Shown here: piece after piece, positions 1-64,000 of the stretch
Layout of the letters: each line of letters starts with the position of its first letter
How positions within the stretch are numbered: the stretch's first letter is position 1
Assembly (NCBI GenBank): GCA_001803225.1
Contig: MHBF01000093.1
Coordinates: 1-64,000 of the forward strand
DNA: 64,000 nt
Direction: 5' to 3'
Origin: Lentisphaerae bacterium GWF2_44_16
Lineage (GTDB): Bacteria > Verrucomicrobiota > Lentisphaeria > Victivallales > GWF2-45-14
Made by a program: the position numbers and the translations under genes
Notes under the pieces: generated by a model
Told to the model about the DNA's origin: nothing
Database searches by the model: none
The model's input: the letters and a program-made list of their open reading frames with translations, nothing else

Positions 1-2406
1 CCCACTGAAAGAGATATTTTCATATTCTATATTAGTGTTTGAATCAATGGATGATATGAAAATATCCTCCCTGTTTTCAAGTTTCACTTTTATACCGACA
101 TCAAGAGAGTTCTCTGATTTTACTTTCAGCAATTCTATATTCCTGACAATTGGCTTTTCATCTTTCTTATATGCTTCATGTACTGCGATAAATATTGTTT
201 CAGGGCCATTATGGCGTACACATAGAAATTCTGAAGTTTTTCCTGACTTTGCCGTTACAGGGGAATGCCCGGGTTTGCCCCAGGATGACGGTTCATTGTC
301 AAGGCGTATCGCAGGACCTTGCGCGATAATAATGTCCTTTTCTGTTCCACCTGCAAAAACAGTTCTCAGGACGGAGCCGCCGTCATCTGAAAATTCAACG
401 GCAAAATTCTCAGAATTTTTTTTACCGGCGCTTATGCTTTCGAGATATTTTCCGATTTTTAATTTATCAGGAACAGCTTCCTTATCTGCCGATATTTTTA
501 TTTTATAAGGTTTGGCGAGATTCCCATGCAGCATGTAATCGTGGATTTTTCCGCCCTTCACACGAAAAATGTCCAGCACATAAAAACGTTCATCATCTAT
601 TTTGACCATAGCCAGAGTACGCATGTAGACTTTAGTGCCTGCAACAGTACTGTAAGACTTATTCGCATCTATTTCAGCTATTTGAATGCCTTTTTCCGCC
701 ATGTCCCATAACCTCAGGGAACCGCCGTCATCATAAAGGGCGCCAACTCCCCATAAATCTTTATGAACATATTCAGGATAAAGCGGCAATCTGTCATCGG
801 GGTTTTTATTTTTATGTTCTCTTGCGGACTGATTTTTTTCATCCACTACTACGGTGTTATGAGCGGCAGTACTTATATTCCAATCCCGCAGGCCGCGGTA
901 TCCGGTTTCAGATGATATTTCCTCATTGCATGCCCATAACACGAGCTCCAGATTACTGTAATGGTCATGATTGTTTGTTCCCTCCCATTGCGAGTAAAGC
1001 CTGACTTGTTTTTCTCCTTTTCCGAAACCGAGCATTCCTTTCCCTGACGCGCCCATGAGGAAAGATTTGGAAACTATGGGGGGATTTCCGAAAAACATTC
1101 CTTTTGCGTTCCATGTGCTGTCTTCAAATGCAACTGAACGTCCGTCCGGCAATGCCAATAAATCAAAAGCTGCTTTTATTCTGTTGAAGTCATAGCCGAA
1201 TTCTTTTTCGGGGTTGAAGTTTTCAATATGGGTTTTGTCAACAGGATCAATATATTCTGAAGGATCTGAATATCCGTTCAGAAAATCGGCAGTCTCCATA
1301 ATTCCTCTGGCAACCGGAAAACCATAGGCTACAGTACCTTCGCACCACATGCCGTCACTGCGAAACCCGATATGAAGAATGTCCCTTATCCATCTTAGGG
1401 TTGCGTGGATGTATTCCGGCCTGTTCAGGAATTTTCCGAAATATGCCATTCCTTTAATGCGGTTCATATTTTGATTGTGCAAGGGGCGGAATTTAAAAAG
1501 AAGATGTTTTTCGACCAATCCTGAAAGGAGTTTTTCAGAGATTATTTTTTTGTTTTCATCTGAGAGCGCCGCGAAGGATTTACTGTTTTTAATGAGTAGA
1601 TATGCTTCAAGCAGAGGCAAAGCATGGTTTAAATCGTGGACATCTCCCCAATATCCCCACAGCCCGTAATTGACTTCGACAGGCAGCGGTTTGTCGGTAG
1701 AAAAAATTTTCACTTCATTCTTTGCACGGTTTTTACAGTATATTTTCCAGCCACCTATGACTTCTCCGAAACGTTTCAGTATTAAACAAGTTCTTTGCGC
1801 GAAGTGTTCATCTCCCGTCGCCGCATAGAGTTGCGCATAGTACAGCGCCGCCGATTTCATGAGGGGATGCCAGAGGTTCATGAGGCCTCTTTCATCGATT
1901 TTGGAGATTATTTCCTCGTCACTTTTATTTTCTATGTTTCTCAACGCGTGGCGGAGGATGATTTCATATTTTTTCCTTGCATTTTCATCATTGTGATAAA
2001 GCCACAAATCCCGTAAAGCCGCACCGACATATTGAATGGGCGCGATATTCTTTCTGTCCGGTTCTTTTCCAAGGTGAAGGTAGCTTGTACGGTAATGATC
2101 TGCGCTGTACATTAGAAAATCAATTAACTCCTTATTATCCGGTAATTCAGCGGGTATTCCAAAATCGCCGTATTTCTCATTCATCTTTTCTGCAAGTTTG
2201 TCATTGGGGGCTTTCAATTCCAATTCAGCGTATTTGGATAGGTATTCAACAGTTTTTCCTTCTACTTTTCCATTTTTTATTTCTTCCGGGCTGAAACGAC
2301 ATAAAGGGTCTTTATCTTTTATTGAAAACTGAACAGCATTTTCTGAATATGCTGATGAGAACAGAAAAATTCCGGATAAGATAAACATTTTCATTCTGAA
2401 CTTCAT
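1..2406 (-). CDS. Heparinase II/III-like protein, secreted; 3' end truncated by window edge
   Basis: Not in the ORF track because it has no stop inside the window. Minus-strand translation from ATG at 2404-2406: MKFRMKMFILSGIFLFSSAYSENAVQF (signal peptide) ... RLYSQWEGTNNHDHYSNLELVLWACNEEISSETGYRGLRDWNISTAAHNTVVVDEK, typical of the heparinase II/III-like alginate/GAG lyase superfamily. Confidence 0.85.
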   Translation of the reverse strand, partial: MKFRMKMFILSGIFLFSSAYSENAVQFSIKDKDPLCRFSPEEIKNGKVEGKTVEYLSKYAELELKAPNDKLAEKMNEKYGDFGIPAELPDNKELIDFLMYSADHYRTSYLHLGKEPDRKNIAPIQYVGAALRDLWLYHNDENARKKYEIILRHALRNIENKSDEEIISKIDERGLMNLWHPLMKSAALYYAQLYAATGDEHFAQRTCLILKRFGEVIGGWKIYCKNRAKNEVKIFSTDKPLPVEVNYGLWGYWGDVHDLNHALPLLEAYLLIKNSKSFAALSDENKKIISEKLLSGLVEKHLLFKFRPLHNQNMNRIKGMAYFGKFLNRPEYIHATLRWIRDILHIGFRSDGMWCEGTVAYGFPVARGIMETADFLNGYSDPSEYIDPVDKTHIENFNPEKEFGYDFNRIKAAFDLLALPDGRSVAFEDSTWNAKGMFFGNPPIVSKSFLMGASGKGMLGFGKGEKQVRLYSQWEGTNNHDHYSNLELVLWACNEEISSETGYRGLRDWNISTAAHNTVVVDEKNQSAREHKNKNPDDRLPLYPEYVHKDLWGVGALYDDGGSLRLWDMAEKGIQIAEIDANKSYSTVAGTKVYMRTLAMVKIDDERFYVLDIFRVKGGKIHDYMLHGNLAKPYKIKISADKEAVPDKLKIGKYLESISAGKKNSENFAVEFSDDGGSVLRTVFAGGTEKDIIIAQGPAIRLDNEPSSWGKPGHSPVTAKSGKTSEFLCVRHNGPETIFIAVHEAYKKDEKPIVRNIELLKVKSENSLDVGIKVKLENREDIFISSIDSNTNIEYENISFSG

Positions 2407-2431
2407 TTTACTTCCTTTTTTAAAATTATTT

Positions 2432-3091
2432 TTACGGGTTCGGCAGCCATAATTTACGTTCCCCACCATAAGTGTTTGGAACAGGTGCTTTTCTCCATCC
2501 CGTATGTCCGTCCATGTACATGATATTTACTCCGCCGCCGTGGCGGGGATTGACGTTGTTTACCGTGAGTTCTGCATTGTAAGCTGGATTAATAAATAAG
2601 GTTCCATCCGCCTCTATTATTCCTGCCAGTTCAGAAGGGTAGAGCAGTTTGTGATATTGGACAAAACTGCTCGGATAAGAGGTATTGGATGCATAGAAAA
2701 AGACCTGATGATTAGCGCCGTAGCTGGTATAACGACCCAAATAATAAAATTTATCTTTATTCGATTTGCATTGAAATACGCCAAAATCAGGGATTGTACT
2801 TTTACATCCGAGATATTCCTGAATTTGGTCATAAAAACTTTTGTAATACATTGCCGGATCGCTGGTTCTAGTAGCTCTTGAACATGGAAGAAAACCGTTG
2901 AAATCATTCTGGTACATGATAACGGCACTTGCTATCTGTTTGAGATTGTTTCTGCAATTTATTTCGTTGACTTTATCTTTTGCCTTTTTCAGGGCGGGGA
3001 GAAGAATGCCCGCCAGTATGGCGATAATGGAAATTACAATGAGCAACTCGATAAGAGTAAATGCCAGTTTTTTCCTATCAGTTTTTTCCAT
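2432..3091 (-). CDS. Pseudopilin-like protein (prepilin N-terminal methylation motif, H-X9-DG C-terminal motif)
   Basis: [47 protein letters not shown] and HGGGVNIMYMDG (H-X9-DG). Confidence 0.9.
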   Translation of the reverse strand: MEKTDRKKLAFTLIELLIVISIIAILAGILLPALKKAKDKVNEINCRNNLKQIASAVIMYQNDFNGFLPCSRATRTSDPAMYYKSFYDQIQEYLGCKSTIPDFGVFQCKSNKDKFYYLGRYTSYGANHQVFFYASNTSYPSSFVQYHKLLYPSELAGIIEADGTLFINPAYNAELTVNNVNPRHGGGVNIMYMDGHTGWRKAPVPNTYGGERKLWLPNP

Positions 3092-3095
3092 AATA

Positions 3096-4100
3096 TTATT
3101 CCCTTGTTAAATTTTTTACAGATTTTCCTTCAGAAAGCACGGGCTTGAAAACTTTTTCTGACGGTGGATTTTCCGGGGAATACTTTTCTTTAAGGATTTC
3201 CATGAGCAGTTCCGCGGCGGAGATGCCGAGTTCTTTTTTATACTGGTGCACTGATGCCGGACGCGGAGAAAGAAATTTCAAAAAATCCATATTGTCGTAT
3301 CCTATAACTGATAAATCATCCGGTATTTTGATTCCATGTTCCGCGGCTTTGCCGTAGAGTTCGAGAAGCACGAAATCGCTGAAGCAGAACACTGCCGTAT
3401 ATTTTTTCGCGTCTCTGATAAAATCGTCAACTGTCCTGTAAACCGGAGCTTCAACGCCGTTTTTACGAAGTTCATTTATGAAGCTTTCACCTCTTGAGAA
3501 CGCATCGCCGATACGACCTGTGAATGCTATTTTTCTATGCCCTTTATTCATGAGATACTGTGCGGCAAGGCGTCCGCCTTCGACATTGTCATTATATACT
3601 GAAGGCAATCCCTTGAAAGGAATGGTCAGGCTTATTACAGGTTTTTTTTCAGAGATTTTATAAACAAATTTCCAGTCAGGCTTTTTTTCTTCTTTCCTGA
3701 TGACCGGGGAGAAAATGAAACCGTCAACACCTTTAGAATTCATGAATGTGAACATCTCTTCCTTCGACACGTAATCATATTTGGATGTAGAAAGAAGCAT
3801 GTGATAATTGTTTTTTACGATGACTTCCTCTATGCCTTCGAGAATATTTGCCCAGAAAGAATTTTCAATACCGTCGGTAATCACGCCTATCATCAGGGTT
3901 TTCTTAGAGGCGATTGCCCTGGCGAGGACGTTGGGAACGAAATTGTTCTTTTTTATTGCCTCTTCAATGCGCTTACAGGTGGCGTCGGCGATTTTATATT
4001 TTTTTGCTTTCCCGTTAAGGAACATGGAAGCCGCGGTCATTGAAACCCCGGCTTCCGTGGCTATGTCCTGAAGCGTTATTTTTGATTTGCCGGCAATCAT
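3096..4100 (-). CDS. LacI family transcriptional regulator
   Basis: N-terminal HTH ITLQDIATEAGVSMTAASMFLNGKAKKYKI, then a type I periplasmic-binding-like domain (IGVITDGIENSFWANILEGIEE; VIGYDNMDFLKFLSPRPASVHQ). Confidence 0.9.
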   Translation of the reverse strand: MIAGKSKITLQDIATEAGVSMTAASMFLNGKAKKYKIADATCKRIEEAIKKNNFVPNVLARAIASKKTLMIGVITDGIENSFWANILEGIEEVIVKNNYHMLLSTSKYDYVSKEEMFTFMNSKGVDGFIFSPVIRKEEKKPDWKFVYKISEKKPVISLTIPFKGLPSVYNDNVEGGRLAAQYLMNKGHRKIAFTGRIGDAFSRGESFINELRKNGVEAPVYRTVDDFIRDAKKYTAVFCFSDFVLLELYGKAAEHGIKIPDDLSVIGYDNMDFLKFLSPRPASVHQYKKELGISAAELLMEILKEKYSPENPPSEKVFKPVLSEGKSVKNLTRE

Positions 4101-5566
4101 TCGATTTCCTTAAAATATGAGCTGTGCGCAATCCTTGGCAATATATCCTCGTCAGTATCAGGGTTCCACAGTATCGCCGAAAAAAGAACAATGGAACTCT
4201 GAATACAGTTCTCAAAATTTCCGTCTTCGACCAATGCCGTGGCAATTGTTGTTTCAGGTTTTACTTTTAAGACTTCTCTGTAAAATTTCACGGCGTTCTT
4301 GTAATTCGCCATCCAGAGGCCGTTGATTTTCTGCCAGTGTTTTGTTCTCTGCTCAAGACGTTTTTCCATAAAGGCATTGCTTCTTTCTCCCAGAATGAAA
4401 GAGTCGTGATTTTCAAATTCCGCTCCCCAGCGCAACGCGCAGAAACCTTTCGGCACTGAAGAAAACTCAAGACAGCCCCTCATCGCTGCAAGTTTTTTTG
4501 AATACCCAATGGTGGCGTCAATGGTTTCGAGACCTTTAACACGGGATTTATTCAGTTCCGGAATATAAAGGTATGGCATGGCCCCGGCGTCTTCCCAGAC
4601 GATGTTTATCCTTTTGTCGAGTTTTTCAAGGTCCTTGTAATCGTCAACTATGGACGTGGCGTGCAGGCCAAACTGAATATGCAGTCCGGGATATTTTTTC
4701 AGGATCGCGCCGCCGATCTCATTAACCATCGCGCAGACGATTTCCGCAAGAGATTTTCCACCAATTTCAGTATTGTGGTGTTCTGTTAGTGTCTGGAAAT
4801 AAATGCCATCATGTTTAATGTGAGAATAGTTTTTTGTGTAATTGTCGATGATTTCTTTTTTAAGCAGTTTCACGTCTTCTTTTTTGCTGAGATCTATTCC
4901 TGTATGGCCCCAGCCCCAGTGAAAACCGAGAACAACTTTAATGCCCCTTGAATGAGCGTAATCTATGATGTCGTCAATATTTACTGGTACCTGGTCATTC
5001 CATATCGTGAGCATATTCATGCGAAGGCGCGCCATATTGTCGAGAAAACGCCTATAATCATAAATCACATAACCCCATGTCCATATCCCGCGATACTGTA
5101 TGCGGGGATAGTCGCTGAAAGATAAATCGGCTATTTCCTCAAGTTTTTCCTGAGAGTGTTCGACTTCCAGTACTCTGGCGTTAAAGTCCTCAATACCGTT
5201 GAGAAGTCCTTTTGTGTCATGTCCGCCAATTACAATTACTTTACGTTCAGGATTCCAGGGCGATTTAAGAATTGATATTCCGTAGGCCTCGGCTTTGCGC
5301 GGTATCTGGATTTTCTTCTTTTTTTCGAGTTCTCTTATAAGAATATTGGAAGATGAGGTACCGACAATGATAAGATGTTCATCGTGTTTTTTCAGCGAAA
5401 GGCCGAGGGCCGGAACAGTCTCCATGACATACGGGAAAAGGGATTGAACCATTTTCTGGATTTCATTTATCGCGAATTTCTCGATATTGTCTTTATAAGA
5501 ACCGAATATAATTTTCCAGCGTGTGCCTTCATAAACGACCCTGAAATGAGACTTCAATTTTGCCAT
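4097..5566 (-). CDS. Glycoside-hydrolase-like protein (GH20/GH67 N-terminal-like domain plus TIM barrel), no signal peptide
   Basis: IVGTSSSNILI...AYGISILKSPWNPERKVIVIGGHDTKGLLNGIEDF followed by YPRIQYRGIWTWG...MARLRMNMLTIWND; 4-bp ATGA overlap with the LacI gene. Confidence 0.6.
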   Translation of the reverse strand: MAKLKSHFRVVYEGTRWKIIFGSYKDNIEKFAINEIQKMVQSLFPYVMETVPALGLSLKKHDEHLIIVGTSSSNILIRELEKKKKIQIPRKAEAYGISILKSPWNPERKVIVIGGHDTKGLLNGIEDFNARVLEVEHSQEKLEEIADLSFSDYPRIQYRGIWTWGYVIYDYRRFLDNMARLRMNMLTIWNDQVPVNIDDIIDYAHSRGIKVVLGFHWGWGHTGIDLSKKEDVKLLKKEIIDNYTKNYSHIKHDGIYFQTLTEHHNTEIGGKSLAEIVCAMVNEIGGAILKKYPGLHIQFGLHATSIVDDYKDLEKLDKRINIVWEDAGAMPYLYIPELNKSRVKGLETIDATIGYSKKLAAMRGCLEFSSVPKGFCALRWGAEFENHDSFILGERSNAFMEKRLEQRTKHWQKINGLWMANYKNAVKFYREVLKVKPETTIATALVEDGNFENCIQSSIVLFSAILWNPDTDEDILPRIAHSSYFKEIE

Positions 5567-5585
5567 TTTAAAATCCTTATTTGAG

Positions 5586-5609
5586 TTTAACTAAAGTGCT
5601 TTAGTTAAA
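5586..5609 (-). promoter_or_regulatory. Perfect palindromic operator candidate TTTAACTAAAG-TG-CTTTAGTTAAA
   Basis: 11-bp perfect inverted repeat, directly downstream of the -10 box of the promoter for the 5566->1 operon. Confidence 0.75.
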
Positions 5610-5610
5610 T

Positions 5611-5639
5611 ATTATAAACTATTTTACACGGATTGTCAA
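5611..5639 (-). promoter_or_regulatory. Consensus sigma70-type promoter TTGACA-N17-TATAAT
   Basis: Minus strand: TTGACA (5634-5639), 17-nt spacer, TATAAT (5611-5616). Confidence 0.85.
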
Positions 5640-5646
5640 TAGCATT

Positions 5647-7590
5647 TCAGATGAAAAATGAATCTTCGCCCAGTTCGTTCAGAAGGGCAAGGGGTATGAA
5701 GCCTGTAATCCAGCCGGCCATAATGCAGTAAGCGCCCCAGTCCTTGTCTTTGTTGAGACCGTAGTATTCGTTGTGGTCCATGTCGAACGCCCGCATCCAT
5801 CCGCCGTCAAAACGGGGGCCGCTGTCCTTAATCTGGGCCGCCAGTATGAAATCCCGGAGTTTATCATAAATATCACGTGCAAGATTAAGGTCAATGGAAT
5901 GAGGATTTTTCATTTTGCATATAACAGACAATGCGCATAAAATAAAATTATTGCAGTAAAGCATGTCGGCTATGTTATCGGAAGAATCACCAATGCCTAC
6001 GCCTGCTTCAGCATGATCTGTAAGACGGATCGGAGTTTCCCGGATTCCGCCTGAGTTGTGCTGTAAATTTTTGAAAAAACGAAGGCAATCATTAATTTTT
6101 TCCGACAAGTCCATTCCCGCGAGTTCCTGCACTGACGCTAACATAAGCAGATAGCGGCTGTATGTGAAATTATCAGAATAACCGAAGGGTTTAGTATTAG
6201 GGAATTTTGACATTATTTTATTTGCGTACTTCAAGACGGCATCCTTATACTTTGTCTCTCCGGTATGTTTGTAAAGCTGAAGCATGAAAGATGTCATTTC
6301 ACCATAATAAACGGGATTGTCGGTAACGTGTTCCGCCGACTGGCGTCCTGAAAAACCAGTTCTGGAATTGAAGTTTCCGCAGAGCAGTCCTTCCGGGCCG
6401 AGCCAGCGGATTATGGCATCGCCGAGTTTCCGGCTTCTTTCAAGATATTCCTCATCCTTGAAAAGCTTGTACATATTTATCATTGTCAATCCGCCCCGCC
6501 CGGCATCGGAGGAGTATATTACATGAGGGCCCATGCCCAGATCATGAAACCATTTGAAGAGTCCGGCCGCTTCTCCTTTTTCCACTTGTATCCCGTTGTC
6601 AAGAAGAAATCTTATCAGGTTTTTTCCGGTTTTAATGAGTTTTTTATCGTTATCTATTTTGCCGTATTTACAGAGGAGAACTCCCGTCAGCATTTCGGAA
6701 TCCATCCTGATGTTTGCCCGGGGCTTCAAGTTATAGGACGTAATCATTTCATAGATGCCTTTCGTGCCGTCTTTATCGAGCATCAGACCTGAGTTAAAAT
6801 GCCATTTAACGGCTTTCTCTACAACATTTTCCAGTGTATTGAAGGATTTTCCATAGACTGAAATTGGCTTAAAAACTTTCTCAAAAGCCGCTTTTACTTT
6901 TACTTTTTCGATGTCGAGAATTTCATTGAACAGAAAGGCATAAACTTCTTTCCAGCGGAAAAAGGGAAGCATCATAGTGCCATCATATTCCGTCATATTC
7001 ATAGCGGAAGCAAAAAAATTGAACACCCTCACCAGCACCGGAAAACTGAAACTGCCCTCCTTAAAAATATTATGAGTGCCTATGCAGTCGGAAGCGGAAA
7101 GAAGGACTTTTCTCCCGTAATCTGTATGATATCCCATGGCGCGGCCCGGATAGTAATAGGAATTTCTCGCCTGCAGGATATACCCGTCAATATCCGCCTT
7201 TAGTTCATTGTCGGCAATGAGATATTCATTGAAAAAATGACGTTCCAGTCCGTCAACCTGATGCCCGAATACGGAGGAATGCAGATAGTCGCAGGCCATG
7301 TAATTTTCAATAAAAAGTTTCTGTCCCTTCTGCTGAAGGCCCGCGAACTTCTTTATTGTCTCGAAATTCATTTCAGGAACGAATTTTTCTCCTCTTTCAT
7401 AATGGGGCATGATGAAATACGCAGTACATTCCATGCTTTCGGCGTTTACCGCTTCTTCCGGCGAATCATATCTGACGATTGTTGTTTTACCGTCAGCGAT
7501 AACTTTCAGTAATTCTTCAAATTTACCTGTTCCGCCGATAATTCTGATTTCGTCACTTTTATGCATTATATTTTCCTTGTTATTCTTCAT
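5647..7590 (-). CDS. Uncharacterised ~640-aa protein: N-terminal GATase/ThuA-like region plus C-terminal alpha-toroid-like region; paralogue of 11470-13392
   Basis: Long ORF; shares ...GGWMRAFDMDHNEYYGLNKDKDWGAYCIMAGWITGFIPLALL with GAWMRGYDYLYNDYNGTNGDMDWGPFCVESGWCNTWIGQAL of the paralogue. The internal ATG at 7566 has the better SD (AAGGA), so the start may be 7566. Confidence 0.75.
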   Translation of the reverse strand: MKNNKENIMHKSDEIRIIGGTGKFEELLKVIADGKTTIVRYDSPEEAVNAESMECTAYFIMPHYERGEKFVPEMNFETIKKFAGLQQKGQKLFIENYMACDYLHSSVFGHQVDGLERHFFNEYLIADNELKADIDGYILQARNSYYYPGRAMGYHTDYGRKVLLSASDCIGTHNIFKEGSFSFPVLVRVFNFFASAMNMTEYDGTMMLPFFRWKEVYAFLFNEILDIEKVKVKAAFEKVFKPISVYGKSFNTLENVVEKAVKWHFNSGLMLDKDGTKGIYEMITSYNLKPRANIRMDSEMLTGVLLCKYGKIDNDKKLIKTGKNLIRFLLDNGIQVEKGEAAGLFKWFHDLGMGPHVIYSSDAGRGGLTMINMYKLFKDEEYLERSRKLGDAIIRWLGPEGLLCGNFNSRTGFSGRQSAEHVTDNPVYYGEMTSFMLQLYKHTGETKYKDAVLKYANKIMSKFPNTKPFGYSDNFTYSRYLLMLASVQELAGMDLSEKINDCLRFFKNLQHNSGGIRETPIRLTDHAEAGVGIGDSSDNIADMLYCNNFILCALSVICKMKNPHSIDLNLARDIYDKLRDFILAAQIKDSGPRFDGGWMRAFDMDHNEYYGLNKDKDWGAYCIMAGWITGFIPLALLNELGEDSFFI

Positions 7591-9427
7591 ATTTCTGACA
7601 TATTTCTATTTCGTTTATAAGCATTGCCGATTTTTTAAAAGCTGTATTTTTCTTTTTGGAAAAACTGAATTTGACATATCTGCAACTTAGCGTTTCAGGC
7701 AGGACGATGCTTGCCCAGCCATGAACATATTTACAGCATTCTCCGATGTTTTTCATTTTGTTAAGATCATTTCCAGCTTCCACTATGATTTTATCGGGTG
7801 AAGTGTCAGGATTGTCAAATTGTCCCAAAAAGGGCGGCGCGTCCGCTACCCTCAGCATGTCGATTTTTTCCTGCTTCTCCAGATCAAACAACAGTTCAAG
7901 ATAAACAGGTTCATCAAAAATAGCATATCCATAAATTTTTGATAGGTCAGCCCGTTCTTCCTGACGGCCTCCGGCAATATAGCCATCGCTTGAAAGGTGG
8001 TTTTTATCAATAATAAGCTTTTTTCTGGTCCAGAAACTGGAAGGATGCCAGTTTGGGAAATCAGGATATTTTGATTTTGTATATTGGCGGCCAAGCGCAA
8101 TATTTTTATAGGCAATAGCGGGATGCTTCATATAATCGGCATAACGCTGGTACTGTTCAACAGCTTTTTCACCGCCTATTTCGGGTTTGAGCCCTGGTTT
8201 GGCAAAGATGCCTGTCGCTTCAAAAGTTATGAGTTTTTCGCAATAAGGTCTTGCCGTTTCCATCTGCTGGACGAAGCCCGCATGACCATCGAAGCCGCCA
8301 TTCAGATATCGTGGAACAATTATGCCTTCACCATCTATATCAAAAGATTCGCAGTTTCCCCAGAAATGAGTTTTTGTATCCTTCAAGGCTTCCTTTAGAG
8401 CAGAAAAAGAACGGGAATTGAGCTTTAACTGCTCAGGACGTCCCCTCGTACAGCCCAAAATATCCATTGGTGCTATAATATCGGCCTTGAAAGCTCCCTG
8501 TTTGAGTATGTGGAAAATAGCGTCGCTGATTGCCGGAGCGCTACAAGCGACCGACAACAGTATTGGTTTGGCGGGGCAGAGTTCGTCTGCTTTTTTTCTG
8601 TCCTCTTCAAGCAATTCAAAAAATTCCTGAAAAACATCTACCGATAAATTCAGATGCGGTTCAAGGGCCTGATACCATCCGTAAAAAGATTTATATTTTC
8701 CATAACGTTCCCATATTTCCTCCATTAGCTCCAGGCGGCGTTCACATAAGGTATAATTATTTCCAAACGGCAGAATGACTTTTTGTCCGTTTTTTTCTGC
8801 CGTTTCCAGAATGATTTTTACAGGGTCTTCCGACTTCATATCAAACGTGGGATATATTCTGGAGGGATAATGTGCCCTGAACTCCTTTTCCACGTTGGCG
8901 GAAAAACGCTCGCTGTAATGTTCAAGCTGGATAATTGCCAGGGGAATGATGGTTTTGAACCCCAGTTCATCAAAAGAATCCATCTGTTCTTTCCATTGGG
9001 AGTCAGTCAAATCTTTCACATTGGAAAATGAAGAACATGTTTTTTTGTCAGTAGCGCCGAACATGATAAATGCGCCTTCAATGAGGTTCGGTGTATATTT
9101 TCTGACTTCAAAATCTTTGCTGACAGTTTGCCATTTCAGACCATCTGCGGAGAACCGGATGATAATGTTATGAACACCTGCTTTATCGACAATATCAGGA
9201 AAACATTGTACGAACGCATAGCGCCCTTTTTCCGCAAAATTTTTTCCCCGCCATAACAAATTTGCTTCATCCACTATATCCAAATAGATTTCTACATTTA
9301 TTTTAGAGGACTTGCCGGAATTTTGAATTTGGGCCCGGACTTCAAATTTATCCGTTTCAGAAATTGGACTGAAAGGAACAAAAATAATGTCACGATCCGG
9401 ATTACACACAAGATTCTCGTTATTCAC
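7580..9427 (-). CDS. DUF4434-like glycosidase-type protein with C-terminal discoidin-like region
   Basis: TIM-barrel-like GAFIMFGATDKKTCSSFSNVKDLTDSQWKEQMDSFDELGFKTIIPLAI...YGKYKSFYGWYQALEPHLNLSVDVFQEFFELLEEDRKKADELCPAKPILLSVA. Confidence 0.55.
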   Translation of the reverse strand: MNNENLVCNPDRDIIFVPFSPISETDKFEVRAQIQNSGKSSKINVEIYLDIVDEANLLWRGKNFAEKGRYAFVQCFPDIVDKAGVHNIIIRFSADGLKWQTVSKDFEVRKYTPNLIEGAFIMFGATDKKTCSSFSNVKDLTDSQWKEQMDSFDELGFKTIIPLAIIQLEHYSERFSANVEKEFRAHYPSRIYPTFDMKSEDPVKIILETAEKNGQKVILPFGNNYTLCERRLELMEEIWERYGKYKSFYGWYQALEPHLNLSVDVFQEFFELLEEDRKKADELCPAKPILLSVACSAPAISDAIFHILKQGAFKADIIAPMDILGCTRGRPEQLKLNSRSFSALKEALKDTKTHFWGNCESFDIDGEGIIVPRYLNGGFDGHAGFVQQMETARPYCEKLITFEATGIFAKPGLKPEIGGEKAVEQYQRYADYMKHPAIAYKNIALGRQYTKSKYPDFPNWHPSSFWTRKKLIIDKNHLSSDGYIAGGRQEERADLSKIYGYAIFDEPVYLELLFDLEKQEKIDMLRVADAPPFLGQFDNPDTSPDKIIVEAGNDLNKMKNIGECCKYVHGWASIVLPETLSCRYVKFSFSKKKNTAFKKSAMLINEIEICQKYEE

Positions 9428-9443
9428 CTGAAGTCTCCTTTAT

Positions 9444-10619
9444 TTATTGTTCCAGTGATTTCATAAGTTTTATGCAGGTCAGCAGATATCGCGGGAGATG
9501 GAAAAATGTCTTCCATCCGTGCGCCTTGAAGACATGGGGGACATTTCCTCTTCTATCGGTATAAGCGAACCATTCGCCGTATTCTTTATCGCGGAAATTT
9601 TTCCATGCGAATTTGTCAATATGCTCGAAGGATTCCAGAAAGGTTTTCTTCCCTGAAAGTTTATAGGCGTATAAGGCTGCAATTGAGGCTTCATTCTGTC
9701 CCCACCAGGCCTTGAGACAACTTTTAGGATCATTCAGAGGTTTGCCGCATGCATCCATGAAGTAATAGATGCCGCCGTATTTATCATCCCGTCCGTAAGA
9801 AAGGATTTTTTCTGTGAACCCGCAAACTTTTTCAATCAACAACGCATTGTTTTTCTTTTCCGCGTATTGGAGGATAAACCACATTGCTTCGAGGGCGTGA
9901 CCGGGATTAATCAGGCGGCCATCACAGGAGTCCAAATCAAAGCTTCCGTCCTGATTGATGTTCTCGAAAAACATTCCTGAATCATTATTCCAGAATTTGA
10001 AAATTTTTTCTATCGCTAAATCTATATCATTATCATATTCAGAGGCGTTAAAGGATTCATTAAGGATAAACGCCGCATTGGATAAAATCATCTGATGACC
10101 GAGTGATTTTCTTTTTTTCTGTCCGGCCAATACAGGTTTTTCCGAAGAAACAATATTGATGTTTTTCCTGAAAATATTATATGCTGAGACTGCTTCCATC
10201 CTGTATTTTTCTTCACCTGTAGCCTCATATAAAGCGGCGGCGCCGATAGCGGCGAAACTTTCAGAATAGATTGAAAATGGATGGCATTCTGACGTAACCG
10301 GAAGTCCTTTTTTATTAAGAGTGAAATAATAAGAGCCATCAGCTTTTTTACCATTCCTGACGAGAAAATCAAAGCCATGCTTTGCGATGTCGAGCCATTC
10401 CGGCCTGGAATATTCGGATTTGAAAAGTGTTGCGAACATATAGACAATACGCCACTCTGACCACATGTGTTTTTCGGTATCATATACATTACCCTCCCGG
10501 TCAAGGAAAGAGTAATAACCGCCATTCTCATTATCAACGCAGTGTTTTTCCCAGAACGGAATAATGGAATTCAGAAGCTCGTATTCATAGCGTTTTAAAA
10601 TTCTATTAATGTGTATCAT
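9444..10619 (-). CDS. N-acylglucosamine 2-epimerase (AGE) family protein
   Basis: WSEWRIVYMFATLF, HPFSIYSESFAAIGAAALYEATG, NPGHALEAMWFIL, KAWWGQNEASIAALYAY, HGWKTFFHLPRYLL. Confidence 0.85.
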   Translation of the reverse strand: MIHINRILKRYEYELLNSIIPFWEKHCVDNENGGYYSFLDREGNVYDTEKHMWSEWRIVYMFATLFKSEYSRPEWLDIAKHGFDFLVRNGKKADGSYYFTLNKKGLPVTSECHPFSIYSESFAAIGAAALYEATGEEKYRMEAVSAYNIFRKNINIVSSEKPVLAGQKKRKSLGHQMILSNAAFILNESFNASEYDNDIDLAIEKIFKFWNNDSGMFFENINQDGSFDLDSCDGRLINPGHALEAMWFILQYAEKKNNALLIEKVCGFTEKILSYGRDDKYGGIYYFMDACGKPLNDPKSCLKAWWGQNEASIAALYAYKLSGKKTFLESFEHIDKFAWKNFRDKEYGEWFAYTDRRGNVPHVFKAHGWKTFFHLPRYLLTCIKLMKSLEQ

Positions 10620-10636
10620 ATAAATCTCATATATAT

Positions 10637-11377
10637 TTAATTCTCAAAGATTGTGAGAATGGCCTCCGATGTTTTTTGAAGCCCGTTTAAAACGGCTTTC
10701 TGGTGAGTGCCCTTGTAACGGCTTTCCGGGAGATAGATGCCGATTGCGGCATCAAACGGTTTTTTATCGGAATGTACAGGCATTCCCAGTGAGATAACAT
10801 CATTTTTATGATAGACGGCATATCCTTTTTTTCTGATGTCGGCAAGCTCTGATTTCAGACTTTCGATATCGGAAATATTGTCCCAGTCATTATTCGGGAA
10901 GCCGTTTTCGCGGACGTAACTGTCCAGTTCATTATCCGTAAGATTGCTGAGAATAGCTCTACCGGTGGAGCTTATATAAAGGTTTTTTGTTATGGGCAGG
11001 GAACTTCTGACATTCAGTTCCTGATTGCTGTTGAGATGAAAAAGTGAATACCATGTTCTGTTAGTGTAAAAAGCTACTACAACAGTTTCATTTACTTCCC
11101 TGTTAAGCGTCCTTGCCAGGGGATATGCGATATCTGAAAGGCTTTTTTTATTTTTTTCAGAGATGCCGAGGGAATATGATTTCGGGCCGAGGATATACTT
11201 TCCTTCCGAATTCTGTTTTACGTATCCCAGCTTTATAAGTGTTTTAAGGAGGTTATGGACGGTTGGCAGTTTGAGCCCGACTTCATTGCTAAGCGCCTGT
11301 ACGCCCACTCCCGTTTCAGAATCGGCAGCATCCAGTATTTCAATCAGCTTAAACGCTCTTTCCAATGACTGTACCAT
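10637..11377 (-). CDS. IclR family transcriptional regulator
   Basis: MVQSLERAFKLIEILDAADSETGVGVQALSNEVGLKLPTVHNLLKTLIKLGYVKQNSEGKYILGPK. The track start is 11392; ATG at 11375-11377 gives the canonical IclR N-terminus with a GAAAG SD-like site. Confidence 0.9.
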   Translation of the reverse strand: MVQSLERAFKLIEILDAADSETGVGVQALSNEVGLKLPTVHNLLKTLIKLGYVKQNSEGKYILGPKSYSLGISEKNKKSLSDIAYPLARTLNREVNETVVVAFYTNRTWYSLFHLNSNQELNVRSSLPITKNLYISSTGRAILSNLTDNELDSYVRENGFPNNDWDNISDIESLKSELADIRKKGYAVYHKNDVISLGMPVHSDKKPFDAAIGIYLPESRYKGTHQKAVLNGLQKTSEAILTIFEN

Positions 11378-11386
11378 AAGATATTC

Positions 11387-11425
11387 TTTCATTAATATTG
11401 AAACATTATATCATCATTAATGAAA
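11387..11425 (-). promoter_or_regulatory. Inverted repeat flanking a TATAAT box upstream of the IclR gene
   Basis: TTTCATTAAT (11387-11396) and ATTAATGAAA (11416-11425), perfect 10-bp arms with TATAAT in the spacer on the minus strand. Confidence 0.6.
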
Positions 11426-11469
11426 TAAGTCAAGATCTGGGAAAAGTTTTTTTGAAACTTTTACAACTT

Positions 11470-13392
11470 TTACAAGATAAAATCATAATCCATCAGATAC
11501 ATCGACAAAGCCTGTCCGATCCAGGTGTTGCACCATCCGCTTTCCACGCAAAAGGGCCCCCAGTCCATATCGCCGTTAGTGCCATTATAATCATTGTACA
11601 GGTAATCATATCCGCGCATCCATGCCCCGCGGAGTTTCGGATTTTCAGAACTTATCTGTATGGAGCATATAAAGTCCATGACTTCATGGAAAAAGTTCAG
11701 ATAATAATCTTCTCCCGTCGCTTTCCATGCGGCATAAAGACAGAAAACAAAGGGGCCGTTCACGTAGAGGATGTCGATTATTTCATCAGTCGGTTTGTGT
11801 GTTACATCAATTTCCTTTATGCCGTAAAAATCGCGGGCTTTTTCCTCATTGTAAAGGATATTTCTGACTCCGCCGCATTCTGTTCTCAGCGCTTCGAAAC
11901 GTTCCACTCTTTTTCTTATTTCATCCCGGAAAACGGTTTCAGCCGTAATTTTAAAAAGAATAGAATACATCAGAATGGGGAATACATTGGTTTGCGCCGA
12001 ACTCGGATGTTCAACATAATTTTTCGTGATTTCCACGGCGCGCGCAATAAAATCCCGATTGCCGGAATAGTGTCCGTACAGAGCGTACATTGAAGGGACA
12101 AACGGGTTCATGGTATAATGCCCGTTTAATTCGTTAAGATACTTATCGCCTAATTCGTTTAATTTTTTCCCATTTATGCAGAATGTTCTTTCCAGAAGAC
12201 GCCAGCGGTAAATATTTTTCGCGGTAATTCCGGCATTTTCGAGATAATCTTTATTTTCGTTCAGTCCAAACAAGCCAAGCAGTTCGATAGGTGTCCAGGA
12301 ATTGTCATTGCAAAAAATTTGAACGGGAACCGTTTCATAATCCTGATAAAATTTCCACAGGCCATAAGTATTATGTTCCAGATTCCGGTCCTGAAACCCG
12401 TTTTTCCAGAGGGAATTGATTATATTGGATGAAATCTCATGGTAATGCTTATCTTGAGAAAGCTGTCCGTAAAGCTCCATGAGCAGGGCGGTTTGCGAAT
12501 TACAGTCAGAGCGGATGATGGGAAGCAGTCTGTGGTCAAAGGAACGGAAACCTTCCATTACGCCGTTTGAACCGTTGGGATTAGACATCACACCGGAATT
12601 GAAATACCATTTCATCAGGTTGTCAAGGGTTTTCCTGTAATTCTGTTTTCTTTCCGAAGCAGGGAATTTCCCGGCTGTTTCCCAAGTTTTCGGAAGCGGA
12701 ATCCCTGCGAGTTTTTTTTCAGCTTCCAGGCGGATTGTTTCCGGTATAAGATATAAAACTATCTTCCGCAAAAGGCGTTCCCACTGGGAAGCCAGAGGGA
12801 ATTCAAGTTCCCTGTATTTTGACAGTTCAAATGTCGCAAAAACTTCATTATGATTACGGCCGACACATAATGCCGGGAACATTTCCCATTCATGTGGCAA
12901 CCCGTATTCAGCTTTGTGAACACCCCTGACAACGGCAAATGACGCCAGAGTCTCCAGATCACTGGATAATCCTGGCAAAAAAGTGCAATTACGCACAGGC
13001 AATACAGCCAGTTCATCAAAATCATTTGTGATATAATGTTTTTTCCGGACAAGAAAACGCTCAAGCGCAACAGGACGCGGAGGGTAGTTTTGTTTAATTT
13101 TAAAAGCATTATGTTTAAAAAGATAATCCGGACATTGAATGTATTCAGTGTACAGGTTTTTTCCCAAATCAACGAATTTTTTTACTTTCTGAAGTATTAA
13201 TTCCTTATCTTTAATGTCCCTCTCCCAATCGAAATATCCGGGCATAAACAGCATTCCCGTATAAATATCTGTATCATGTTTCAGATATTCATCAAGAGAG
13301 ATGAAGTCAATTGTCGCGCCAATTTGCTTAAGCAATCCGGCAAGAAGATTGTCCGATGTTCCGCCCACACATAAAAATTTCAATTCCGACAT
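11470..13392 (-). CDS. Uncharacterised ~640-aa protein, paralogue of 5647-7590
   Basis: Long ORF with 13-bp overlap with murQ; N-terminal GATase-like region (FLCVGGTSDNLLAGLLKQIGATIDFISLDEYL), C-terminal WMRGYDYLYNDYNGTNGDMDWGPFCVESGW. Confidence 0.75.
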   Translation of the reverse strand: MSELKFLCVGGTSDNLLAGLLKQIGATIDFISLDEYLKHDTDIYTGMLFMPGYFDWERDIKDKELILQKVKKFVDLGKNLYTEYIQCPDYLFKHNAFKIKQNYPPRPVALERFLVRKKHYITNDFDELAVLPVRNCTFLPGLSSDLETLASFAVVRGVHKAEYGLPHEWEMFPALCVGRNHNEVFATFELSKYRELEFPLASQWERLLRKIVLYLIPETIRLEAEKKLAGIPLPKTWETAGKFPASERKQNYRKTLDNLMKWYFNSGVMSNPNGSNGVMEGFRSFDHRLLPIIRSDCNSQTALLMELYGQLSQDKHYHEISSNIINSLWKNGFQDRNLEHNTYGLWKFYQDYETVPVQIFCNDNSWTPIELLGLFGLNENKDYLENAGITAKNIYRWRLLERTFCINGKKLNELGDKYLNELNGHYTMNPFVPSMYALYGHYSGNRDFIARAVEITKNYVEHPSSAQTNVFPILMYSILFKITAETVFRDEIRKRVERFEALRTECGGVRNILYNEEKARDFYGIKEIDVTHKPTDEIIDILYVNGPFVFCLYAAWKATGEDYYLNFFHEVMDFICSIQISSENPKLRGAWMRGYDYLYNDYNGTNGDMDWGPFCVESGWCNTWIGQALSMYLMDYDFIL

Positions 13393-14195
13393 TTTGCCTC
13401 CTCCATGGCTGTTCTGAGATTACCGTTATTTTTTGAAATAAGTTCATTAGCTTTTTCCGGGCTTACTCCGGTGGTGGCGACAATCATCTGCACAGCGCGA
13501 TTTTCGAGTTTTTTACAGCTTATCTGCATGTCCGCCATCATATTGCCGGATACACGGCCCGTCCGTATCATTGTAGCGGTACTCAGCATATTCAAAACCA
13601 TTTTCTCGCCAGTACCAGCCTTCATACGTGTAGAGCCTGTCAGCACTTCCGGGCCGGTAATAACTCTGATAGTTACGTCAGCATATTCCGACAATGTCCC
13701 TTCAGGGTTGCACATTATTACTATAGAAGACGCTCCGATTGATTTTGCTTTTTTGAGGGCGCCGAGAACGTAAGGAGTGGAACCGCTGCAACTGAGTCCG
13801 ACAAGCGCGTCTTTTGAATTGAAACTATGCCTAGCCAGATCAGTTGCGCCCATCTGTTCTTTATCTTCACAAAATTCACGTGCTTTGAAAACGGAACTTC
13901 TGCCTCCGGCAATAATGCCTTGAAACATTTTATGTGATACTCCAAAGGTAGGCGGACATTCCGCGGCATCCACAATTCCCAGACGTCCACTCGTTCCGGC
14001 CCCAATATAAAATATCCGGCCATTATTCTTGACAATCGTTACGAGCATATCGACAGCTTTTTCTATTTCCGGCAGGGCTTTTTCTACAGCAAAAGCGACT
14101 TTTTTATCTTCATCATTGATTATTTTCAAAATTTCCACTGTCGATTTCAAATCAATGTCGCGGCTGTTTTCATTTATGGATTCAGTAATTTTCAT
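13380..14195 (-). CDS. murQ: N-acetylmuramic acid 6-phosphate etherase
   Basis: NNGRIFYIGAGTSGRLGIVDAAECPPTFGVSHKMFQGIIAGG; GPEVLTGSTRMKAGTGEKMVLNMLSTATMIRTGRVSGNMM. Confidence 0.93.
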   Translation of the reverse strand: MKITESINENSRDIDLKSTVEILKIINDEDKKVAFAVEKALPEIEKAVDMLVTIVKNNGRIFYIGAGTSGRLGIVDAAECPPTFGVSHKMFQGIIAGGRSSVFKAREFCEDKEQMGATDLARHSFNSKDALVGLSCSGSTPYVLGALKKAKSIGASSIVIMCNPEGTLSEYADVTIRVITGPEVLTGSTRMKAGTGEKMVLNMLSTATMIRTGRVSGNMMADMQISCKKLENRAVQMIVATTGVSPEKANELISKNNGNLRTAMEEAKCRN

Positions 14196-14881
14196 ATTGC
14201 AGATTCCTTTATCTTCTCAAGAAAATATCTTGTTATGAATTCAGGATTGGTGATAATCTTGCCGATGACAACGGCATAAGCTCCATTCTCATAGGCTGCC
14301 TTGACATATTCAGGTGTATTGTAGCGCCCTTCGGCAATTACCGGCGTGTCAGTGGAAGACACAAGCTTTTTCACCACTTCCAAATCCGGGGTCTTTATTT
14401 TTGGAGAATATGCCGTATAACCTGAAAGTGTAGTAGCGATAATATCGGCACCGGCTTCCACGGCAGCCATTCCTTCCTCATAAGTGCTGATATCGGCCAT
14501 TACCGGAATTCCAAGTTTATTCTTTATCTGTTTTATCAGTTCAGCGGCACTGATACCGTCCGGGCGTTTCCTCAATGTGGCATCCAGCGCGATAATGTCC
14601 GCGCCGGCTTCATATATTTCTTTTGCCATCGCAAAATTCGGAGTGATATATGGCATAGTCTCAGATGCGAGCATTTTATTGATTCCTATAACTGGGACCT
14701 TCACTTTTTTCTTTATGGCTTTTACGTCTTCTACACCATTTGCGCGTATAGCGGCGGCTCCGCCCTGTACTGCGGCTTTTGCCATTGCGGACATGAAAAC
14801 AGCGCCTTTCAATGGATTGCCGTCGAGTGCTTGGCAGGACACTATCAGTTTACCTTTCAAATCTGAAATTATTTTATTCAT
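14192..14881 (-). CDS. nanE: N-acetylmannosamine-6-phosphate 2-epimerase
   Basis: LKGKLIVSCQALDGNPLKGAVFMSAMAKAAVQGGAAAIRANGVEDVKAIK; IIALDATLRKRPDG; GADIIATTLSGYTAYS. Confidence 0.93.
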   Translation of the reverse strand: MNKIISDLKGKLIVSCQALDGNPLKGAVFMSAMAKAAVQGGAAAIRANGVEDVKAIKKKVKVPVIGINKMLASETMPYITPNFAMAKEIYEAGADIIALDATLRKRPDGISAAELIKQIKNKLGIPVMADISTYEEGMAAVEAGADIIATTLSGYTAYSPKIKTPDLEVVKKLVSSTDTPVIAEGRYNTPEYVKAAYENGAYAVVIGKIITNPEFITRYFLEKIKESAI

Positions 14882-15854
14882 TTATTACCTGTAAAATTGT
14901 TTTATCGTCCGCATTACCGGCCATCTTTAAAACCATTATACACGCGCCTTTTGCCAGATCGAAATCATCTCTGAACACAAATGTGCATTCAGGACGCAAT
15001 TTTTTTAAATGCGCTGAACATAAATTTCTGAATTTTTCACCCAGTTTGAAAATTCCCCCAAGGCACAGTATGCCGATTCTGTCCAGCCCTGTTTTTTCCG
15101 GCAGTAACGTTGAAGAAAGTATCGCTATATCCAAGGACGCACGGTTTATAATTTCTGTCGCGGCTAAATCTCCGAGCTTGAAATGCTCATAAACTTCAGG
15201 CGCGTATGAAGCGATTTTTTTACGGTCAAGCGCGTGAATTCTCTGTTTGATTTTCATTCTTCCCTGAAATGTATTTATATTAGTTTCATACAGGAGAGAA
15301 CTGAATATTTTGGTCAATGAAGTTTTCTGTCTGCGTCTGTCAAGTGTTTCCAGAAATACAGATAAAGCGTCTTTTCCTATCCGGTAACCTCCTCCGGCGT
15401 CATCAAATTCAGAACCCCAGCCTCCGGCAAAATAACGTTTGCCGTTGAATTCCCCGACTGCTACTGTTCCGGTACCGGCCATAACGGCGGCCATGCAGTT
15501 GAAATATGGAACACATGCCATTATCAAATCGCCGTCGGCTTCCCTTCCGACTTTTATCTCCGTTGACGGCAGACAATCTTTCAATGCATTTTCAAGTTCT
15601 TCCTGATTAGGCCCGCCAAGTGAAAAATAACAATGTGATATTTTTCTGTTATCTGCTTCAGTTTTTTCGAGGACTTTCTGAATTCCTTCAAGTAAAGTTG
15701 ATTTTACAGGCAGAACTCCGTTTTTTACGGAAGCGATGCCATGAGTTTCGATTCGGGAAATGGACTTACCCGTTCCCTGCATCAGGCATAGAACGGTTTT
15801 GCTGCCTCCGCCTTCTCCGGCCAGAAGATACTTTGTGTCATTTTGTGAAACCAT
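14874..15854 (-). CDS. BadF/BadG/BcrA/BcrD-type ATPase, N-acetylglucosamine kinase family
   Basis: LLAGEGGGSKTVLCLM; AVMAGTGTVAVGEFNGKRYFAGGWGSEFDDAGGGYRIGKDAL. Confidence 0.88.
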   Translation of the reverse strand: MVSQNDTKYLLAGEGGGSKTVLCLMQGTGKSISRIETHGIASVKNGVLPVKSTLLEGIQKVLEKTEADNRKISHCYFSLGGPNQEELENALKDCLPSTEIKVGREADGDLIMACVPYFNCMAAVMAGTGTVAVGEFNGKRYFAGGWGSEFDDAGGGYRIGKDALSVFLETLDRRRQKTSLTKIFSSLLYETNINTFQGRMKIKQRIHALDRKKIASYAPEVYEHFKLGDLAATEIINRASLDIAILSSTLLPEKTGLDRIGILCLGGIFKLGEKFRNLCSAHLKKLRPECTFVFRDDFDLAKGACIMVLKMAGNADDKTILQVINE

Positions 15855-16677
15855 AACTTTTCTCCAGAAAATCCCATGCCTGTTTTTTATCCTTCATACT
15901 CAGCCATACAGTCAACAGATCGACTATAACGGATTGAGCCGTTCTTGATGTCATAGCGCCAAGACGGATTGAACGCTCGCCGCTGCATTCTGTCAGAAGC
16001 AGACAGTCGGAAAGTTCGGCAAGAGGGCTTCCTTCAAATCCTGTTATTGCCGTAATGTATATTCTTTTTTTGCGGGCTGCTCCGGCAAATTCGACTATTT
16101 CAGGAGTCTCGCCGGAATGTGAAAATAATATCAGAACGTTATTTTCGTCCAGATAACCCAAAAATGTTTTCCACATCTGCGGGTCAGGAAAACAGATTGT
16201 ATCTATTCCCTGTCTCATCAATTTCACATTGAGGTCTTCGGCGGCGAGGCGCGAAGTGCCAGAACCGCATATCATTACTTTCTTTGACGACGAGATTTTC
16301 TCCGTCAATGCGGTAAGTATTTCTTCTTTTGCGTTATTCAAAGTCCTTTTAAGGGTTTCAGTATGGAGTTGCAGTAATCTGTCACATACCAAATTGAAAT
16401 TGCTGCCAGAACCGCTTTTTGGTTCATAGTTTTGCCATGGGGTGACGTTAGTTCTTGCTATCGCCAGTTTCAGATCAGCATAACCGTTGTAACCAAGCTG
16501 CTGGGCAAAACGTACTACTGTCGCCTGGTCGCAACCGCAATCTTCAGCAAGCCTGTTTGCGTTTTTTTCCAGTACTTTTTCAGGGTTATTCAACAGTATG
16601 TCGGCGATTTTCTTTTTTTTCGCCCCGAGTTTTGAATATATTCGTCCTATGATTTTGCGGTAATCGTCATTAAGCAT
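15838..16677 (-). CDS. RpiR family (MurR/RpiR, SIS domain) transcriptional regulator
   Basis: MLNDDYRKIIGRIYSKLGAKKKKIADILLNNPEKVLEKNANRLAEDCGCDQATVVRFAQQLGYNGYADLKLAIA; SIS domain KVMICGSGTSRLAAEDL...LFSHSGETPEIVEFA. The track start is 16707; ATG at 16675-16677 has an AGGAG SD with 6-nt spacing. Confidence 0.92.
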   Translation of the reverse strand: MLNDDYRKIIGRIYSKLGAKKKKIADILLNNPEKVLEKNANRLAEDCGCDQATVVRFAQQLGYNGYADLKLAIARTNVTPWQNYEPKSGSGSNFNLVCDRLLQLHTETLKRTLNNAKEEILTALTEKISSSKKVMICGSGTSRLAAEDLNVKLMRQGIDTICFPDPQMWKTFLGYLDENNVLILFSHSGETPEIVEFAGAARKKRIYITAITGFEGSPLAELSDCLLLTECSGERSIRLGAMTSRTAQSVIVDLLTVWLSMKDKKQAWDFLEKSYGFTK

Positions 16678-16685
16678 TCGTATCT

Positions 16686-16733
16686 CCTGCATTATTATTG
16701 CGTACATAGTATTATATGCAATAATAATGCAGG
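16686..16733 (-). promoter_or_regulatory. 16-bp perfect inverted repeat flanking a TATAAT box, upstream of the rpiR-like gene
   Basis: CCTGCATTATTATTGC (16686-16701) / 16-nt spacer / GCAATAATAATGCAGG (16718-16733); the spacer holds TATAAT on the minus strand. Confidence 0.8.
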
Positions 16734-16776
16734 ACGCAATAGTGCTTTGAAAGTTTTCGGAAAAAAAGAATATCTA

Positions 16777-16804
16777 TTGACATTTTAAAAGGTACTGATA
16801 TAAT
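16777..16804 (+). promoter_or_regulatory. Consensus promoter TTGACA-N16-TATAAT
   Basis: TTGACA 16777-16782, TATAAT 16799-16804, upstream of the LacI gene at 16869. Confidence 0.75.
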
Positions 16805-16868
16805 AATATGGTAACGTTGAGATATTTTAAGTTAGCAGAAAAATAAGAATTTCCTATACAATTAAATC

Positions 16869-17882
16869 ATGAGCGGATTAAAAGATATAGCGGCAAAAAC
16901 CGGGCTTTCGATGAATACGGTAAGCCGTGCTTTAAGAGACAGCGGATATGTTTCGGCATCGGCGCGGGAAAAGGTAATTTGCGCGGCAAAAGAGCTTGGC
17001 TACGCGCCAAACCGTGCGGCAAGAAGTCTGCGTTTCAGAAAAAATTTTGAGATAGGCGTAATAACCTTCATCAGGGGGGAGGATTTTTACTGCGACGCTC
17101 TCCACATGGCCCAGGTGGCGGGTATAAAAAGAAAGCTTATGGCCTCAGGATACGAATTGAACCTGCACTTTGCTTACAGAGAGAATAATACTTTGGAAAC
17201 GGCAGCGTTCATGGATGAAGTACTGGAGCAGAAACCCGCAGGACTTATCATAATGGGCCTTAACACTCAGGCGATTGAGATGGTCAAAATAGGCCGGAAA
17301 AAAAATGTTCCATCCATCCTCATATCCTCCTCTGAATTGAAAGATTTTGACTGTATATACATAGACAGGGCGCAGGGGGTTCGCGACGCGGTTTGTCATA
17401 TGGCGGAAAAAGGGCGGCGCAATATAGCTTTTGTAGGTTCTACATCCTGTTCAAACCGTTTGAGAGGCTACCGCGAAGCTATAAAGCAGCACAATCTTAA
17501 TGAAATTATACTTGTATCCAACTATAAGGATAATACTCTCAACGGTCTTTTTGAAACAGGGCTCGATATTGCGGAAAAAATACTCAGGCATCAGCCGCGA
17601 CCGGATGCGATACAGGCGTATTCGGATTATCTTGCCGCCGGAATACTGGCAGGTTTTCACAGAGCAGGAATAAAAGTACCGGATGATATCGCGGTGTCGG
17701 GTTTTGACAACCGTGAGCTGGCGTCTTTCACTTATCCGCCTCTTACGACGGTTGCCCAACCCAGTTTTAAGGTTGGTGAAATGTGCACGGAGTTTATTAT
17801 AGGCAAAATAGAAAGAAAAAAGGAAAAAGAAACTACAGCGATAAGAGTACCCATGAAACTTGAAATCAGGCAATCGGCATAA
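16869..17882 (+). CDS. LacI family transcriptional regulator
   Basis: LKDIAAKTGLSMNTVSRALRDSGYVSASAREKVICAAKELGYAPNRAARSLR; IAVSGFDNRELASFTYPPLTTVAQP. Confidence 0.95.
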   Translation: MSGLKDIAAKTGLSMNTVSRALRDSGYVSASAREKVICAAKELGYAPNRAARSLRFRKNFEIGVITFIRGEDFYCDALHMAQVAGIKRKLMASGYELNLHFAYRENNTLETAAFMDEVLEQKPAGLIIMGLNTQAIEMVKIGRKKNVPSILISSSELKDFDCIYIDRAQGVRDAVCHMAEKGRRNIAFVGSTSCSNRLRGYREAIKQHNLNEIILVSNYKDNTLNGLFETGLDIAEKILRHQPRPDAIQAYSDYLAAGILAGFHRAGIKVPDDIAVSGFDNRELASFTYPPLTTVAQPSFKVGEMCTEFIIGKIERKKEKETTAIRVPMKLEIRQSA

Positions 17883-17969
17883 ATTTAAACGGAGGTGAAA
17901 CAGAATAGATAATTATTTTCAGTTGATAGGAAAAGTTCCAGTCATAATAAAATTCAGAAAGGATAGAAA

Positions 17970-19172
17970 ATGAAAGACAAGATTTGTAAAGTTGGAATTA
18001 TAGGAACAGGCGGACGCGGAGGGGGTTTTGCTTATCTCATAGGCGAAAGGGAAGACGTTCAGATTACAGCCTTGTGCGACCCTAATCACGTGAGAATGGA
18101 AGCCTTCAAGAAAAAATTCAAGCTTACGTCCAAGATGTACAAAACCGTTGACGAAATGCTGAAAAAGGAAAAACTTGACGGCGTAATAATCACAAGTCCT
18201 GATTACTGTCATGAAGCAAATGCCGTGGCAGCTCTGGGAAAAGGCGCCAATGTCCTTATCGATAAACCCCTTGCCACTACCGTCAAAGGCTGCAAAAACA
18301 TAATCAACACCGCCAAAAAAGCCGGAAAAATAGCGATGATGGGCTTCAATCTCCGGCATGATCCCACTTTGAAACGCCTCAAAAAAATAGTCGATGACGG
18401 CATACTCGGGAAAGTTTTCCTCATAGAAAACAGGGAATTTTATGATGGCGGCCGCACCTATATGGCCAGGTGGAACCGCAAATATGCACTCTGCGGAGGT
18501 TTATGGATACATAAGGGAAGCCATGACTTTGACGTATTCCAATGGTTGCTCGGATTTCCGAAGCCTGTCAAGGTAAGTTCAGTCGCCGGAATAAATGTTT
18601 TCACTCCTGAAAATATTCCCTTCAAAGTCGAAAAGGGAACAAAAGTCGGGCCGACATGCCATGAATGCGCTTACAATAAGATATGTCCGGATGTTCATAT
18701 GTATGCCGAAGAATCGGGCTGGGACGACAAGGCCAGGAAAGTGGACAAATACTCAAAGGATCTCTGTATCTACTGTTCTGACAAGGATGTACATGACAAC
18801 GGCATAGCCATAGTGGAATACGACAGCGGTGCGCGCGCCAGTCACATGGAGTGTTTCGTAACTCCTATTTCAGACCGTTTATATACGCTTGTCGGCGACA
18901 GGGGACAGGCTGAAGTCAGTCTCCATAACAGGAGCATACTTGTCCGTCCGCGCTGGAGCCGGGAAACCATTTCCTATCAGATACCTGAATCTACAGGCGG
19001 TCACGGCGGAGCCGATCCCGGCATTGTCGGTGCTTTTATCAAAATACTTAAAGGTGAAGGAGATGTAACATCGACTCTTGAGCATGGCATGTACAGCACT
19101 GCTGTGGGACAGGCTGCAGAAATTTCAAGAAGAGAAGAAAGAATGGTTTACATCAGCGAATTGACGAAGTAA
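17970..19172 (+). CDS. Gfo/Idh/MocA family oxidoreductase
   Basis: KVGIIGTGGRGGGFAYLIGEREDVQITALCDPN; DGVIITSPDYCHEANAVAALGKGANVLIDKPLATT. Confidence 0.93.
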   Translation: MKDKICKVGIIGTGGRGGGFAYLIGEREDVQITALCDPNHVRMEAFKKKFKLTSKMYKTVDEMLKKEKLDGVIITSPDYCHEANAVAALGKGANVLIDKPLATTVKGCKNIINTAKKAGKIAMMGFNLRHDPTLKRLKKIVDDGILGKVFLIENREFYDGGRTYMARWNRKYALCGGLWIHKGSHDFDVFQWLLGFPKPVKVSSVAGINVFTPENIPFKVEKGTKVGPTCHECAYNKICPDVHMYAEESGWDDKARKVDKYSKDLCIYCSDKDVHDNGIAIVEYDSGARASHMECFVTPISDRLYTLVGDRGQAEVSLHNRSILVRPRWSRETISYQIPESTGGHGGADPGIVGAFIKILKGEGDVTSTLEHGMYSTAVGQAAEISRREERMVYISELTK

Positions 19173-19204
19173 ATTACCCCGGACTTAAACGGGTTGTATG
19201 CAGG

Positions 19205-19234
19205 GCCGCGACAAGTCGCGGCTTTGTTTTTTTT
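19205..19234 (+). terminator. Rho-independent terminator
   Basis: GCCGCGAC-AA-GTCGCGGC followed by TTTGTTTTTTTT, just after the oxidoreductase stop. Confidence 0.85.
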
Positions 19235-19263
19235 AACATGGCCTCTCAAAAAGGAGCTTTTTT

Positions 19264-21204
19264 ATGAACAGTATGTATCTTCACCGTTATTCGCGAATGG
19301 TTCACGATTACTATGAAAAACGTGTCAGAGACATAATCTCCGAACGCAGGGAACGCATTGATAAGTTGAAAACCAGAAAAGACGCTCTGGCCTATGTTAA
19401 AAAAGTAAAGACCGCTGTGGAGAAATCTTTCGGGCTTTTCCCTAAAAAAACTCCCCTGAAAGCAGTTGTAACTGGAAAAAACGAATACAACGGCTACAGC
19501 ATTGAAAAAGTCATATTTGAAAGCCGTCCGGATTTTTATGTTACAGGTAATCTTTACATGCCGAAAGTCAAAAAGGGCAAAGTTCCGTGTGTGCTGGGCT
19601 TGTGCGGACATTCTAATGAGGGAAAAGCCTGTGATGCATATCAGTCTTTCTGTCAAGGTCTTGCATTGAGAGGTTTTGCTGTTTTCATTATAGACCCGAT
19701 AAGCCAGGGTGAGCGTAAACAGTTTTACCCGGAAGAAGGAGAAGTTCCCGGACTTTGTGCGGGACACAACCTCATGGGCAATCAGATGGCCCTGATTGAT
19801 GATTTCTTCGGAAGCTGGCGCGTATGGGATGGCATCAGGGGACTTGATTACCTTCTTTCGCGTCCCGAAGTCGATACTTCCAGAGTCGGAGTAACGGGTA
19901 ATTCCGGAGGCGGAACACTTTCAACTTATGTAACCGCGCTGGATCCCCGCGTAACAATGGCCGCGCCCAGCTGTTTCATCTGCTCATACCTTGCCAATCT
20001 CGAAAACGAACTGCCTTCTGATGCCGAACAGAATCCGCCCGGAATAATAGCCGCCGGTCTTGATCAGGTTGACTTGCTTCTTTGTTACGCTCCTCGTCCG
20101 ACGCTTATACTTGGACAGCATGACGATTTCTTTGACGCTCGTTTTACCAGACAGAGCGGTGCTGATTTGAAAAAAATTCACACTCTTCTGGGCAGCAAAA
20201 ATACGGCCGATGTTTTCATAGGCCCCAGAGGGCACGGTTATTTTCAGGAAAACAGAGAGGCGATGTATGCGTGGTTCATGAAACACGCCGGGATAAAAGC
20301 TTCTTCCAAGGAAACTGATATAGCTGTTATTGAAGAACAAAAACTGCATGTTACTTCTTCCGGAGGGGTGAGAGAAAAGAAAAGTAAAAGAGTTTTTGAA
20401 ATCACCGCGGAAAGAGCAGGGTCTCTTTCAGGTAAAAACAAGGCCCTTTCTACGGAGAAACTTAAGAAAACAGCGGAAGCCCTTTTAAGCATTTCCAAGT
20501 CAAGCGGTGTTCCGCATTATAAGGCGCTCCGCTGGGCGGGCGGCACTGATGAAAGCTTGAATAAGAGAGTAACTTTCGCTGTTGAGACTGAGAATGGCAT
20601 TCAGGTCGCGGTTTCGACTTACGGGCCGCAATCCCTGAGTATGCACTTCCCAGCGGGAAAAGTGAATCTTTATGTTGGAAATACATCAAGTTACGATGAT
20701 ATCCACAGCATAAAGGAAATCAATGAAATGACTAAAAATAAAATCCCTCTTGTTGCCGTTGAGCCGCGCGGTTTGGGACAGTCACTGTCCACGACATGTG
20801 GCTCGACTGAGTTTTTTGAGCCTTACGGAGCTGATTATCTTTATGCCTCGACAGCCGAAATGCTCGGAGAAAGCTATCTCGGAAGAAGAGTTTACGATGT
20901 TATGAGGGTAATGGACTGTCTGAAGGGCAATGGAGTGGAAGATATTGAACTCATAGGCAGAGGACTGGGTTCGATAATTGTGGTTTTTGCCGCGCTTCTC
21001 CACAAGTCCGGGCCTCAAGTCAAAATCATAAATTATCTCCCGAGTTACCGGCTTATAGCTGAAAGTCCGGTTTACAAATGGCCTTTGTCATCTCTCTTAA
21101 GAGGTGTCCTGAAGCACTTTGATCTTCCTGATGTTTACAAGGCTCTCGGCAGAAAACTTACTAAGGAAAATCCCTGGGGCCCTGACATGCAGCTGTTGAA
21201 ATAG
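19264..21204 (+). CDS. Alpha/beta hydrolase (acetyl-xylan-esterase/dienelactone-hydrolase-like)
   Basis: PCVLGLCGHSNEGKACDAYQSFCQGLALRGFAVFIIDPISQGER; VGVTGNSGGGTLSTYVTALDPRV (GxSGG elbow). Confidence 0.8.
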   Translation: MNSMYLHRYSRMVHDYYEKRVRDIISERRERIDKLKTRKDALAYVKKVKTAVEKSFGLFPKKTPLKAVVTGKNEYNGYSIEKVIFESRPDFYVTGNLYMPKVKKGKVPCVLGLCGHSNEGKACDAYQSFCQGLALRGFAVFIIDPISQGERKQFYPEEGEVPGLCAGHNLMGNQMALIDDFFGSWRVWDGIRGLDYLLSRPEVDTSRVGVTGNSGGGTLSTYVTALDPRVTMAAPSCFICSYLANLENELPSDAEQNPPGIIAAGLDQVDLLLCYAPRPTLILGQHDDFFDARFTRQSGADLKKIHTLLGSKNTADVFIGPRGHGYFQENREAMYAWFMKHAGIKASSKETDIAVIEEQKLHVTSSGGVREKKSKRVFEITAERAGSLSGKNKALSTEKLKKTAEALLSISKSSGVPHYKALRWAGGTDESLNKRVTFAVETENGIQVAVSTYGPQSLSMHFPAGKVNLYVGNTSSYDDIHSIKEINEMTKNKIPLVAVEPRGLGQSLSTTCGSTEFFEPYGADYLYASTAEMLGESYLGRRVYDVMRVMDCLKGNGVEDIELIGRGLGSIIVVFAALLHKSGPQVKIINYLPSYRLIAESPVYKWPLSSLLRGVLKHFDLPDVYKALGRKLTKENPWGPDMQLLK

Positions 21205-21244
21205 TTCAGTTTTTAAAGGCATTCGATTTTTAAGATAATGAAGG

Positions 21245-21287
21245 GATGCGAAGCATCCACTTGGTGCAGGTCTCTGACCTGCACCAC
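21245..21287. repeat. Tandem hairpin element (two perfect inverted repeats)
   Basis: GGATGC-GAA-GCATCC (21245-21259) and TGGTGCAGGTC-TCT-GACCTGCACCA (21263-21287). Confidence 0.6.
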
Positions 21288-21344
21288 TATAAATGGACTT
21301 TGTTCCCTTGGCAAATTTAAATAAAATCGTTATAAAATATAACT

Positions 21345-21917
21345 CTAAATCCACTTTTTCAGTTGTATGGGATGGTAATCAAAAAATTTGTCAAGCAATT
21401 TTAACGGGGTATCGTCCACGAGGAGCATTTCCCTGTGCCTCCTGGTGACAAATTTTTCCGATACCATATGGTCTAGAAAATCAAGGAGCTTGTCATAATA
21501 ATTGCAGACATTCAGGAGCCCGCATGGTTTTTGATGAAGGCCGAGTTGTGTCCATGTGAGTATCTCGAAAAATTCATCCAGCGTGCCTATTCCGCCGGGC
21601 AACGCTATGAAGGCGTCTGATATCTCATACATCAGTGCTTTTCTTGAATGCATGTTGTCAACGACATGGAGTTTCGAAAGTCCTTCATGCGCGACCTCTT
21701 TAAGTTTCAATGCCTCAGGTATTACGCCGATTACTTCGCCGCCATTTTTCAGCACGGAATCGGCTATCCTGCCCATCACCCCTATTTTAGCGCCGCCATA
21801 AACAAGGCCTATTTTCCGTTTTGTCAGTTCCAGTCCCAGTTCTTCGGCTTTTTTCGTGTACTGAGCGTTTGCCCCCGGGCTTGACCCGCAGAAAACACAA
21901 ACTTTTTTAATTTCCAT
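21345..21917 (-). CDS. LOG family protein (TIGR00730 Rossmann fold)
   Basis: MEIKKVCVFCGSSPGANAQYTKKAEELG; LVYGGAKIGVMGRIAD; ALPGGIGTLDEFFEILTWTQLG (PGGxGTxxE). Confidence 0.95.
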   Translation of the reverse strand: MEIKKVCVFCGSSPGANAQYTKKAEELGLELTKRKIGLVYGGAKIGVMGRIADSVLKNGGEVIGVIPEALKLKEVAHEGLSKLHVVDNMHSRKALMYEISDAFIALPGGIGTLDEFFEILTWTQLGLHQKPCGLLNVCNYYDKLLDFLDHMVSEKFVTRRHREMLLVDDTPLKLLDKFFDYHPIQLKKWI

Positions 21918-21981
21918 AATCAACCTCATCTATCCCGTCAGCGGTTTGATTTAAGATAGGGGTGTAATTATATTTTGCATA

Positions 21982-24465
21982 ATGAATATGAAAAAAAATA
22001 TCCCGGATAATCACTGGGTTTTCAAAAGCGTTACGGCGGCGCTTATAATTTTTTTTGCGCTGATTTTCTTTTATCCCGTTATTTTCGAGGGAATGAGTTT
22101 TTACCCCTTTGACAGCTTATTTATTTATCCGCCCTGGATGTATCTGAAATCCTGTTTCCGTCCGCACAACATACTCATACTTGACGCGATAAATGATTTT
22201 TATCCATCGGCCCTTTTTCAGAAATCCTGCTGGACTGAGGGCATATTTCCGCTATGGAATAATTTCAGCTTAGGAGGAATGCTAGCGAGTACACACACTT
22301 ACATGTCACCGATAATACTTCCGATACTCTGCCTGTTACCGGTGTCTTACGCACATGACCTGCTGCTTTTCATGCATCTTGCCGCCGCAGGGCTTTTTAC
22401 ATATCTGTATCTCCGGCAGATAGGACTGGAAAACACCGCCTCTCTCTGTGGGGCCGCCGCCTGGATGTTCAACGGTTTTGTGATGACATGGTTTGAATTT
22501 GAACATATTCCGTTTATGGCGGCACTGCTCCCGGCCTCGCTGTTCTGCGTGGAAAAACATATCAGAAGCAATTCGATGATGAGCCGTCTGACACTGGCCG
22601 CGATTATCGGGTTGCTTTTCGGAATATCATTTGCCCATGTTCTCTATTATCAGCTGATTTTTACGGGCGTCTATATAATGTTCAGAGTTCTTTCCGTTGA
22701 GAAAGAAAATTTGAGAAAGAAAATTTTCAGGCCGACGCTTAAAAAGTTTCTGAGTTTCTGCGCGGCATTCATAATCGCGTTCATAGTTTCGGCCAGTTTT
22801 TTCACATTGCACTTCAGTCATTACCAGGAAAGACAGAGAGCCAGTTTCAACTTCAGTGAAATTTATGATAAGACCGGACAGCTCTGTCTCAAATCGCTGC
22901 TGACGATGATTTATCCGAACTTTTACGGCACACCATGCATAAGCATGTCTTTCATTCCGACATCCGCACCGGGGAAAAATCCATATAATAATTATCATGA
23001 GCTTTGTGTTTACTGTGGAATAGCCGTCCTGCTTTTTGCCGCGTGTTCGCTTTTCCGCATCCGTGAGAAGTCATATACATTTTTTTATTTTTTTACTGCG
23101 ATAACCGTACTGGCTATGGCTATGGGAACTTTGCTCTACTATCCGTTTACGCTGCTGCCCGGCTTGAATATTTCCAGTCCTACGAGGGTACTTTATATAT
23201 TCGGATTTGCCATTGCCATGCTTTCGGCGCTGGGGGCCGACGCGCTTCTCAAAAATAATTTTCATAAACGCATTTTTCCGTTTTTATGCATCTGGGTTAT
23301 CGCGCTGTTTGCTCTCTCGGCGGCGCTTGCAATGCAGACTGTTCCGGGAGTGAATTTTTTTCTGAATTCAACATCATTTGCCGGGAAAGAAAACCTTTTC
23401 GAAAATATATCGTCTTTTTATTCTTTTAAATCTCCGGTGATATTGCTTCCTCTCGCAATACTGTTTATTTCGACCCTGCTCATAACAGGCATTATTTATG
23501 TAAAAAAGGACAGCTCCAGAAAACTTCTCATGATTATATGCGGGCTTCTGATATTTTATGATCTTATATCTTTTGGGTGGTCTTATAACTCCATTACGCC
23601 GCGTTCCTATGAATATCCATTGATGCCGTCTTTCGAGTTGCTTCAGAAGGATATATCCAAATTCAGGGTGGCCCCGTTCGGTTATTTCATGCTGAATACT
23701 TTCATACCATTCGGCATTGAGGAAATCGGCGGTTATTATCCGGTTTACTCCAAACGCTATGCCGAATACATACATCTTTCTCAAAATCCAGAAGTGCCCA
23801 GACCGGAAGCTTTCGGTAACAGTTTATGGTTTAATAAATTCGATTCTCCTCTTATTGACCTGATAAATACGAAGTATGTTCTTGAGCCGCTGAACCGCAG
23901 GTTTCCCGAAACTGAAAAAATGGAACTCGTCTATCAGGGGGAGATAAAGATTTACCGGAACAGGAGCGTATTTCCCAGAATATTTTTTGTCCCTTCGTAT
24001 CTTTTTTGTCCAGGCCGTGATGAGGCTTACAAAGCGCTGGGTTCATTTTCGAGAATGGATTTTCAGAAAAAAGTCATATTGGAAGATATGCCGTCTTCTG
24101 AATTCAAATTGCTTTCGAGGGAGCTTGAAAATGACTTTTACAAACAGCGCATTGAGATAAAATCATACAGGGGCAATGAAATAATTTTTTCCAGCCATAC
24201 CGATAAAGATGGGTTTGTGATTGTCGCTGATAACTATGCTGACGGATGGAGAGTGTCTGTTGACGGGAAAGAAGAAAAAATTCTGCGGGCTAATTACATA
24301 ATGAGAGCTGTGCCGGTAAAAGCGGGCAGCCGCGAAATAAGAATGTATTTCCGTCCTGCTCTGATGCTGGCCGGGATATGGGTTTCGATATGTGGATGGG
24401 CAATTCTGCTTGTCTCAATATGCGCGGTTGCCGTTTACGGCTTGGTTTTGAGGATGAAAAGATAA
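21982..24465 (+). CDS. YfhO family multi-pass membrane protein
   Basis: Many hydrophobic segments; SFYPFDSLFIYPPWMYLKS...LDAINDFYPSALFQKSCWTEGIFPLWNNFSLGGMLA; C-terminal YADGWRVSVDGKEEKILRANYIMRAVPVKAGSREIRMYF. Confidence 0.85.
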   Translation: MNMKKNIPDNHWVFKSVTAALIIFFALIFFYPVIFEGMSFYPFDSLFIYPPWMYLKSCFRPHNILILDAINDFYPSALFQKSCWTEGIFPLWNNFSLGGMLASTHTYMSPIILPILCLLPVSYAHDLLLFMHLAAAGLFTYLYLRQIGLENTASLCGAAAWMFNGFVMTWFEFEHIPFMAALLPASLFCVEKHIRSNSMMSRLTLAAIIGLLFGISFAHVLYYQLIFTGVYIMFRVLSVEKENLRKKIFRPTLKKFLSFCAAFIIAFIVSASFFTLHFSHYQERQRASFNFSEIYDKTGQLCLKSLLTMIYPNFYGTPCISMSFIPTSAPGKNPYNNYHELCVYCGIAVLLFAACSLFRIREKSYTFFYFFTAITVLAMAMGTLLYYPFTLLPGLNISSPTRVLYIFGFAIAMLSALGADALLKNNFHKRIFPFLCIWVIALFALSAALAMQTVPGVNFFLNSTSFAGKENLFENISSFYSFKSPVILLPLAILFISTLLITGIIYVKKDSSRKLLMIICGLLIFYDLISFGWSYNSITPRSYEYPLMPSFELLQKDISKFRVAPFGYFMLNTFIPFGIEEIGGYYPVYSKRYAEYIHLSQNPEVPRPEAFGNSLWFNKFDSPLIDLINTKYVLEPLNRRFPETEKMELVYQGEIKIYRNRSVFPRIFFVPSYLFCPGRDEAYKALGSFSRMDFQKKVILEDMPSSEFKLLSRELENDFYKQRIEIKSYRGNEIIFSSHTDKDGFVIVADNYADGWRVSVDGKEEKILRANYIMRAVPVKAGSREIRMYFRPALMLAGIWVSICGWAILLVSICAVAVYGLVLRMKR

Positions 24466-25982
24466 CCGGGTATCATGGTATCTTTTGCTTTTCTGATATC
24501 GGTTTCCGCCATTTTCTCAATGATAAAGCCGTTTGCCTCCGCAAGTTGCCGAATGTATATCAATGACTGCGCATAGCGTCCGGTAGGCCTCAGAACGCAA
24601 TTCTCGTCTTCCGATTTTTCCACTGAAAAAACAAGGTGCGCACCGTCAGCGGACACTTTTTTAACGGCGCTGAAAATATCCTCAAGGAAACCGACATATA
24701 TGAATACGTCCGCGGCTATGAAAAGGTCATATTTTTCATCAGTGGATGAAAGGAATTTTATAATATTATCGTTTATGAGGTTATCGTAAATTTTTTTGGT
24801 TTCAGCCGTATCAATCATCTTCTTTGATATATCTATTCCGGTAAGTTTTTCAGAAAGAGAGCGGAAGGCCTCTCCTGAAAGTCCCGTCCCGCAGCCCATG
24901 TCCAGAGCATTGTGGAATATCCTGTTTTCAGTTGAAATGCTATCCAGGAGTTTTCTCAAATCAAAGGGGACTTGATAATTAAGGCCCTCAGTAAGGTGCT
25001 TCTCAAAGTTTGCCGAATATTCGTTGAAGAGGTCCACAAGATATTTTTCAGGCGCTGTTTTAGTAGTGTCGCCTTTGAGTGAAGCGGCAAGATGTCCTGC
25101 TGAAGCGTGTGAAGGGTCGAGTTCGATAACCCGTTCAAAAAAAAGAAGGGCTTCTTCATAATTTCCAGAGTTCTGAAATAGGGAGCCTAAATTATATAAA
25201 GCATTAACGTGTTTCTGATTTATCGTAACTGTGTGCTGATACGAAAGAAAGGCTTTCTCCAATTTTCCCTGAAGTTTGAAAACGCTTCCCATATTGCAGT
25301 ATGCGTCGGCATTTTGCGGGTCGGCCGCGACAGCTTTTTCGTAGAGTTCCAACGCCTCATCCAGGCGGCCTTTCTCCCGGCATATATTGCCATAGTTGAA
25401 AAAAGCCTTTGAATGGTCGGGTTCCAGTTCGATTGTCTGGCGATAAAACGCGGCGGCTTCCTCATAAGTTCCCATTTCTGAGAGAATATTCGCCGCACTG
25501 AATAAAACCTCCGCGTCCATGGGATAGAGTTTTATTGATGATTGATAGGCCTTCAATGCTTCTTCTCTTTTCCCGGTCAGTTCGAGAACATTTCCCAGAT
25601 TCTTCCATGATTTTTCATTGTTCGGGTTTATCATCAGGGATTGACGGAAAGCGACGACGGCGCTTTCATTATCTCCCGACGCCTGGAGCGCGTTGCCAAG
25701 ATTATAATAAAAATCGTCCCGTGTTTTGTTTCTGGCGATTGCGTCCCGGAACATCTTAACTGCCTTCTGGTCATTGCCTTTTTCGTAGGCGACAAGGCCG
25801 ACAAGGTTGTAAAGATCTCCGTTTTCGGGATCAAACCTCAATGCTTTACTGTAAAAACGTTCTGCCTCATCAAGCTTTCCGGCCCTGTGAAGTTCCAGCC
25901 CTTTTTTCATGTTGTTTATGAAATCGCTCAAAACATATTCTCCGTGTTTCCTTAAGATACACCGGGAAAGCAGGATTTTCAT
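24435..25982 (-). CDS. TPR-repeat protein with C-terminal class I SAM methyltransferase
   Basis: Repeated NAxxNLGxxxxxxGxxExAxxxYxxAIxLxP units; ALDMGCGTGLSGEAFRSLSEKLTGIDISKKMIDTA. Confidence 0.88.
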   Translation of the reverse strand: MKILLSRCILRKHGEYVLSDFINNMKKGLELHRAGKLDEAERFYSKALRFDPENGDLYNLVGLVAYEKGNDQKAVKMFRDAIARNKTRDDFYYNLGNALQASGDNESAVVAFRQSLMINPNNEKSWKNLGNVLELTGKREEALKAYQSSIKLYPMDAEVLFSAANILSEMGTYEEAAAFYRQTIELEPDHSKAFFNYGNICREKGRLDEALELYEKAVAADPQNADAYCNMGSVFKLQGKLEKAFLSYQHTVTINQKHVNALYNLGSLFQNSGNYEEALLFFERVIELDPSHASAGHLAASLKGDTTKTAPEKYLVDLFNEYSANFEKHLTEGLNYQVPFDLRKLLDSISTENRIFHNALDMGCGTGLSGEAFRSLSEKLTGIDISKKMIDTAETKKIYDNLINDNIIKFLSSTDEKYDLFIAADVFIYVGFLEDIFSAVKKVSADGAHLVFSVEKSEDENCVLRPTGRYAQSLIYIRQLAEANGFIIEKMAETDIRKAKDTMIPGYLFILKTKP

Positions 25983-26725
25983 GTTCTGAATACGGCTATA
26001 TATTCCTGATTTCCCTTGGGGCCTTTTATAGGAGAAGGGATAATATCCTTTTTAATCCATGAAAGCTCCTTTTCACAGAAAACAGAGACTTTCTCAATAC
26101 ATTTATCTATAACATTTTGCTCCCTGACAACGCCGCCTTTTTCAATCTCGTTTTTACTGGCCTCAAATTGGGGTTTTATCAGTATAAAAGCCCATGCCTC
26201 TTTTTTCAGAAAGGCGCTTACCGCTGGAAGGACGGCGGTAACTGAGATGAAAGACAGGTCCATCGTGATGACATCGACTTTTTCGGGAATGAAATTTTCT
26301 TTAAGCAGTCTTGCGTTTGTCTGTTCATGGACGACAACTCTTTCATCGCTGCGGATTTTAAGATGAAGCTGTCCTCGTCCGCTGTCAACAGTATAAACCC
26401 TGCGAGTATTGTGTTGAAGCATAAGGTCAGTGAAGCCCCCGGTGGAAGCTCCGACATCCAGAGCGATGAGTCCGCTCATATCCGGGAGGTATTTGTCTAT
26501 CGCGGGCAGAAGCTTGTAAGCTCCTCTGCTGACGTATTGACTGTCTTCGGCAACGATAAATTCCGTGTCGGCGGGATAGAGTTCTGAAGTTTTTCTGACG
26601 AGGTGGTCTTTCCCTATTCTAACTTTCCCCGAAAGTATCAACTTCGCGGCTTCTTCACGGGAACTGCAGGACCCGGCCCTTTCCAAAAGAATATCAGCCC
26701 GTTCTTTTTTTTCACTTTTTTTCAT
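25979..26725 (-). CDS. tlyA: TlyA family rRNA methyltransferase/hemolysin
   Basis: ADILLERAGSCSSREEAAKLILSGKVRIG (S4-like); YVSRGAYKLLPAIDKY; IALDVGASTGGFTDLMLQHNTRRVYTVDSGRGQL. Confidence 0.93.
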   Translation of the reverse strand: MKKSEKKERADILLERAGSCSSREEAAKLILSGKVRIGKDHLVRKTSELYPADTEFIVAEDSQYVSRGAYKLLPAIDKYLPDMSGLIALDVGASTGGFTDLMLQHNTRRVYTVDSGRGQLHLKIRSDERVVVHEQTNARLLKENFIPEKVDVITMDLSFISVTAVLPAVSAFLKKEAWAFILIKPQFEASKNEIEKGGVVREQNVIDKCIEKVSVFCEKELSWIKKDIIPSPIKGPKGNQEYIAVFRT

Positions 26726-27861
26726 GGGTTTTTCATCGGCAGAAACCCCACATAGACGGGTTCGCCTGCTGTGATAATTCGTCCGGTGAATTCAAGCAGT
26801 CCGGAATTCTGATCGATTTTGAATAACGCAAGATTGTCAGAAGCCTGATTTGCGACAAGACAGTAACGGCCTGTCGGATCGATATTGAAATGACGGGGAG
26901 TTTTAATATGTTCGCTCTGGAAACCCGGAGATGTGAGAGTTCCATCCTTGTTTACCGTGAAAACGGCGAGAGAGTCATGTCCCCTGTTGGAAGCATAGAG
27001 GAATTTGCCGTTCGGGTGCAGGCGGACTTCGGCGCACCATGTCGTGCCTTTGAAATCAGGAGGGCATGTTGAAATGTTCTGAACTATGGTCAAAGCCCCT
27101 GTGGAGGGATTGCGGGATAGGACAGTAACTGTTGAATCAAGTTCGTTAATCACATATGCGGTTTTGCCATCGGGATTGAATGTCATATGGCGGGGGCCGG
27201 AAGCGTCTTTCAGGACGGCTTCCGGGGGAACTGCCGGTTTTAATTTGACGGACGCCGAATCCAAGTTGTAAATCAATATCTTATCAAGACCAAGGTCTGC
27301 CGCATAAATGTGTTTTCCATCCGGGGACGGATTTATGCTGTGAGCATGCGGGCCTGCCTGTCTGCGGGGATCGGTACCGCGTCCTTCGTGTTGTATTATG
27401 CAGGACGGTTCATGTGCCGGAATTCCATCGGCGCCTACGGGGATTAGAGCCACGCTGCCGCTGCCGTAATTGGCAGTCAGCAGATTGCGTCCGTCGGAAG
27501 TCATGATGAGATGGCATGGGCCATTGCCGCCCGAAAGGGATTCTCCGATGAAACGCAGTTTCTTATCTTTCTGTATTTCGAAGGCCCGTATTTTGCCGGG
27601 ATTGCCCCCTGCGGTCGCATAGACAAATCTGCCGTCCGGACTGAATGCCAAAAAACTAGGGTCAGGAGTTTCAGCGGCAAGTTCAGGTTCCGAAAGTGTG
27701 CCGGAGTCCGCGTCAAAAGACGCATGATAAATTCCCTTTGATGGTGAATTTTTCGTATAAGTCCCGATATAGACGTCGAAATTCTGAGCTGAAAGAGCTT
27801 GGGAAGTCATAATAAATAAAACCGTTTTTAATAATTTTGACATGTTTAATTTTTTCGTCAA
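26722..27861 (-). CDS. Lactonase family protein (6-phosphogluconolactonase-like beta-propeller), probably exported
   Basis: DVYIGTYTKNSPSKGIYHASFDADSGTL; QHEGRGTDPRRQAGPHAHSINPSPDGKHIYAADLGLDKI. The track start is TTG; ATG at 27841-27843 gives a signal-like N-terminus MSKLLKTVLFIMTSQALSAQ. Confidence 0.9.
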   Translation of the reverse strand: MTKKLNMSKLLKTVLFIMTSQALSAQNFDVYIGTYTKNSPSKGIYHASFDADSGTLSEPELAAETPDPSFLAFSPDGRFVYATAGGNPGKIRAFEIQKDKKLRFIGESLSGGNGPCHLIMTSDGRNLLTANYGSGSVALIPVGADGIPAHEPSCIIQHEGRGTDPRRQAGPHAHSINPSPDGKHIYAADLGLDKILIYNLDSASVKLKPAVPPEAVLKDASGPRHMTFNPDGKTAYVINELDSTVTVLSRNPSTGALTIVQNISTCPPDFKGTTWCAEVRLHPNGKFLYASNRGHDSLAVFTVNKDGTLTSPGFQSEHIKTPRHFNIDPTGRYCLVANQASDNLALFKIDQNSGLLEFTGRIITAGEPVYVGFLPMKNP

Positions 27862-28085
27862 TTGTTCTGATACTGATATTACTTAAGAGCTCCTTATCGC
27901 TAAAGTCAAATAGACTGGAGAGTTGAAAAACAAGAATCTGGCTTCATTAACTTATTATAATCAACTGCTGAAACGATGGCGGAAACAATGCCCACCTGCC
28001 TGATTTTATTGCGAAAATCTCTTGATTTTAGTCATAATTCAGCTATTTTCAAAGGCATTCAGAACTTATAGAGGACGGTTTTTTT

Positions 28086-29474
28086 ATGTCGTTTGTTATT
28101 TTTAATGAACATGGCGAGAAGAAAAGGGTTGAGCTTTTCAAGGACAAAACCCTGAGCATAGGGAGAAGCAAAACCTGTGATATATCTTTTTCAGGAAATG
28201 AAAAAGTAAGCCGCAATCATTGTGCATTGTTTTTCAATGTCGCTAATTCCTGTTTTATGGTTAAAGACCTTAATTCTACGAACGGTACTTTCCTCAACAG
28301 CAGAAAAATCGATGGGGAAGCCATTCTCAAGGAAGGGGACAAGTTAGGCGTAGGGAACATGCTCATAACTTATCACAGCGAGGAAACTTCTGAAACCCAG
28401 AAGCTTATAAAGGTAAAGGAAGTAAAACCTTTTGCGGTGGAAAATCTTGCGGAGGCCGAACTTACTCAGACGTCGGAACTGGAAGATAAAAAACTGGAAA
28501 CGCAGTTTTCCAGAATGCGCATGGGCAGTTACAACCTCCTTCAGGGTGATACCGTGCAGGGATATGAAATAATCCGTAAATTCGGAGAAGGAAATCTGGC
28601 GGCGGAATATCTTGTGCGCGAAGAAGGGCTTGAAGACATTATAGCGCTCAAAATATTCAAAAAGGAATTTCAGGAAAAACCTGAAGCACTACTTGCCTTT
28701 GATAAAATTTTTGAAAAAATAAAGTTTTCCCATCCTTCTTTAGTGCAATACCAGAGAAAAGGCCTTTATGAAGGTTGCTGTTTTTATACTCTGGACTATA
28801 TGTCCAACGGTAATTTAGGCACAAGGATTATAAACAGTGCCCCCTTCAAGGAGCTTCAGGCCCTTGAAATAACAATCGCCATCGCCATTGGACTCGGCGC
28901 TCTTTACGAAAAGAAAAAAGTAATCCATGGAAACCTGAAGCCTTCAAATATTCTTTATAATTCTGAAGACAGTATAATGATAAGTGATTACGGCTTCGCG
29001 GAATGGATGTCTGAATATCTTCTTGACGGAGCTCCCGCGATTTCTCCGTGGTATATGAGCCCGGAGTCTGTTTCAGGACACAAACTGGATTGGTCTTCTG
29101 ATCTTTATTCGCTGGGAGTAATCTTTTTTCAGATGCTCACGGGCGTTCTGCCTTTACACTCTGCTAATTCTGATGAAATACTGAAAATGCACCGTGAGGA
29201 AAGCTTCCCTGCTCCCGACGAGCGCAATCCCAATGTTAAAATTTCTGAAAAAAGCATCCAGATGCTTTCGGTAATGACCAATAAGCAGTCCTCTGAAAGA
29301 TATCCTTCATGGAATTACTTTATCAAAACGGCTCAGGCCATCCTTGATGAAATGGAAAAAAAGGAAGCTGAAATCAAAAAATCCGAGGATTCTTCTCCGG
29401 ATAATAAAAATTCCGGCCCCGATTCAGGATATAAACACAAATTCAGTTTTTTTAAAGGAAAGAAAAATCTATGA
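28086..29474 (+). CDS. FHA domain - protein kinase-like (predicted pseudokinase) protein
   Basis: FHA: LSIGRSKTCDISFSGNEKVSRNHCALFF...VKDLNSTNGTFLN. Kinase fold: IALKIFKKE, VIHGNLKPSNILY, ISDYGFAEW, ISPWYMSPE, SSDLYSLGVIFFQMLTGVLP. Confidence 0.9.
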   Translation: MSFVIFNEHGEKKRVELFKDKTLSIGRSKTCDISFSGNEKVSRNHCALFFNVANSCFMVKDLNSTNGTFLNSRKIDGEAILKEGDKLGVGNMLITYHSEETSETQKLIKVKEVKPFAVENLAEAELTQTSELEDKKLETQFSRMRMGSYNLLQGDTVQGYEIIRKFGEGNLAAEYLVREEGLEDIIALKIFKKEFQEKPEALLAFDKIFEKIKFSHPSLVQYQRKGLYEGCCFYTLDYMSNGNLGTRIINSAPFKELQALEITIAIAIGLGALYEKKKVIHGNLKPSNILYNSEDSIMISDYGFAEWMSEYLLDGAPAISPWYMSPESVSGHKLDWSSDLYSLGVIFFQMLTGVLPLHSANSDEILKMHREESFPAPDERNPNVKISEKSIQMLSVMTNKQSSERYPSWNYFIKTAQAILDEMEKKEAEIKKSEDSSPDNKNSGPDSGYKHKFSFFKGKKNL

Positions 29475-30166
29475 GCAAACTAAATGTTCCTCCTGAGAAT
29501 CATGTGAAGGCACTTGACGGGCAGGGTTGGGTTGGACTGATAGACCATCTGGGCTCTGAAACAACTATCGTCAATGCCGCCCGGGTTTCCTTCGGCAGGC
29601 TGAAGGATAACATGGATGAAAGAGATGTAATCCTTCTTAATTATCTTATAGAAAATAAACATACAAGCCCTCTTGAACACGTAGTTTTCACTTTCAGCGT
29701 ACATTGCCCTCTTTTCGTGCGCGGACAGTGGCACAGGCACCGTACATGGTCATATAATGAAATATCGCGCAGGTATACCGAAATAGACATGGAGTTTTAT
29801 ACACCTCCAAAACTGAGAAAACAGGCTGAAAGCAATCGACAGGCTTCAATCTCTTCCCCTGATTTTCAGGACGGTGAACTGATTAAAAAAATAGAGGCGT
29901 TCAATAAAAAATCTCTTGACTTTTACGAAGAGCTTCTGGCTTCAGGCGTCTGCCGCGAACAAGCCCGCGGCATTCTCCCTCAGAACATGATGGTTACTTT
30001 CTGGGGTACCGTTAATCTGGGAAATCTCCTGCATTTCCTGGAACTTCGTGACAGTGAACATGCGCAGTGGGAAATACGCGAATACGCCATTGCCATCAAA
30101 AAACTTATCAAACCTTTCATTCCGAATGTGGCAAAATATTTTCAATCGAAAGGGCAGGAATGGTGA
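29471..30166 (+). CDS. thyX: FAD-dependent thymidylate synthase
   Basis: RGQWHRHRTWSYNEISRRYTEIDMEFYTP (ThyX RHRxxSxNExSxR motif). Confidence 0.95.
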   Translation: MSKLNVPPENHVKALDGQGWVGLIDHLGSETTIVNAARVSFGRLKDNMDERDVILLNYLIENKHTSPLEHVVFTFSVHCPLFVRGQWHRHRTWSYNEISRRYTEIDMEFYTPPKLRKQAESNRQASISSPDFQDGELIKKIEAFNKKSLDFYEELLASGVCREQARGILPQNMMVTFWGTVNLGNLLHFLELRDSEHAQWEIREYAIAIKKLIKPFIPNVAKYFQSKGQEW

Positions 30167-31125
30167 AGAAAAACGCGTCCTTTCCAGTAATTGCGCTCAC
30201 TATGGGCGACCCAGCCGGCATAGGTCCTGAAATAGCGGTGCGCGCCGCCAATGACCCCGAAATAAAAAAACTGTCCAGAATAATAATATACGGCTGTCCG
30301 GACATCATAGAGGAAGCCTCAAAAAAATTCTGTGAAGGTAAAATGCCTGAAATCGTCAGCACCGGCGATTTGAAATTTTCTGAAATTACCATTGGTAAAG
30401 AAGATCCCAAATGTGGCATTTGCGCCAGAAAAGCCGTTATCAAAGCCGTCAAGGACACCCTTGCCGGGACCGTTGACGCCATCGTAACTTCCCCTGTCAA
30501 TAAGGCATCAATCAATATTGCCGGAATCCCCTTTACCGGACATACCGAACTTATCGCCGATCTCTGCAAAACAAAAAATTACGCGATGATGCAGTCCGCA
30601 GGAAAACTCAGGGTAGCCTTTGTAACCACTCATATTTCCCTAAAGGAAGTATGCTCCAATGTTACCGAAGAGCGGATTATCGAAGTCGCCGAACTCCTGT
30701 ATAACGAAATCAAATCCGAAAATATAGCTCATCCCAAGTTGGCCGCCGCCGCGCTTAATCCTCATGCCGGTGAAAACGGTTATATGGGTGATGAAGACAA
30801 AAAAACAGTCAGGCCGGCGCTGGAAAAACTTCACAAAATGGGGGTCAATATCGAAGGGCCGTTCCCGCCGGATACACTTTTCATCGAGAAGACACGCGAT
30901 AAATTTGACGGCATTCTCTGCATGTACCACGATCAGGGACATATCCCTTTCAAGATGCTCGCCTTTGACAAAGGCGTCAATACAACTCTGGGACTTCCGA
31001 TAATAAGGACAAGCCCCGACCACGGCACAGCCTTTGAAATAGCATGGAAAGGCGTCGCCCATACCGGAAGTCTTTTCGAAGCCATAAGACTTGCCGCAAA
31101 AAGAGTTAAAAAAATAAAATCATGA
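30160..31125 (+). CDS. pdxA: 4-hydroxythreonine-4-phosphate dehydrogenase (PdxA family)
   Basis: PVIALTMGDPAGIGPEIAVRAAND; SPVNKASINIAGIPFTGHTELIADLC; YHDQGHIPFKMLAFDKGVNTTLGLPIIRTSPDHGTAFEIAWKG. The track ORF begins at 30067; ATG at 30160 is the likely start (ATGGTGA overlap with thyX). Confidence 0.95.
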   Translation: MVKKNASFPVIALTMGDPAGIGPEIAVRAANDPEIKKLSRIIIYGCPDIIEEASKKFCEGKMPEIVSTGDLKFSEITIGKEDPKCGICARKAVIKAVKDTLAGTVDAIVTSPVNKASINIAGIPFTGHTELIADLCKTKNYAMMQSAGKLRVAFVTTHISLKEVCSNVTEERIIEVAELLYNEIKSENIAHPKLAAAALNPHAGENGYMGDEDKKTVRPALEKLHKMGVNIEGPFPPDTLFIEKTRDKFDGILCMYHDQGHIPFKMLAFDKGVNTTLGLPIIRTSPDHGTAFEIAWKGVAHTGSLFEAIRLAAKRVKKIKS

Positions 31126-32426
31126 AAAAAGCGAACAGCTCGAATATTGAAAAGGATTTAAAGTACCTTACTGAAAAAATAGGCGTCCGCCTTGCGGGAT
31201 CGAAAAACGAAAGGCTCGCCGCTGAATATATCGCGGAGGAATTCAGGAAAACAGGCGCTTCCGTAAAAATAGAAGAATTCCCCGTCAGCGAAAGAGCAGT
31301 TACCGAAGAAAAACTTCAGGTGAAAACAGGTGGTAAATGGAAAGAATTCCCCTGTTCGCTTTTCGGCTCATCTCCGGGAACGGACGGAAAAACTATTGAA
31401 GCGCCTCTTGTTTTTTTCGAGGCCGCCGTCGATTATCAGCGCAAAGACTTATCCTATCTCAAAGGCAAGGCTGTTCTTCATTTGGGATGTCATATAGAGA
31501 ATGCCGGAAATTACAAAAGACTGATGGACGTGAAGCCGGCTTTCCTGCTTTTTGTGGATATCCGTTATCCCGGAGTCCTCCCTCTGGCTGACGGCCTCTT
31601 TCCCGGCTATGTCGCCGAAATGGGGGCAAAACCTACGGTGAATGTCGCCTATATGGACGCATGGAACTGGAAAAAAGAAGGCGCTTCAGCAGCGAAGCTC
31701 AAAGTAAGCGGAGGTTCCAGAAAAAGCCTTTCCACAAACGTTATAGCGGAATTTACGGGAACAGATGACGGGATTATTTTTACAGGTTCGCACCATGACA
31801 CGCAGGCGGGAACGCCGGGCGCGGATGACAACGGCTCCGGTGTAGTTTACATGCTTGAGCTTGCCAGGATACTGAGCGGAAAGAAATTAAAACGCAGTGT
31901 CCGTCTGATGGCTTTCGGAGCTGAAGAACAATTGTCTGTAGGCAGTGCGGCTTATGTAAGAAAACATCGCGGTGAAATTGAAAAAAACGGCGTATTCATG
32001 TTCAATGTTGACAGTGCCGCGTCATTGCTGGGCTGGACTGAAATCAACTTTAATGGGCCGGAAAAGCTTGAAAAAATACTGGTATCTTACTTTCAGCGGC
32101 AGGATATTTATTTTTCCCTGACCCGCAATATAATCCCTTATACCGACCAGTTCCCTTTCGCCGTATGCGGTGTGCCGGGACTGTGGCTTTCAAGGAGAAA
32201 CTGTACGGCAGGGCGTTTTTTCCATCACCGCCGCGATGAAAAGATGGACAAGGTTTCGCCGGAAATACTTTCACGTCTCGTAAACGCGGGCGCGGAATTT
32301 ATTTTTGATATTGGAAATGTTGCGAAACTGCCTTTCAAGCCCGAAATCCCATCGGAACTGAGACAGGAGATACAGAAAGGCTGGAAAGATTATTTCGGCG
32401 GCTGGAAGGGCCTGAAAATTAAATAA
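31122..32426 (+). CDS. M28 family zinc aminopeptidase
   Basis: IIFTGSHHDTQAGTPGADDNGSGVVYMLELARIL; RLMAFGAEEQLSVGSAAYV; RFFHHRRDEKMDKV. Confidence 0.88.
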   Translation: MKKANSSNIEKDLKYLTEKIGVRLAGSKNERLAAEYIAEEFRKTGASVKIEEFPVSERAVTEEKLQVKTGGKWKEFPCSLFGSSPGTDGKTIEAPLVFFEAAVDYQRKDLSYLKGKAVLHLGCHIENAGNYKRLMDVKPAFLLFVDIRYPGVLPLADGLFPGYVAEMGAKPTVNVAYMDAWNWKKEGASAAKLKVSGGSRKSLSTNVIAEFTGTDDGIIFTGSHHDTQAGTPGADDNGSGVVYMLELARILSGKKLKRSVRLMAFGAEEQLSVGSAAYVRKHRGEIEKNGVFMFNVDSAASLLGWTEINFNGPEKLEKILVSYFQRQDIYFSLTRNIIPYTDQFPFAVCGVPGLWLSRRNCTAGRFFHHRRDEKMDKVSPEILSRLVNAGAEFIFDIGNVAKLPFKPEIPSELRQEIQKGWKDYFGGWKGLKIK

Positions 32427-33402
32427 GCGGTTTCCCGTCGCTTTTAAATTTTATCCCCATCATGGACGCTATCGTCGGAGCAAAATCTATTATTTCACCG
32501 TAATTGATTTTTTCCCCGTGATATTTTCGCGGGAGTTTTCCTCCGCTTACCATGAAAGTTACTCTCCTGGCGCAATCTGATTTTGTCTTTGAGGCTTTAT
32601 TTTTTTTGAAATCCCACACATAACAGTCATACGGGTCCTGATGGTTGCTGCAATAGTTCTGCAAATCTTTTTCAGGAATGCCTCTTTTTCTGCCTTCCTT
32701 TACCGCGACATCACATCCGTAATGGCAGCCATGGTCGGAGCCTATGAAAAGATATGTTTCATCCCACCATCCTTTTTCCTGAAGGAATTTTTTGACGAGC
32801 CATAAATATTTGTCCAGTTCAATTATGGAGTGGTGTTTGTCTTCTGTGTATTTCGCGTCTTTTTTATAAAGCGGACAGTTGCCGGTCTTGTCATATTGCG
32901 CCAGATAAAGCAATGCCATATTCCAGTCGGGATTTTCCAGCATCCATTTGAAACAGTGTTGAGAAGTGAGGAGGTCTGAATAATATGAGCCCCATCCCAT
33001 TGTGCAGTCGGGAGCTTTCCACCAGCCGCTCTGCATCCATGCGTCGGAACCGAAACCGGCGACTTTGCCTTCCGGAAAACTTTTCTTGCATGCTGAAAGT
33101 ATTGTTTCGCAATCCGCGCCTTCAAGCATTTTCCAATAGGGGTCAACTCCGGGCACCGATTTACTTTTATATGTTCCCGAGGCCAGATATTTCTGACCGT
33201 GCGGGGTATTGCATGTCCCCTTATTCCATGCGTGCACGAAAACGCCTTTATCAATGGTGTCCTTGAACGCCGGGAGTAATCCGGCTTCTGAATAGTCCAG
33301 AACATTTACCGGAGGAAGCTTTGTCGCGGGAGCTATGCTGTCCTTGACCCAATGTCCGGCCAGCATGTCCAGTATCAGAATAAACGCGCGCTGTTTCTTC
33401 AT
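32419..33402 (-). CDS. Alkaline phosphatase superfamily protein (phosphodiesterase/sulfatase-like)
   Basis: KGTCNTPHGQKYLASGTY; WDETYLFIGSDHGCHYG; GEIIDFAPTIASMMGIKF. Confidence 0.75.
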   Translation of the reverse strand: MKKQRAFILILDMLAGHWVKDSIAPATKLPPVNVLDYSEAGLLPAFKDTIDKGVFVHAWNKGTCNTPHGQKYLASGTYKSKSVPGVDPYWKMLEGADCETILSACKKSFPEGKVAGFGSDAWMQSGWWKAPDCTMGWGSYYSDLLTSQHCFKWMLENPDWNMALLYLAQYDKTGNCPLYKKDAKYTEDKHHSIIELDKYLWLVKKFLQEKGWWDETYLFIGSDHGCHYGCDVAVKEGRKRGIPEKDLQNYCSNHQDPYDCYVWDFKKNKASKTKSDCARRVTFMVSGGKLPRKYHGEKINYGEIIDFAPTIASMMGIKFKSDGKPLI

Positions 33403-33418
33403 AAAAAAAACTTTCTGT

Positions 33419-35029
33419 TTATATTGTTCTCATCATATTATAAAAATCCGCGTCATTGGAAGCGGGCAGTTTACCCTCTCCAGATATTTTGCCGAAGATT
33501 GTTTCGAATAAAGCCTGCAGCACAAATTCATTGCTGCTGTACGAAAAAACAATAGTGTCGGCAAAAGGCAGTTGGTAAAGCGCAAACGGATTAACAGCGA
33601 TAATTACGAGCGAGGGGTTTGTTTTCTTTATCTCTTTCAGTAATTCAATCTGTGAACTGTTCAGAGTCCCTATCTGTCCTGAACTGAGCTTGAAAGACGT
33701 ATCGAATATTACAGCCGAAGCTTCCCTGACGGAATTCAGGATGCTTTCCCTGCTGACTGAATTCAGTTCATAAGGGACATTCAGGACTTCAGTGTTTTTG
33801 TGCTGTGCCTTCAGAATCTCCTCAATCTTATTTTCCCTGTGATGAACCCCTATATCCATTTTTTCCGTTTTTTCCGGTAACAGCAACATAAGGGGTTTGA
33901 CAGAATCTTTTATTTTTCTTAAAGGAAGAATTCCCCTGTCGTTTTTTTCAATTCTGATGCTTGCTCTCGCGATTTTTTTTGCCAGTTCCTCATGTTCCTT
34001 CAAATCCGGCATTCTGTTTTTATCCGGAAGCGGATTGAAGAGGCCGTATTTGAATTTCAGGTTCAGAATTTTTTCTATTCTCTCGTCCAAGATGCTTTCC
34101 CTGATTTTATCTTTTTTAAGCCCGTTCATGACTGCGAAAAGGGATTTTTCATAATCGTTTTCAGTCAGGACTATGTCATGTCCGGCAAGAATTGCTTTTA
34201 CTACGGAGTCTTCCACGGAAAAGGCTTTTTTAATGGGGCCCATTTCAAGGCAGTCTGTTATAATAATGCCCTTGAAACCGAGTTTGTTTTTGAGGAGACT
34301 GCTTACGATTTCATGTGAGAATGTAACGAGGTTTTCTTTGTCGTATGACGGATAAACGGCGTGATTTGTCATTATGGTTTCGACGCCCGCCCTGATGCTG
34401 TTTTCGAAGGACACGAGTTCACAGTTTTCCATTTCCTCTCTTGAGCGCCTGATTATTTCGGCGCTGAAGTGAGAGTTCATGCACGAGTGTCCCTGTCCGG
34501 GAAAATGTTTTGCGGTCGCTATCAGGCCGTTTTCCTGATAACCCTTTATGGTCATGAGAGCGAATTTGCTGACAATTTCCGGGTCGATGCCGTAAGAACG
34601 TATGTTAGTGGACGGATTTAAAGGATTGGTATTGATATCAACGACGGGCGAATATGACCATGAGAGGCCAACGTATTTTGCCTCCTTTGCGGTCGCGGCC
34701 GCCGCCTGATATGCAAGCGCGGGATCTCCGCTTGCCGCGAGCCCTATCGAGGTAGTAAACTCGGTAGCTTCCTGGAGCATGACCATTCCGAATCCGCATT
34801 CCGTATCTGACGTTATGAAAGGCGGCACTTTTGATTTGGCGCGAAACTCCTCAATCATCACTCTGGACTCTTCAATGCCCTTGTAATCCCAGATGCTGAG
34901 ATGGAGACCTCCCCAGCCTTTTTTGACGCAGTAATCCGAGATTTCCTTTTTGCCGAAACGGAACGAGATTAATATCTGTGCCGCTTTTTCTTCGAGTGAA
35001 AGTTTGATATTTTTCAATTGTTTATTCAC
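33419..35029 (-). CDS. Glycoside hydrolase family 3, NagZ-like beta-N-acetylhexosaminidase
   Basis: SWSYSPVVDINTNPLNPSTNIRSYG; TAKHFPGQGHSCMNSHFSAE; FKGIIITDCLEMGPI. GTG start. Confidence 0.85.
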   Translation of the reverse strand: MNKQLKNIKLSLEEKAAQILISFRFGKKEISDYCVKKGWGGLHLSIWDYKGIEESRVMIEEFRAKSKVPPFITSDTECGFGMVMLQEATEFTTSIGLAASGDPALAYQAAAATAKEAKYVGLSWSYSPVVDINTNPLNPSTNIRSYGIDPEIVSKFALMTIKGYQENGLIATAKHFPGQGHSCMNSHFSAEIIRRSREEMENCELVSFENSIRAGVETIMTNHAVYPSYDKENLVTFSHEIVSSLLKNKLGFKGIIITDCLEMGPIKKAFSVEDSVVKAILAGHDIVLTENDYEKSLFAVMNGLKKDKIRESILDERIEKILNLKFKYGLFNPLPDKNRMPDLKEHEELAKKIARASIRIEKNDRGILPLRKIKDSVKPLMLLLPEKTEKMDIGVHHRENKIEEILKAQHKNTEVLNVPYELNSVSRESILNSVREASAVIFDTSFKLSSGQIGTLNSSQIELLKEIKKTNPSLVIIAVNPFALYQLPFADTIVFSYSSNEFVLQALFETIFGKISGEGKLPASNDADFYNMMRTI

Positions 35030-35042
35030 TTGTGAATACCTT

Positions 35043-36170
35043 TTATTTAAAAATGTTTTTCAGATTGCCTGTAGTTTTACGTGCTTTCAATCCCACGGGG
35101 ACTATTATGTGCTGTTGCGGAATATTCTCAGCCGGATGCGCGAGAATTTCAGTGATTATTTCAGCTGATTTTTCTCCGATGCTTATAGTGTCCTGAGCTA
35201 TTGTAGTAAGTTCCACGCCCCATTGTGACGCGAGTTCTATATCGTCAAAACCGCATATTCCGATTTGTCCCGGTACATTTATTCCAAGTTCTCTCAGTCC
35301 CTTCAAAAGCCCTATCGCCATTGAGTCGCCGATTGCGAATATCCCGCAAGGTTCATCCTTGGATAAACGCGCGATTTCGGGCGCCGCCTTGTAACCGTCC
35401 AGCATATAGCCGTTGTCAGGGTCTTCATTTGATACTTCAAGAATCATGGAATTGTCGAAAGATATCCCAAACTGGAGAAGCGCCAGTTTGAAACCTTTCA
35501 GTCTTTCCCTGACTGTTTCCTTTTCAATATTTTCTTTGCAGATGAGCATTGTGATTTTTTTATAACCGCATTCCGCAAGGTGTTTTCCGGCGAAAAAACC
35601 GCCTGTGCAGTCATCAGGGATTACATAATTTGTCTGAGCGGTCAATTGATTAATGATGGTATTTGAAACAAGGACAAGGGGTACTTCGCTTTCAAAAATA
35701 TTCTTAATGCCAACTGAATATTCGGAATTTACTTCCGCCGGCGAAATTATGAAGCCGTCAACTTCGTCGGCGAATCTTCTTATGTATTCGTTTTCTTTTT
35801 CAGCACTGCCTCTGCTGTTACAGAGGATAATTCCGTAATCTTTTTCTGAAGCGTAATTCTCGATGCCCCTGATTATTTTTGAATAATAAGGATTGTCGGA
35901 ATGATAAACGATCACGGCGATTTTTTTATTTTTGCGTGCGCTTAATGAAGGCGCCACGAATGTGCCGCTACCCTGTCTCCTGATGATGAAACCCTGATTT
36001 ATCAGTGCGTTCAAGGCCTTGAGAAGCGTATGCTTGCTGACTTTGAACTCCTTAACCAGGTCATTTTCGGAAGGCATTTTTTCATCCGCCGTGTATGTGC
36101 CTTTTATGATTCGGCGCTTGATTATTTCAGTAATCCGCCTGTGTTGTGCCGTATTGTGCCTGTTGTTCAT
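35043..36170 (-). CDS. GntR-type HTH / LacI-like sensor regulator (AraR-like)
   Basis: YTADEKMPSENDLVKEFKVSKHTLLKALNALINQGFIIRRQGSGTFVAP then a periplasmic-binding-like sensor (KKIAVIVYHSDNPYYSKIIRGIENYA; GICGFDDIELASQWGVELTTIAQD). Confidence 0.92.
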   Translation of the reverse strand: MNNRHNTAQHRRITEIIKRRIIKGTYTADEKMPSENDLVKEFKVSKHTLLKALNALINQGFIIRRQGSGTFVAPSLSARKNKKIAVIVYHSDNPYYSKIIRGIENYASEKDYGIILCNSRGSAEKENEYIRRFADEVDGFIISPAEVNSEYSVGIKNIFESEVPLVLVSNTIINQLTAQTNYVIPDDCTGGFFAGKHLAECGYKKITMLICKENIEKETVRERLKGFKLALLQFGISFDNSMILEVSNEDPDNGYMLDGYKAAPEIARLSKDEPCGIFAIGDSMAIGLLKGLRELGINVPGQIGICGFDDIELASQWGVELTTIAQDTISIGEKSAEIITEILAHPAENIPQQHIIVPVGLKARKTTGNLKNIFK

Positions 36171-36178
36171 ATTTGTAT

Positions 36179-36194
36179 CTTATGGGTATAAGTT
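36179..36194 (-). promoter_or_regulatory. Candidate operator of the AraR-like GntR regulator (own promoter)
   Basis: Minus strand AACTTATACCCATAAG; matches 36351-36366 at 13 of 16 positions by eye. Confidence 0.5.
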
Positions 36195-36298
36195 ATATAT
36201 TTTGAGTATATTTTAACGGATAAAAGTGTTTTTGTCAATAACCTTAAATTAAATATGAGCTTTTTTTTACAAAAATATCCGGATTTTATTAAAATTGC

Positions 36299-36327
36299 TT
36301 GCATTTAGTAACGAGTCTGATTATAAT
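36299..36327 (+). promoter_or_regulatory. Candidate promoter TTGCAT-N17-TATAAT
   Basis: TTGCAT 36299-36304, TATAAT 36322-36327, upstream of the pseudopilin/LamG/GH operon. Confidence 0.5.
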
Positions 36328-36350
36328 ATCATTATGCTTGAATAAAGTAA

Positions 36351-36366
36351 AACTTATACGTATAAC
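36351..36366 (+). promoter_or_regulatory. Candidate operator AACTTATACGTATAAC
   Basis: Contains the perfect 12-bp palindrome TTATACGTATAA (36354-36365) between promoter and start; resembles the known AraR operator core (TTGTACGTACAA). Confidence 0.6.
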
Positions 36367-36382
36367 TTATATGGAGCTGGAG

Positions 36383-37078
36383 ATGAGAAAGAAAATATAC
36401 TTTACACTCATTGAGCTCCTGACAGTTGTTTCTATCATACTTATTCTTGCAAGCTTATTACTTCCAGCGCTTGGCAGAACAAGAGCTTATGCATACAGAA
36501 ATAATTGTGCCAACAATTTAAAACAGCTGGCGACAGGATTGATAATGTATGATTCTGATAATACCCAGTTACCGAGCAGATATGATTACGGTTTTCAGTT
36601 AAACCAAAATCCGGTACCATATCTTCCATGCGGACTTATGCTCCTGTTTCCGGATTATATCAAAAACGCCCACACCTTTTATTGTCCCAGTCCTGTAAAT
36701 TTCAGGAGAAATCCTGCTAACAGGCGCGGTGAATTTTCCTATAATGGTATTGAAGGTACAGGAACATACGGATGGAATTTTGCAATAAGAAGAAATAATT
36801 ACTGGTTCAGGTGGTGTAATTATACGGTGGACAATGAACCAGGCGCAGGACTTACTCAGATGAAAGCATCCCTTTCCTTCAATCCGTCTCAAAGTTGGCT
36901 TATGCTTGACTATTGGGGCTGTATTACATGTCTGCCTCAAGACTATTGGATGCCGCATCCAGATGGCGTAAATATCAGTTTTGTTGATGGTCATGTATCT
37001 TTCAAGGCTACAAAAACTCCTGTTACACAGGCATGGACCCCTTCAACGTTTATCCAAAAGGAAATAGGAAATTATTGA
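36383..37078 (+). CDS. Pseudopilin-like protein with H-X9-DG motif
   Basis: [62 protein letters not shown]. The track ORF start at 36299 is non-coding leader. Confidence 0.9.
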   Translation: MRKKIYFTLIELLTVVSIILILASLLLPALGRTRAYAYRNNCANNLKQLATGLIMYDSDNTQLPSRYDYGFQLNQNPVPYLPCGLMLLFPDYIKNAHTFYCPSPVNFRRNPANRRGEFSYNGIEGTGTYGWNFAIRRNNYWFRWCNYTVDNEPGAGLTQMKASLSFNPSQSWLMLDYWGCITCLPQDYWMPHPDGVNISFVDGHVSFKATKTPVTQAWTPSTFIQKEIGNY

Positions 37079-37090
37079 AATGGAGGTATT

Positions 37091-37894
37091 GTGAAACGTT
37101 TAGCTTTTCTATTAATTTATCTGACAGTAATACTATTATCTCATGCTGGCGCGGATGATAAAAAACTGCTTTTTCATGTTTCTTTCAATAAGGGGCTTGA
37201 TGCCGATTTCAGTAGGGGAAACGGTAAAGCCACCTGTAATGATGAAGCATTTACTTTCGTTGAGAGCATTTATGGTAAGGCCGTCAAAATTAATTATCTC
37301 AATCTTCTCAGGTATGAAACTGAAAACAACATAAATCCACAACATGGAACTATTGAAATGTGGGTAAAACCTTTAATTTATTCTCAGAATCAGGGAATAC
37401 CGCAATGTGATTTTTTCTCCGCCGGAGACATGGAAACCATTGAGAATAAACTCTCTGACGGTATACTAAGACAAGTATCTTATAAAGATAAGCTCACAAT
37501 ATTTTCAGGATTTCCTGTTATCAGGAATCCCTATCCGGTAAGGACATATGAAGGACTTTCCGATTTGAATGCCAATCTTGCACTTGAGAATAATAAGACA
37601 TTTAATCTCCTTGCTCCTCTATCTGTTATAAGCAGGCAATGGACGCATATAGCGTTTTCGTGGGGAAAAACTGAGAAGGACGGTAAAAACATTGGGAAAT
37701 GTCGTTTATACCGGAATGGCAAACTTGTGGCGGAGCTTCCTTTGCCGGAAAAATGGTCTGACAGTTTCGGAAAGTTTATTTTTATAGGAAAAGGAAATGC
37801 CCGTTCCAACGGCATTTTCTTAATTGATGAATTGAAGATATACGATACTGCGCTGGACGCTTCACAGGTAGAAAAATTATATAGCGGTGAATAA
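37091..37894 (+). CDS. Secreted LamG/concanavalin-A-like domain protein
   Basis: Signal peptide MKRLAFLLIYLTVILLSHAGA; HGTIEMWVKPLIYSQNQG...WTHIAFSWGKTEKDGKNIGKCRLYRNGKLV...FLIDELKIYD. Confidence 0.8.
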   Translation: MKRLAFLLIYLTVILLSHAGADDKKLLFHVSFNKGLDADFSRGNGKATCNDEAFTFVESIYGKAVKINYLNLLRYETENNINPQHGTIEMWVKPLIYSQNQGIPQCDFFSAGDMETIENKLSDGILRQVSYKDKLTIFSGFPVIRNPYPVRTYEGLSDLNANLALENNKTFNLLAPLSVISRQWTHIAFSWGKTEKDGKNIGKCRLYRNGKLVAELPLPEKWSDSFGKFIFIGKGNARSNGIFLIDELKIYDTALDASQVEKLYSGE

Positions 37895-37912
37895 ACAACT
37901 AGGGAGCTTGTC

Positions 37913-40900
37913 ATGTATAAAAAACTGGTCTGTCTGCTTATAGCTTTATTTTTTATTTTCTCTTTCAAAATTTATGCCAAAGAGCAGAATGATGATGTTT
38001 TAAATAAAAATGTTTTGTTTTCTCTTTCATTTGATAAAACAGTTGAAGCGCAAACTCAAAACGGGAAAATAAAACCTGAAGTTAATGGAAATATTCAATA
38101 CGTTGATGGACGGCAGGGAAAAGCAATGCTTTTCACTCCTGATCTGTGGTTGAAATTTTCAGGGCCTGGACTCATAGAAGCTGAGGAGGGGACTGTTCAA
38201 TTCTGGGTAAAGCCATTGGAGTATAACAGTCAGAAATCATACAGACCTTCTGAATGTACTTTTTTCTCAACCGCATACAGTAATAAATTACCGTGTTTTT
38301 CCATCTGGTCATATTACAGGGAAAATGACATTAATCAGGAAAGGGTGCAGGCAAAGTGTTTTCTTCCCGAGGGAGCAAAAACAAAAGATAATATTTCTTT
38401 AATAGCCGGCAATAAACTTTCAATAAATAAATGGTCATTGATTACCGTAACATGGAAGAATATTAAGCACGACAGAACCGATGCCAAAATACTTGGCATT
38501 TATATCAATGGGAATAAAATAATCTCTGCTAAACCTTTTCCCAGGAAAAATTTTCCTGAAAAACTGGGAAATATTATCTATATAGGGTCCGTAATTTCAC
38601 AATCTGCCGGAAAATATATCATGGATGAATTTTCTATTTATAAAACATGTCTCAGTGATGCGGAAATATGGAAATATTATTCGGAGTCAGGTAATACTGA
38701 TAAAGCAGAAACAGTTACAATACCACGAATACAGGCTCCGCCGAAAATTGATGGAAGTTTATCAGAGAACGAATGGGAAAATACCACTCAAATTGGAGAG
38801 GCTTTTCTAAATAAAAATATGCTTCTTTCTAAAAAACAGTCACGTGTTTCTCTTTGCTATGATGAAAAAAAAATATATATGAAAGTTGACTCGGAAACTT
38901 TTGACGGAGCTTTAAAGGCTGATGCAAATAAGAAAGACGGAGTGATATGGAAAGATGACGTTGTGGAGCTATATATTGTTCCGGTAAGAGGAGAAAAACT
39001 TTATTATCAGGTTGGTATAAATTCCAAAGATTATTCAAACGGATTGAAAATATTTTCAAAAACCGGGGGAAAGGATTATGAAAATTGGGATTCCGGAATT
39101 AACGCGAAAAGTTCATTTACAGGAGAAGGCAAAACAAAAAGATGGATACTGGAAATAGCTTTGCCTCTGAAAAATATAGGTCTTTCGAATCCTCAAGTTG
39201 GGGATGCTATTGGTTTTTCAATTGCAAGGACTTATCAGGAGCCTACCGCATATGGGGGAATTGACTGGGAAATAAAGGATTCTGTCCCGAGTTCTTTTGC
39301 CGGATATCATCATTTTGAGAATACCGGAAAATATCCTAAGCTTGTTTTCGGCGGAGCTAATGAGAGAATAAATGTAAAATATGGTAATCTATATTCAGGA
39401 GAAATCAAAGCCAGGGTAAATATATCTCATGGCGATAATAAAGATAAACTTGATTACTCATGGAAAATATTTGATTCAGGAAAAACTCTTTTTGAAGACA
39501 AGGGAACGCTGAAAAAAAATAAATCGGGAAAATATGAATTCACTATAGATAAAGTTATGCATGTTGATCCCAAAAACAATGGGAGTATTTACAATTTATC
39601 GATTGATTTAAATAATGGAACGTTCTTCAATCATACCATACCTTTCAGTTTGAGTTATTCTGATTTCAGTTTTGACTACTTGGTTGAAAGAGATAAAAAA
39701 AGGGTACTCGTTGAAATTGATACTGATAATATCGGGACGGAATGCAAGAAGGGTAAAATGAGTGTTTTACTTGAGAACGAAAAGGGGAAAATATACTTTC
39801 AGAAAGACATTGATATTAAAAATGACAACTATGAACAGTTATTTATTCCTCTTGATATACTTCCCAACATGAAGAAAATGAAGATGAAAGTTTCTCTGTT
39901 ATCACCTAATGGAGAGCTTGTCAAAGTATCCGAAAGAGCTTTTCAGAAAATGGAAGATCTGGCTTCTCTTAATAACAAAATAGGAGAGGATGAATGGGTT
40001 CCTCCTCCGTTTACAGATATTCAATATGACGCATATAGTATTTCTTGCTGGAACAGGCGTTATGATTTGTCCGGCGCGATGTTTCTTAAACAGGTTCTTA
40101 TTAATTCGGAAGTGATATTGAACGGGCCTGTTGAATTTATAGCAGTGGACGCGGAGGGCAAAGAATTACATTGGAAGCAGGGCGAAATGAAATATATTTC
40201 CCGAAAATGTGATGCCGGAGTTATAGAGGCATCGGGAATGCTTGGCAATATAAAATGTAAAAATACAATGACCTTGGAATTTGATGGTATGCTTAGGGTT
40301 GATGCTGAATTATTTGTTGGTGAACAAACTAAGCTCAACAAACTTTATTTGAATATTCCTCTGAAATCTTCTTTTGTTAAATATAAATTTTTCTCTATTG
40401 CCGATGAAAATTCAAAAAGAATGTGTTGGCAATGGCAGGACAGAATAGGTAAAGTAGCTGACTATTTCAATTACAGCTTTTGCCCGGAAGTATGGGTGGG
40501 GGATGATGATAAGGGGTTTTCCTGGTTTGCTGAGTCAAAAAAAGACTGGCAGCTTGCAGATAACAATAAGGCCATAGAAATAATCCGCAAAAATGATACT
40601 GCATATCTGAGAATAAATTATTGTGACACTCCGTCAACTTTTAAAGCTCCCCTGAAATTTACGTTTGGATTACAGGCGACTCCCGTGAGGCCAAGGCCTT
40701 CAGACTGGAGATTGCAGCGGTCGATTGGAACTACCGATTCCTGCAATGCCAGCTATTACGGTCAGAACATTAAAATTATTGGCTGGGGAGCCAACGGAAA
40801 ACCTCCTCCTCCTGAAAAAAGAGCGGAAATATTGCGTCAAAAAGATCCATTAGATCGTTTGTCGGCATGGTCGGATTGGCCTGTTATAATAAATCCTGTC

Positions 40901-42043
40901 AGAATAAGGCAACTCTATGAAATAGCATCAGAAAATATTGCGTCAAAACCCATATTGGCTGCTGCGGTGGAAAAACCGGCTGAGAAAATTGCTCTTTTTT
41001 ATATGCCCCGCGTAGGCAATTTAAATGTTCCTTCCAATAAATACTATTTCCAGAAATGGTATAATGAGCCACCTACTGGTCGTGTCCCAAGTATTAAAGA
41101 GGAACAGTGGAACAGAGGTGTATTTCATGTTTTTAATGCTTGTCCTTCGACTGATTACAGAAACTTCATGATAGAGGAAATGCGTAATACACTTGATAAG
41201 TTTCCGGAACTAAAAGGACTTTATTTTGATGGTGCATTTCCTTGTGGATGTAGAAACACTTTGCATGGATGCGGCTACTATGAAAATGGCAAATTGTGTT
41301 ATTCAGCTCCTATATGGGGAAACAGGGATTTTTTCAAGAGGCTCTATAAAATGCTTAAAAAGAGAGGTGCTGATAATATATTCTTTGGTCATGTTTCATC
41401 CACACGTTTTATTTCAGAAACAGGTTTCTTTGATATAATATTTGAGGGAGAGCATCTTTGTTCTGATTTACCTAAATATGAAGGGGATTATATAGATACT
41501 GTTCCTCTTGATGTCTGGCGTGCCGAATATACGGGGCGGCAAGTAGGCAATATTCCAATCCTTCTATGCGAAGCTAAACGCATTTTTGGCGGATATGGAG
41601 CGAAAGGAATTGCTGATAATCCTGCTTTTATAAAGAAATTCAGGTCCTATTTGGCGATGACCCTGATACATGATATTTTGCCTCAGGAACGGGTACTTCT
41701 TGATGAGATACAGTCTTACTATATTAATCTTGACTCTTTTGGGCACTGGAATGCCGAATTTCTGCCTTATTGGAACAATCAGAAATACGTTTCAGCTGAT
41801 TCGGATGAAATAAAGATATCTTTATACAGGAAAAAAGGCAGAATACTCCTTTGTATGGCTAATGTTTCAAAGAAAAAATGGACTGGAAATATAAAGCTTA
41901 ACTTGTCTGAACTTAATATGTCTAAATCTGTAATCGGTAGAAATTTTGAAGCAAGTAAACCTCTAAGTCTGAAAGATGGAATCTTGAGTAATATTTCAGT
42001 GGAGGCGCATGACTTTTCTGTGATTTCTATTTCTGAAATGTAA
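37913..42043 (+). CDS. Large secreted LamG - CBM9-like - glycoside-hydrolase-like (DUF6067-type) multidomain protein
   Basis: Signal MYKKLVCLLIALFFIFSFKIYA; LamG EGTVQFWVKPLEY...YIMDEFSIYKTCLS; CBM9-like ADANKKDGVIWKDDVVELYIVP; C-terminal TIM-barrel-like FPELKGLYFDGAFPCGCRNTLHGCG. Confidence 0.7.
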   Translation: MYKKLVCLLIALFFIFSFKIYAKEQNDDVLNKNVLFSLSFDKTVEAQTQNGKIKPEVNGNIQYVDGRQGKAMLFTPDLWLKFSGPGLIEAEEGTVQFWVKPLEYNSQKSYRPSECTFFSTAYSNKLPCFSIWSYYRENDINQERVQAKCFLPEGAKTKDNISLIAGNKLSINKWSLITVTWKNIKHDRTDAKILGIYINGNKIISAKPFPRKNFPEKLGNIIYIGSVISQSAGKYIMDEFSIYKTCLSDAEIWKYYSESGNTDKAETVTIPRIQAPPKIDGSLSENEWENTTQIGEAFLNKNMLLSKKQSRVSLCYDEKKIYMKVDSETFDGALKADANKKDGVIWKDDVVELYIVPVRGEKLYYQVGINSKDYSNGLKIFSKTGGKDYENWDSGINAKSSFTGEGKTKRWILEIALPLKNIGLSNPQVGDAIGFSIARTYQEPTAYGGIDWEIKDSVPSSFAGYHHFENTGKYPKLVFGGANERINVKYGNLYSGEIKARVNISHGDNKDKLDYSWKIFDSGKTLFEDKGTLKKNKSGKYEFTIDKVMHVDPKNNGSIYNLSIDLNNGTFFNHTIPFSLSYSDFSFDYLVERDKKRVLVEIDTDNIGTECKKGKMSVLLENEKGKIYFQKDIDIKNDNYEQLFIPLDILPNMKKMKMKVSLLSPNGELVKVSERAFQKMEDLASLNNKIGEDEWVPPPFTDIQYDAYSISCWNRRYDLSGAMFLKQVLINSEVILNGPVEFIAVDAEGKELHWKQGEMKYISRKCDAGVIEASGMLGNIKCKNTMTLEFDGMLRVDAELFVGEQTKLNKLYLNIPLKSSFVKYKFFSIADENSKRMCWQWQDRIGKVADYFNYSFCPEVWVGDDDKGFSWFAESKKDWQLADNNKAIEIIRKNDTAYLRINYCDTPSTFKAPLKFTFGLQATPVRPRPSDWRLQRSIGTTDSCNASYYGQNIKIIGWGANGKPPPPEKRAEILRQKDPLDRLSAWSDWPVIINPVRIRQLYEIASENIASKPILAAAVEKPAEKIALFYMPRVGNLNVPSNKYYFQKWYNEPPTGRVPSIKEEQWNRGVFHVFNACPSTDYRNFMIEEMRNTLDKFPELKGLYFDGAFPCGCRNTLHGCGYYENGKLCYSAPIWGNRDFFKRLYKMLKKRGADNIFFGHVSSTRFISETGFFDIIFEGEHLCSDLPKYEGDYIDTVPLDVWRAEYTGRQVGNIPILLCEAKRIFGGYGAKGIADNPAFIKKFRSYLAMTLIHDILPQERVLLDEIQSYYINLDSFGHWNAEFLPYWNNQKYVSADSDEIKISLYRKKGRILLCMANVSKKKWTGNIKLNLSELNMSKSVIGRNFEASKPLSLKDGILSNISVEAHDFSVISISEM

Positions 42044-42051
42044 TTATGATT

Positions 42052-42087
42052 GATTCTTGGTGTTTTTGACCGGTTGAGTTTAAATAG
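42052..42087 (+). pseudogene. Fossil 3' end of a GH84/CBM9-type gene (D-S-W-C-F-*-P-V-E-F-K-*)
   Basis: Matches the 3' end of the 42828-45728 gene ([11 protein letters not shown]) with one in-frame stop; DNA similarity continues into the leader of the next pseudopilin gene. Confidence 0.65.
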
Positions 42088-42156
42088 TCAGTTGAAGGTA
42101 TCTGTTGAAAAGTTCAACTTGAACTGAAAAACTGTGGAAAAAATGGAGTTGGTAAA

Positions 42157-42792
42157 ATGCTAAATAATAGAAATGCTTCTATTTCTGGAAAAGTATATTT
42201 TACTCTCTTGGAGCTTCTCATTGTGATATCTGTTATAGCGATATTGGCAAGTATGCTGCTTCCGGCCTTGAAGCATGTTCGGGAAAAAGCCAAGGAAATC
42301 AAATGCGCTAATAATGAAAAACAATTTGGACTGGCGTTTAACTTATATGCCGATGATTATGCTGATTATTACCCTGATAACTATCCGATAAGTTCCGGCG
42401 GCACTGGGTATTGGCAGGATTTTAAATTTCTTGGTACCTATCTTAAACCCGGTTTAGTATCTGGAAGCAATGTGGATTATTATTTTCCATGTCCATCTGC
42501 GACCCCTGCCGAAACATATTACAGCCAACATTGGTTTTATGCTCTTGAAATGGGAGTTAAATTGAAAAAAAGACTTGTGGTGCAACGCCCTTCCTACCGT
42601 GGAATATTACTGGATTATCAATGCCGTAGCTTTTATGGCGATATGAATTATTTAGATGAGACGGTAGCAGGTCGTGTAGTTTACCGCCATAGTGGAGGAT
42701 TGAATATGCTTTTTGCCGACGGGCATATCAATTATTACAAGAAAAATGATTTGTTGACGAATATAGCTACTCTATTCAATAATAATCCATAG
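42157..42792 (+). CDS. Pseudopilin-like protein with H-X9-DG motif
   Basis: GKVYFTLLELLIVISVIAILASMLLPALKHVREKAKEIKCANNEKQFG; HSGGLNMLFADG. Confidence 0.9.
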   Translation: MLNNRNASISGKVYFTLLELLIVISVIAILASMLLPALKHVREKAKEIKCANNEKQFGLAFNLYADDYADYYPDNYPISSGGTGYWQDFKFLGTYLKPGLVSGSNVDYYFPCPSATPAETYYSQHWFYALEMGVKLKKRLVVQRPSYRGILLDYQCRSFYGDMNYLDETVAGRVVYRHSGGLNMLFADGHINYYKKNDLLTNIATLFNNNP

Positions 42793-42827
42793 TCTTCAAA
42801 AAAGTTTAACAGAAAAGGAATATTATT

Positions 42828-45728
42828 ATGCGTACAGGACGCAATAAATGGTTAATGATGTCGCTTGTCGGAATATTATCTGGAATGCTGTTTTCCCTTG
42901 AAGGCGCGGACGTAAAAGATAAAAATATGATGCTAAACGGCGGATTTGAAGAGCTTGACTCTAAAAATAATGCAGTATCATGGTCGTTTGGCTGCAGTTT
43001 ACCCAAAGGCAAAGCGGAAATTACAACGGGAACAGTATATTCCGGTAAAAATTCACTTCATTTGCGCTCTGAAAGTATAAATGAGAAATCTGACTCCACT
43101 AAAACCGGTGCGATAAGCGCCAGCAGTGAAATGCTGCCATTACCGCCGGAAGGAACAAAACTTGAATGTTCTGTATGTATAAAACTAAAGGACGTCAAAT
43201 CGCCAGGCTCATACCATAAAACGAGATTTACGGTCCACTTTTTTGATAAGGACAGAAAACGTATTAAGCATCATGATCTTGTTTGTCTGGATGGTACTTT
43301 GGACTGGAGAATTTTCAAGCAGTCGCTTACTGTTCCTTCCGGCGCTGCATTTATGCAGATAGCTTGTTCTTTGACAAACTGTACAGGGGAGGCTTGGTTT
43401 GACGACGTTATGGTAACTGTTGATGGAGAATCAGCCAGGAAAGTAACTGAACGGAGGAATTCAATGTCAGCCTTGCCGATGGATTGTCCTATTCTAATTC
43501 CGGAACCCTGGCAGATTAAATTCGCTTCATACAGTTTTTCGGTTGAAAAAGTTTTTTTTGAAACTCCGAATGGCGACAGTCGCGCCAATCTGGCGTTGTT
43601 AGATGTCCTGAAAGAATATAATCTTGCTGCTGATAAAATGCAGAAAGATAAGAGCTATGATGCAACTGCGTTGTTGATCCTGACAGGAGATAAACAGGAT
43701 AAGGACCTCGCGGGTATTTTTGAAAAGGATTTTAGAGGTCGTACTTGGAACGAATTAGGTGAACAAGGCTATTTTCTTTCAGTAAAGGAAATTGGACGTA
43801 AAGAGGAAAGCAGTGTTGGCGGAGAGATGATAAAAGGGGGCAAAAAGATTGTTTGTATTGGCGCCAATACTGAACAGGGACGTTTCTACGGCATTCAGAC
43901 TCTCAGGCAGTTGTTGAAAGCTGGAAAAGGAAAGGAATTGCGTGCGGTAAATATAGTTGATAAACCCACACTGTCACGGCGCGGGGCAATCGTTGGACTG
44001 CAATGGTTTTCTCAGCGCAAAGAAGCAATAGAACGGATAAGACAGATGAAAATGAATCTAGTATACCATCAGGGTTCATTTCTCAATCTGAAACTGGGAT
44101 GCGATCAGAAAACGAAAAAAACATTCTGGAGAGAACCTTTTACGTCCCAGGAGCTTGAAATGCTGCGGGAATATCTTGAACTGTGCCGCAGAAATTTCAT
44201 TGAAGTGTATATTTCATTTGCGCCGCGCGGCCTGCCGCCTACCTGTTATTCCTCCGATGAGGATATAAATATTCTGGTTGGCAAAATGGAAGCATTGTAT
44301 AAAGTTGGCGTGCGCAATCTGGGTATAAGTTTTGATGATCTGCAGAATATTGAACAGAATAAAGTAATTTGTGAAGCAGACATTAAAAAGTTCGGCGATG
44401 ATTTCGGTGCGGCGCATCTATATTTTGTCCAGAACGTTTATGATCGATTGAAAAAGAAATGTCCGGAACTTAATTTTATGGTCTTGCCTTATGTTTATGG
44501 TTCTTATGTAAACATTCCTGAAAAAGATATGCAATATCTGAAAACTCTAGGGAAACTTTCTCAGGACATTAAAACATGGGTAGTGTGTCTTTATACTTAT
44601 GATGGTGTGAAAAAAACTCCGGCAATCGCCGGACGCAAGCCGTTCATCTGGGACAACTATTATACAACCGGGGACCTTCCCGCATTTCCGGCCCCAATTG
44701 ACCGTGCCAGGGAATTAAGCGATGAAAATATCACAGGTTATATTTTTCTTCCGGCTACTCCCAAGCAGGAGGATGCTTCGAAAATTTCCTGGCTGAATGC
44801 GGCTGACTATATGTGGTCGCCGCAGCGTTATAATGCTGAAAAAAGTTATAAAACCGCGATAGCTTATGTGGCTGGTAGTGCAGAAGCGGCGGAATTGCTG
44901 AAAGAATACAGCGAATTTTCACTGAAAATTGACGACTATAAATTTCCAACTGAGAACCGTGAAACACGGCTGGCATTTCTTGAAAAAACCATGGATCAGT
45001 TAAATACTTTCGATCCTAAACTGAAGATTCTTGAGCCAAAACTCGCTACCGCCATGAGGAGCGATACAGGCAAATATCGCAAGGATTTACAGCGTATTAT
45101 CGACAATCTTAAACAGCGTCCTTATCCGGCAATTATTTATCCTCAGAAAGGTTTCGTTCCGACAAATGAAAATGCGTTGAAGGATTTCATTCCTCTCAGT
45201 AAGAACGTGAAAAGCATTGAAGCAACTGAAGCATGGCTTACTTATGATCCAAACAAATTATATTTGAAAGTTCTTTGCCGGGAACCGTGCCTGGAAAGGC
45301 TGGTGACTCAGAGAAACAATAGGGATAGTAATGTTTTTCAGGATGATTCTATAGAGATTTTTATCATGCCCGATCAGGAAAACGCTTCTGGAGATTTTAC
45401 TTATTACCATATTGTGATTAATGCTATCGGCACTGTTTATGATGCTAAGCATGTTCATCACCGTTTCAATTATTTACATGAGCAATACAAGGACTGGAAC
45501 CCTGAACTGGATATTACAACCAGTAAAGAGAAGAACACATGGATTTTGAATCTAGCAATTCCATTTTCAGCATTGGGAATGGCTTCACCACAGCCGGGGC
45601 GGAGAATTTTCATGAACCTATGCCGAAATCGGATGACTGGCGGTAAAGGTGAATTGAGCTGTTATGCTTTATTGTTGAAAGGCAAATACCATGATCCTTG
45701 GAGTTTTTGGCCGGTTGAGTTTAAATAG
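42828..45728 (+). CDS. Secreted GH84-like beta-N-acetylglucosaminidase with C-terminal CBM9-like domain
   Basis: [26 protein letters not shown]...[30 protein letters not shown] (GH84 Asp-Asp pair); C-terminal [19 protein letters not shown]...[11 protein letters not shown]. Confidence 0.8.
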
Positions 45729-45801
45729 TCAGTTAAAGGTATATGTTAAAAAGGTTAACCTGAATTTAAAAGAAACTTTGAACAAAAGTGGAGTCGGAAA
45801 T

Positions 45802-46506
45802 ATGGCAGAAATTAGAAAGAAAATATACTTTACACTCATTGAGCTCCTCATTGTGATAGCGATTATAGCTGTTCTTGCCGGGATGTTGCTTCCGGCACTT
45901 TCAAAAGCAAGGGACAAAACCAGGCAGACAATCTGTCTGGGCAACTTAAAACAAATCTATCTTGCCACGACAAGTTATATTAACGATTCCAATGAATGGT
46001 ACCCTCCATGTTATTATGACAGCATTAATAATTACTGGCAGTCACTGTTAGTGAACTATGAGTATATTAAAGTTCCGCGTCTCAGCAGTGCGGGAAAACT
46101 GGATTCCGTACCGCCCAGCGGACTGCTGGTATGCCCGAGCGAGAAAAATAAAACCTCCGGCGGGGCCAGTGAATGGAACACATGGAAGGGGACTCATTAC
46201 GGAATGACTAATTACCTGATATGGACTCCACCCCTTGCAAGTGATAAATGGGGAAAGTTTTCCGCGATACCGGCAAGTCTCAGCAGAATATCTTTTTACG
46301 GGGATAAAGATCCTTTAAATCAAGCTAATTTCTCCGGTGTCGCCGGAGCTCTTGAGAAGTATAAACATAACAATGGTATGAGTGTTGTTTTCTGTGATGG
46401 ACATGGAGAATACAAGAAAATGAAAGATGTTCCTCATGAGGAAATAGACCCTGTTTGGTACAGAAATATTTTTTGGGGGCAGCGTAGCTGTATCTCGTAT
46501 TGGTAA
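45802..46506 (+). CDS. Pseudopilin-like protein with H-X9-DG motif
   Basis: [64 protein letters not shown]. The track start at 45691 lies inside the upstream gene; start is at 45802. Confidence 0.9.
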
Positions 46507-46541
46507 AAATAATTTTATAAAAGGAAGAAACCGGTGGAATC

Positions 46542-47318
46542 ATGTGTGTAAAAACATTCGTAAAAATGAAGATTATCTTTTTGGGCCTCCTTGTTTTTTC
46601 TTTCTTTCTGATGGCGGAAGAAATACCCGGCGGCGGAATGGACTTATCTTCAAAATATCTGACAATGCCGTTCGGCAGTTTTAACGGGGAAAATATTTAT
46701 GATCACCTTGATATCAGGCAGGGAACAATTGAATTCTGGGTAAGACCCATCGCTAATAACAAAGAGAATGGGGAATTGTCCGGTTTCTTTTTCTGGGGTA
46801 ACGCCAGCAACAGTAATTCGATGTCTATATATTGCGGCAATAAAGGTAATAAGATTTATTTTCAGGTAACAGGGCTTGACCATAAGGCGGTGTATCTCTG
46901 CGGACCGGTCTTGAGCGAAAAATCCTGGCATCATATAGCCGTTACATGGGAGAATACCGGAGGGCAGACATATAATCTCACGCTTTTCGTTGACGGCAGC
47001 CCTGTGAAAACCCTTAAGGATGAAGTAGGCGTTTCAGATAACTTGAAGCGGGACATCTATATCGGCCTATGCAAGAGAAATACCAAGATTGATACTTTGA
47101 GAACTGCCAATGCAGATATGGCAATGTTCAGGATATCGAAAAACGTCAGGTATTCAAAAGCTTTTCAGGCGTCTTCAAAATATGGAGTTGATGCCGAAAC
47201 CATCTGTTTTTTCCCGTTTAATGGAAATGATGATTTGAAGGGATTTTTCTATATATCGGAAAATAAAAATGGAACTGTGGAAGCTGTAAAACATAAAATA
47301 GAAAAGAGAGAGGAATAA
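46542..47318 (+). CDS. Secreted LamG-domain protein
   Basis: Signal KIIFLGLLVFSFFLMAEE; QGTIEFWVRPIANNKENGELSGFFFWGN; WHHIAVTWENTGGQTYNLTLFVDGSPV. Confidence 0.8.
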   Translation: MCVKTFVKMKIIFLGLLVFSFFLMAEEIPGGGMDLSSKYLTMPFGSFNGENIYDHLDIRQGTIEFWVRPIANNKENGELSGFFFWGNASNSNSMSIYCGNKGNKIYFQVTGLDHKAVYLCGPVLSEKSWHHIAVTWENTGGQTYNLTLFVDGSPVKTLKDEVGVSDNLKRDIYIGLCKRNTKIDTLRTANADMAMFRISKNVRYSKAFQASSKYGVDAETICFFPFNGNDDLKGFFYISENKNGTVEAVKHKIEKREE

Positions 47319-47322
47319 AAAA

Positions 47323-50247
47323 ATGCGGAAGAAAAGAGTATTATTAAGACTGTTGGTATTATCAACGAGTATTTTCATTCTCTACGGATGCTACTCCGCC
47401 GGAGCTAAGATGGTTGATGCGAGGGAAAGTTTCGCGCTTAACATTGTGCCGCAGCCTAAAGTAGTTAATGCCGCTGAAAACGCAAAAAGATTGGAGTTTG
47501 GCCTAAATGAAATAAAAATAGTTTACGGCATCGCCTCCTCAAAAACAAAAATTGGCGCGGAAGAAATAAATAAACATCTTTTGAAAATGGGCTTCGGCAA
47601 TAAAAGCATAGCTGTTGTCTCTGATAAAGAATATAAAAAAGGAAATGAGAAAGCGCTGATTGTAATAGGCGCTCCCGGGGAAAATACCCTGAGCAAATCC
47701 GTCTGGGGATATGTAAACGGAAAAGATGAACTGAAATCCATTTCAGACAATCCGCAGGGCTACATAATTGATTATGTAAAACGTGATAATGAAATACCCT
47801 TGTTCGTTATAGCCGGAACATCACCGCAGGGAACTTTGTATGGCTGTATAACATTGATGCAGTTATTCGGGAAAAATGGAGATAAGCTTGCTGTCCCTCC
47901 GGTTTTCGTGAAAGACTGGCCTGACTTTAAATGGCGTTATATAGCAAGTCTGACACATTTTCTGACGCAGTCGCAGAGGGCGTATGAGTTTGCGAATGCT
48001 CCATATCCGGGAGATGAGGCCAGCGTTAAAGAGTATATTGACTGGTGCCTTAAATATAAAATAAATGTAGTCAAGATAATCCCTGAATGGCTTAAGGAAA
48101 AAATGACAGGTGTATTTAAATCTTATGCGAATGAGAGAGGCATATATGCATTTACCTTTTATCCAAAGCCTTCAATTGCCGCCTGTACCGTTCAGGAAAA
48201 AGAGGAAAATCCTGAAAAATATGGGGATTTGAAGAATTTGTACCGCAAGAAATATTACCTGACTTGGAGCAGAGATGATTTGCTCGAAACTCAATATCGT
48301 GAATTCGCAAAACTGTGTAAGGACAGCAATGCAAAATTCTGCTGGTTTCATACCGCGGATACCGGTTTGACTTCGTTAAATTATGCGCAGTGGAAAATGC
48401 GGGACGCGCTTGATAAGAAAAATTACGGTGACGATTACGGCCTTGCCGACTTTCATGTGATTTCCCTGATTCAAAAAGTATTTAAAGAGGAAGCTCCGGA
48501 TACTCAAATCGTATATGTAACGTATCCATATACAGCCATGGTGCTGGATGATAAGTTTCCCCAGAATATAATACCCGATATAAGCGGCGCTTACGCTGAA
48601 AAAGAAAAACAGTTCATAAATAAATATTTTAAAACATTTTCAGAGAAAGTACCAAAAAACATATATACCTGCCTCAGAGAAACAGACAGGAAAAGTGTTG
48701 AACGCTGGCTTAATGCCACGAAACACCCCATGCTCATTTATTTTGAGACGGGTGGATATAACATCATCAACAGCCGTCCGCGATATATAAAGACTTTTTA
48801 TTTCGAAGGCTATGACAATATATATTTTTACCCTTCAATTTACGAAGCATTTATTCATGGGACAGAGCCACCTGCCAAAATGCTTTTAAACGCGGAATAT
48901 TCCTGGAATGTTAATCAGGAAGGCTCTGGTTATTTTAAGGAATCTGATTTCAGTAAGGATTTGACTGAACCGAAAGTAGTGTTTGAAAGGATTGTTCCCA
49001 GGACATGCCGGGCATATTGGGGAGCAGACGCAGGCAAAAATTTTGATTTACTTTTTCAGGCCGGAATAGTGCCGGATTTTATTGAAAATCCAACTGATTT
49101 TCAGAAGGAATTGAATAAAAAATCTGCCAAAGTACTGGAAATTTCGGGGAACAATACTTTTTCCAGTGGAACACAGATGTTTTTAGAAAATCCTGAAAAA
49201 GAAATGAAAAGACAGAATGAAAAACTTGGAAAGGCTATTCCTCCAATTGAAAACTGGCTTGATAATTACAGCAATAAAAAGCTGGACCCTTTCTCGTATA
49301 AATACGGAACAATGCTTTACCTTTTCGCGAATTACTGGTATTATAAGTCCGCTGTATGGGTTCCGTTTCTTGAAGTGGAAAAATACATAGTAAATGGAGA
49401 AAAGGAAAAAGCCGGAAAAGCCTTGAAAGAGGCCGCAAAAGTATTGAAAACGGCTGACGAGGGAATAAAAAAAGCAATTGCCAGGATAAAAGGAAAACAC
49501 CTCTGTCTAATCCCGACAATACAAAAAAAAGCAATGTATGAAAACATGCTTGAAGCTTTCAGTAAACTGGAAAGCAAGTACAAGGAACTGGAAAACAAAG
49601 TCTCTAATATGAAAAGTTCTCTCCTTATCCCTGAAAAGAAGCTGGAAGAATTAAAAAAAAAGAAATATACAGCATTAAAAAAGGGGATCGCTTCATGGGA
49701 CAGCTGTCCGGTTTACAGCGATTTTACCGTATTATCTTCAACGCCTGCCCAAAGTTCTTTTTACCAGTCAAAAGTTCAAGTAATGTATGATGAGAAAAAT
49801 ATCTACATCAGAATTAATATGGCAGATATGCCGGGAAGAAAGCCTCTTACCGGAAGAAATACAAAGAACAACACGGATTTTTGGAGCAAAGGAAACGAGG
49901 AAAACGTTGTTGAGATTTTTATTTCTCCAGACGGAAAATCTTTTTATCAATTCGCGTGTGACGCTATGGGAAGAACGCTCCAGTTCCGCACCAGTGAGAG
50001 GAAAACTGAAAAGATAAATTCCGAATGGCACGCTGAAGCATCTTTGCGGGACGGCTCATGGACATGTACCACAAGCATCCCCTTTGCGTCAATCGGTGTT
50101 CAAAGCCTGCCGAAGACCGGACAGTTCTGGAAAATAGGCATTATGCGTCAATACGTAAACATTGACGGGACTACGGAGTCTTCTCTGATAAGTCCTGAAA
50201 TGCAACCCCGCAACCCATCAACATACCCTGAATTCAAACTTGAATAA
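47323..50247 (+). CDS. Lipoprotein, GH84/GH20-like enzyme with C-terminal CBM9-like domain
   Basis: Lipobox LLRLLVLSTSIFILYGC; IIDYVKRDNEIPLFVIAGTSPQGTLYGCITLMQLFG...PPVFVKDWPDFKWRYI; C-terminal VQVMYDEKNIYIRINMADMPG...ENVVEIFISPDG. Confidence 0.7.
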   Translation: MRKKRVLLRLLVLSTSIFILYGCYSAGAKMVDARESFALNIVPQPKVVNAAENAKRLEFGLNEIKIVYGIASSKTKIGAEEINKHLLKMGFGNKSIAVVSDKEYKKGNEKALIVIGAPGENTLSKSVWGYVNGKDELKSISDNPQGYIIDYVKRDNEIPLFVIAGTSPQGTLYGCITLMQLFGKNGDKLAVPPVFVKDWPDFKWRYIASLTHFLTQSQRAYEFANAPYPGDEASVKEYIDWCLKYKINVVKIIPEWLKEKMTGVFKSYANERGIYAFTFYPKPSIAACTVQEKEENPEKYGDLKNLYRKKYYLTWSRDDLLETQYREFAKLCKDSNAKFCWFHTADTGLTSLNYAQWKMRDALDKKNYGDDYGLADFHVISLIQKVFKEEAPDTQIVYVTYPYTAMVLDDKFPQNIIPDISGAYAEKEKQFINKYFKTFSEKVPKNIYTCLRETDRKSVERWLNATKHPMLIYFETGGYNIINSRPRYIKTFYFEGYDNIYFYPSIYEAFIHGTEPPAKMLLNAEYSWNVNQEGSGYFKESDFSKDLTEPKVVFERIVPRTCRAYWGADAGKNFDLLFQAGIVPDFIENPTDFQKELNKKSAKVLEISGNNTFSSGTQMFLENPEKEMKRQNEKLGKAIPPIENWLDNYSNKKLDPFSYKYGTMLYLFANYWYYKSAVWVPFLEVEKYIVNGEKEKAGKALKEAAKVLKTADEGIKKAIARIKGKHLCLIPTIQKKAMYENMLEAFSKLESKYKELENKVSNMKSSLLIPEKKLEELKKKKYTALKKGIASWDSCPVYSDFTVLSSTPAQSSFYQSKVQVMYDEKNIYIRINMADMPGRKPLTGRNTKNNTDFWSKGNEENVVEIFISPDGKSFYQFACDAMGRTLQFRTSERKTEKINSEWHAEASLRDGSWTCTTSIPFASIGVQSLPKTGQFWKIGIMRQYVNIDGTTESSLISPEMQPRNPSTYPEFKLE

Positions 50248-50286
50248 TGTATCCGCTTTTTCATATTGAAAAGGAAAAATAAAAAA

Positions 50287-51636
50287 ATGAAAGCAAAGTT
50301 TTATATTGTAAGTTTTCTTTTTGGATTTTCATTTACTGCGTTTGCCTGGGGAGGGCCGGAACACTCTTCCATAACTGCGGCGGCCCTGTCGGTGCTTTCT
50401 CCGGCGCTAATCGGCTTCCTTGGAAGTGAGGCGGCTAGACTGATAAAGACGTATTGCAATTATCCGGATTTCAACTGGTGTGTTTACGGGACATCTTGTA
50501 AAGGCAAAGACGGACAAGCCCGTCTGCCTGATGACAGGCGGGACATCAACGCTTCGTTTTACTGTGATTTTGATGAATTCACGGGCAGGGGAGCGTATTG
50601 CGGGCATGGCCCCGAAATCGGAAAAGAGATGCCGCCTCCTGATGAACACAGCCGCAAAATGTATGAAAGACGCGAATTCGGTTCTTTCTCCGCCGAAAAG
50701 AATTTCAGGCGGGCTGATGAGGCATTCAGAAAAGGAAATTATTTTGAAGCCATACGCTTTATGGGTGTTGTCATTCACTATATTGAAGACGCGACACCGC
50801 CGCCGCATACCATCGGAATTCCAGGAGGACGCAATCACCTTCATCACGAAATGGAAGCGCTGTCGAATCATTCCCTTATAAACATCGGCGGATATAAACC
50901 GGCAGTATTGGGAAAAAAATCTGATGAAGCTACGAGAGAAATCAGAAAACTGGCCGACGCGATTGCTTTGAACGCTCAGGGCCTGGCAAAAAAAAGCCTT
51001 GTCCTTGTCGAAGAAGGGAAAAAAACTGAAGCCGAAATGATAACAGTGGAATGCGCCAAAATCGCAGCGATGGCCGCCGCTGACGTATTGAATACACTTT
51101 ATGAAATTCATAAGGACAATCTTCCCCTGAGGCCTGTTTCGGCGAAAAACCGCAACCTGCTTTTCAATCCGTCTTTTGACGAGGATGGAGACGGGGACAT
51201 GCAGCCTGACGGATGGGTGAGGGAATGGAATGACCTCAAATGCCCATTTGATATGCATCTCTGGGACAGGGTTTCGGCTGAAAAAGGCGCTTGTGTCCGC
51301 CTTTACGGGACATCGGAGAAAGGTGCTTCGTGGAGGACTTCAAAAGCTTATGCCATTCCTGTTCAAGCAGGTGAAACCTATGAGCTTAAAGCAAAAATAA
51401 GAGTTCAGACAGCGAGCGGGAAAAATTATATTTCCCTGCGTTTTCAGGATAAGAATTATAATACTGTAGCGGAAATTGCGGGCGAATCCTTTACGGGCAG
51501 TGAATTCTGGAAGGAAATATCCGTGAAAACAAAAGTTCCTGATGGCGCGGTTGATATGATGGCTGTATGTTTCTCAAGCGGCAACAGCGGTTCTGTCCTC
51601 TTCGACGAACTTGAATTGAAGCTCTTGTCCGTTTAA
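50287..51636 (+). CDS. Secreted zinc-dependent phospholipase C / S1-P1-nuclease-fold protein with C-terminal carbohydrate-binding-like domain
   Basis: Signal ...SFTAFA|WGGPEHSSITAAAL (mature N-terminal Trp); HYIEDATPPPHT; HLHHEME (H-x3-D-x5-H ... H-x3-E zinc ligands); C-terminal NLLFNPSFDEDGDGDMQPDGW. The track start is TTG at 50266; ATG at 50287. Confidence 0.7.
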   Translation: MKAKFYIVSFLFGFSFTAFAWGGPEHSSITAAALSVLSPALIGFLGSEAARLIKTYCNYPDFNWCVYGTSCKGKDGQARLPDDRRDINASFYCDFDEFTGRGAYCGHGPEIGKEMPPPDEHSRKMYERREFGSFSAEKNFRRADEAFRKGNYFEAIRFMGVVIHYIEDATPPPHTIGIPGGRNHLHHEMEALSNHSLINIGGYKPAVLGKKSDEATREIRKLADAIALNAQGLAKKSLVLVEEGKKTEAEMITVECAKIAAMAAADVLNTLYEIHKDNLPLRPVSAKNRNLLFNPSFDEDGDGDMQPDGWVREWNDLKCPFDMHLWDRVSAEKGACVRLYGTSEKGASWRTSKAYAIPVQAGETYELKAKIRVQTASGKNYISLRFQDKNYNTVAEIAGESFTGSEFWKEISVKTKVPDGAVDMMAVCFSSGNSGSVLFDELELKLLSV

Positions 51637-51662
51637 TGCTCATTTTTCAGTGATGATAAAAA

Positions 51663-52436
51663 ATGAAACTGCCTTTTCACGATTATCATATACATACTGT
51701 TTATTCGGGACATTCGGACCCGGATATGATAGTGTCTGATGTCATAAGATATGCCGAGGCAAGAGGCCTGGAAGAAATAGCTTTGACCGAGCATTCATTT
51801 GACTGGCACTTGGGGCCGGATGGAAATATGAAGCTCATAAAAAAGGAAATCAGGAAAGCCGCTCCGCGGATAAAGGTTTTTGCGGGAATGGAAATATGTC
51901 CTGATTTCAAGCATCCCGGCAGGCTTGTATATGAGGACTTCGACAAGGGCTCCATATATCCTGTATTGACGGGATTTCATTCTTATCCCGGTTTCGACAA
52001 GGGATGGCATGAACTTCTGAACATGAGTCCCGCGGATAAGAAAAAAATATATTCCTCATGGCTCGGAATAATGGAAAAGGTTGTCGAAAACCCTCTTGTT
52101 GACATACTCGCGCATCCGTGCAGAATTATCATGCAGAATGGAATAGTCCGGGAATTCACCGGGCCCATACTGAAAGACCTGGAAAATCTGTTTATCGCCG
52201 CCAAAACCCGTGCTGTAGCGGTGGAACTCAATGAGGGGCTTTTCTGCAGGATAAACGGTGATAGGATAAGAAAGTCATATCTTGATGTATTTCGCCTGGC
52301 CATTGAGAAGGGCGTGAAAATTTCGATAGGGAGCGATTCACACAGGATACTTGATGTAGGCAATTTTGATAATATTTACTCTGCCGCCCTGGAGCTTGGC
52401 CTTAAAAAGAAAGATTTTCTAAGCCTTTCCCAATGA
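51663..52436 (+). CDS. PHP domain (histidinol-phosphatase-like) protein
   Basis: DYHIHTVYSGHSDPDMIVSDVIRYAEARGLEEIALTEHSFD; DILAHPCRI; ISIGSDSHR. Confidence 0.9.
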   Translation: MKLPFHDYHIHTVYSGHSDPDMIVSDVIRYAEARGLEEIALTEHSFDWHLGPDGNMKLIKKEIRKAAPRIKVFAGMEICPDFKHPGRLVYEDFDKGSIYPVLTGFHSYPGFDKGWHELLNMSPADKKKIYSSWLGIMEKVVENPLVDILAHPCRIIMQNGIVREFTGPILKDLENLFIAAKTRAVAVELNEGLFCRINGDRIRKSYLDVFRLAIEKGVKISIGSDSHRILDVGNFDNIYSAALELGLKKKDFLSLSQ

Positions 52437-52437
52437 C

Positions 52438-54756
52438 TTACCAGGAGAAGCCCATATTGAAGTGGACGCGGAACTTGCTTTTGTATCCGTCCTGATTGTT
52501 AAGAATGGGATAAGCCAAATCGATAGCTACGGGAGCATTTACGTAGGGCATTTTAATTCTGAGCCCGTAACCGGCGCCGATATTAATTCCTCCTATACCG
52601 TAACTGTATGAATTTTTCCATGCGTTACCGGCGTCAATAAATACGGCGCCACGGATGAATTCCCAGATGGGATGTGTCATTTCGGAGGTAAGAAGCAGCA
52701 TGGACTGTCCGCCTACGGCCACCTGTTCACCGTCAGCATCGGCTGTAGGGGAGACGTTTCTCCACGGAAACCCCCTGATGGAATCGCCGCCGCCAAGGAA
52801 ATAACGTTCATAGAGAGGCACCTCTTTACTCCTGTTAAAATCGCTAACTGTGCCGATTTTGCCGCCGAAGTGGAATATCAGGGCCTTGTCCAGCAGAGAG
52901 CAGTATTGACTGGCACGGGCTTCAAGGCGGTAATAGTTATGAGCTCCGCCGAGGGCCTGTGATGAGAGTTCGGAGAGAGCGCTCACGAGATAGCCGGAAG
53001 TAGGGTCTGTCAGGCTGTCTCTTGTGTCGCGCGCTATTCCCAGGGACAATGCGCCAACGAGTTCTGATTTTTCAGCGTCGAGCAGTTCCTGAGGCATCCA
53101 GCTTTCCATTTTGTGCACTCTTACGTTTTCAAAGCGGTAGCCTGCGGTAACGGTTGTAAATTCATCAAAGAATTTTTTAGCCAGTGAAGCTTTGATGCCG
53201 AGCCGCTGCTCCTGCCAGTATTCGTAAATTACATTGTTCAGGTATCCGTTAACATCCAGCTTCAACGGCATATCCATGAGCCATGGCTCCATGAAATTGA
53301 TATTGAAATCATAGCGTTTTAATCCGATAAAGGCTTGTGCTCTTACGCGCTGCCCGCCGCCCTGAAAATAATTTTCGGGATCTGTTATATCAAAATTAGT
53401 CTGGCTCAATTCAACCATGCCGAGTAAGCTGTCAGTATCGGAAAAGCCGCCGCCGACCTTGAAATGCGCCGTACTTTTTTCTTTGACATTGAAGCTGATA
53501 TCTTTTTTGCCCTGTTCTCCTGAATTGACGGTCATGGTTTCAACTTCTTCAAAGTAGCCCATGCCCATCAGTCGCGATTTGCTTGCCTCAATACGATTCT
53601 TGTCCACAGGGTCGCCCGGCTGAATTGCGAGTTCCCTGCGGATGATTTTGTCCTTTGTAACTTTATTTCCGGAGATGTTTACATCGTTGACGGTGTAGAT
53701 TACGCCTTCCCTTATGTGATATTCTATGTTTACTATATGCGTTTTATAATCAGGTATTCTTACAACGCGACAGCTAAAGTCCGCATAGCCGAGTGAAGCA
53801 TATCTGTCGGTTATTGCTTCCACATCACCTTTTTCCGTTCTGTTGTCATAGACATTGCCGCTTGTGAGCCTCAGCATTTCCAAAATCTGATCTTCTGTGA
53901 ATTCCTTGTTCCCTATGATTTTCACAGAGCCTACAACATAGGGCTCGCCTTCAAAAAGCTTGAACGTTATATTCACATATTCAGGGTTGCCTGCTTCTTC
54001 GACAACATCAATGCTCTCGACTTTGAAGTCAAGATAACCCTTATTCCAGTAAAGTTCGCGGAGCCTTAATTTGTCATTCTGAAATTCGTTTCTGTTCAGG
54101 AGACCGACATCAAGCAGCCAGCTGAAATACGAGTACTGATTGGCTATGGTATGCCTGAGTTTCCAACCCGAATAAACGGTAGCTCCCTCAAAAATGACAT
54201 TGTCTATTTTAAGTTTCAGATGTTCATCTATTTTGAAAACGACATTCAGGTATCCCTTTTCGGATTCCCTTACTTCCGGCATAACAGTGGCATCGTTGTA
54301 ACCTTCGGCAAGATAGAATTTACGGAGTTTTGCCGCGCTTTCCTTCAGTTTAGCGTCGTTCAGGGGGACATCTGTTACCATTGTTATTTCTTTCATCAGC
54401 TTATCTGAACTGAACTTTTTATTTCCCTCGAAAATTATGGATTTAATGCGGGGTTTTGCTGTAGTTTTGAAGATAATATTTATTTTGCCGTCGGCTGTTT
54501 TGGAGGTTTCAGAGACCACATCCGAGAAGAAGCCCGTCGAGTAAAGGCGTTTTATGTCCTCGTTGAGGATTTTTTCATCAAAATTTTCTCCGGATTTGAG
54601 CTGGATATTGAAGAAAAGCATCTGGTCGGGGAAAGTATATCCTTCAGCCTGCTCGAAAATGATTTTGTCAATTTCTTCGGAAAATGCCGGAAAAACGGCA
54701 AAAAGCATAAGTGCCGCAAGGACTGTGATAAATTTTATTGTGCTTTTTTTTTCCAT
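52438..54756 (-). CDS. bamA: Outer membrane protein assembly factor BamA
   Basis: POTRA repeats (IKSIIFEGNKKFSSDKLMKEI; VNDVNISGNKVTKDKIIRREL), C-terminal YFLGGGDSIRGFPWRNVSP and FRVHFNMGFSW. Confidence 0.95.
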   Translation of the reverse strand: MEKKSTIKFITVLAALMLFAVFPAFSEEIDKIIFEQAEGYTFPDQMLFFNIQLKSGENFDEKILNEDIKRLYSTGFFSDVVSETSKTADGKINIIFKTTAKPRIKSIIFEGNKKFSSDKLMKEITMVTDVPLNDAKLKESAAKLRKFYLAEGYNDATVMPEVRESEKGYLNVVFKIDEHLKLKIDNVIFEGATVYSGWKLRHTIANQYSYFSWLLDVGLLNRNEFQNDKLRLRELYWNKGYLDFKVESIDVVEEAGNPEYVNITFKLFEGEPYVVGSVKIIGNKEFTEDQILEMLRLTSGNVYDNRTEKGDVEAITDRYASLGYADFSCRVVRIPDYKTHIVNIEYHIREGVIYTVNDVNISGNKVTKDKIIRRELAIQPGDPVDKNRIEASKSRLMGMGYFEEVETMTVNSGEQGKKDISFNVKEKSTAHFKVGGGFSDTDSLLGMVELSQTNFDITDPENYFQGGGQRVRAQAFIGLKRYDFNINFMEPWLMDMPLKLDVNGYLNNVIYEYWQEQRLGIKASLAKKFFDEFTTVTAGYRFENVRVHKMESWMPQELLDAEKSELVGALSLGIARDTRDSLTDPTSGYLVSALSELSSQALGGAHNYYRLEARASQYCSLLDKALIFHFGGKIGTVSDFNRSKEVPLYERYFLGGGDSIRGFPWRNVSPTADADGEQVAVGGQSMLLLTSEMTHPIWEFIRGAVFIDAGNAWKNSYSYGIGGINIGAGYGLRIKMPYVNAPVAIDLAYPILNNQDGYKSKFRVHFNMGFSW

Positions 54757-54780
54757 TGCTGTCTTCCAGCGGTTTCAGAG

Positions 54781-56232
54781 TTAGCGTTCTTCAGGTTCTG
54801 ACGGTTTATCGTCATCACCATAACGATGTTTAGCGTTAAGAGTAAACAACATAGTCTTTGGCCGGAAAGTCAAATGAACTATACCTATTCTGCCGTTTCT
54901 GTTTTTTTCAACTATAAGTTCTGCATCCACGCCGTTTTTATTAATTTCTTTTTCATTTTCTTTGAGATCATCGCGGTCCCTGTGAAGAAATGTCACGATG
55001 TCGGCATCCTGTTCAATGGCACCGGATTCTCTAAGATGGCTGAGCTTAGGGCGGGCTTTGGCGGAAGTGCCCTTTTCAATTTCACGGTTGAGCTGCGCGA
55101 GCACCAGCACGGGGACATGTAAATCCTTGGCCAGTTTTTTAATGCCGCTTGATATTTCGGCGACTTCCTGTTGCCTGCTGTCGACTTTCCAGCCGGCTTT
55201 CATAAGCTGAAGATAGTCTATGACTATCAACTCAATCTTGTTCATTTTTTTAAGACGGTTGGCTTTTGCCCTGAGTTCCGAAATTGTCAATCCGCCTGTG
55301 GGATCGACGAATATCTGCGCCTTTTTCAGTGTTGAAACAGCTCTTGTCAGCTTTGACATGTCCGAGGCCTTGAACGAACCGTCAAAAAAAGTACTTTCCG
55401 AGACCTCCGCTTCTGTACTCAAAAGCCTTCTGGTAATCTGGTCAGCCGTCATTTCCAGGCTGAAAAAGGCCACGGGACGTCCGCCGCCTTTTTTCAGCGC
55501 CACATTCCTGATGATATTAAGCGCCAGGGATGTTTTGCCTATGGAAGGTCTCGCCGCGAGGACGAACATTTCGCCGGGTTTAAGACCGACGACAAGGTCG
55601 TCGAGGTCTTTAAAGCCTGTCGGTATGCCGACTTCGACCTCCTTATTGATTATTTTCTGTACGTTCTCGAAAACCTCTGTTATGTAGGAGCTGAGGTCAA
55701 GTATCTCAGGCTTTACATTTTTGTAGCGGACATCCAGGATTTCACTTTCTATCTTGTCTATGAGTTCCCCTACTTCCGTATCCACTTCAAAGCATTTTGT
55801 CAGGGATTCGGAGCATACGTTTATCATTCCGCGGAGTATGGAATAATCACGTACTATGCCGCACCACGTTTCAATATTCGCGGTGGTTGCTATGGTGTCC
55901 TGCAATTCAACAAGAAAAATTCTGCCGCCTATTTCCTCAAGCTTGTTTTCAGCATTGAGCGCGTTGGCCACTGATATGAGATCAACTCCTTTTTTTTCGT
56001 CATGGAGTTTTTTTATGCATTTGAAAAGGGCCCTGTGGGCCGGAGAATAAAATGCCTCCTCCGAGCCGAGCTTTTCAATTGCAAAATCAATACAGAAATC
56101 AGGCTCAAGAAGCATGGAGGCAAGTATGGCTTTTTCAGCGTCAAGATCATTGGGCTGAGGCCTGTCTTCATGCAAAATTCCCGGAGCGCGTTTCTGGTTT
56201 CTGTCTTGATAATTTGTCCTGTTTTCGGCCAT
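54781..56232 (-). CDS. dnaB: Replicative DNA helicase DnaB
   Basis: PQPNDLDAEKAILASMLLEPDF; GLKPGEMFVLAARPSIGKTSLALNI; IDYLQLM; VLAQLNREIEK; LRESGAIEQDADIVTFLHRD. Confidence 0.97.
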   Translation of the reverse strand: MAENRTNYQDRNQKRAPGILHEDRPQPNDLDAEKAILASMLLEPDFCIDFAIEKLGSEEAFYSPAHRALFKCIKKLHDEKKGVDLISVANALNAENKLEEIGGRIFLVELQDTIATTANIETWCGIVRDYSILRGMINVCSESLTKCFEVDTEVGELIDKIESEILDVRYKNVKPEILDLSSYITEVFENVQKIINKEVEVGIPTGFKDLDDLVVGLKPGEMFVLAARPSIGKTSLALNIIRNVALKKGGGRPVAFFSLEMTADQITRRLLSTEAEVSESTFFDGSFKASDMSKLTRAVSTLKKAQIFVDPTGGLTISELRAKANRLKKMNKIELIVIDYLQLMKAGWKVDSRQQEVAEISSGIKKLAKDLHVPVLVLAQLNREIEKGTSAKARPKLSHLRESGAIEQDADIVTFLHRDRDDLKENEKEINKNGVDAELIVEKNRNGRIGIVHLTFRPKTMLFTLNAKHRYGDDDKPSEPEER

Positions 56233-56234
56233 TT

Positions 56235-56687
56235 TCAGACGCGTACAATTGACAATTTAAGGGTTGCCGTTATTTCAGAATGCAGTTTTATGTCAATATT
56301 GAAAGTACCAAGTTCCCTTATGTGACCATCCAGCCTTATGCGATGATGTTCTATCTGTATTCCTTTTTCCGCAAGTTTTTCCGCTATTACGCGATTTGTA
56401 ACCGAACCGAAAAGCCTGTTGTCGTCGGAAGCCTCCATTTGGATGGTAACTTCGTTTTCAGCTATTTTGGAAGCAAGGGATTTTGCGCCTTCGAGTTCCT
56501 CTTTGCGGTGTTCCTCGATTTTTTCCTTGCGTGCGGCAAGCTGGCGCAGCGCGCCCTGTGATGCGGTTGCCGCAAGCTTGCGGGGAACAAGATAATTCCT
56601 GGCATAACCGGGGGACACGCTGATCTCCTCTCCGGCAAGGCCCAGATTCTCAACATCTTCAAGTAAAATCAATTTTACAGAAGCCAT
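56235..56687 (-). CDS. rplI: 50S ribosomal protein L9
   Basis: VKLILLEDVENLGLAGEEISVSPGYARNYLVPRKLA. Confidence 0.97.
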   Translation of the reverse strand: MASVKLILLEDVENLGLAGEEISVSPGYARNYLVPRKLAATASQGALRQLAARKEKIEEHRKEELEGAKSLASKIAENEVTIQMEASDDNRLFGSVTNRVIAEKLAEKGIQIEHHRIRLDGHIRELGTFNIDIKLHSEITATLKLSIVRV

Positions 56688-56760
56688 AAATATTTCTCCT
56701 TAAAAAAACTCGTCTCTTCTTTATAATTTAAAAAACATGTACAATAACGAATGCCCGTTT

Positions 56761-56991
56761 TTATAAAACGACGCTTATAATTCTGGCGCGTTTGATGGCG
56801 CAGCTAAGCATTTTCTGATGTTTCAGGCATGTACCCGTGATTCTGCGCGGAAGTATTCTGCCTTTTTCCGTCTGGAATTTTCTGAGAAGCTCTGCGTCCT
56901 TGAAGTCCACATAGTTCACTTTCGCTTCACACAAACGGCATATTTTAGGAGTAACCGTTTTCCTTACTCTCCTCTTTCTGTTGTTCTGCAT
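56761..56991 (-). CDS. rpsR: 30S ribosomal protein S18
   Basis: [48 protein letters not shown]. Confidence 0.97.
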
Positions 56992-57050
56992 ATCTTTTCT
57001 TTCTCCTGTTTATTTATATATATTTTTGATTGAATAACTGTTTTACATTC

Positions 57051-57620
57051 TTAAAACGGTATGTCATCTTCGACTTCACCGTTTTCGACGTCAAAAGCGC
57101 CTTCCGGCATTGGGGGCGGCGCGGTTTCCGCGGCGGCGGGACGACGGGCCTGCTGCTGCTGAGGCGCTGACGCCTGCGGCGGCCTGCTTTTCTGCGGCTG
57201 CTGCCTGGGAGCGCTGTCTTCCCTGTAGCGCGGAGGACTGTTTTCGGCATACTCCTCTTCCGGGTTTTCCTGAGCGCCGTTCCGTTCAGGGGAACGCGAC
57301 AAAAACTGGACTCTTTCAGCGACTATGCGGAGCTTTGAGCGTTTTGCGCCTGTCTCCTTGTCATCCCACTGATCAAATTGGAGACGTCCCTCCACAAAAA
57401 TAGGGGAACCTTTTTCCAGAAAACGTTCGCAGCTTTCAGCCTGTTTACCCCAGACTACGATATCCACGAAACAGGTTTCTTCCTTTTCCTGTCCTCCCGC
57501 GCTGAACTTCCGGTTTATAGCCAGACCGAATTCGCAGACGGCAGTGCCACCGGGCGTGAAACGCAGGGCGGGCTCTCTCGTGAGGTTTCCCATCAGAAAA
57601 ACTTTATTTAGAGATGCCAT
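57051..57620 (-). CDS. ssb: Single-stranded DNA-binding protein
   Basis: MASLNKVFLMGNLTREPALRFTPGGTAVCEFGLAINR; C-terminal DDIPF tip. Confidence 0.97.
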   Translation of the reverse strand: MASLNKVFLMGNLTREPALRFTPGGTAVCEFGLAINRKFSAGGQEKEETCFVDIVVWGKQAESCERFLEKGSPIFVEGRLQFDQWDDKETGAKRSKLRIVAERVQFLSRSPERNGAQENPEEEYAENSPPRYREDSAPRQQPQKSRPPQASAPQQQQARRPAAAETAPPPMPEGAFDVENGEVEDDIPF

Positions 57621-57635
57621 TATGTTCTCCGAAAA

Positions 57636-57959
57636 TTATATGTTTTTTCCTTCGATTGCCTTTTCCGGGCGCTCGTAGTTTATTATCATTGAGCGGAGTA
57701 TGCGCTCGTCAAGTTGAAATTTATTCTTGATGACTGATATCTTATCAGGGTCAACAGAAAAAACATAATTCCAGTAAACACCGGCCTTTGAACCATTGAT
57801 TTCACGGGCGAATTGTTTTCTTCCCATCGGAACGGAAAGGTCCATTGTTCCGCCGTTTTTTTCAATCAGGCCTGTTATTTCCTCGGTAAAAGACTTGCCT
57901 TCGTCCTCCACTTTGCGGATTTCGAGAATAAATACTGCTTCGTACTTCTTCAAATTCAT
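57636..57959 (-). CDS. rpsF: 30S ribosomal protein S6
   Basis: MNLKKYEAVFILEIRKVEDEGK; GRKQFAREINGSKAGVYWNYVF; LDERILRSMIINYERP; located next to ssb/rpsR. Confidence 0.95.
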   Translation of the reverse strand: MNLKKYEAVFILEIRKVEDEGKSFTEEITGLIEKNGGTMDLSVPMGRKQFAREINGSKAGVYWNYVFSVDPDKISVIKNKFQLDERILRSMIINYERPEKAIEGKNI

Positions 57960-58612
57960 TCCTCCGTTATGTTTTGTTTATCAGTAATATTACTGTTTTT
58001 ATTCTTATCGGTGTCCCCGAACTCCATTGGGACCCCGTTAACTTCGTTCATTGCCTTATTTATGCCTCTGTAAAGCATTGTCCTGACGGCTTCCGCCGCT
58101 TTCCCGATTATCTTCGGGAACAAAAGCTTTTCTTCTTCTGAAAAGCCCGAGAGAACATAATCAATTCCTTCGCGTCCTTCAGGGCGTCCTATGCCTATCC
58201 TCAGCCTGACGAAATCAGAAGAGCCTGTTTCGGCTATTACTGATTCAACGCCCTTATGTCCGCCGCTTCCGCCTCCCTTGCGTATCCTTATCCGCCCGAA
58301 CGGCAAGTCCAGATCGTCATAAATCAGCAAAAGCTCAGAAACCGCTATTTTATGATAACTCATGAGCCCGGCGACAGCCTTGCCGCTCAGATTCATATAT
58401 GTCATCGGTTTCTGAATGAAAAGCATCTCACCCTTGAAACGCCCTTTCCAGAAAACACCTGAAAAGCCTTCATGTCTGTTGTAAGTCCCCGGCAATATTC
58501 CGGGCAGACTGTCAACTGCCGCGAAACCCGCGTTATGACGGGTATTTTCATATTCCCTTCCGGGATTGCCAAGGCCCGTGATAAGTGCTAATCGTTCTGT
58601 CGACATTATCAT
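57956..58612 (-). CDS. pth: Peptidyl-tRNA hydrolase
   Basis: LITGLGNPGREYENTRHNAGFAAVD; KPMTYMNLSGKAV; YDDLDLPFGRIRIRKGGGSGGHKGVESVI. Confidence 0.97.
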   Translation of the reverse strand: MIMSTERLALITGLGNPGREYENTRHNAGFAAVDSLPGILPGTYNRHEGFSGVFWKGRFKGEMLFIQKPMTYMNLSGKAVAGLMSYHKIAVSELLLIYDDLDLPFGRIRIRKGGGSGGHKGVESVIAETGSSDFVRLRIGIGRPEGREGIDYVLSGFSEEEKLLFPKIIGKAAEAVRTMLYRGINKAMNEVNGVPMEFGDTDKNKNSNITDKQNITEE

Positions 58613-58655
58613 AAACTTTCAGGCAGACAGCTGAAAGAAGCACAATTTCCTTATG

Positions 58656-59399
58656 TTATTTCTTTTTATCAGCCTTAGCATCGCTCTTGGCGTCGCCTTT
58701 GGCATCTTTAGCGTCTTTGGCGTCAGCTTTGGCGTCGCCTTTGGCATCGGCTTTAGCGTCACCTGCCGCCGCGCCTTCAGCGCCTTCAGCCGGGGTTGCG
58801 CCTTCAGCACCTTCAGCGGCCGCGGTAGCGGATTCTTCTGCGGCCTGTATGCCTACATGGAATACTATGCCGTTAGGATCACTTACAGCCGTAACGCCGC
58901 CAGGCATAACGATTTCTCTGACATGAAGAGACTGTTCGAGCTCGATTTTGCTGATATCTACTTCTATGCTTTCCGGGAGATCGCCGGGCAGACAGGAAAC
59001 CTCGATTTCGTGCATCGGCTGTTCCAGAATACCGCCCATTGAAAGGCCGACCGGTACTGTGCCGGGCATGGCATATATGGAAATAAACGCTGTAATTACT
59101 TCGTCCATCCTGACTTCCTGAAAATCTATATGGAGTACATTGCCTTTCAGAAAATCTTCCTGAATTTCCTTTATCAGGGCTTTGCAGAGTTCGCCGTTTT
59201 CTTTTTTCAGGTCAACGAGTTTAACGTCGTGCTTTGCTACATGCCCCCACTCCCTGGCGTCAATTATGAGGTTCTTATTTTCCTTGCCTTTGCAATAAAT
59301 TATTGCCGGTATCGATCCGGTGCGGCGTGATCTGCGGGAAAAACCTTTCCCTGTCTCTGTGCGTTCCTTTACATTTATAACGTGCTGTTCTTTCTTCAT
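58656..59399 (-). CDS. rplY: 50S ribosomal protein L25/general stress protein Ctc, with low-complexity Ala/Asp/Lys tail
   Basis: VNVKERTETGKGFSRRSRRTGSIPAIIYCKG; VLHIDFQEVRMDEVI; conserved placement between prs and pth. Confidence 0.93.
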   Translation of the reverse strand: MKKEQHVINVKERTETGKGFSRRSRRTGSIPAIIYCKGKENKNLIIDAREWGHVAKHDVKLVDLKKENGELCKALIKEIQEDFLKGNVLHIDFQEVRMDEVITAFISIYAMPGTVPVGLSMGGILEQPMHEIEVSCLPGDLPESIEVDISKIELEQSLHVREIVMPGGVTAVSDPNGIVFHVGIQAAEESATAAAEGAEGATPAEGAEGAAAGDAKADAKGDAKADAKDAKDAKGDAKSDAKADKKK

Positions 59400-59426
59400 C
59401 TCAATTTCCTTATTTTTATTGGTCTA

Positions 59427-60389
59427 TTATTCTTTTATTTTAAAGAGGGAAGAAACCGATTCTCCCTCATGAATACGCTTGATGGCCTCACCGAGCAGAG
59501 GCGCGACGCTGTAAACTTTGACTTTGCCGCCGCAGGTGTCGCTTACAGGCACGGCGTCAGTGGTGAGAATTTCCTTTATGCAGCTGCTTGAAATAAGGGC
59601 GCGGCCCCTTTCGTTTAAAAGGCAGTGTGATATCGCGGCATAAATTTCTTTAGCCCCTTCTTTTTTGAGGAGCTCGGCGGCGGCAACGAGCGTTCCCGCG
59701 GTTGAAGTCAAATCATCGGTGATGACGCAGGTCCTGCCTTCGACTTCGCCTACCAGATGGGATGAGGCTACGGCTTTGGCGTCGATTCTTCTTTTCGCCA
59801 CGACGGCAAGTCCGGCGTTGAGCATATCGCAGTAAGCTGTCGCCATTTTGACGCTGCCCGAATCGGGAGAAACCACTACGGCGTCTTCACCTATTTTTTC
59901 CTTTATATAAGGTACGAGCATGGGCCTGGCATAAAGATGATCGACAGGAATATCAAAAAAGCCCTGTATCTGCTGTGAATGTAAATCCATCGCGAGTATC
60001 CTGTCCGCGCCGGCTACTGTCAGAAGGTTTGCCACCAGTTTCGCCGTTATCGGCACTCTGGGTTTATCTTTTCTGTCCTGCCTGGCATAACCGAAAAACG
60101 GCATTACCGCTGTTATTCTCGCCGCTGAAGCCCTTCTTGCCGCGTCTATCATTATGAGCAGTTCCATGAGGTTTTCATTTGGCGGCGCGCATGTCGGCTG
60201 GATGATGAAAACATCAGCCCTGCGCATATTGTCCCGGTACTGGACAAAAATTTCTCCATCAGGGAAATGATTGATATCAACATGCCCGAGGGATGTATTG
60301 AGGTATTCGGCAATTGCCTGAGAAAGTTTTGGGTTCGCGGAACCTGAATATATCTGTATGTTCTCAAAGATGCTTACCATTTCAGTCAA
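59427..60389 (-). CDS. prs: Ribose-phosphate pyrophosphokinase
   Basis: IQIYSGSANPKLSQAIAEYLNTSLG; FPDGEIFVQYRDNMRRADVFIIQPTCAP; MPFFGYARQDRKDKPRVPITAKLVANLLTVAGADRI; CVITDDLTSTAGTL. Confidence 0.97.
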   Translation of the reverse strand: MTEMVSIFENIQIYSGSANPKLSQAIAEYLNTSLGHVDINHFPDGEIFVQYRDNMRRADVFIIQPTCAPPNENLMELLIMIDAARRASAARITAVMPFFGYARQDRKDKPRVPITAKLVANLLTVAGADRILAMDLHSQQIQGFFDIPVDHLYARPMLVPYIKEKIGEDAVVVSPDSGSVKMATAYCDMLNAGLAVVAKRRIDAKAVASSHLVGEVEGRTCVITDDLTSTAGTLVAAAELLKKEGAKEIYAAISHCLLNERGRALISSSCIKEILTTDAVPVSDTCGGKVKVYSVAPLLGEAIKRIHEGESVSSLFKIKE

Positions 60390-60723
60390 CTCTCTTCCGG
60401 TTGTTTTCAGACTTTTAGTTATCTATAATCTATATTTTACAGAACATACCATAACATAAGTCTCAACGGCAACCGTAAAAAACAGCCGACCTTGGCAGAC
60501 TAAACCTTATGGGTATTCCGGCATTCCGTTTTTCACGGCGCAATCGGAATAAATCCAATTTATATCATGGATTAAGGTTCCGCAAAAAGTCAACTAATAT
60601 AACGGTCAAAGTACTTTCTGCAAACAAAATGTGGAAAAATTTCAATTTTTGCGAAAACGCTATTGTTTTTTTGTTTAAGTTGTTCTATAATTGTCCTGTT
60701 GAAATACAAAAAGAAGATGACTT

Positions 60724-62103
60724 ATGACTGTGATAAAGGGACTTCTGAAAAGCAAGGAACTTGAAGACATTCTCAGGTCAGAGATAAAGAAACATCTCAA
60801 GCCGGGGGATTTCCTTATGCCCGAAATGCAGTTGGCTGAAAAATACTCCGTCGGAAGGATTACCGTCAGAAAAGCCGTAGAAGGCCTTGTCAATGAAGGG
60901 CTTCTTCAGAGAATACAGGGCAAGGGCACTTTTGTCACAAACCCACGGGAAAACAATAAAAGACTCAATATACTTCTTTCAAAAGGCTCGTTCCGGGGAT
61001 ACGAACCTCTTCCCGGTGATAATGAATTCCAGGCAAACGGCAGGAAGTGGAATGTAAACATAAACCTCCTGCAGGAACGCAGTGAGTTGGAAAACGATCT
61101 TCCGAAATTCTTTTCTTCCGAGGATATCGACCTGGTCTATGTTCATGAAGGGATAATCCAGTACCTCGCTAAAAACAGAATGGTTTTAAATCTGGATAAA
61201 TTCATTGAGAAATCAGGCGTTATAAGGAAAAACGATTTTGAACCCCATGCCATGAAAACATTTTTATGGAATAATTCCGCTTACGGCCTGCCCCTCTTTT
61301 ATTCCCCTCTCGTCCTTTATTATAATAAGGACATCTTTGACGCTTACGGCCTGCAATATCCGGACAACACCTGGAAGTGGGATGATATGGTCGAGGCTGC
61401 CTCAACGATGACAGGTGTAAATCAGAAGGTAGGAAAATGGAAGACTTTCGGGCTGGGCCTCTACCAGATAAATAAAAACCTGCTTGCCGCCATGGTGAGG
61501 CAGAACGGAGGGGATTTTTATGACGCGGAAGGAAAATGCGTCCTTGACAGCCCCGAAGCCGTCGAGGCCATGCAGTTCTGCTCCGACCTTTCAAACAAAC
61601 TCCATATAGTGCCGACGATACATTTCATAGACCAGAATTTTTCATTGAAGGAGATGTTCTGCAACAAATATCTCGGCATGTTCATCGGTTTTTATGATGA
61701 CTATGTATATCTGAAGGAAAATTTCAACGGCAGGTGGGATGTGGAGGAATTGCCCATGGGCAAAAGAAGGTCTTCCCCGCTTTCCGTTCAGGGCTGGGCC
61801 ATATCCTCAAAAAGCAGGAGGAAAGCCGAAGCCTTTGAGTTCCTTGAAAGTTTCTACAGAAATTTCAATAAAAAACCTTTCATCAGGTTTCTCACGAGAA
61901 TTCCGGCATACTCTTTTCCGTCGGGAATTCTGCCCGTGCCGTTTATCAGATCTCTCGAATACGCAAGGCCCGCGCATGATTCGCCGAAAAAATTTAATCC
62001 TGAAGAATTCCGCATGGGTTTCATAAATCTCTGGACGGGCTTTGAGAAAGCGGAGGATGTATGCAAAACATTTTGCGCCAAATTCAACAATGAAAGCGAG
62101 TGA
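60724..62103 (+). CDS. GntR-type HTH fused to ABC-type extracellular solute-binding (family 1) domain
   Basis: N-terminal LKPGDFLMPEMQLAEKYSVGRITVRKAVEGLVNEGLLQRIQGKGTFVTNP; C-terminal YGLPLFYSPLVLYYNKDIFDAYGLQYPDNTWKWDDMVEAAS...GWAISSKSRRKAEAFEFLESF. Confidence 0.88.
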   Translation: MTVIKGLLKSKELEDILRSEIKKHLKPGDFLMPEMQLAEKYSVGRITVRKAVEGLVNEGLLQRIQGKGTFVTNPRENNKRLNILLSKGSFRGYEPLPGDNEFQANGRKWNVNINLLQERSELENDLPKFFSSEDIDLVYVHEGIIQYLAKNRMVLNLDKFIEKSGVIRKNDFEPHAMKTFLWNNSAYGLPLFYSPLVLYYNKDIFDAYGLQYPDNTWKWDDMVEAASTMTGVNQKVGKWKTFGLGLYQINKNLLAAMVRQNGGDFYDAEGKCVLDSPEAVEAMQFCSDLSNKLHIVPTIHFIDQNFSLKEMFCNKYLGMFIGFYDDYVYLKENFNGRWDVEELPMGKRRSSPLSVQGWAISSKSRRKAEAFEFLESFYRNFNKKPFIRFLTRIPAYSFPSGILPVPFIRSLEYARPAHDSPKKFNPEEFRMGFINLWTGFEKAEDVCKTFCAKFNNESE

Positions 62104-62104
62104 C

Positions 62105-62746
62105 ATGAAAAAGGAATTCACGTTAATTGAGTTGCTCATTGTAATATCTATTATTGCTATTCTCGCATCTATGCTCCTTCCCGCCCTTTCCACGGTAAAA
62201 GCCAAAACAAGGGCGATGAAATGCTCATCAAACCAGAAACAGGTCGGCCTGGCCCTGAATATGTACAGCAATGATTTTAATGACTATACTTGCCCTAAGC
62301 TGACGTATGATAACAGTTATGCATGGTCAAAAATTTTGATTGATAATGATTATGTAACAAAATGTCTCCCTGAAAAAATATTTTCCAATTCGATATTGAT
62401 GTGTCCCGACGGTAAAGGTTCCAGTCACAAGGAAGACCGTTATTATGGAACATCTTTTGGACTTAATGGTTGCGTATCTTCAAGTTTTACGGTACCTCGC
62501 TGGTTTAAAAGAATTCAAATAACCCATCCCTCAACTGTAATACAAGCCATGGACTCCATAACTTACTGGGTTAGATTTTACGAGCCTACTTTTATTTTAT
62601 TCAGACATCTCGGCAAAACCAACATTCTTTTTTTTGACGGGCATGTCAATTCAAAGGACAGAAACCTGATTCCTATTGGTAGTATTGCCAGTATCCCCAA
62701 TGAAGTTTTTTATGAATGGTGGGGACCGGAAAGAAGCGGATGGTAA
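62105..62746 (+). CDS. Pseudopilin-like protein with H-X9-DG motif
   Basis: [60 protein letters not shown]. The track start at 62042 is inside the upstream gene; ATG at 62105. Confidence 0.9.
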   Translation: MKKEFTLIELLIVISIIAILASMLLPALSTVKAKTRAMKCSSNQKQVGLALNMYSNDFNDYTCPKLTYDNSYAWSKILIDNDYVTKCLPEKIFSNSILMCPDGKGSSHKEDRYYGTSFGLNGCVSSSFTVPRWFKRIQITHPSTVIQAMDSITYWVRFYEPTFILFRHLGKTNILFFDGHVNSKDRNLIPIGSIASIPNEVFYEWWGPERSGW

Positions 62747-62781
62747 AGGTACAAATTAACAATTACATAAAGAGAATAATT

Positions 62782-64000
62782 ATGAATGGTAAATTACTGA
62801 CTGCGCTGGGCATTTTTTTTCTGATCTGCGGCATTTCAAAGGGAGCGGCCGATATGGAGTTTTCGGCGCTCAACAATTATCCGGTCTTCAAACCGGAATA
62901 TACTGATATTTTCTACGGGAAAAAACCGCGCGTTTATCTGGACGGGGAATGGAGTTACAAGGTCTTTCAGTGTTCACAGAATGATTATGCCAAGACGGTT
63001 TCGGCTAATGCCGCATGCTTTGAAGGCGTGGGAACGGACTGGAAGAAGATGCTGATACCCAATTACGCGGACGCGTCTTACGGAAGCGAAAAAATCGGGG
63101 CGATCTTCCTTTCCCGTGATTTCACCATTCCTGAAAACTCTTCCGGCAAAAGGGCGGTTTTGACTTTTACCGGTATCGGTTGGTCGCCTACTGTTTATAT
63201 CAACGGCAAAAAAGCGGCGGAGTACCGCGACCTCCTGCCGGGCTGGCCTACGGAATTTTTCCAGACCGATATTACTCCGTTTCTCAAGCCGGGAAAAAAT
63301 GTGATTGCCGTCGCGCTCTTTAAATTCCGCAAAACCCAGCGCCTGTATTCCTCCGGGATTTTCAACCCCGTCTATATTGACCTTGTGGAACCTGTATATG
63401 CTGCGGAAACCCTTGTCAGTCCCTCTCTGCCGGACACCATCAATGTGAAAAGTTCCATCATTAATTCAACAGATAAAGATGTTCAGCAGGATCTAACGGC
63501 ACTTGTGGAAAACTGGAAGGACGGAGCCAGGGCCGCTTCCTTTAAAGTCGGCAACCGTACGTTTAAGCCCGGCGAGAACTCTCTGGATTTTTCCATAAAG
63601 ATTGAAAAACCCATTCTCTGGGATATAGAAAATCCACATCTTTACTCTTTGAAACTCTTTAATGGCGACAAGCTTATCGGTTGGGAACGTTTCGGCTTGA
63701 GGGAATTCAAGGTTTCCGGGCGTGATTTTATTCTCAACGGACGGAAAATCCATTGTTACGGGGTTTGCGCCGAGGAAGGAAGTATTTCCAGGCTGATGTA
63801 TGTGGAGGGACAGAATCCGCAGTTCCTGAACAATGGTGGCGATTGCCTGCGGCGTTACCTGAAAGTTTTAAAAGAAAATAATTGCAACAGCATAATGCGC
63901 TGGCCCGCTTTTACCAGGGTCTTAAATAACCTCGCCGATGAAATAGGGCTTCTCCAGTTTCACATGATACTGCCGGTAAAGATGTATGCCGACGATATGC
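62782..64000 (+). CDS. GH2-like glycoside hydrolase, secreted; truncated by window edge
   Basis: Not in the ORF track (runs off the right edge). MNGKLLTALGIFFLICGISKGAADMEFSALNNYPVF...AIFLSRDFTIPENSSGKRAVLTFTGIGWSPTVYINGKKAAEYRDLLPGWPTEFFQTDITPFLKPGKNVIAVAL...ILWDIENPHLYSLKLFNGDKLIGWERFGLREFKVSGRDFILNGRKI (GH2 sugar-binding and Ig-like domains). Confidence 0.85.
   Translation, partial: MNGKLLTALGIFFLICGISKGAADMEFSALNNYPVFKPEYTDIFYGKKPRVYLDGEWSYKVFQCSQNDYAKTVSANAACFEGVGTDWKKMLIPNYADASYGSEKIGAIFLSRDFTIPENSSGKRAVLTFTGIGWSPTVYINGKKAAEYRDLLPGWPTEFFQTDITPFLKPGKNVIAVALFKFRKTQRLYSSGIFNPVYIDLVEPVYAAETLVSPSLPDTINVKSSIINSTDKDVQQDLTALVENWKDGARAASFKVGNRTFKPGENSLDFSIKIEKPILWDIENPHLYSLKLFNGDKLIGWERFGLREFKVSGRDFILNGRKIHCYGVCAEEGSISRLMYVEGQNPQFLNNGGDCLRRYLKVLKENNCNSIMRWPAFTRVLNNLADEIGLLQFHMILPVKMYADDM

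Follow-up and report, generated by a model that had tools for sequence, protein, structure and literature searches.

The window analysed here, a stretch of 64,000 nucleotides from the genome of Lentisphaerae bacterium GWF2_44_16, carries towards its end a gene whose product joins a DNA-binding domain to what looks like the sugar-binding component of an ABC transporter. What might such a protein sense, which genes would it control, and is it a curiosity of a single genome? We addressed these questions by domain searches, structure prediction, inspection of the gene neighbourhood and comparison with related proteins.

Domain composition and predicted fold

The gene is an unbroken open reading frame of 459 codons that starts with ATG and lacks internal stops (Table 1). 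Pfam places a GntR match (PF00392) at residues 10-71 (E 6.4e-15, 55 bits against a cut-off of 27), which assigns the protein to the GntR superfamily and bears out the initial annotation, in which a winged helix had been read at residues ~1-75. The remainder matches the solute-binding protein (SBP) families SBP_bac_1 (PF01547, residues 118-375, E 3e-20, 73.9 bits against a cut-off of 26) and SBP_bac_8 (PF13416, residues 133-394, E 9e-18, 66 bits), and these matches were unchanged when the C-terminal 386 aa were searched alone. Together with an MBP-like fold, they identify a family 1 SBP domain. The earlier assignment of this region thus holds, with its boundary now set at residue ~80 through the C-terminus and the fold predicted to be complete. 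Sequence matches in the PDB fall on sugar-binding SBPs over residues ~100-422 and on GntR proteins over the first ~80 residues; none of the matches listed has both domains on one chain. The best 25 NCBIfam matches likewise include no model for the combination: matches of GntR models end within the first ~90 residues, those of transporter SBP models are confined to the remainder, and every one scores far below its cut-off.

Structure prediction, proposed beforehand as a check, gave a confident two-domain model. The AlphaFold2 model, made with an alignment of 50 relatives, has a mean pLDDT of 88.6 and a pTM of 0.83, with the helix-turn-helix (HTH) part and most of the SBP domain above 90; a linker at residues 91-95 is the sole segment below 50. 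The DNA-binding domain consists of helices 10-24, 34-40 and 45-57 and wing strands 61-64 and 68-71. In Foldseek searches the nearest folds to the model were oligosaccharide-bound SBPs, namely cycloalternan-bound Lmo0181 (5f7v; best match, E 4e-28, TMt 0.81), a beta-1,2-glucooligosaccharide-binding protein (5ysd; TMt 0.80-0.82) and the arabino-oligosaccharide-binding AbnE (6rjy; TMt 0.76). The three share their fold with the entire C-terminal part (TMt 0.76-0.82). They are exported and feed permeases, whereas the window protein carries a DNA-binding domain and has no signal peptide ahead of its DNA-binding helix bundle. Because the N-terminus is this bundle, the regulator is predicted to be cytoplasmic, in agreement with the initial annotation.

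Table 1. Features at the right-hand end of the window, with positions counted from its first nucleotide
Feature	Position	Strand	Evidence or remark
Intergenic region of 334 bp between a divergent prs-like gene and the regulator	60390..60723	.	Expected to hold promoter and operator site
GntR-SBP1 fusion regulator, 459 aa	60724..62103	+	ORF, Pfam, AlphaFold2
GntR winged-helix DNA-binding domain, residues 10-71	60751..60936	+	PF00392, AlphaFold2
Complete family 1 solute-binding domain, residues ~80-459	60961..62100	+	PF01547, AlphaFold2, Foldseek
YSP (family consensus FSP), residues 193-195, signature of the fused family	61300..61308	+	Conservation comparison
Type IV-pilin-like protein	62105..62746	+	N-terminal methylation motif, 'DUF1559'/SBP_bac_10 start
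GH2-like glycoside hydrolase, apparent signal peptide	62716..64000	+	ORF continues to contig position ~66099

The protein fits none of the known GntR sensor classes according to Pfam and NCBIfam, and its assignment to one of them was rejected. A UTRA or type I PBP domain, named in advance as the finding that would speak against the proposed architecture, was absent by Pfam, AlphaFold2 and Foldseek, and Pfam searches at E values up to 1 returned no UTRA, FCD, aminotransferase or Peripla_BP domain. Membership in the HutC subfamily is excluded by the lack of a UTRA match in Pfam, the NCBIfam HutC/PhnF matches spanning only residues ~11-84 and lying far below cut-off; membership in the FadR subfamily by the lack of FCD or FadR_C (Pfam); and membership in the MocR subfamily by the lack of an aminotransferase match, MocR models matching the HTH only. 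The AraR-type regulators are among the closest known systems, as they too join an N-terminal GntR winged helix to a two-lobed sugar-binding sensor, but that sensor is a LacI-like type I PBP rather than a family 1 SBP with an MBP-like fold, and Pfam finds no Peripla_BP in the window protein, although four sampled paralogues have one. SgrR of Escherichia coli combines an HTH with a family 5 SBP domain. It likewise acts in the cytoplasm as a transcription factor and uses an SBP-type sensor, yet it differs from the window protein in both its HTH and its SBP family, and no SBP_bac_5 or SgrR-type match was obtained by Pfam. A role as the SBP of an ABC transporter is at odds with an HTH as N-terminus and a neighbourhood without a permease gene.

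Gene neighbourhood and paralogues in the same genome

The opposite strand upstream carries a housekeeping block that we read from the open reading frames as rplI, ssb, pth and a prs-like gene. Scans of the intervening region for inverted repeats and sigma-70 sites yielded AT-rich arms only and no convincing palindrome or promoter. Downstream, the pilin-like gene starts with its ATG at 62105, 2 bases past the last base of the regulator, and is followed by the GH2-like gene. Beyond the window the contig continues with a GH28 gene, called without a signal peptide, and another pilin-like gene. The inspected neighbourhood contains no ABC transporter gene.

This order of regulator, pilin-like protein and carbohydrate-active enzyme recurs in the genome. 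Downstream of its other fusions we found GH20, DUF4838, PcRGLX rhamnogalacturonan lyase-like, CBM9 and beta-helix proteins. The pilin motif stands directly behind 41 of 97 GntR genes (~42%) vs 10 of 151 other genes (~7%), where the GntR genes are those with room to judge in the covered loci of this genome (n=97; L001-L030, L046-L063, L197-L264) and the comparison genes come from loci around fusions and free SBPs. Since the motif follows GntR genes so often, SBP1-type and LacI-type regulators share one operon position, and the AraR-like Peripla_BP_3 paralogues indeed occupy the same place as the window regulator. The pilin-like genes behind GntR regulators in this genome often precede a secreted carbohydrate-active protein. 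At L055:5650-8479 two divergent regulators of the GntR-SBP1 type adjoin each other, and each is followed by pilin-like genes and large proteins of the beta-helix type.

The initial annotation had called the window regulator unusual. It turned out to be no isolated case, for it is one of a paralogous family that extends beyond this genome to its phylum and to the Paenibacillaceae. The genome encodes 99 distinct GntR-HTH proteins, 14 of which (12 strong and 2 weak) also match an SBP profile derived from the fusions, the others comprising 78 proteins of 326-403 aa and 7 short ones. All four of the mid-length proteins that were sampled have Peripla_BP_3, a LacI-type sensor whose fold is of a sugar-sensing kind. 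As the SBP profile was built from the 12 strong fusions, Pfam serves as the independent test, and for 11 of these 12, the window protein included, it scores each of the two domains above cut-off; in the remaining one (L055:7085-8479) only the HTH is above cut-off. Identity of the paralogues to the window protein is 16-34%. Ten of the 15 SBP_bac_1 matches genome-wide lie in GntR fusions, while the other five comprise three loci of sugar-transport type and two that are PstS-like by sequence and neighbours, so that GntR-SBP1 fusions outnumber sugar-transport SBPs. A frameshift or misassembly artefact was rejected, the same architecture being present in 12 fusions of this genome and in many other genomes.

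Two further kinds of SBP gene came to light in this genome. ABC sugar transporters at L059:1180-6015 and L060:5882-10577 are built from two chimeric chains each. One chain joins an SBP to a permease (832 and 926 aa), and the other is a permease in which a stretch resembles GH42 (776 and 634 aa). A 690-aa SBP_bac_1 protein at L063:4717-6789 on the minus strand, with a weak, sub-threshold PDZ match, adjoins two permease-like genes.

Taxonomic spread and origin of the fused domain

A profile search of the phylum at E<=1e-40 gave matches in about 26 of 241 sampled genomes and 15 of 133 genera; the figure is a lower bound, with up to six candidates scored per genome, and approximate, as two of the weakest matches (L088 and L089) are free SBPs matched over the SBP part alone. 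In the Paenibacillaceae, matches at E<=1e-45 occurred in 84 of 105 genomes; of those listed, most begin within the HTH and some cover the SBP part only. A search of a plasmid collection of 72,556 records gave no full-length match. Scanning contigs of named genomes with a pattern from five paralogues returned one fusion among 84 SBP ORFs, a ratio that says little on the abundance of fusions because the pattern favours transport SBPs. The fusion found in this way, in Paenibacillus oceani (L173:4956-6329), belongs to a genome with about 36 full-length GntR-SBP1 fusions, 2 of them with an in-frame stop. Such Paenibacillaceae proteins have the architecture and length of the window protein, and their SBP domains group with most of its family. 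Unlike the window gene, they often adjoin free SBP lipoproteins or ABC permeases, and no pilin-like gene was noticed beside those inspected. At L265-L279 of P. oceani a lipoprotein SBP is found beside many fusions, along with a large secreted protein.

The initial annotation had further supposed that the sensor domain was captured from a transporter. If captures had been recent and repeated, each fusion would have taken its domain from a nearby transport SBP, and it is true that Paenibacillus fusions often adjoin a free SBP and that one long-branched fusion, L057, is placed among free SBPs. A tree of 101 SBP domains nevertheless puts the 55 other fused domains, drawn from two distant phyla, on the same side of one branch (SH-aLRT 96), with 45 free SBPs and L057 on the other. 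All 22 Paenibacillaceae fusions group together (support 95), the free SBPs neighbouring Paenibacillus fusions fall outside the fused group, and a tree in which all fused rows were constrained together was not rejected (AU p 0.376). This tree was made by a quick method, is unrooted, has some long branches and includes free SBPs picked by similarity to the query; a tree of the HTH only had too few columns to resolve origins. A fresh local capture is therefore not favoured, since the fused domains group across phyla and not with neighbouring transport SBPs, and we consider repeated recent captures improbable. Because all fused domains but one separate from the 45 transport SBPs, the sequences suggest that the fused domains of both phyla derive from one old regulator lineage.

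A more far-reaching proposal, to which we give even odds, is that GntR-SBP1 proteins constitute a large, separate and undescribed GntR subfamily of single origin, in which a whole family 1 oligosaccharide-binding protein was turned into a sensor inside the cell. The subfamily would have been exchanged between Bacillota and the phylum of the window and have expanded to tens of paralogues in a genome, every one of them matched to a single glycan and a single operon of carbohydrate-active enzymes (CAZymes). If this is true, sensing and not transport would be the main use of the family 1 SBP fold in some genomes.

Proposed function and meaning

We propose, with a probability of about 0.78, that the window protein is a one-component regulator in the cytoplasm that responds to oligosaccharides and controls its own CAZyme operon, here the one with GH2 and GH28. 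The proposal draws on the two domains in one reading frame, the resemblance of the model to oligosaccharide-bound SBPs, the tight gene order, the carbohydrate genes behind this and other fusions, the LacI-type paralogues in the same position and the neighbours of the Paenibacillus fusions; the absence of a convincing operator or promoter and of a transporter beside the gene weighs against it. The GntR winged helix, probably in dimeric form, would bind an operator close to the start of its own gene, and the family 1 SBP domain would close on an oligosaccharide or glycoside present in the cytoplasm, a ligand class that we infer. Lobe closure would alter the affinity for DNA, so that the operon of regulator, pilin-like protein, GH2 and possibly GH28 would be expressed, and the regulator with it, when the substrate is present. 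Judging from AraR and further repressors of the GntR superfamily, a repressor relieved by sugar is the somewhat favoured sign of control.

Conservation within the domain bears on this proposal in two ways. In the fused proteins S194 is found in 25 of 29 and P195 in 23 of 29, while in free SBPs serine occupies position 194 in 10 of 21 and proline is not the majority at 195; the FSP motif, P190, P344, P394, W217 and W219 are kept in the fused set. Conversely, Y122, K125, P135-D136, K202, D206 and Y212, near-invariant in transport SBPs, are under relaxed constraint among the fused proteins, which we read as release from permease contacts, although it may also mean lost or changed binding. The latter would agree with a domain that does not bind sugar and serves dimerisation or docking, the signal being, for example, a partner protein, and the strong divergence of the paralogues points the same way. 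Against this stand the complete, confidently predicted fold, the persistence of the family-specific residues and the expansion of paralogues beside varied carbohydrate genes, and we judge such a role unlikely. Less likely still is that the domain docks on the cytoplasmic face of an ABC transporter and reports its flux, in the way MalK sequesters MalT: permease binding is natural to SBP domains and many Paenibacillus fusions adjoin ABC components, but the permease face that SBPs contact is the outer one whereas the fused protein is cytoplasmic, the residues constant in transport SBPs are relaxed, and the window gene has no transporter nearby in a genome with only three sugar-type SBP loci.

For an oligosaccharide-responsive regulator, the large paralogous expansion next to different carbohydrate genes suggests diversification of ligands. 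The glycans bound by family 1 SBPs exceed in size those of the usual GntR sensor domains, so that these regulators could sense intact oligosaccharides inside the cell. Among the papers retrieved from an open-access library, in which few subscription journals are represented, titles and abstract openings describe no class combining GntR with a family 1 SBP, while domain databases very likely already list the architecture. GntR-SBP1 is apparently a widespread, unnamed sensor class within the well-known GntR superfamily. Naming it would aid the annotation of many regulators, the neighbouring CAZymes could tie each of them to a glycan, and the proteins could serve as natural templates for oligosaccharide biosensors.
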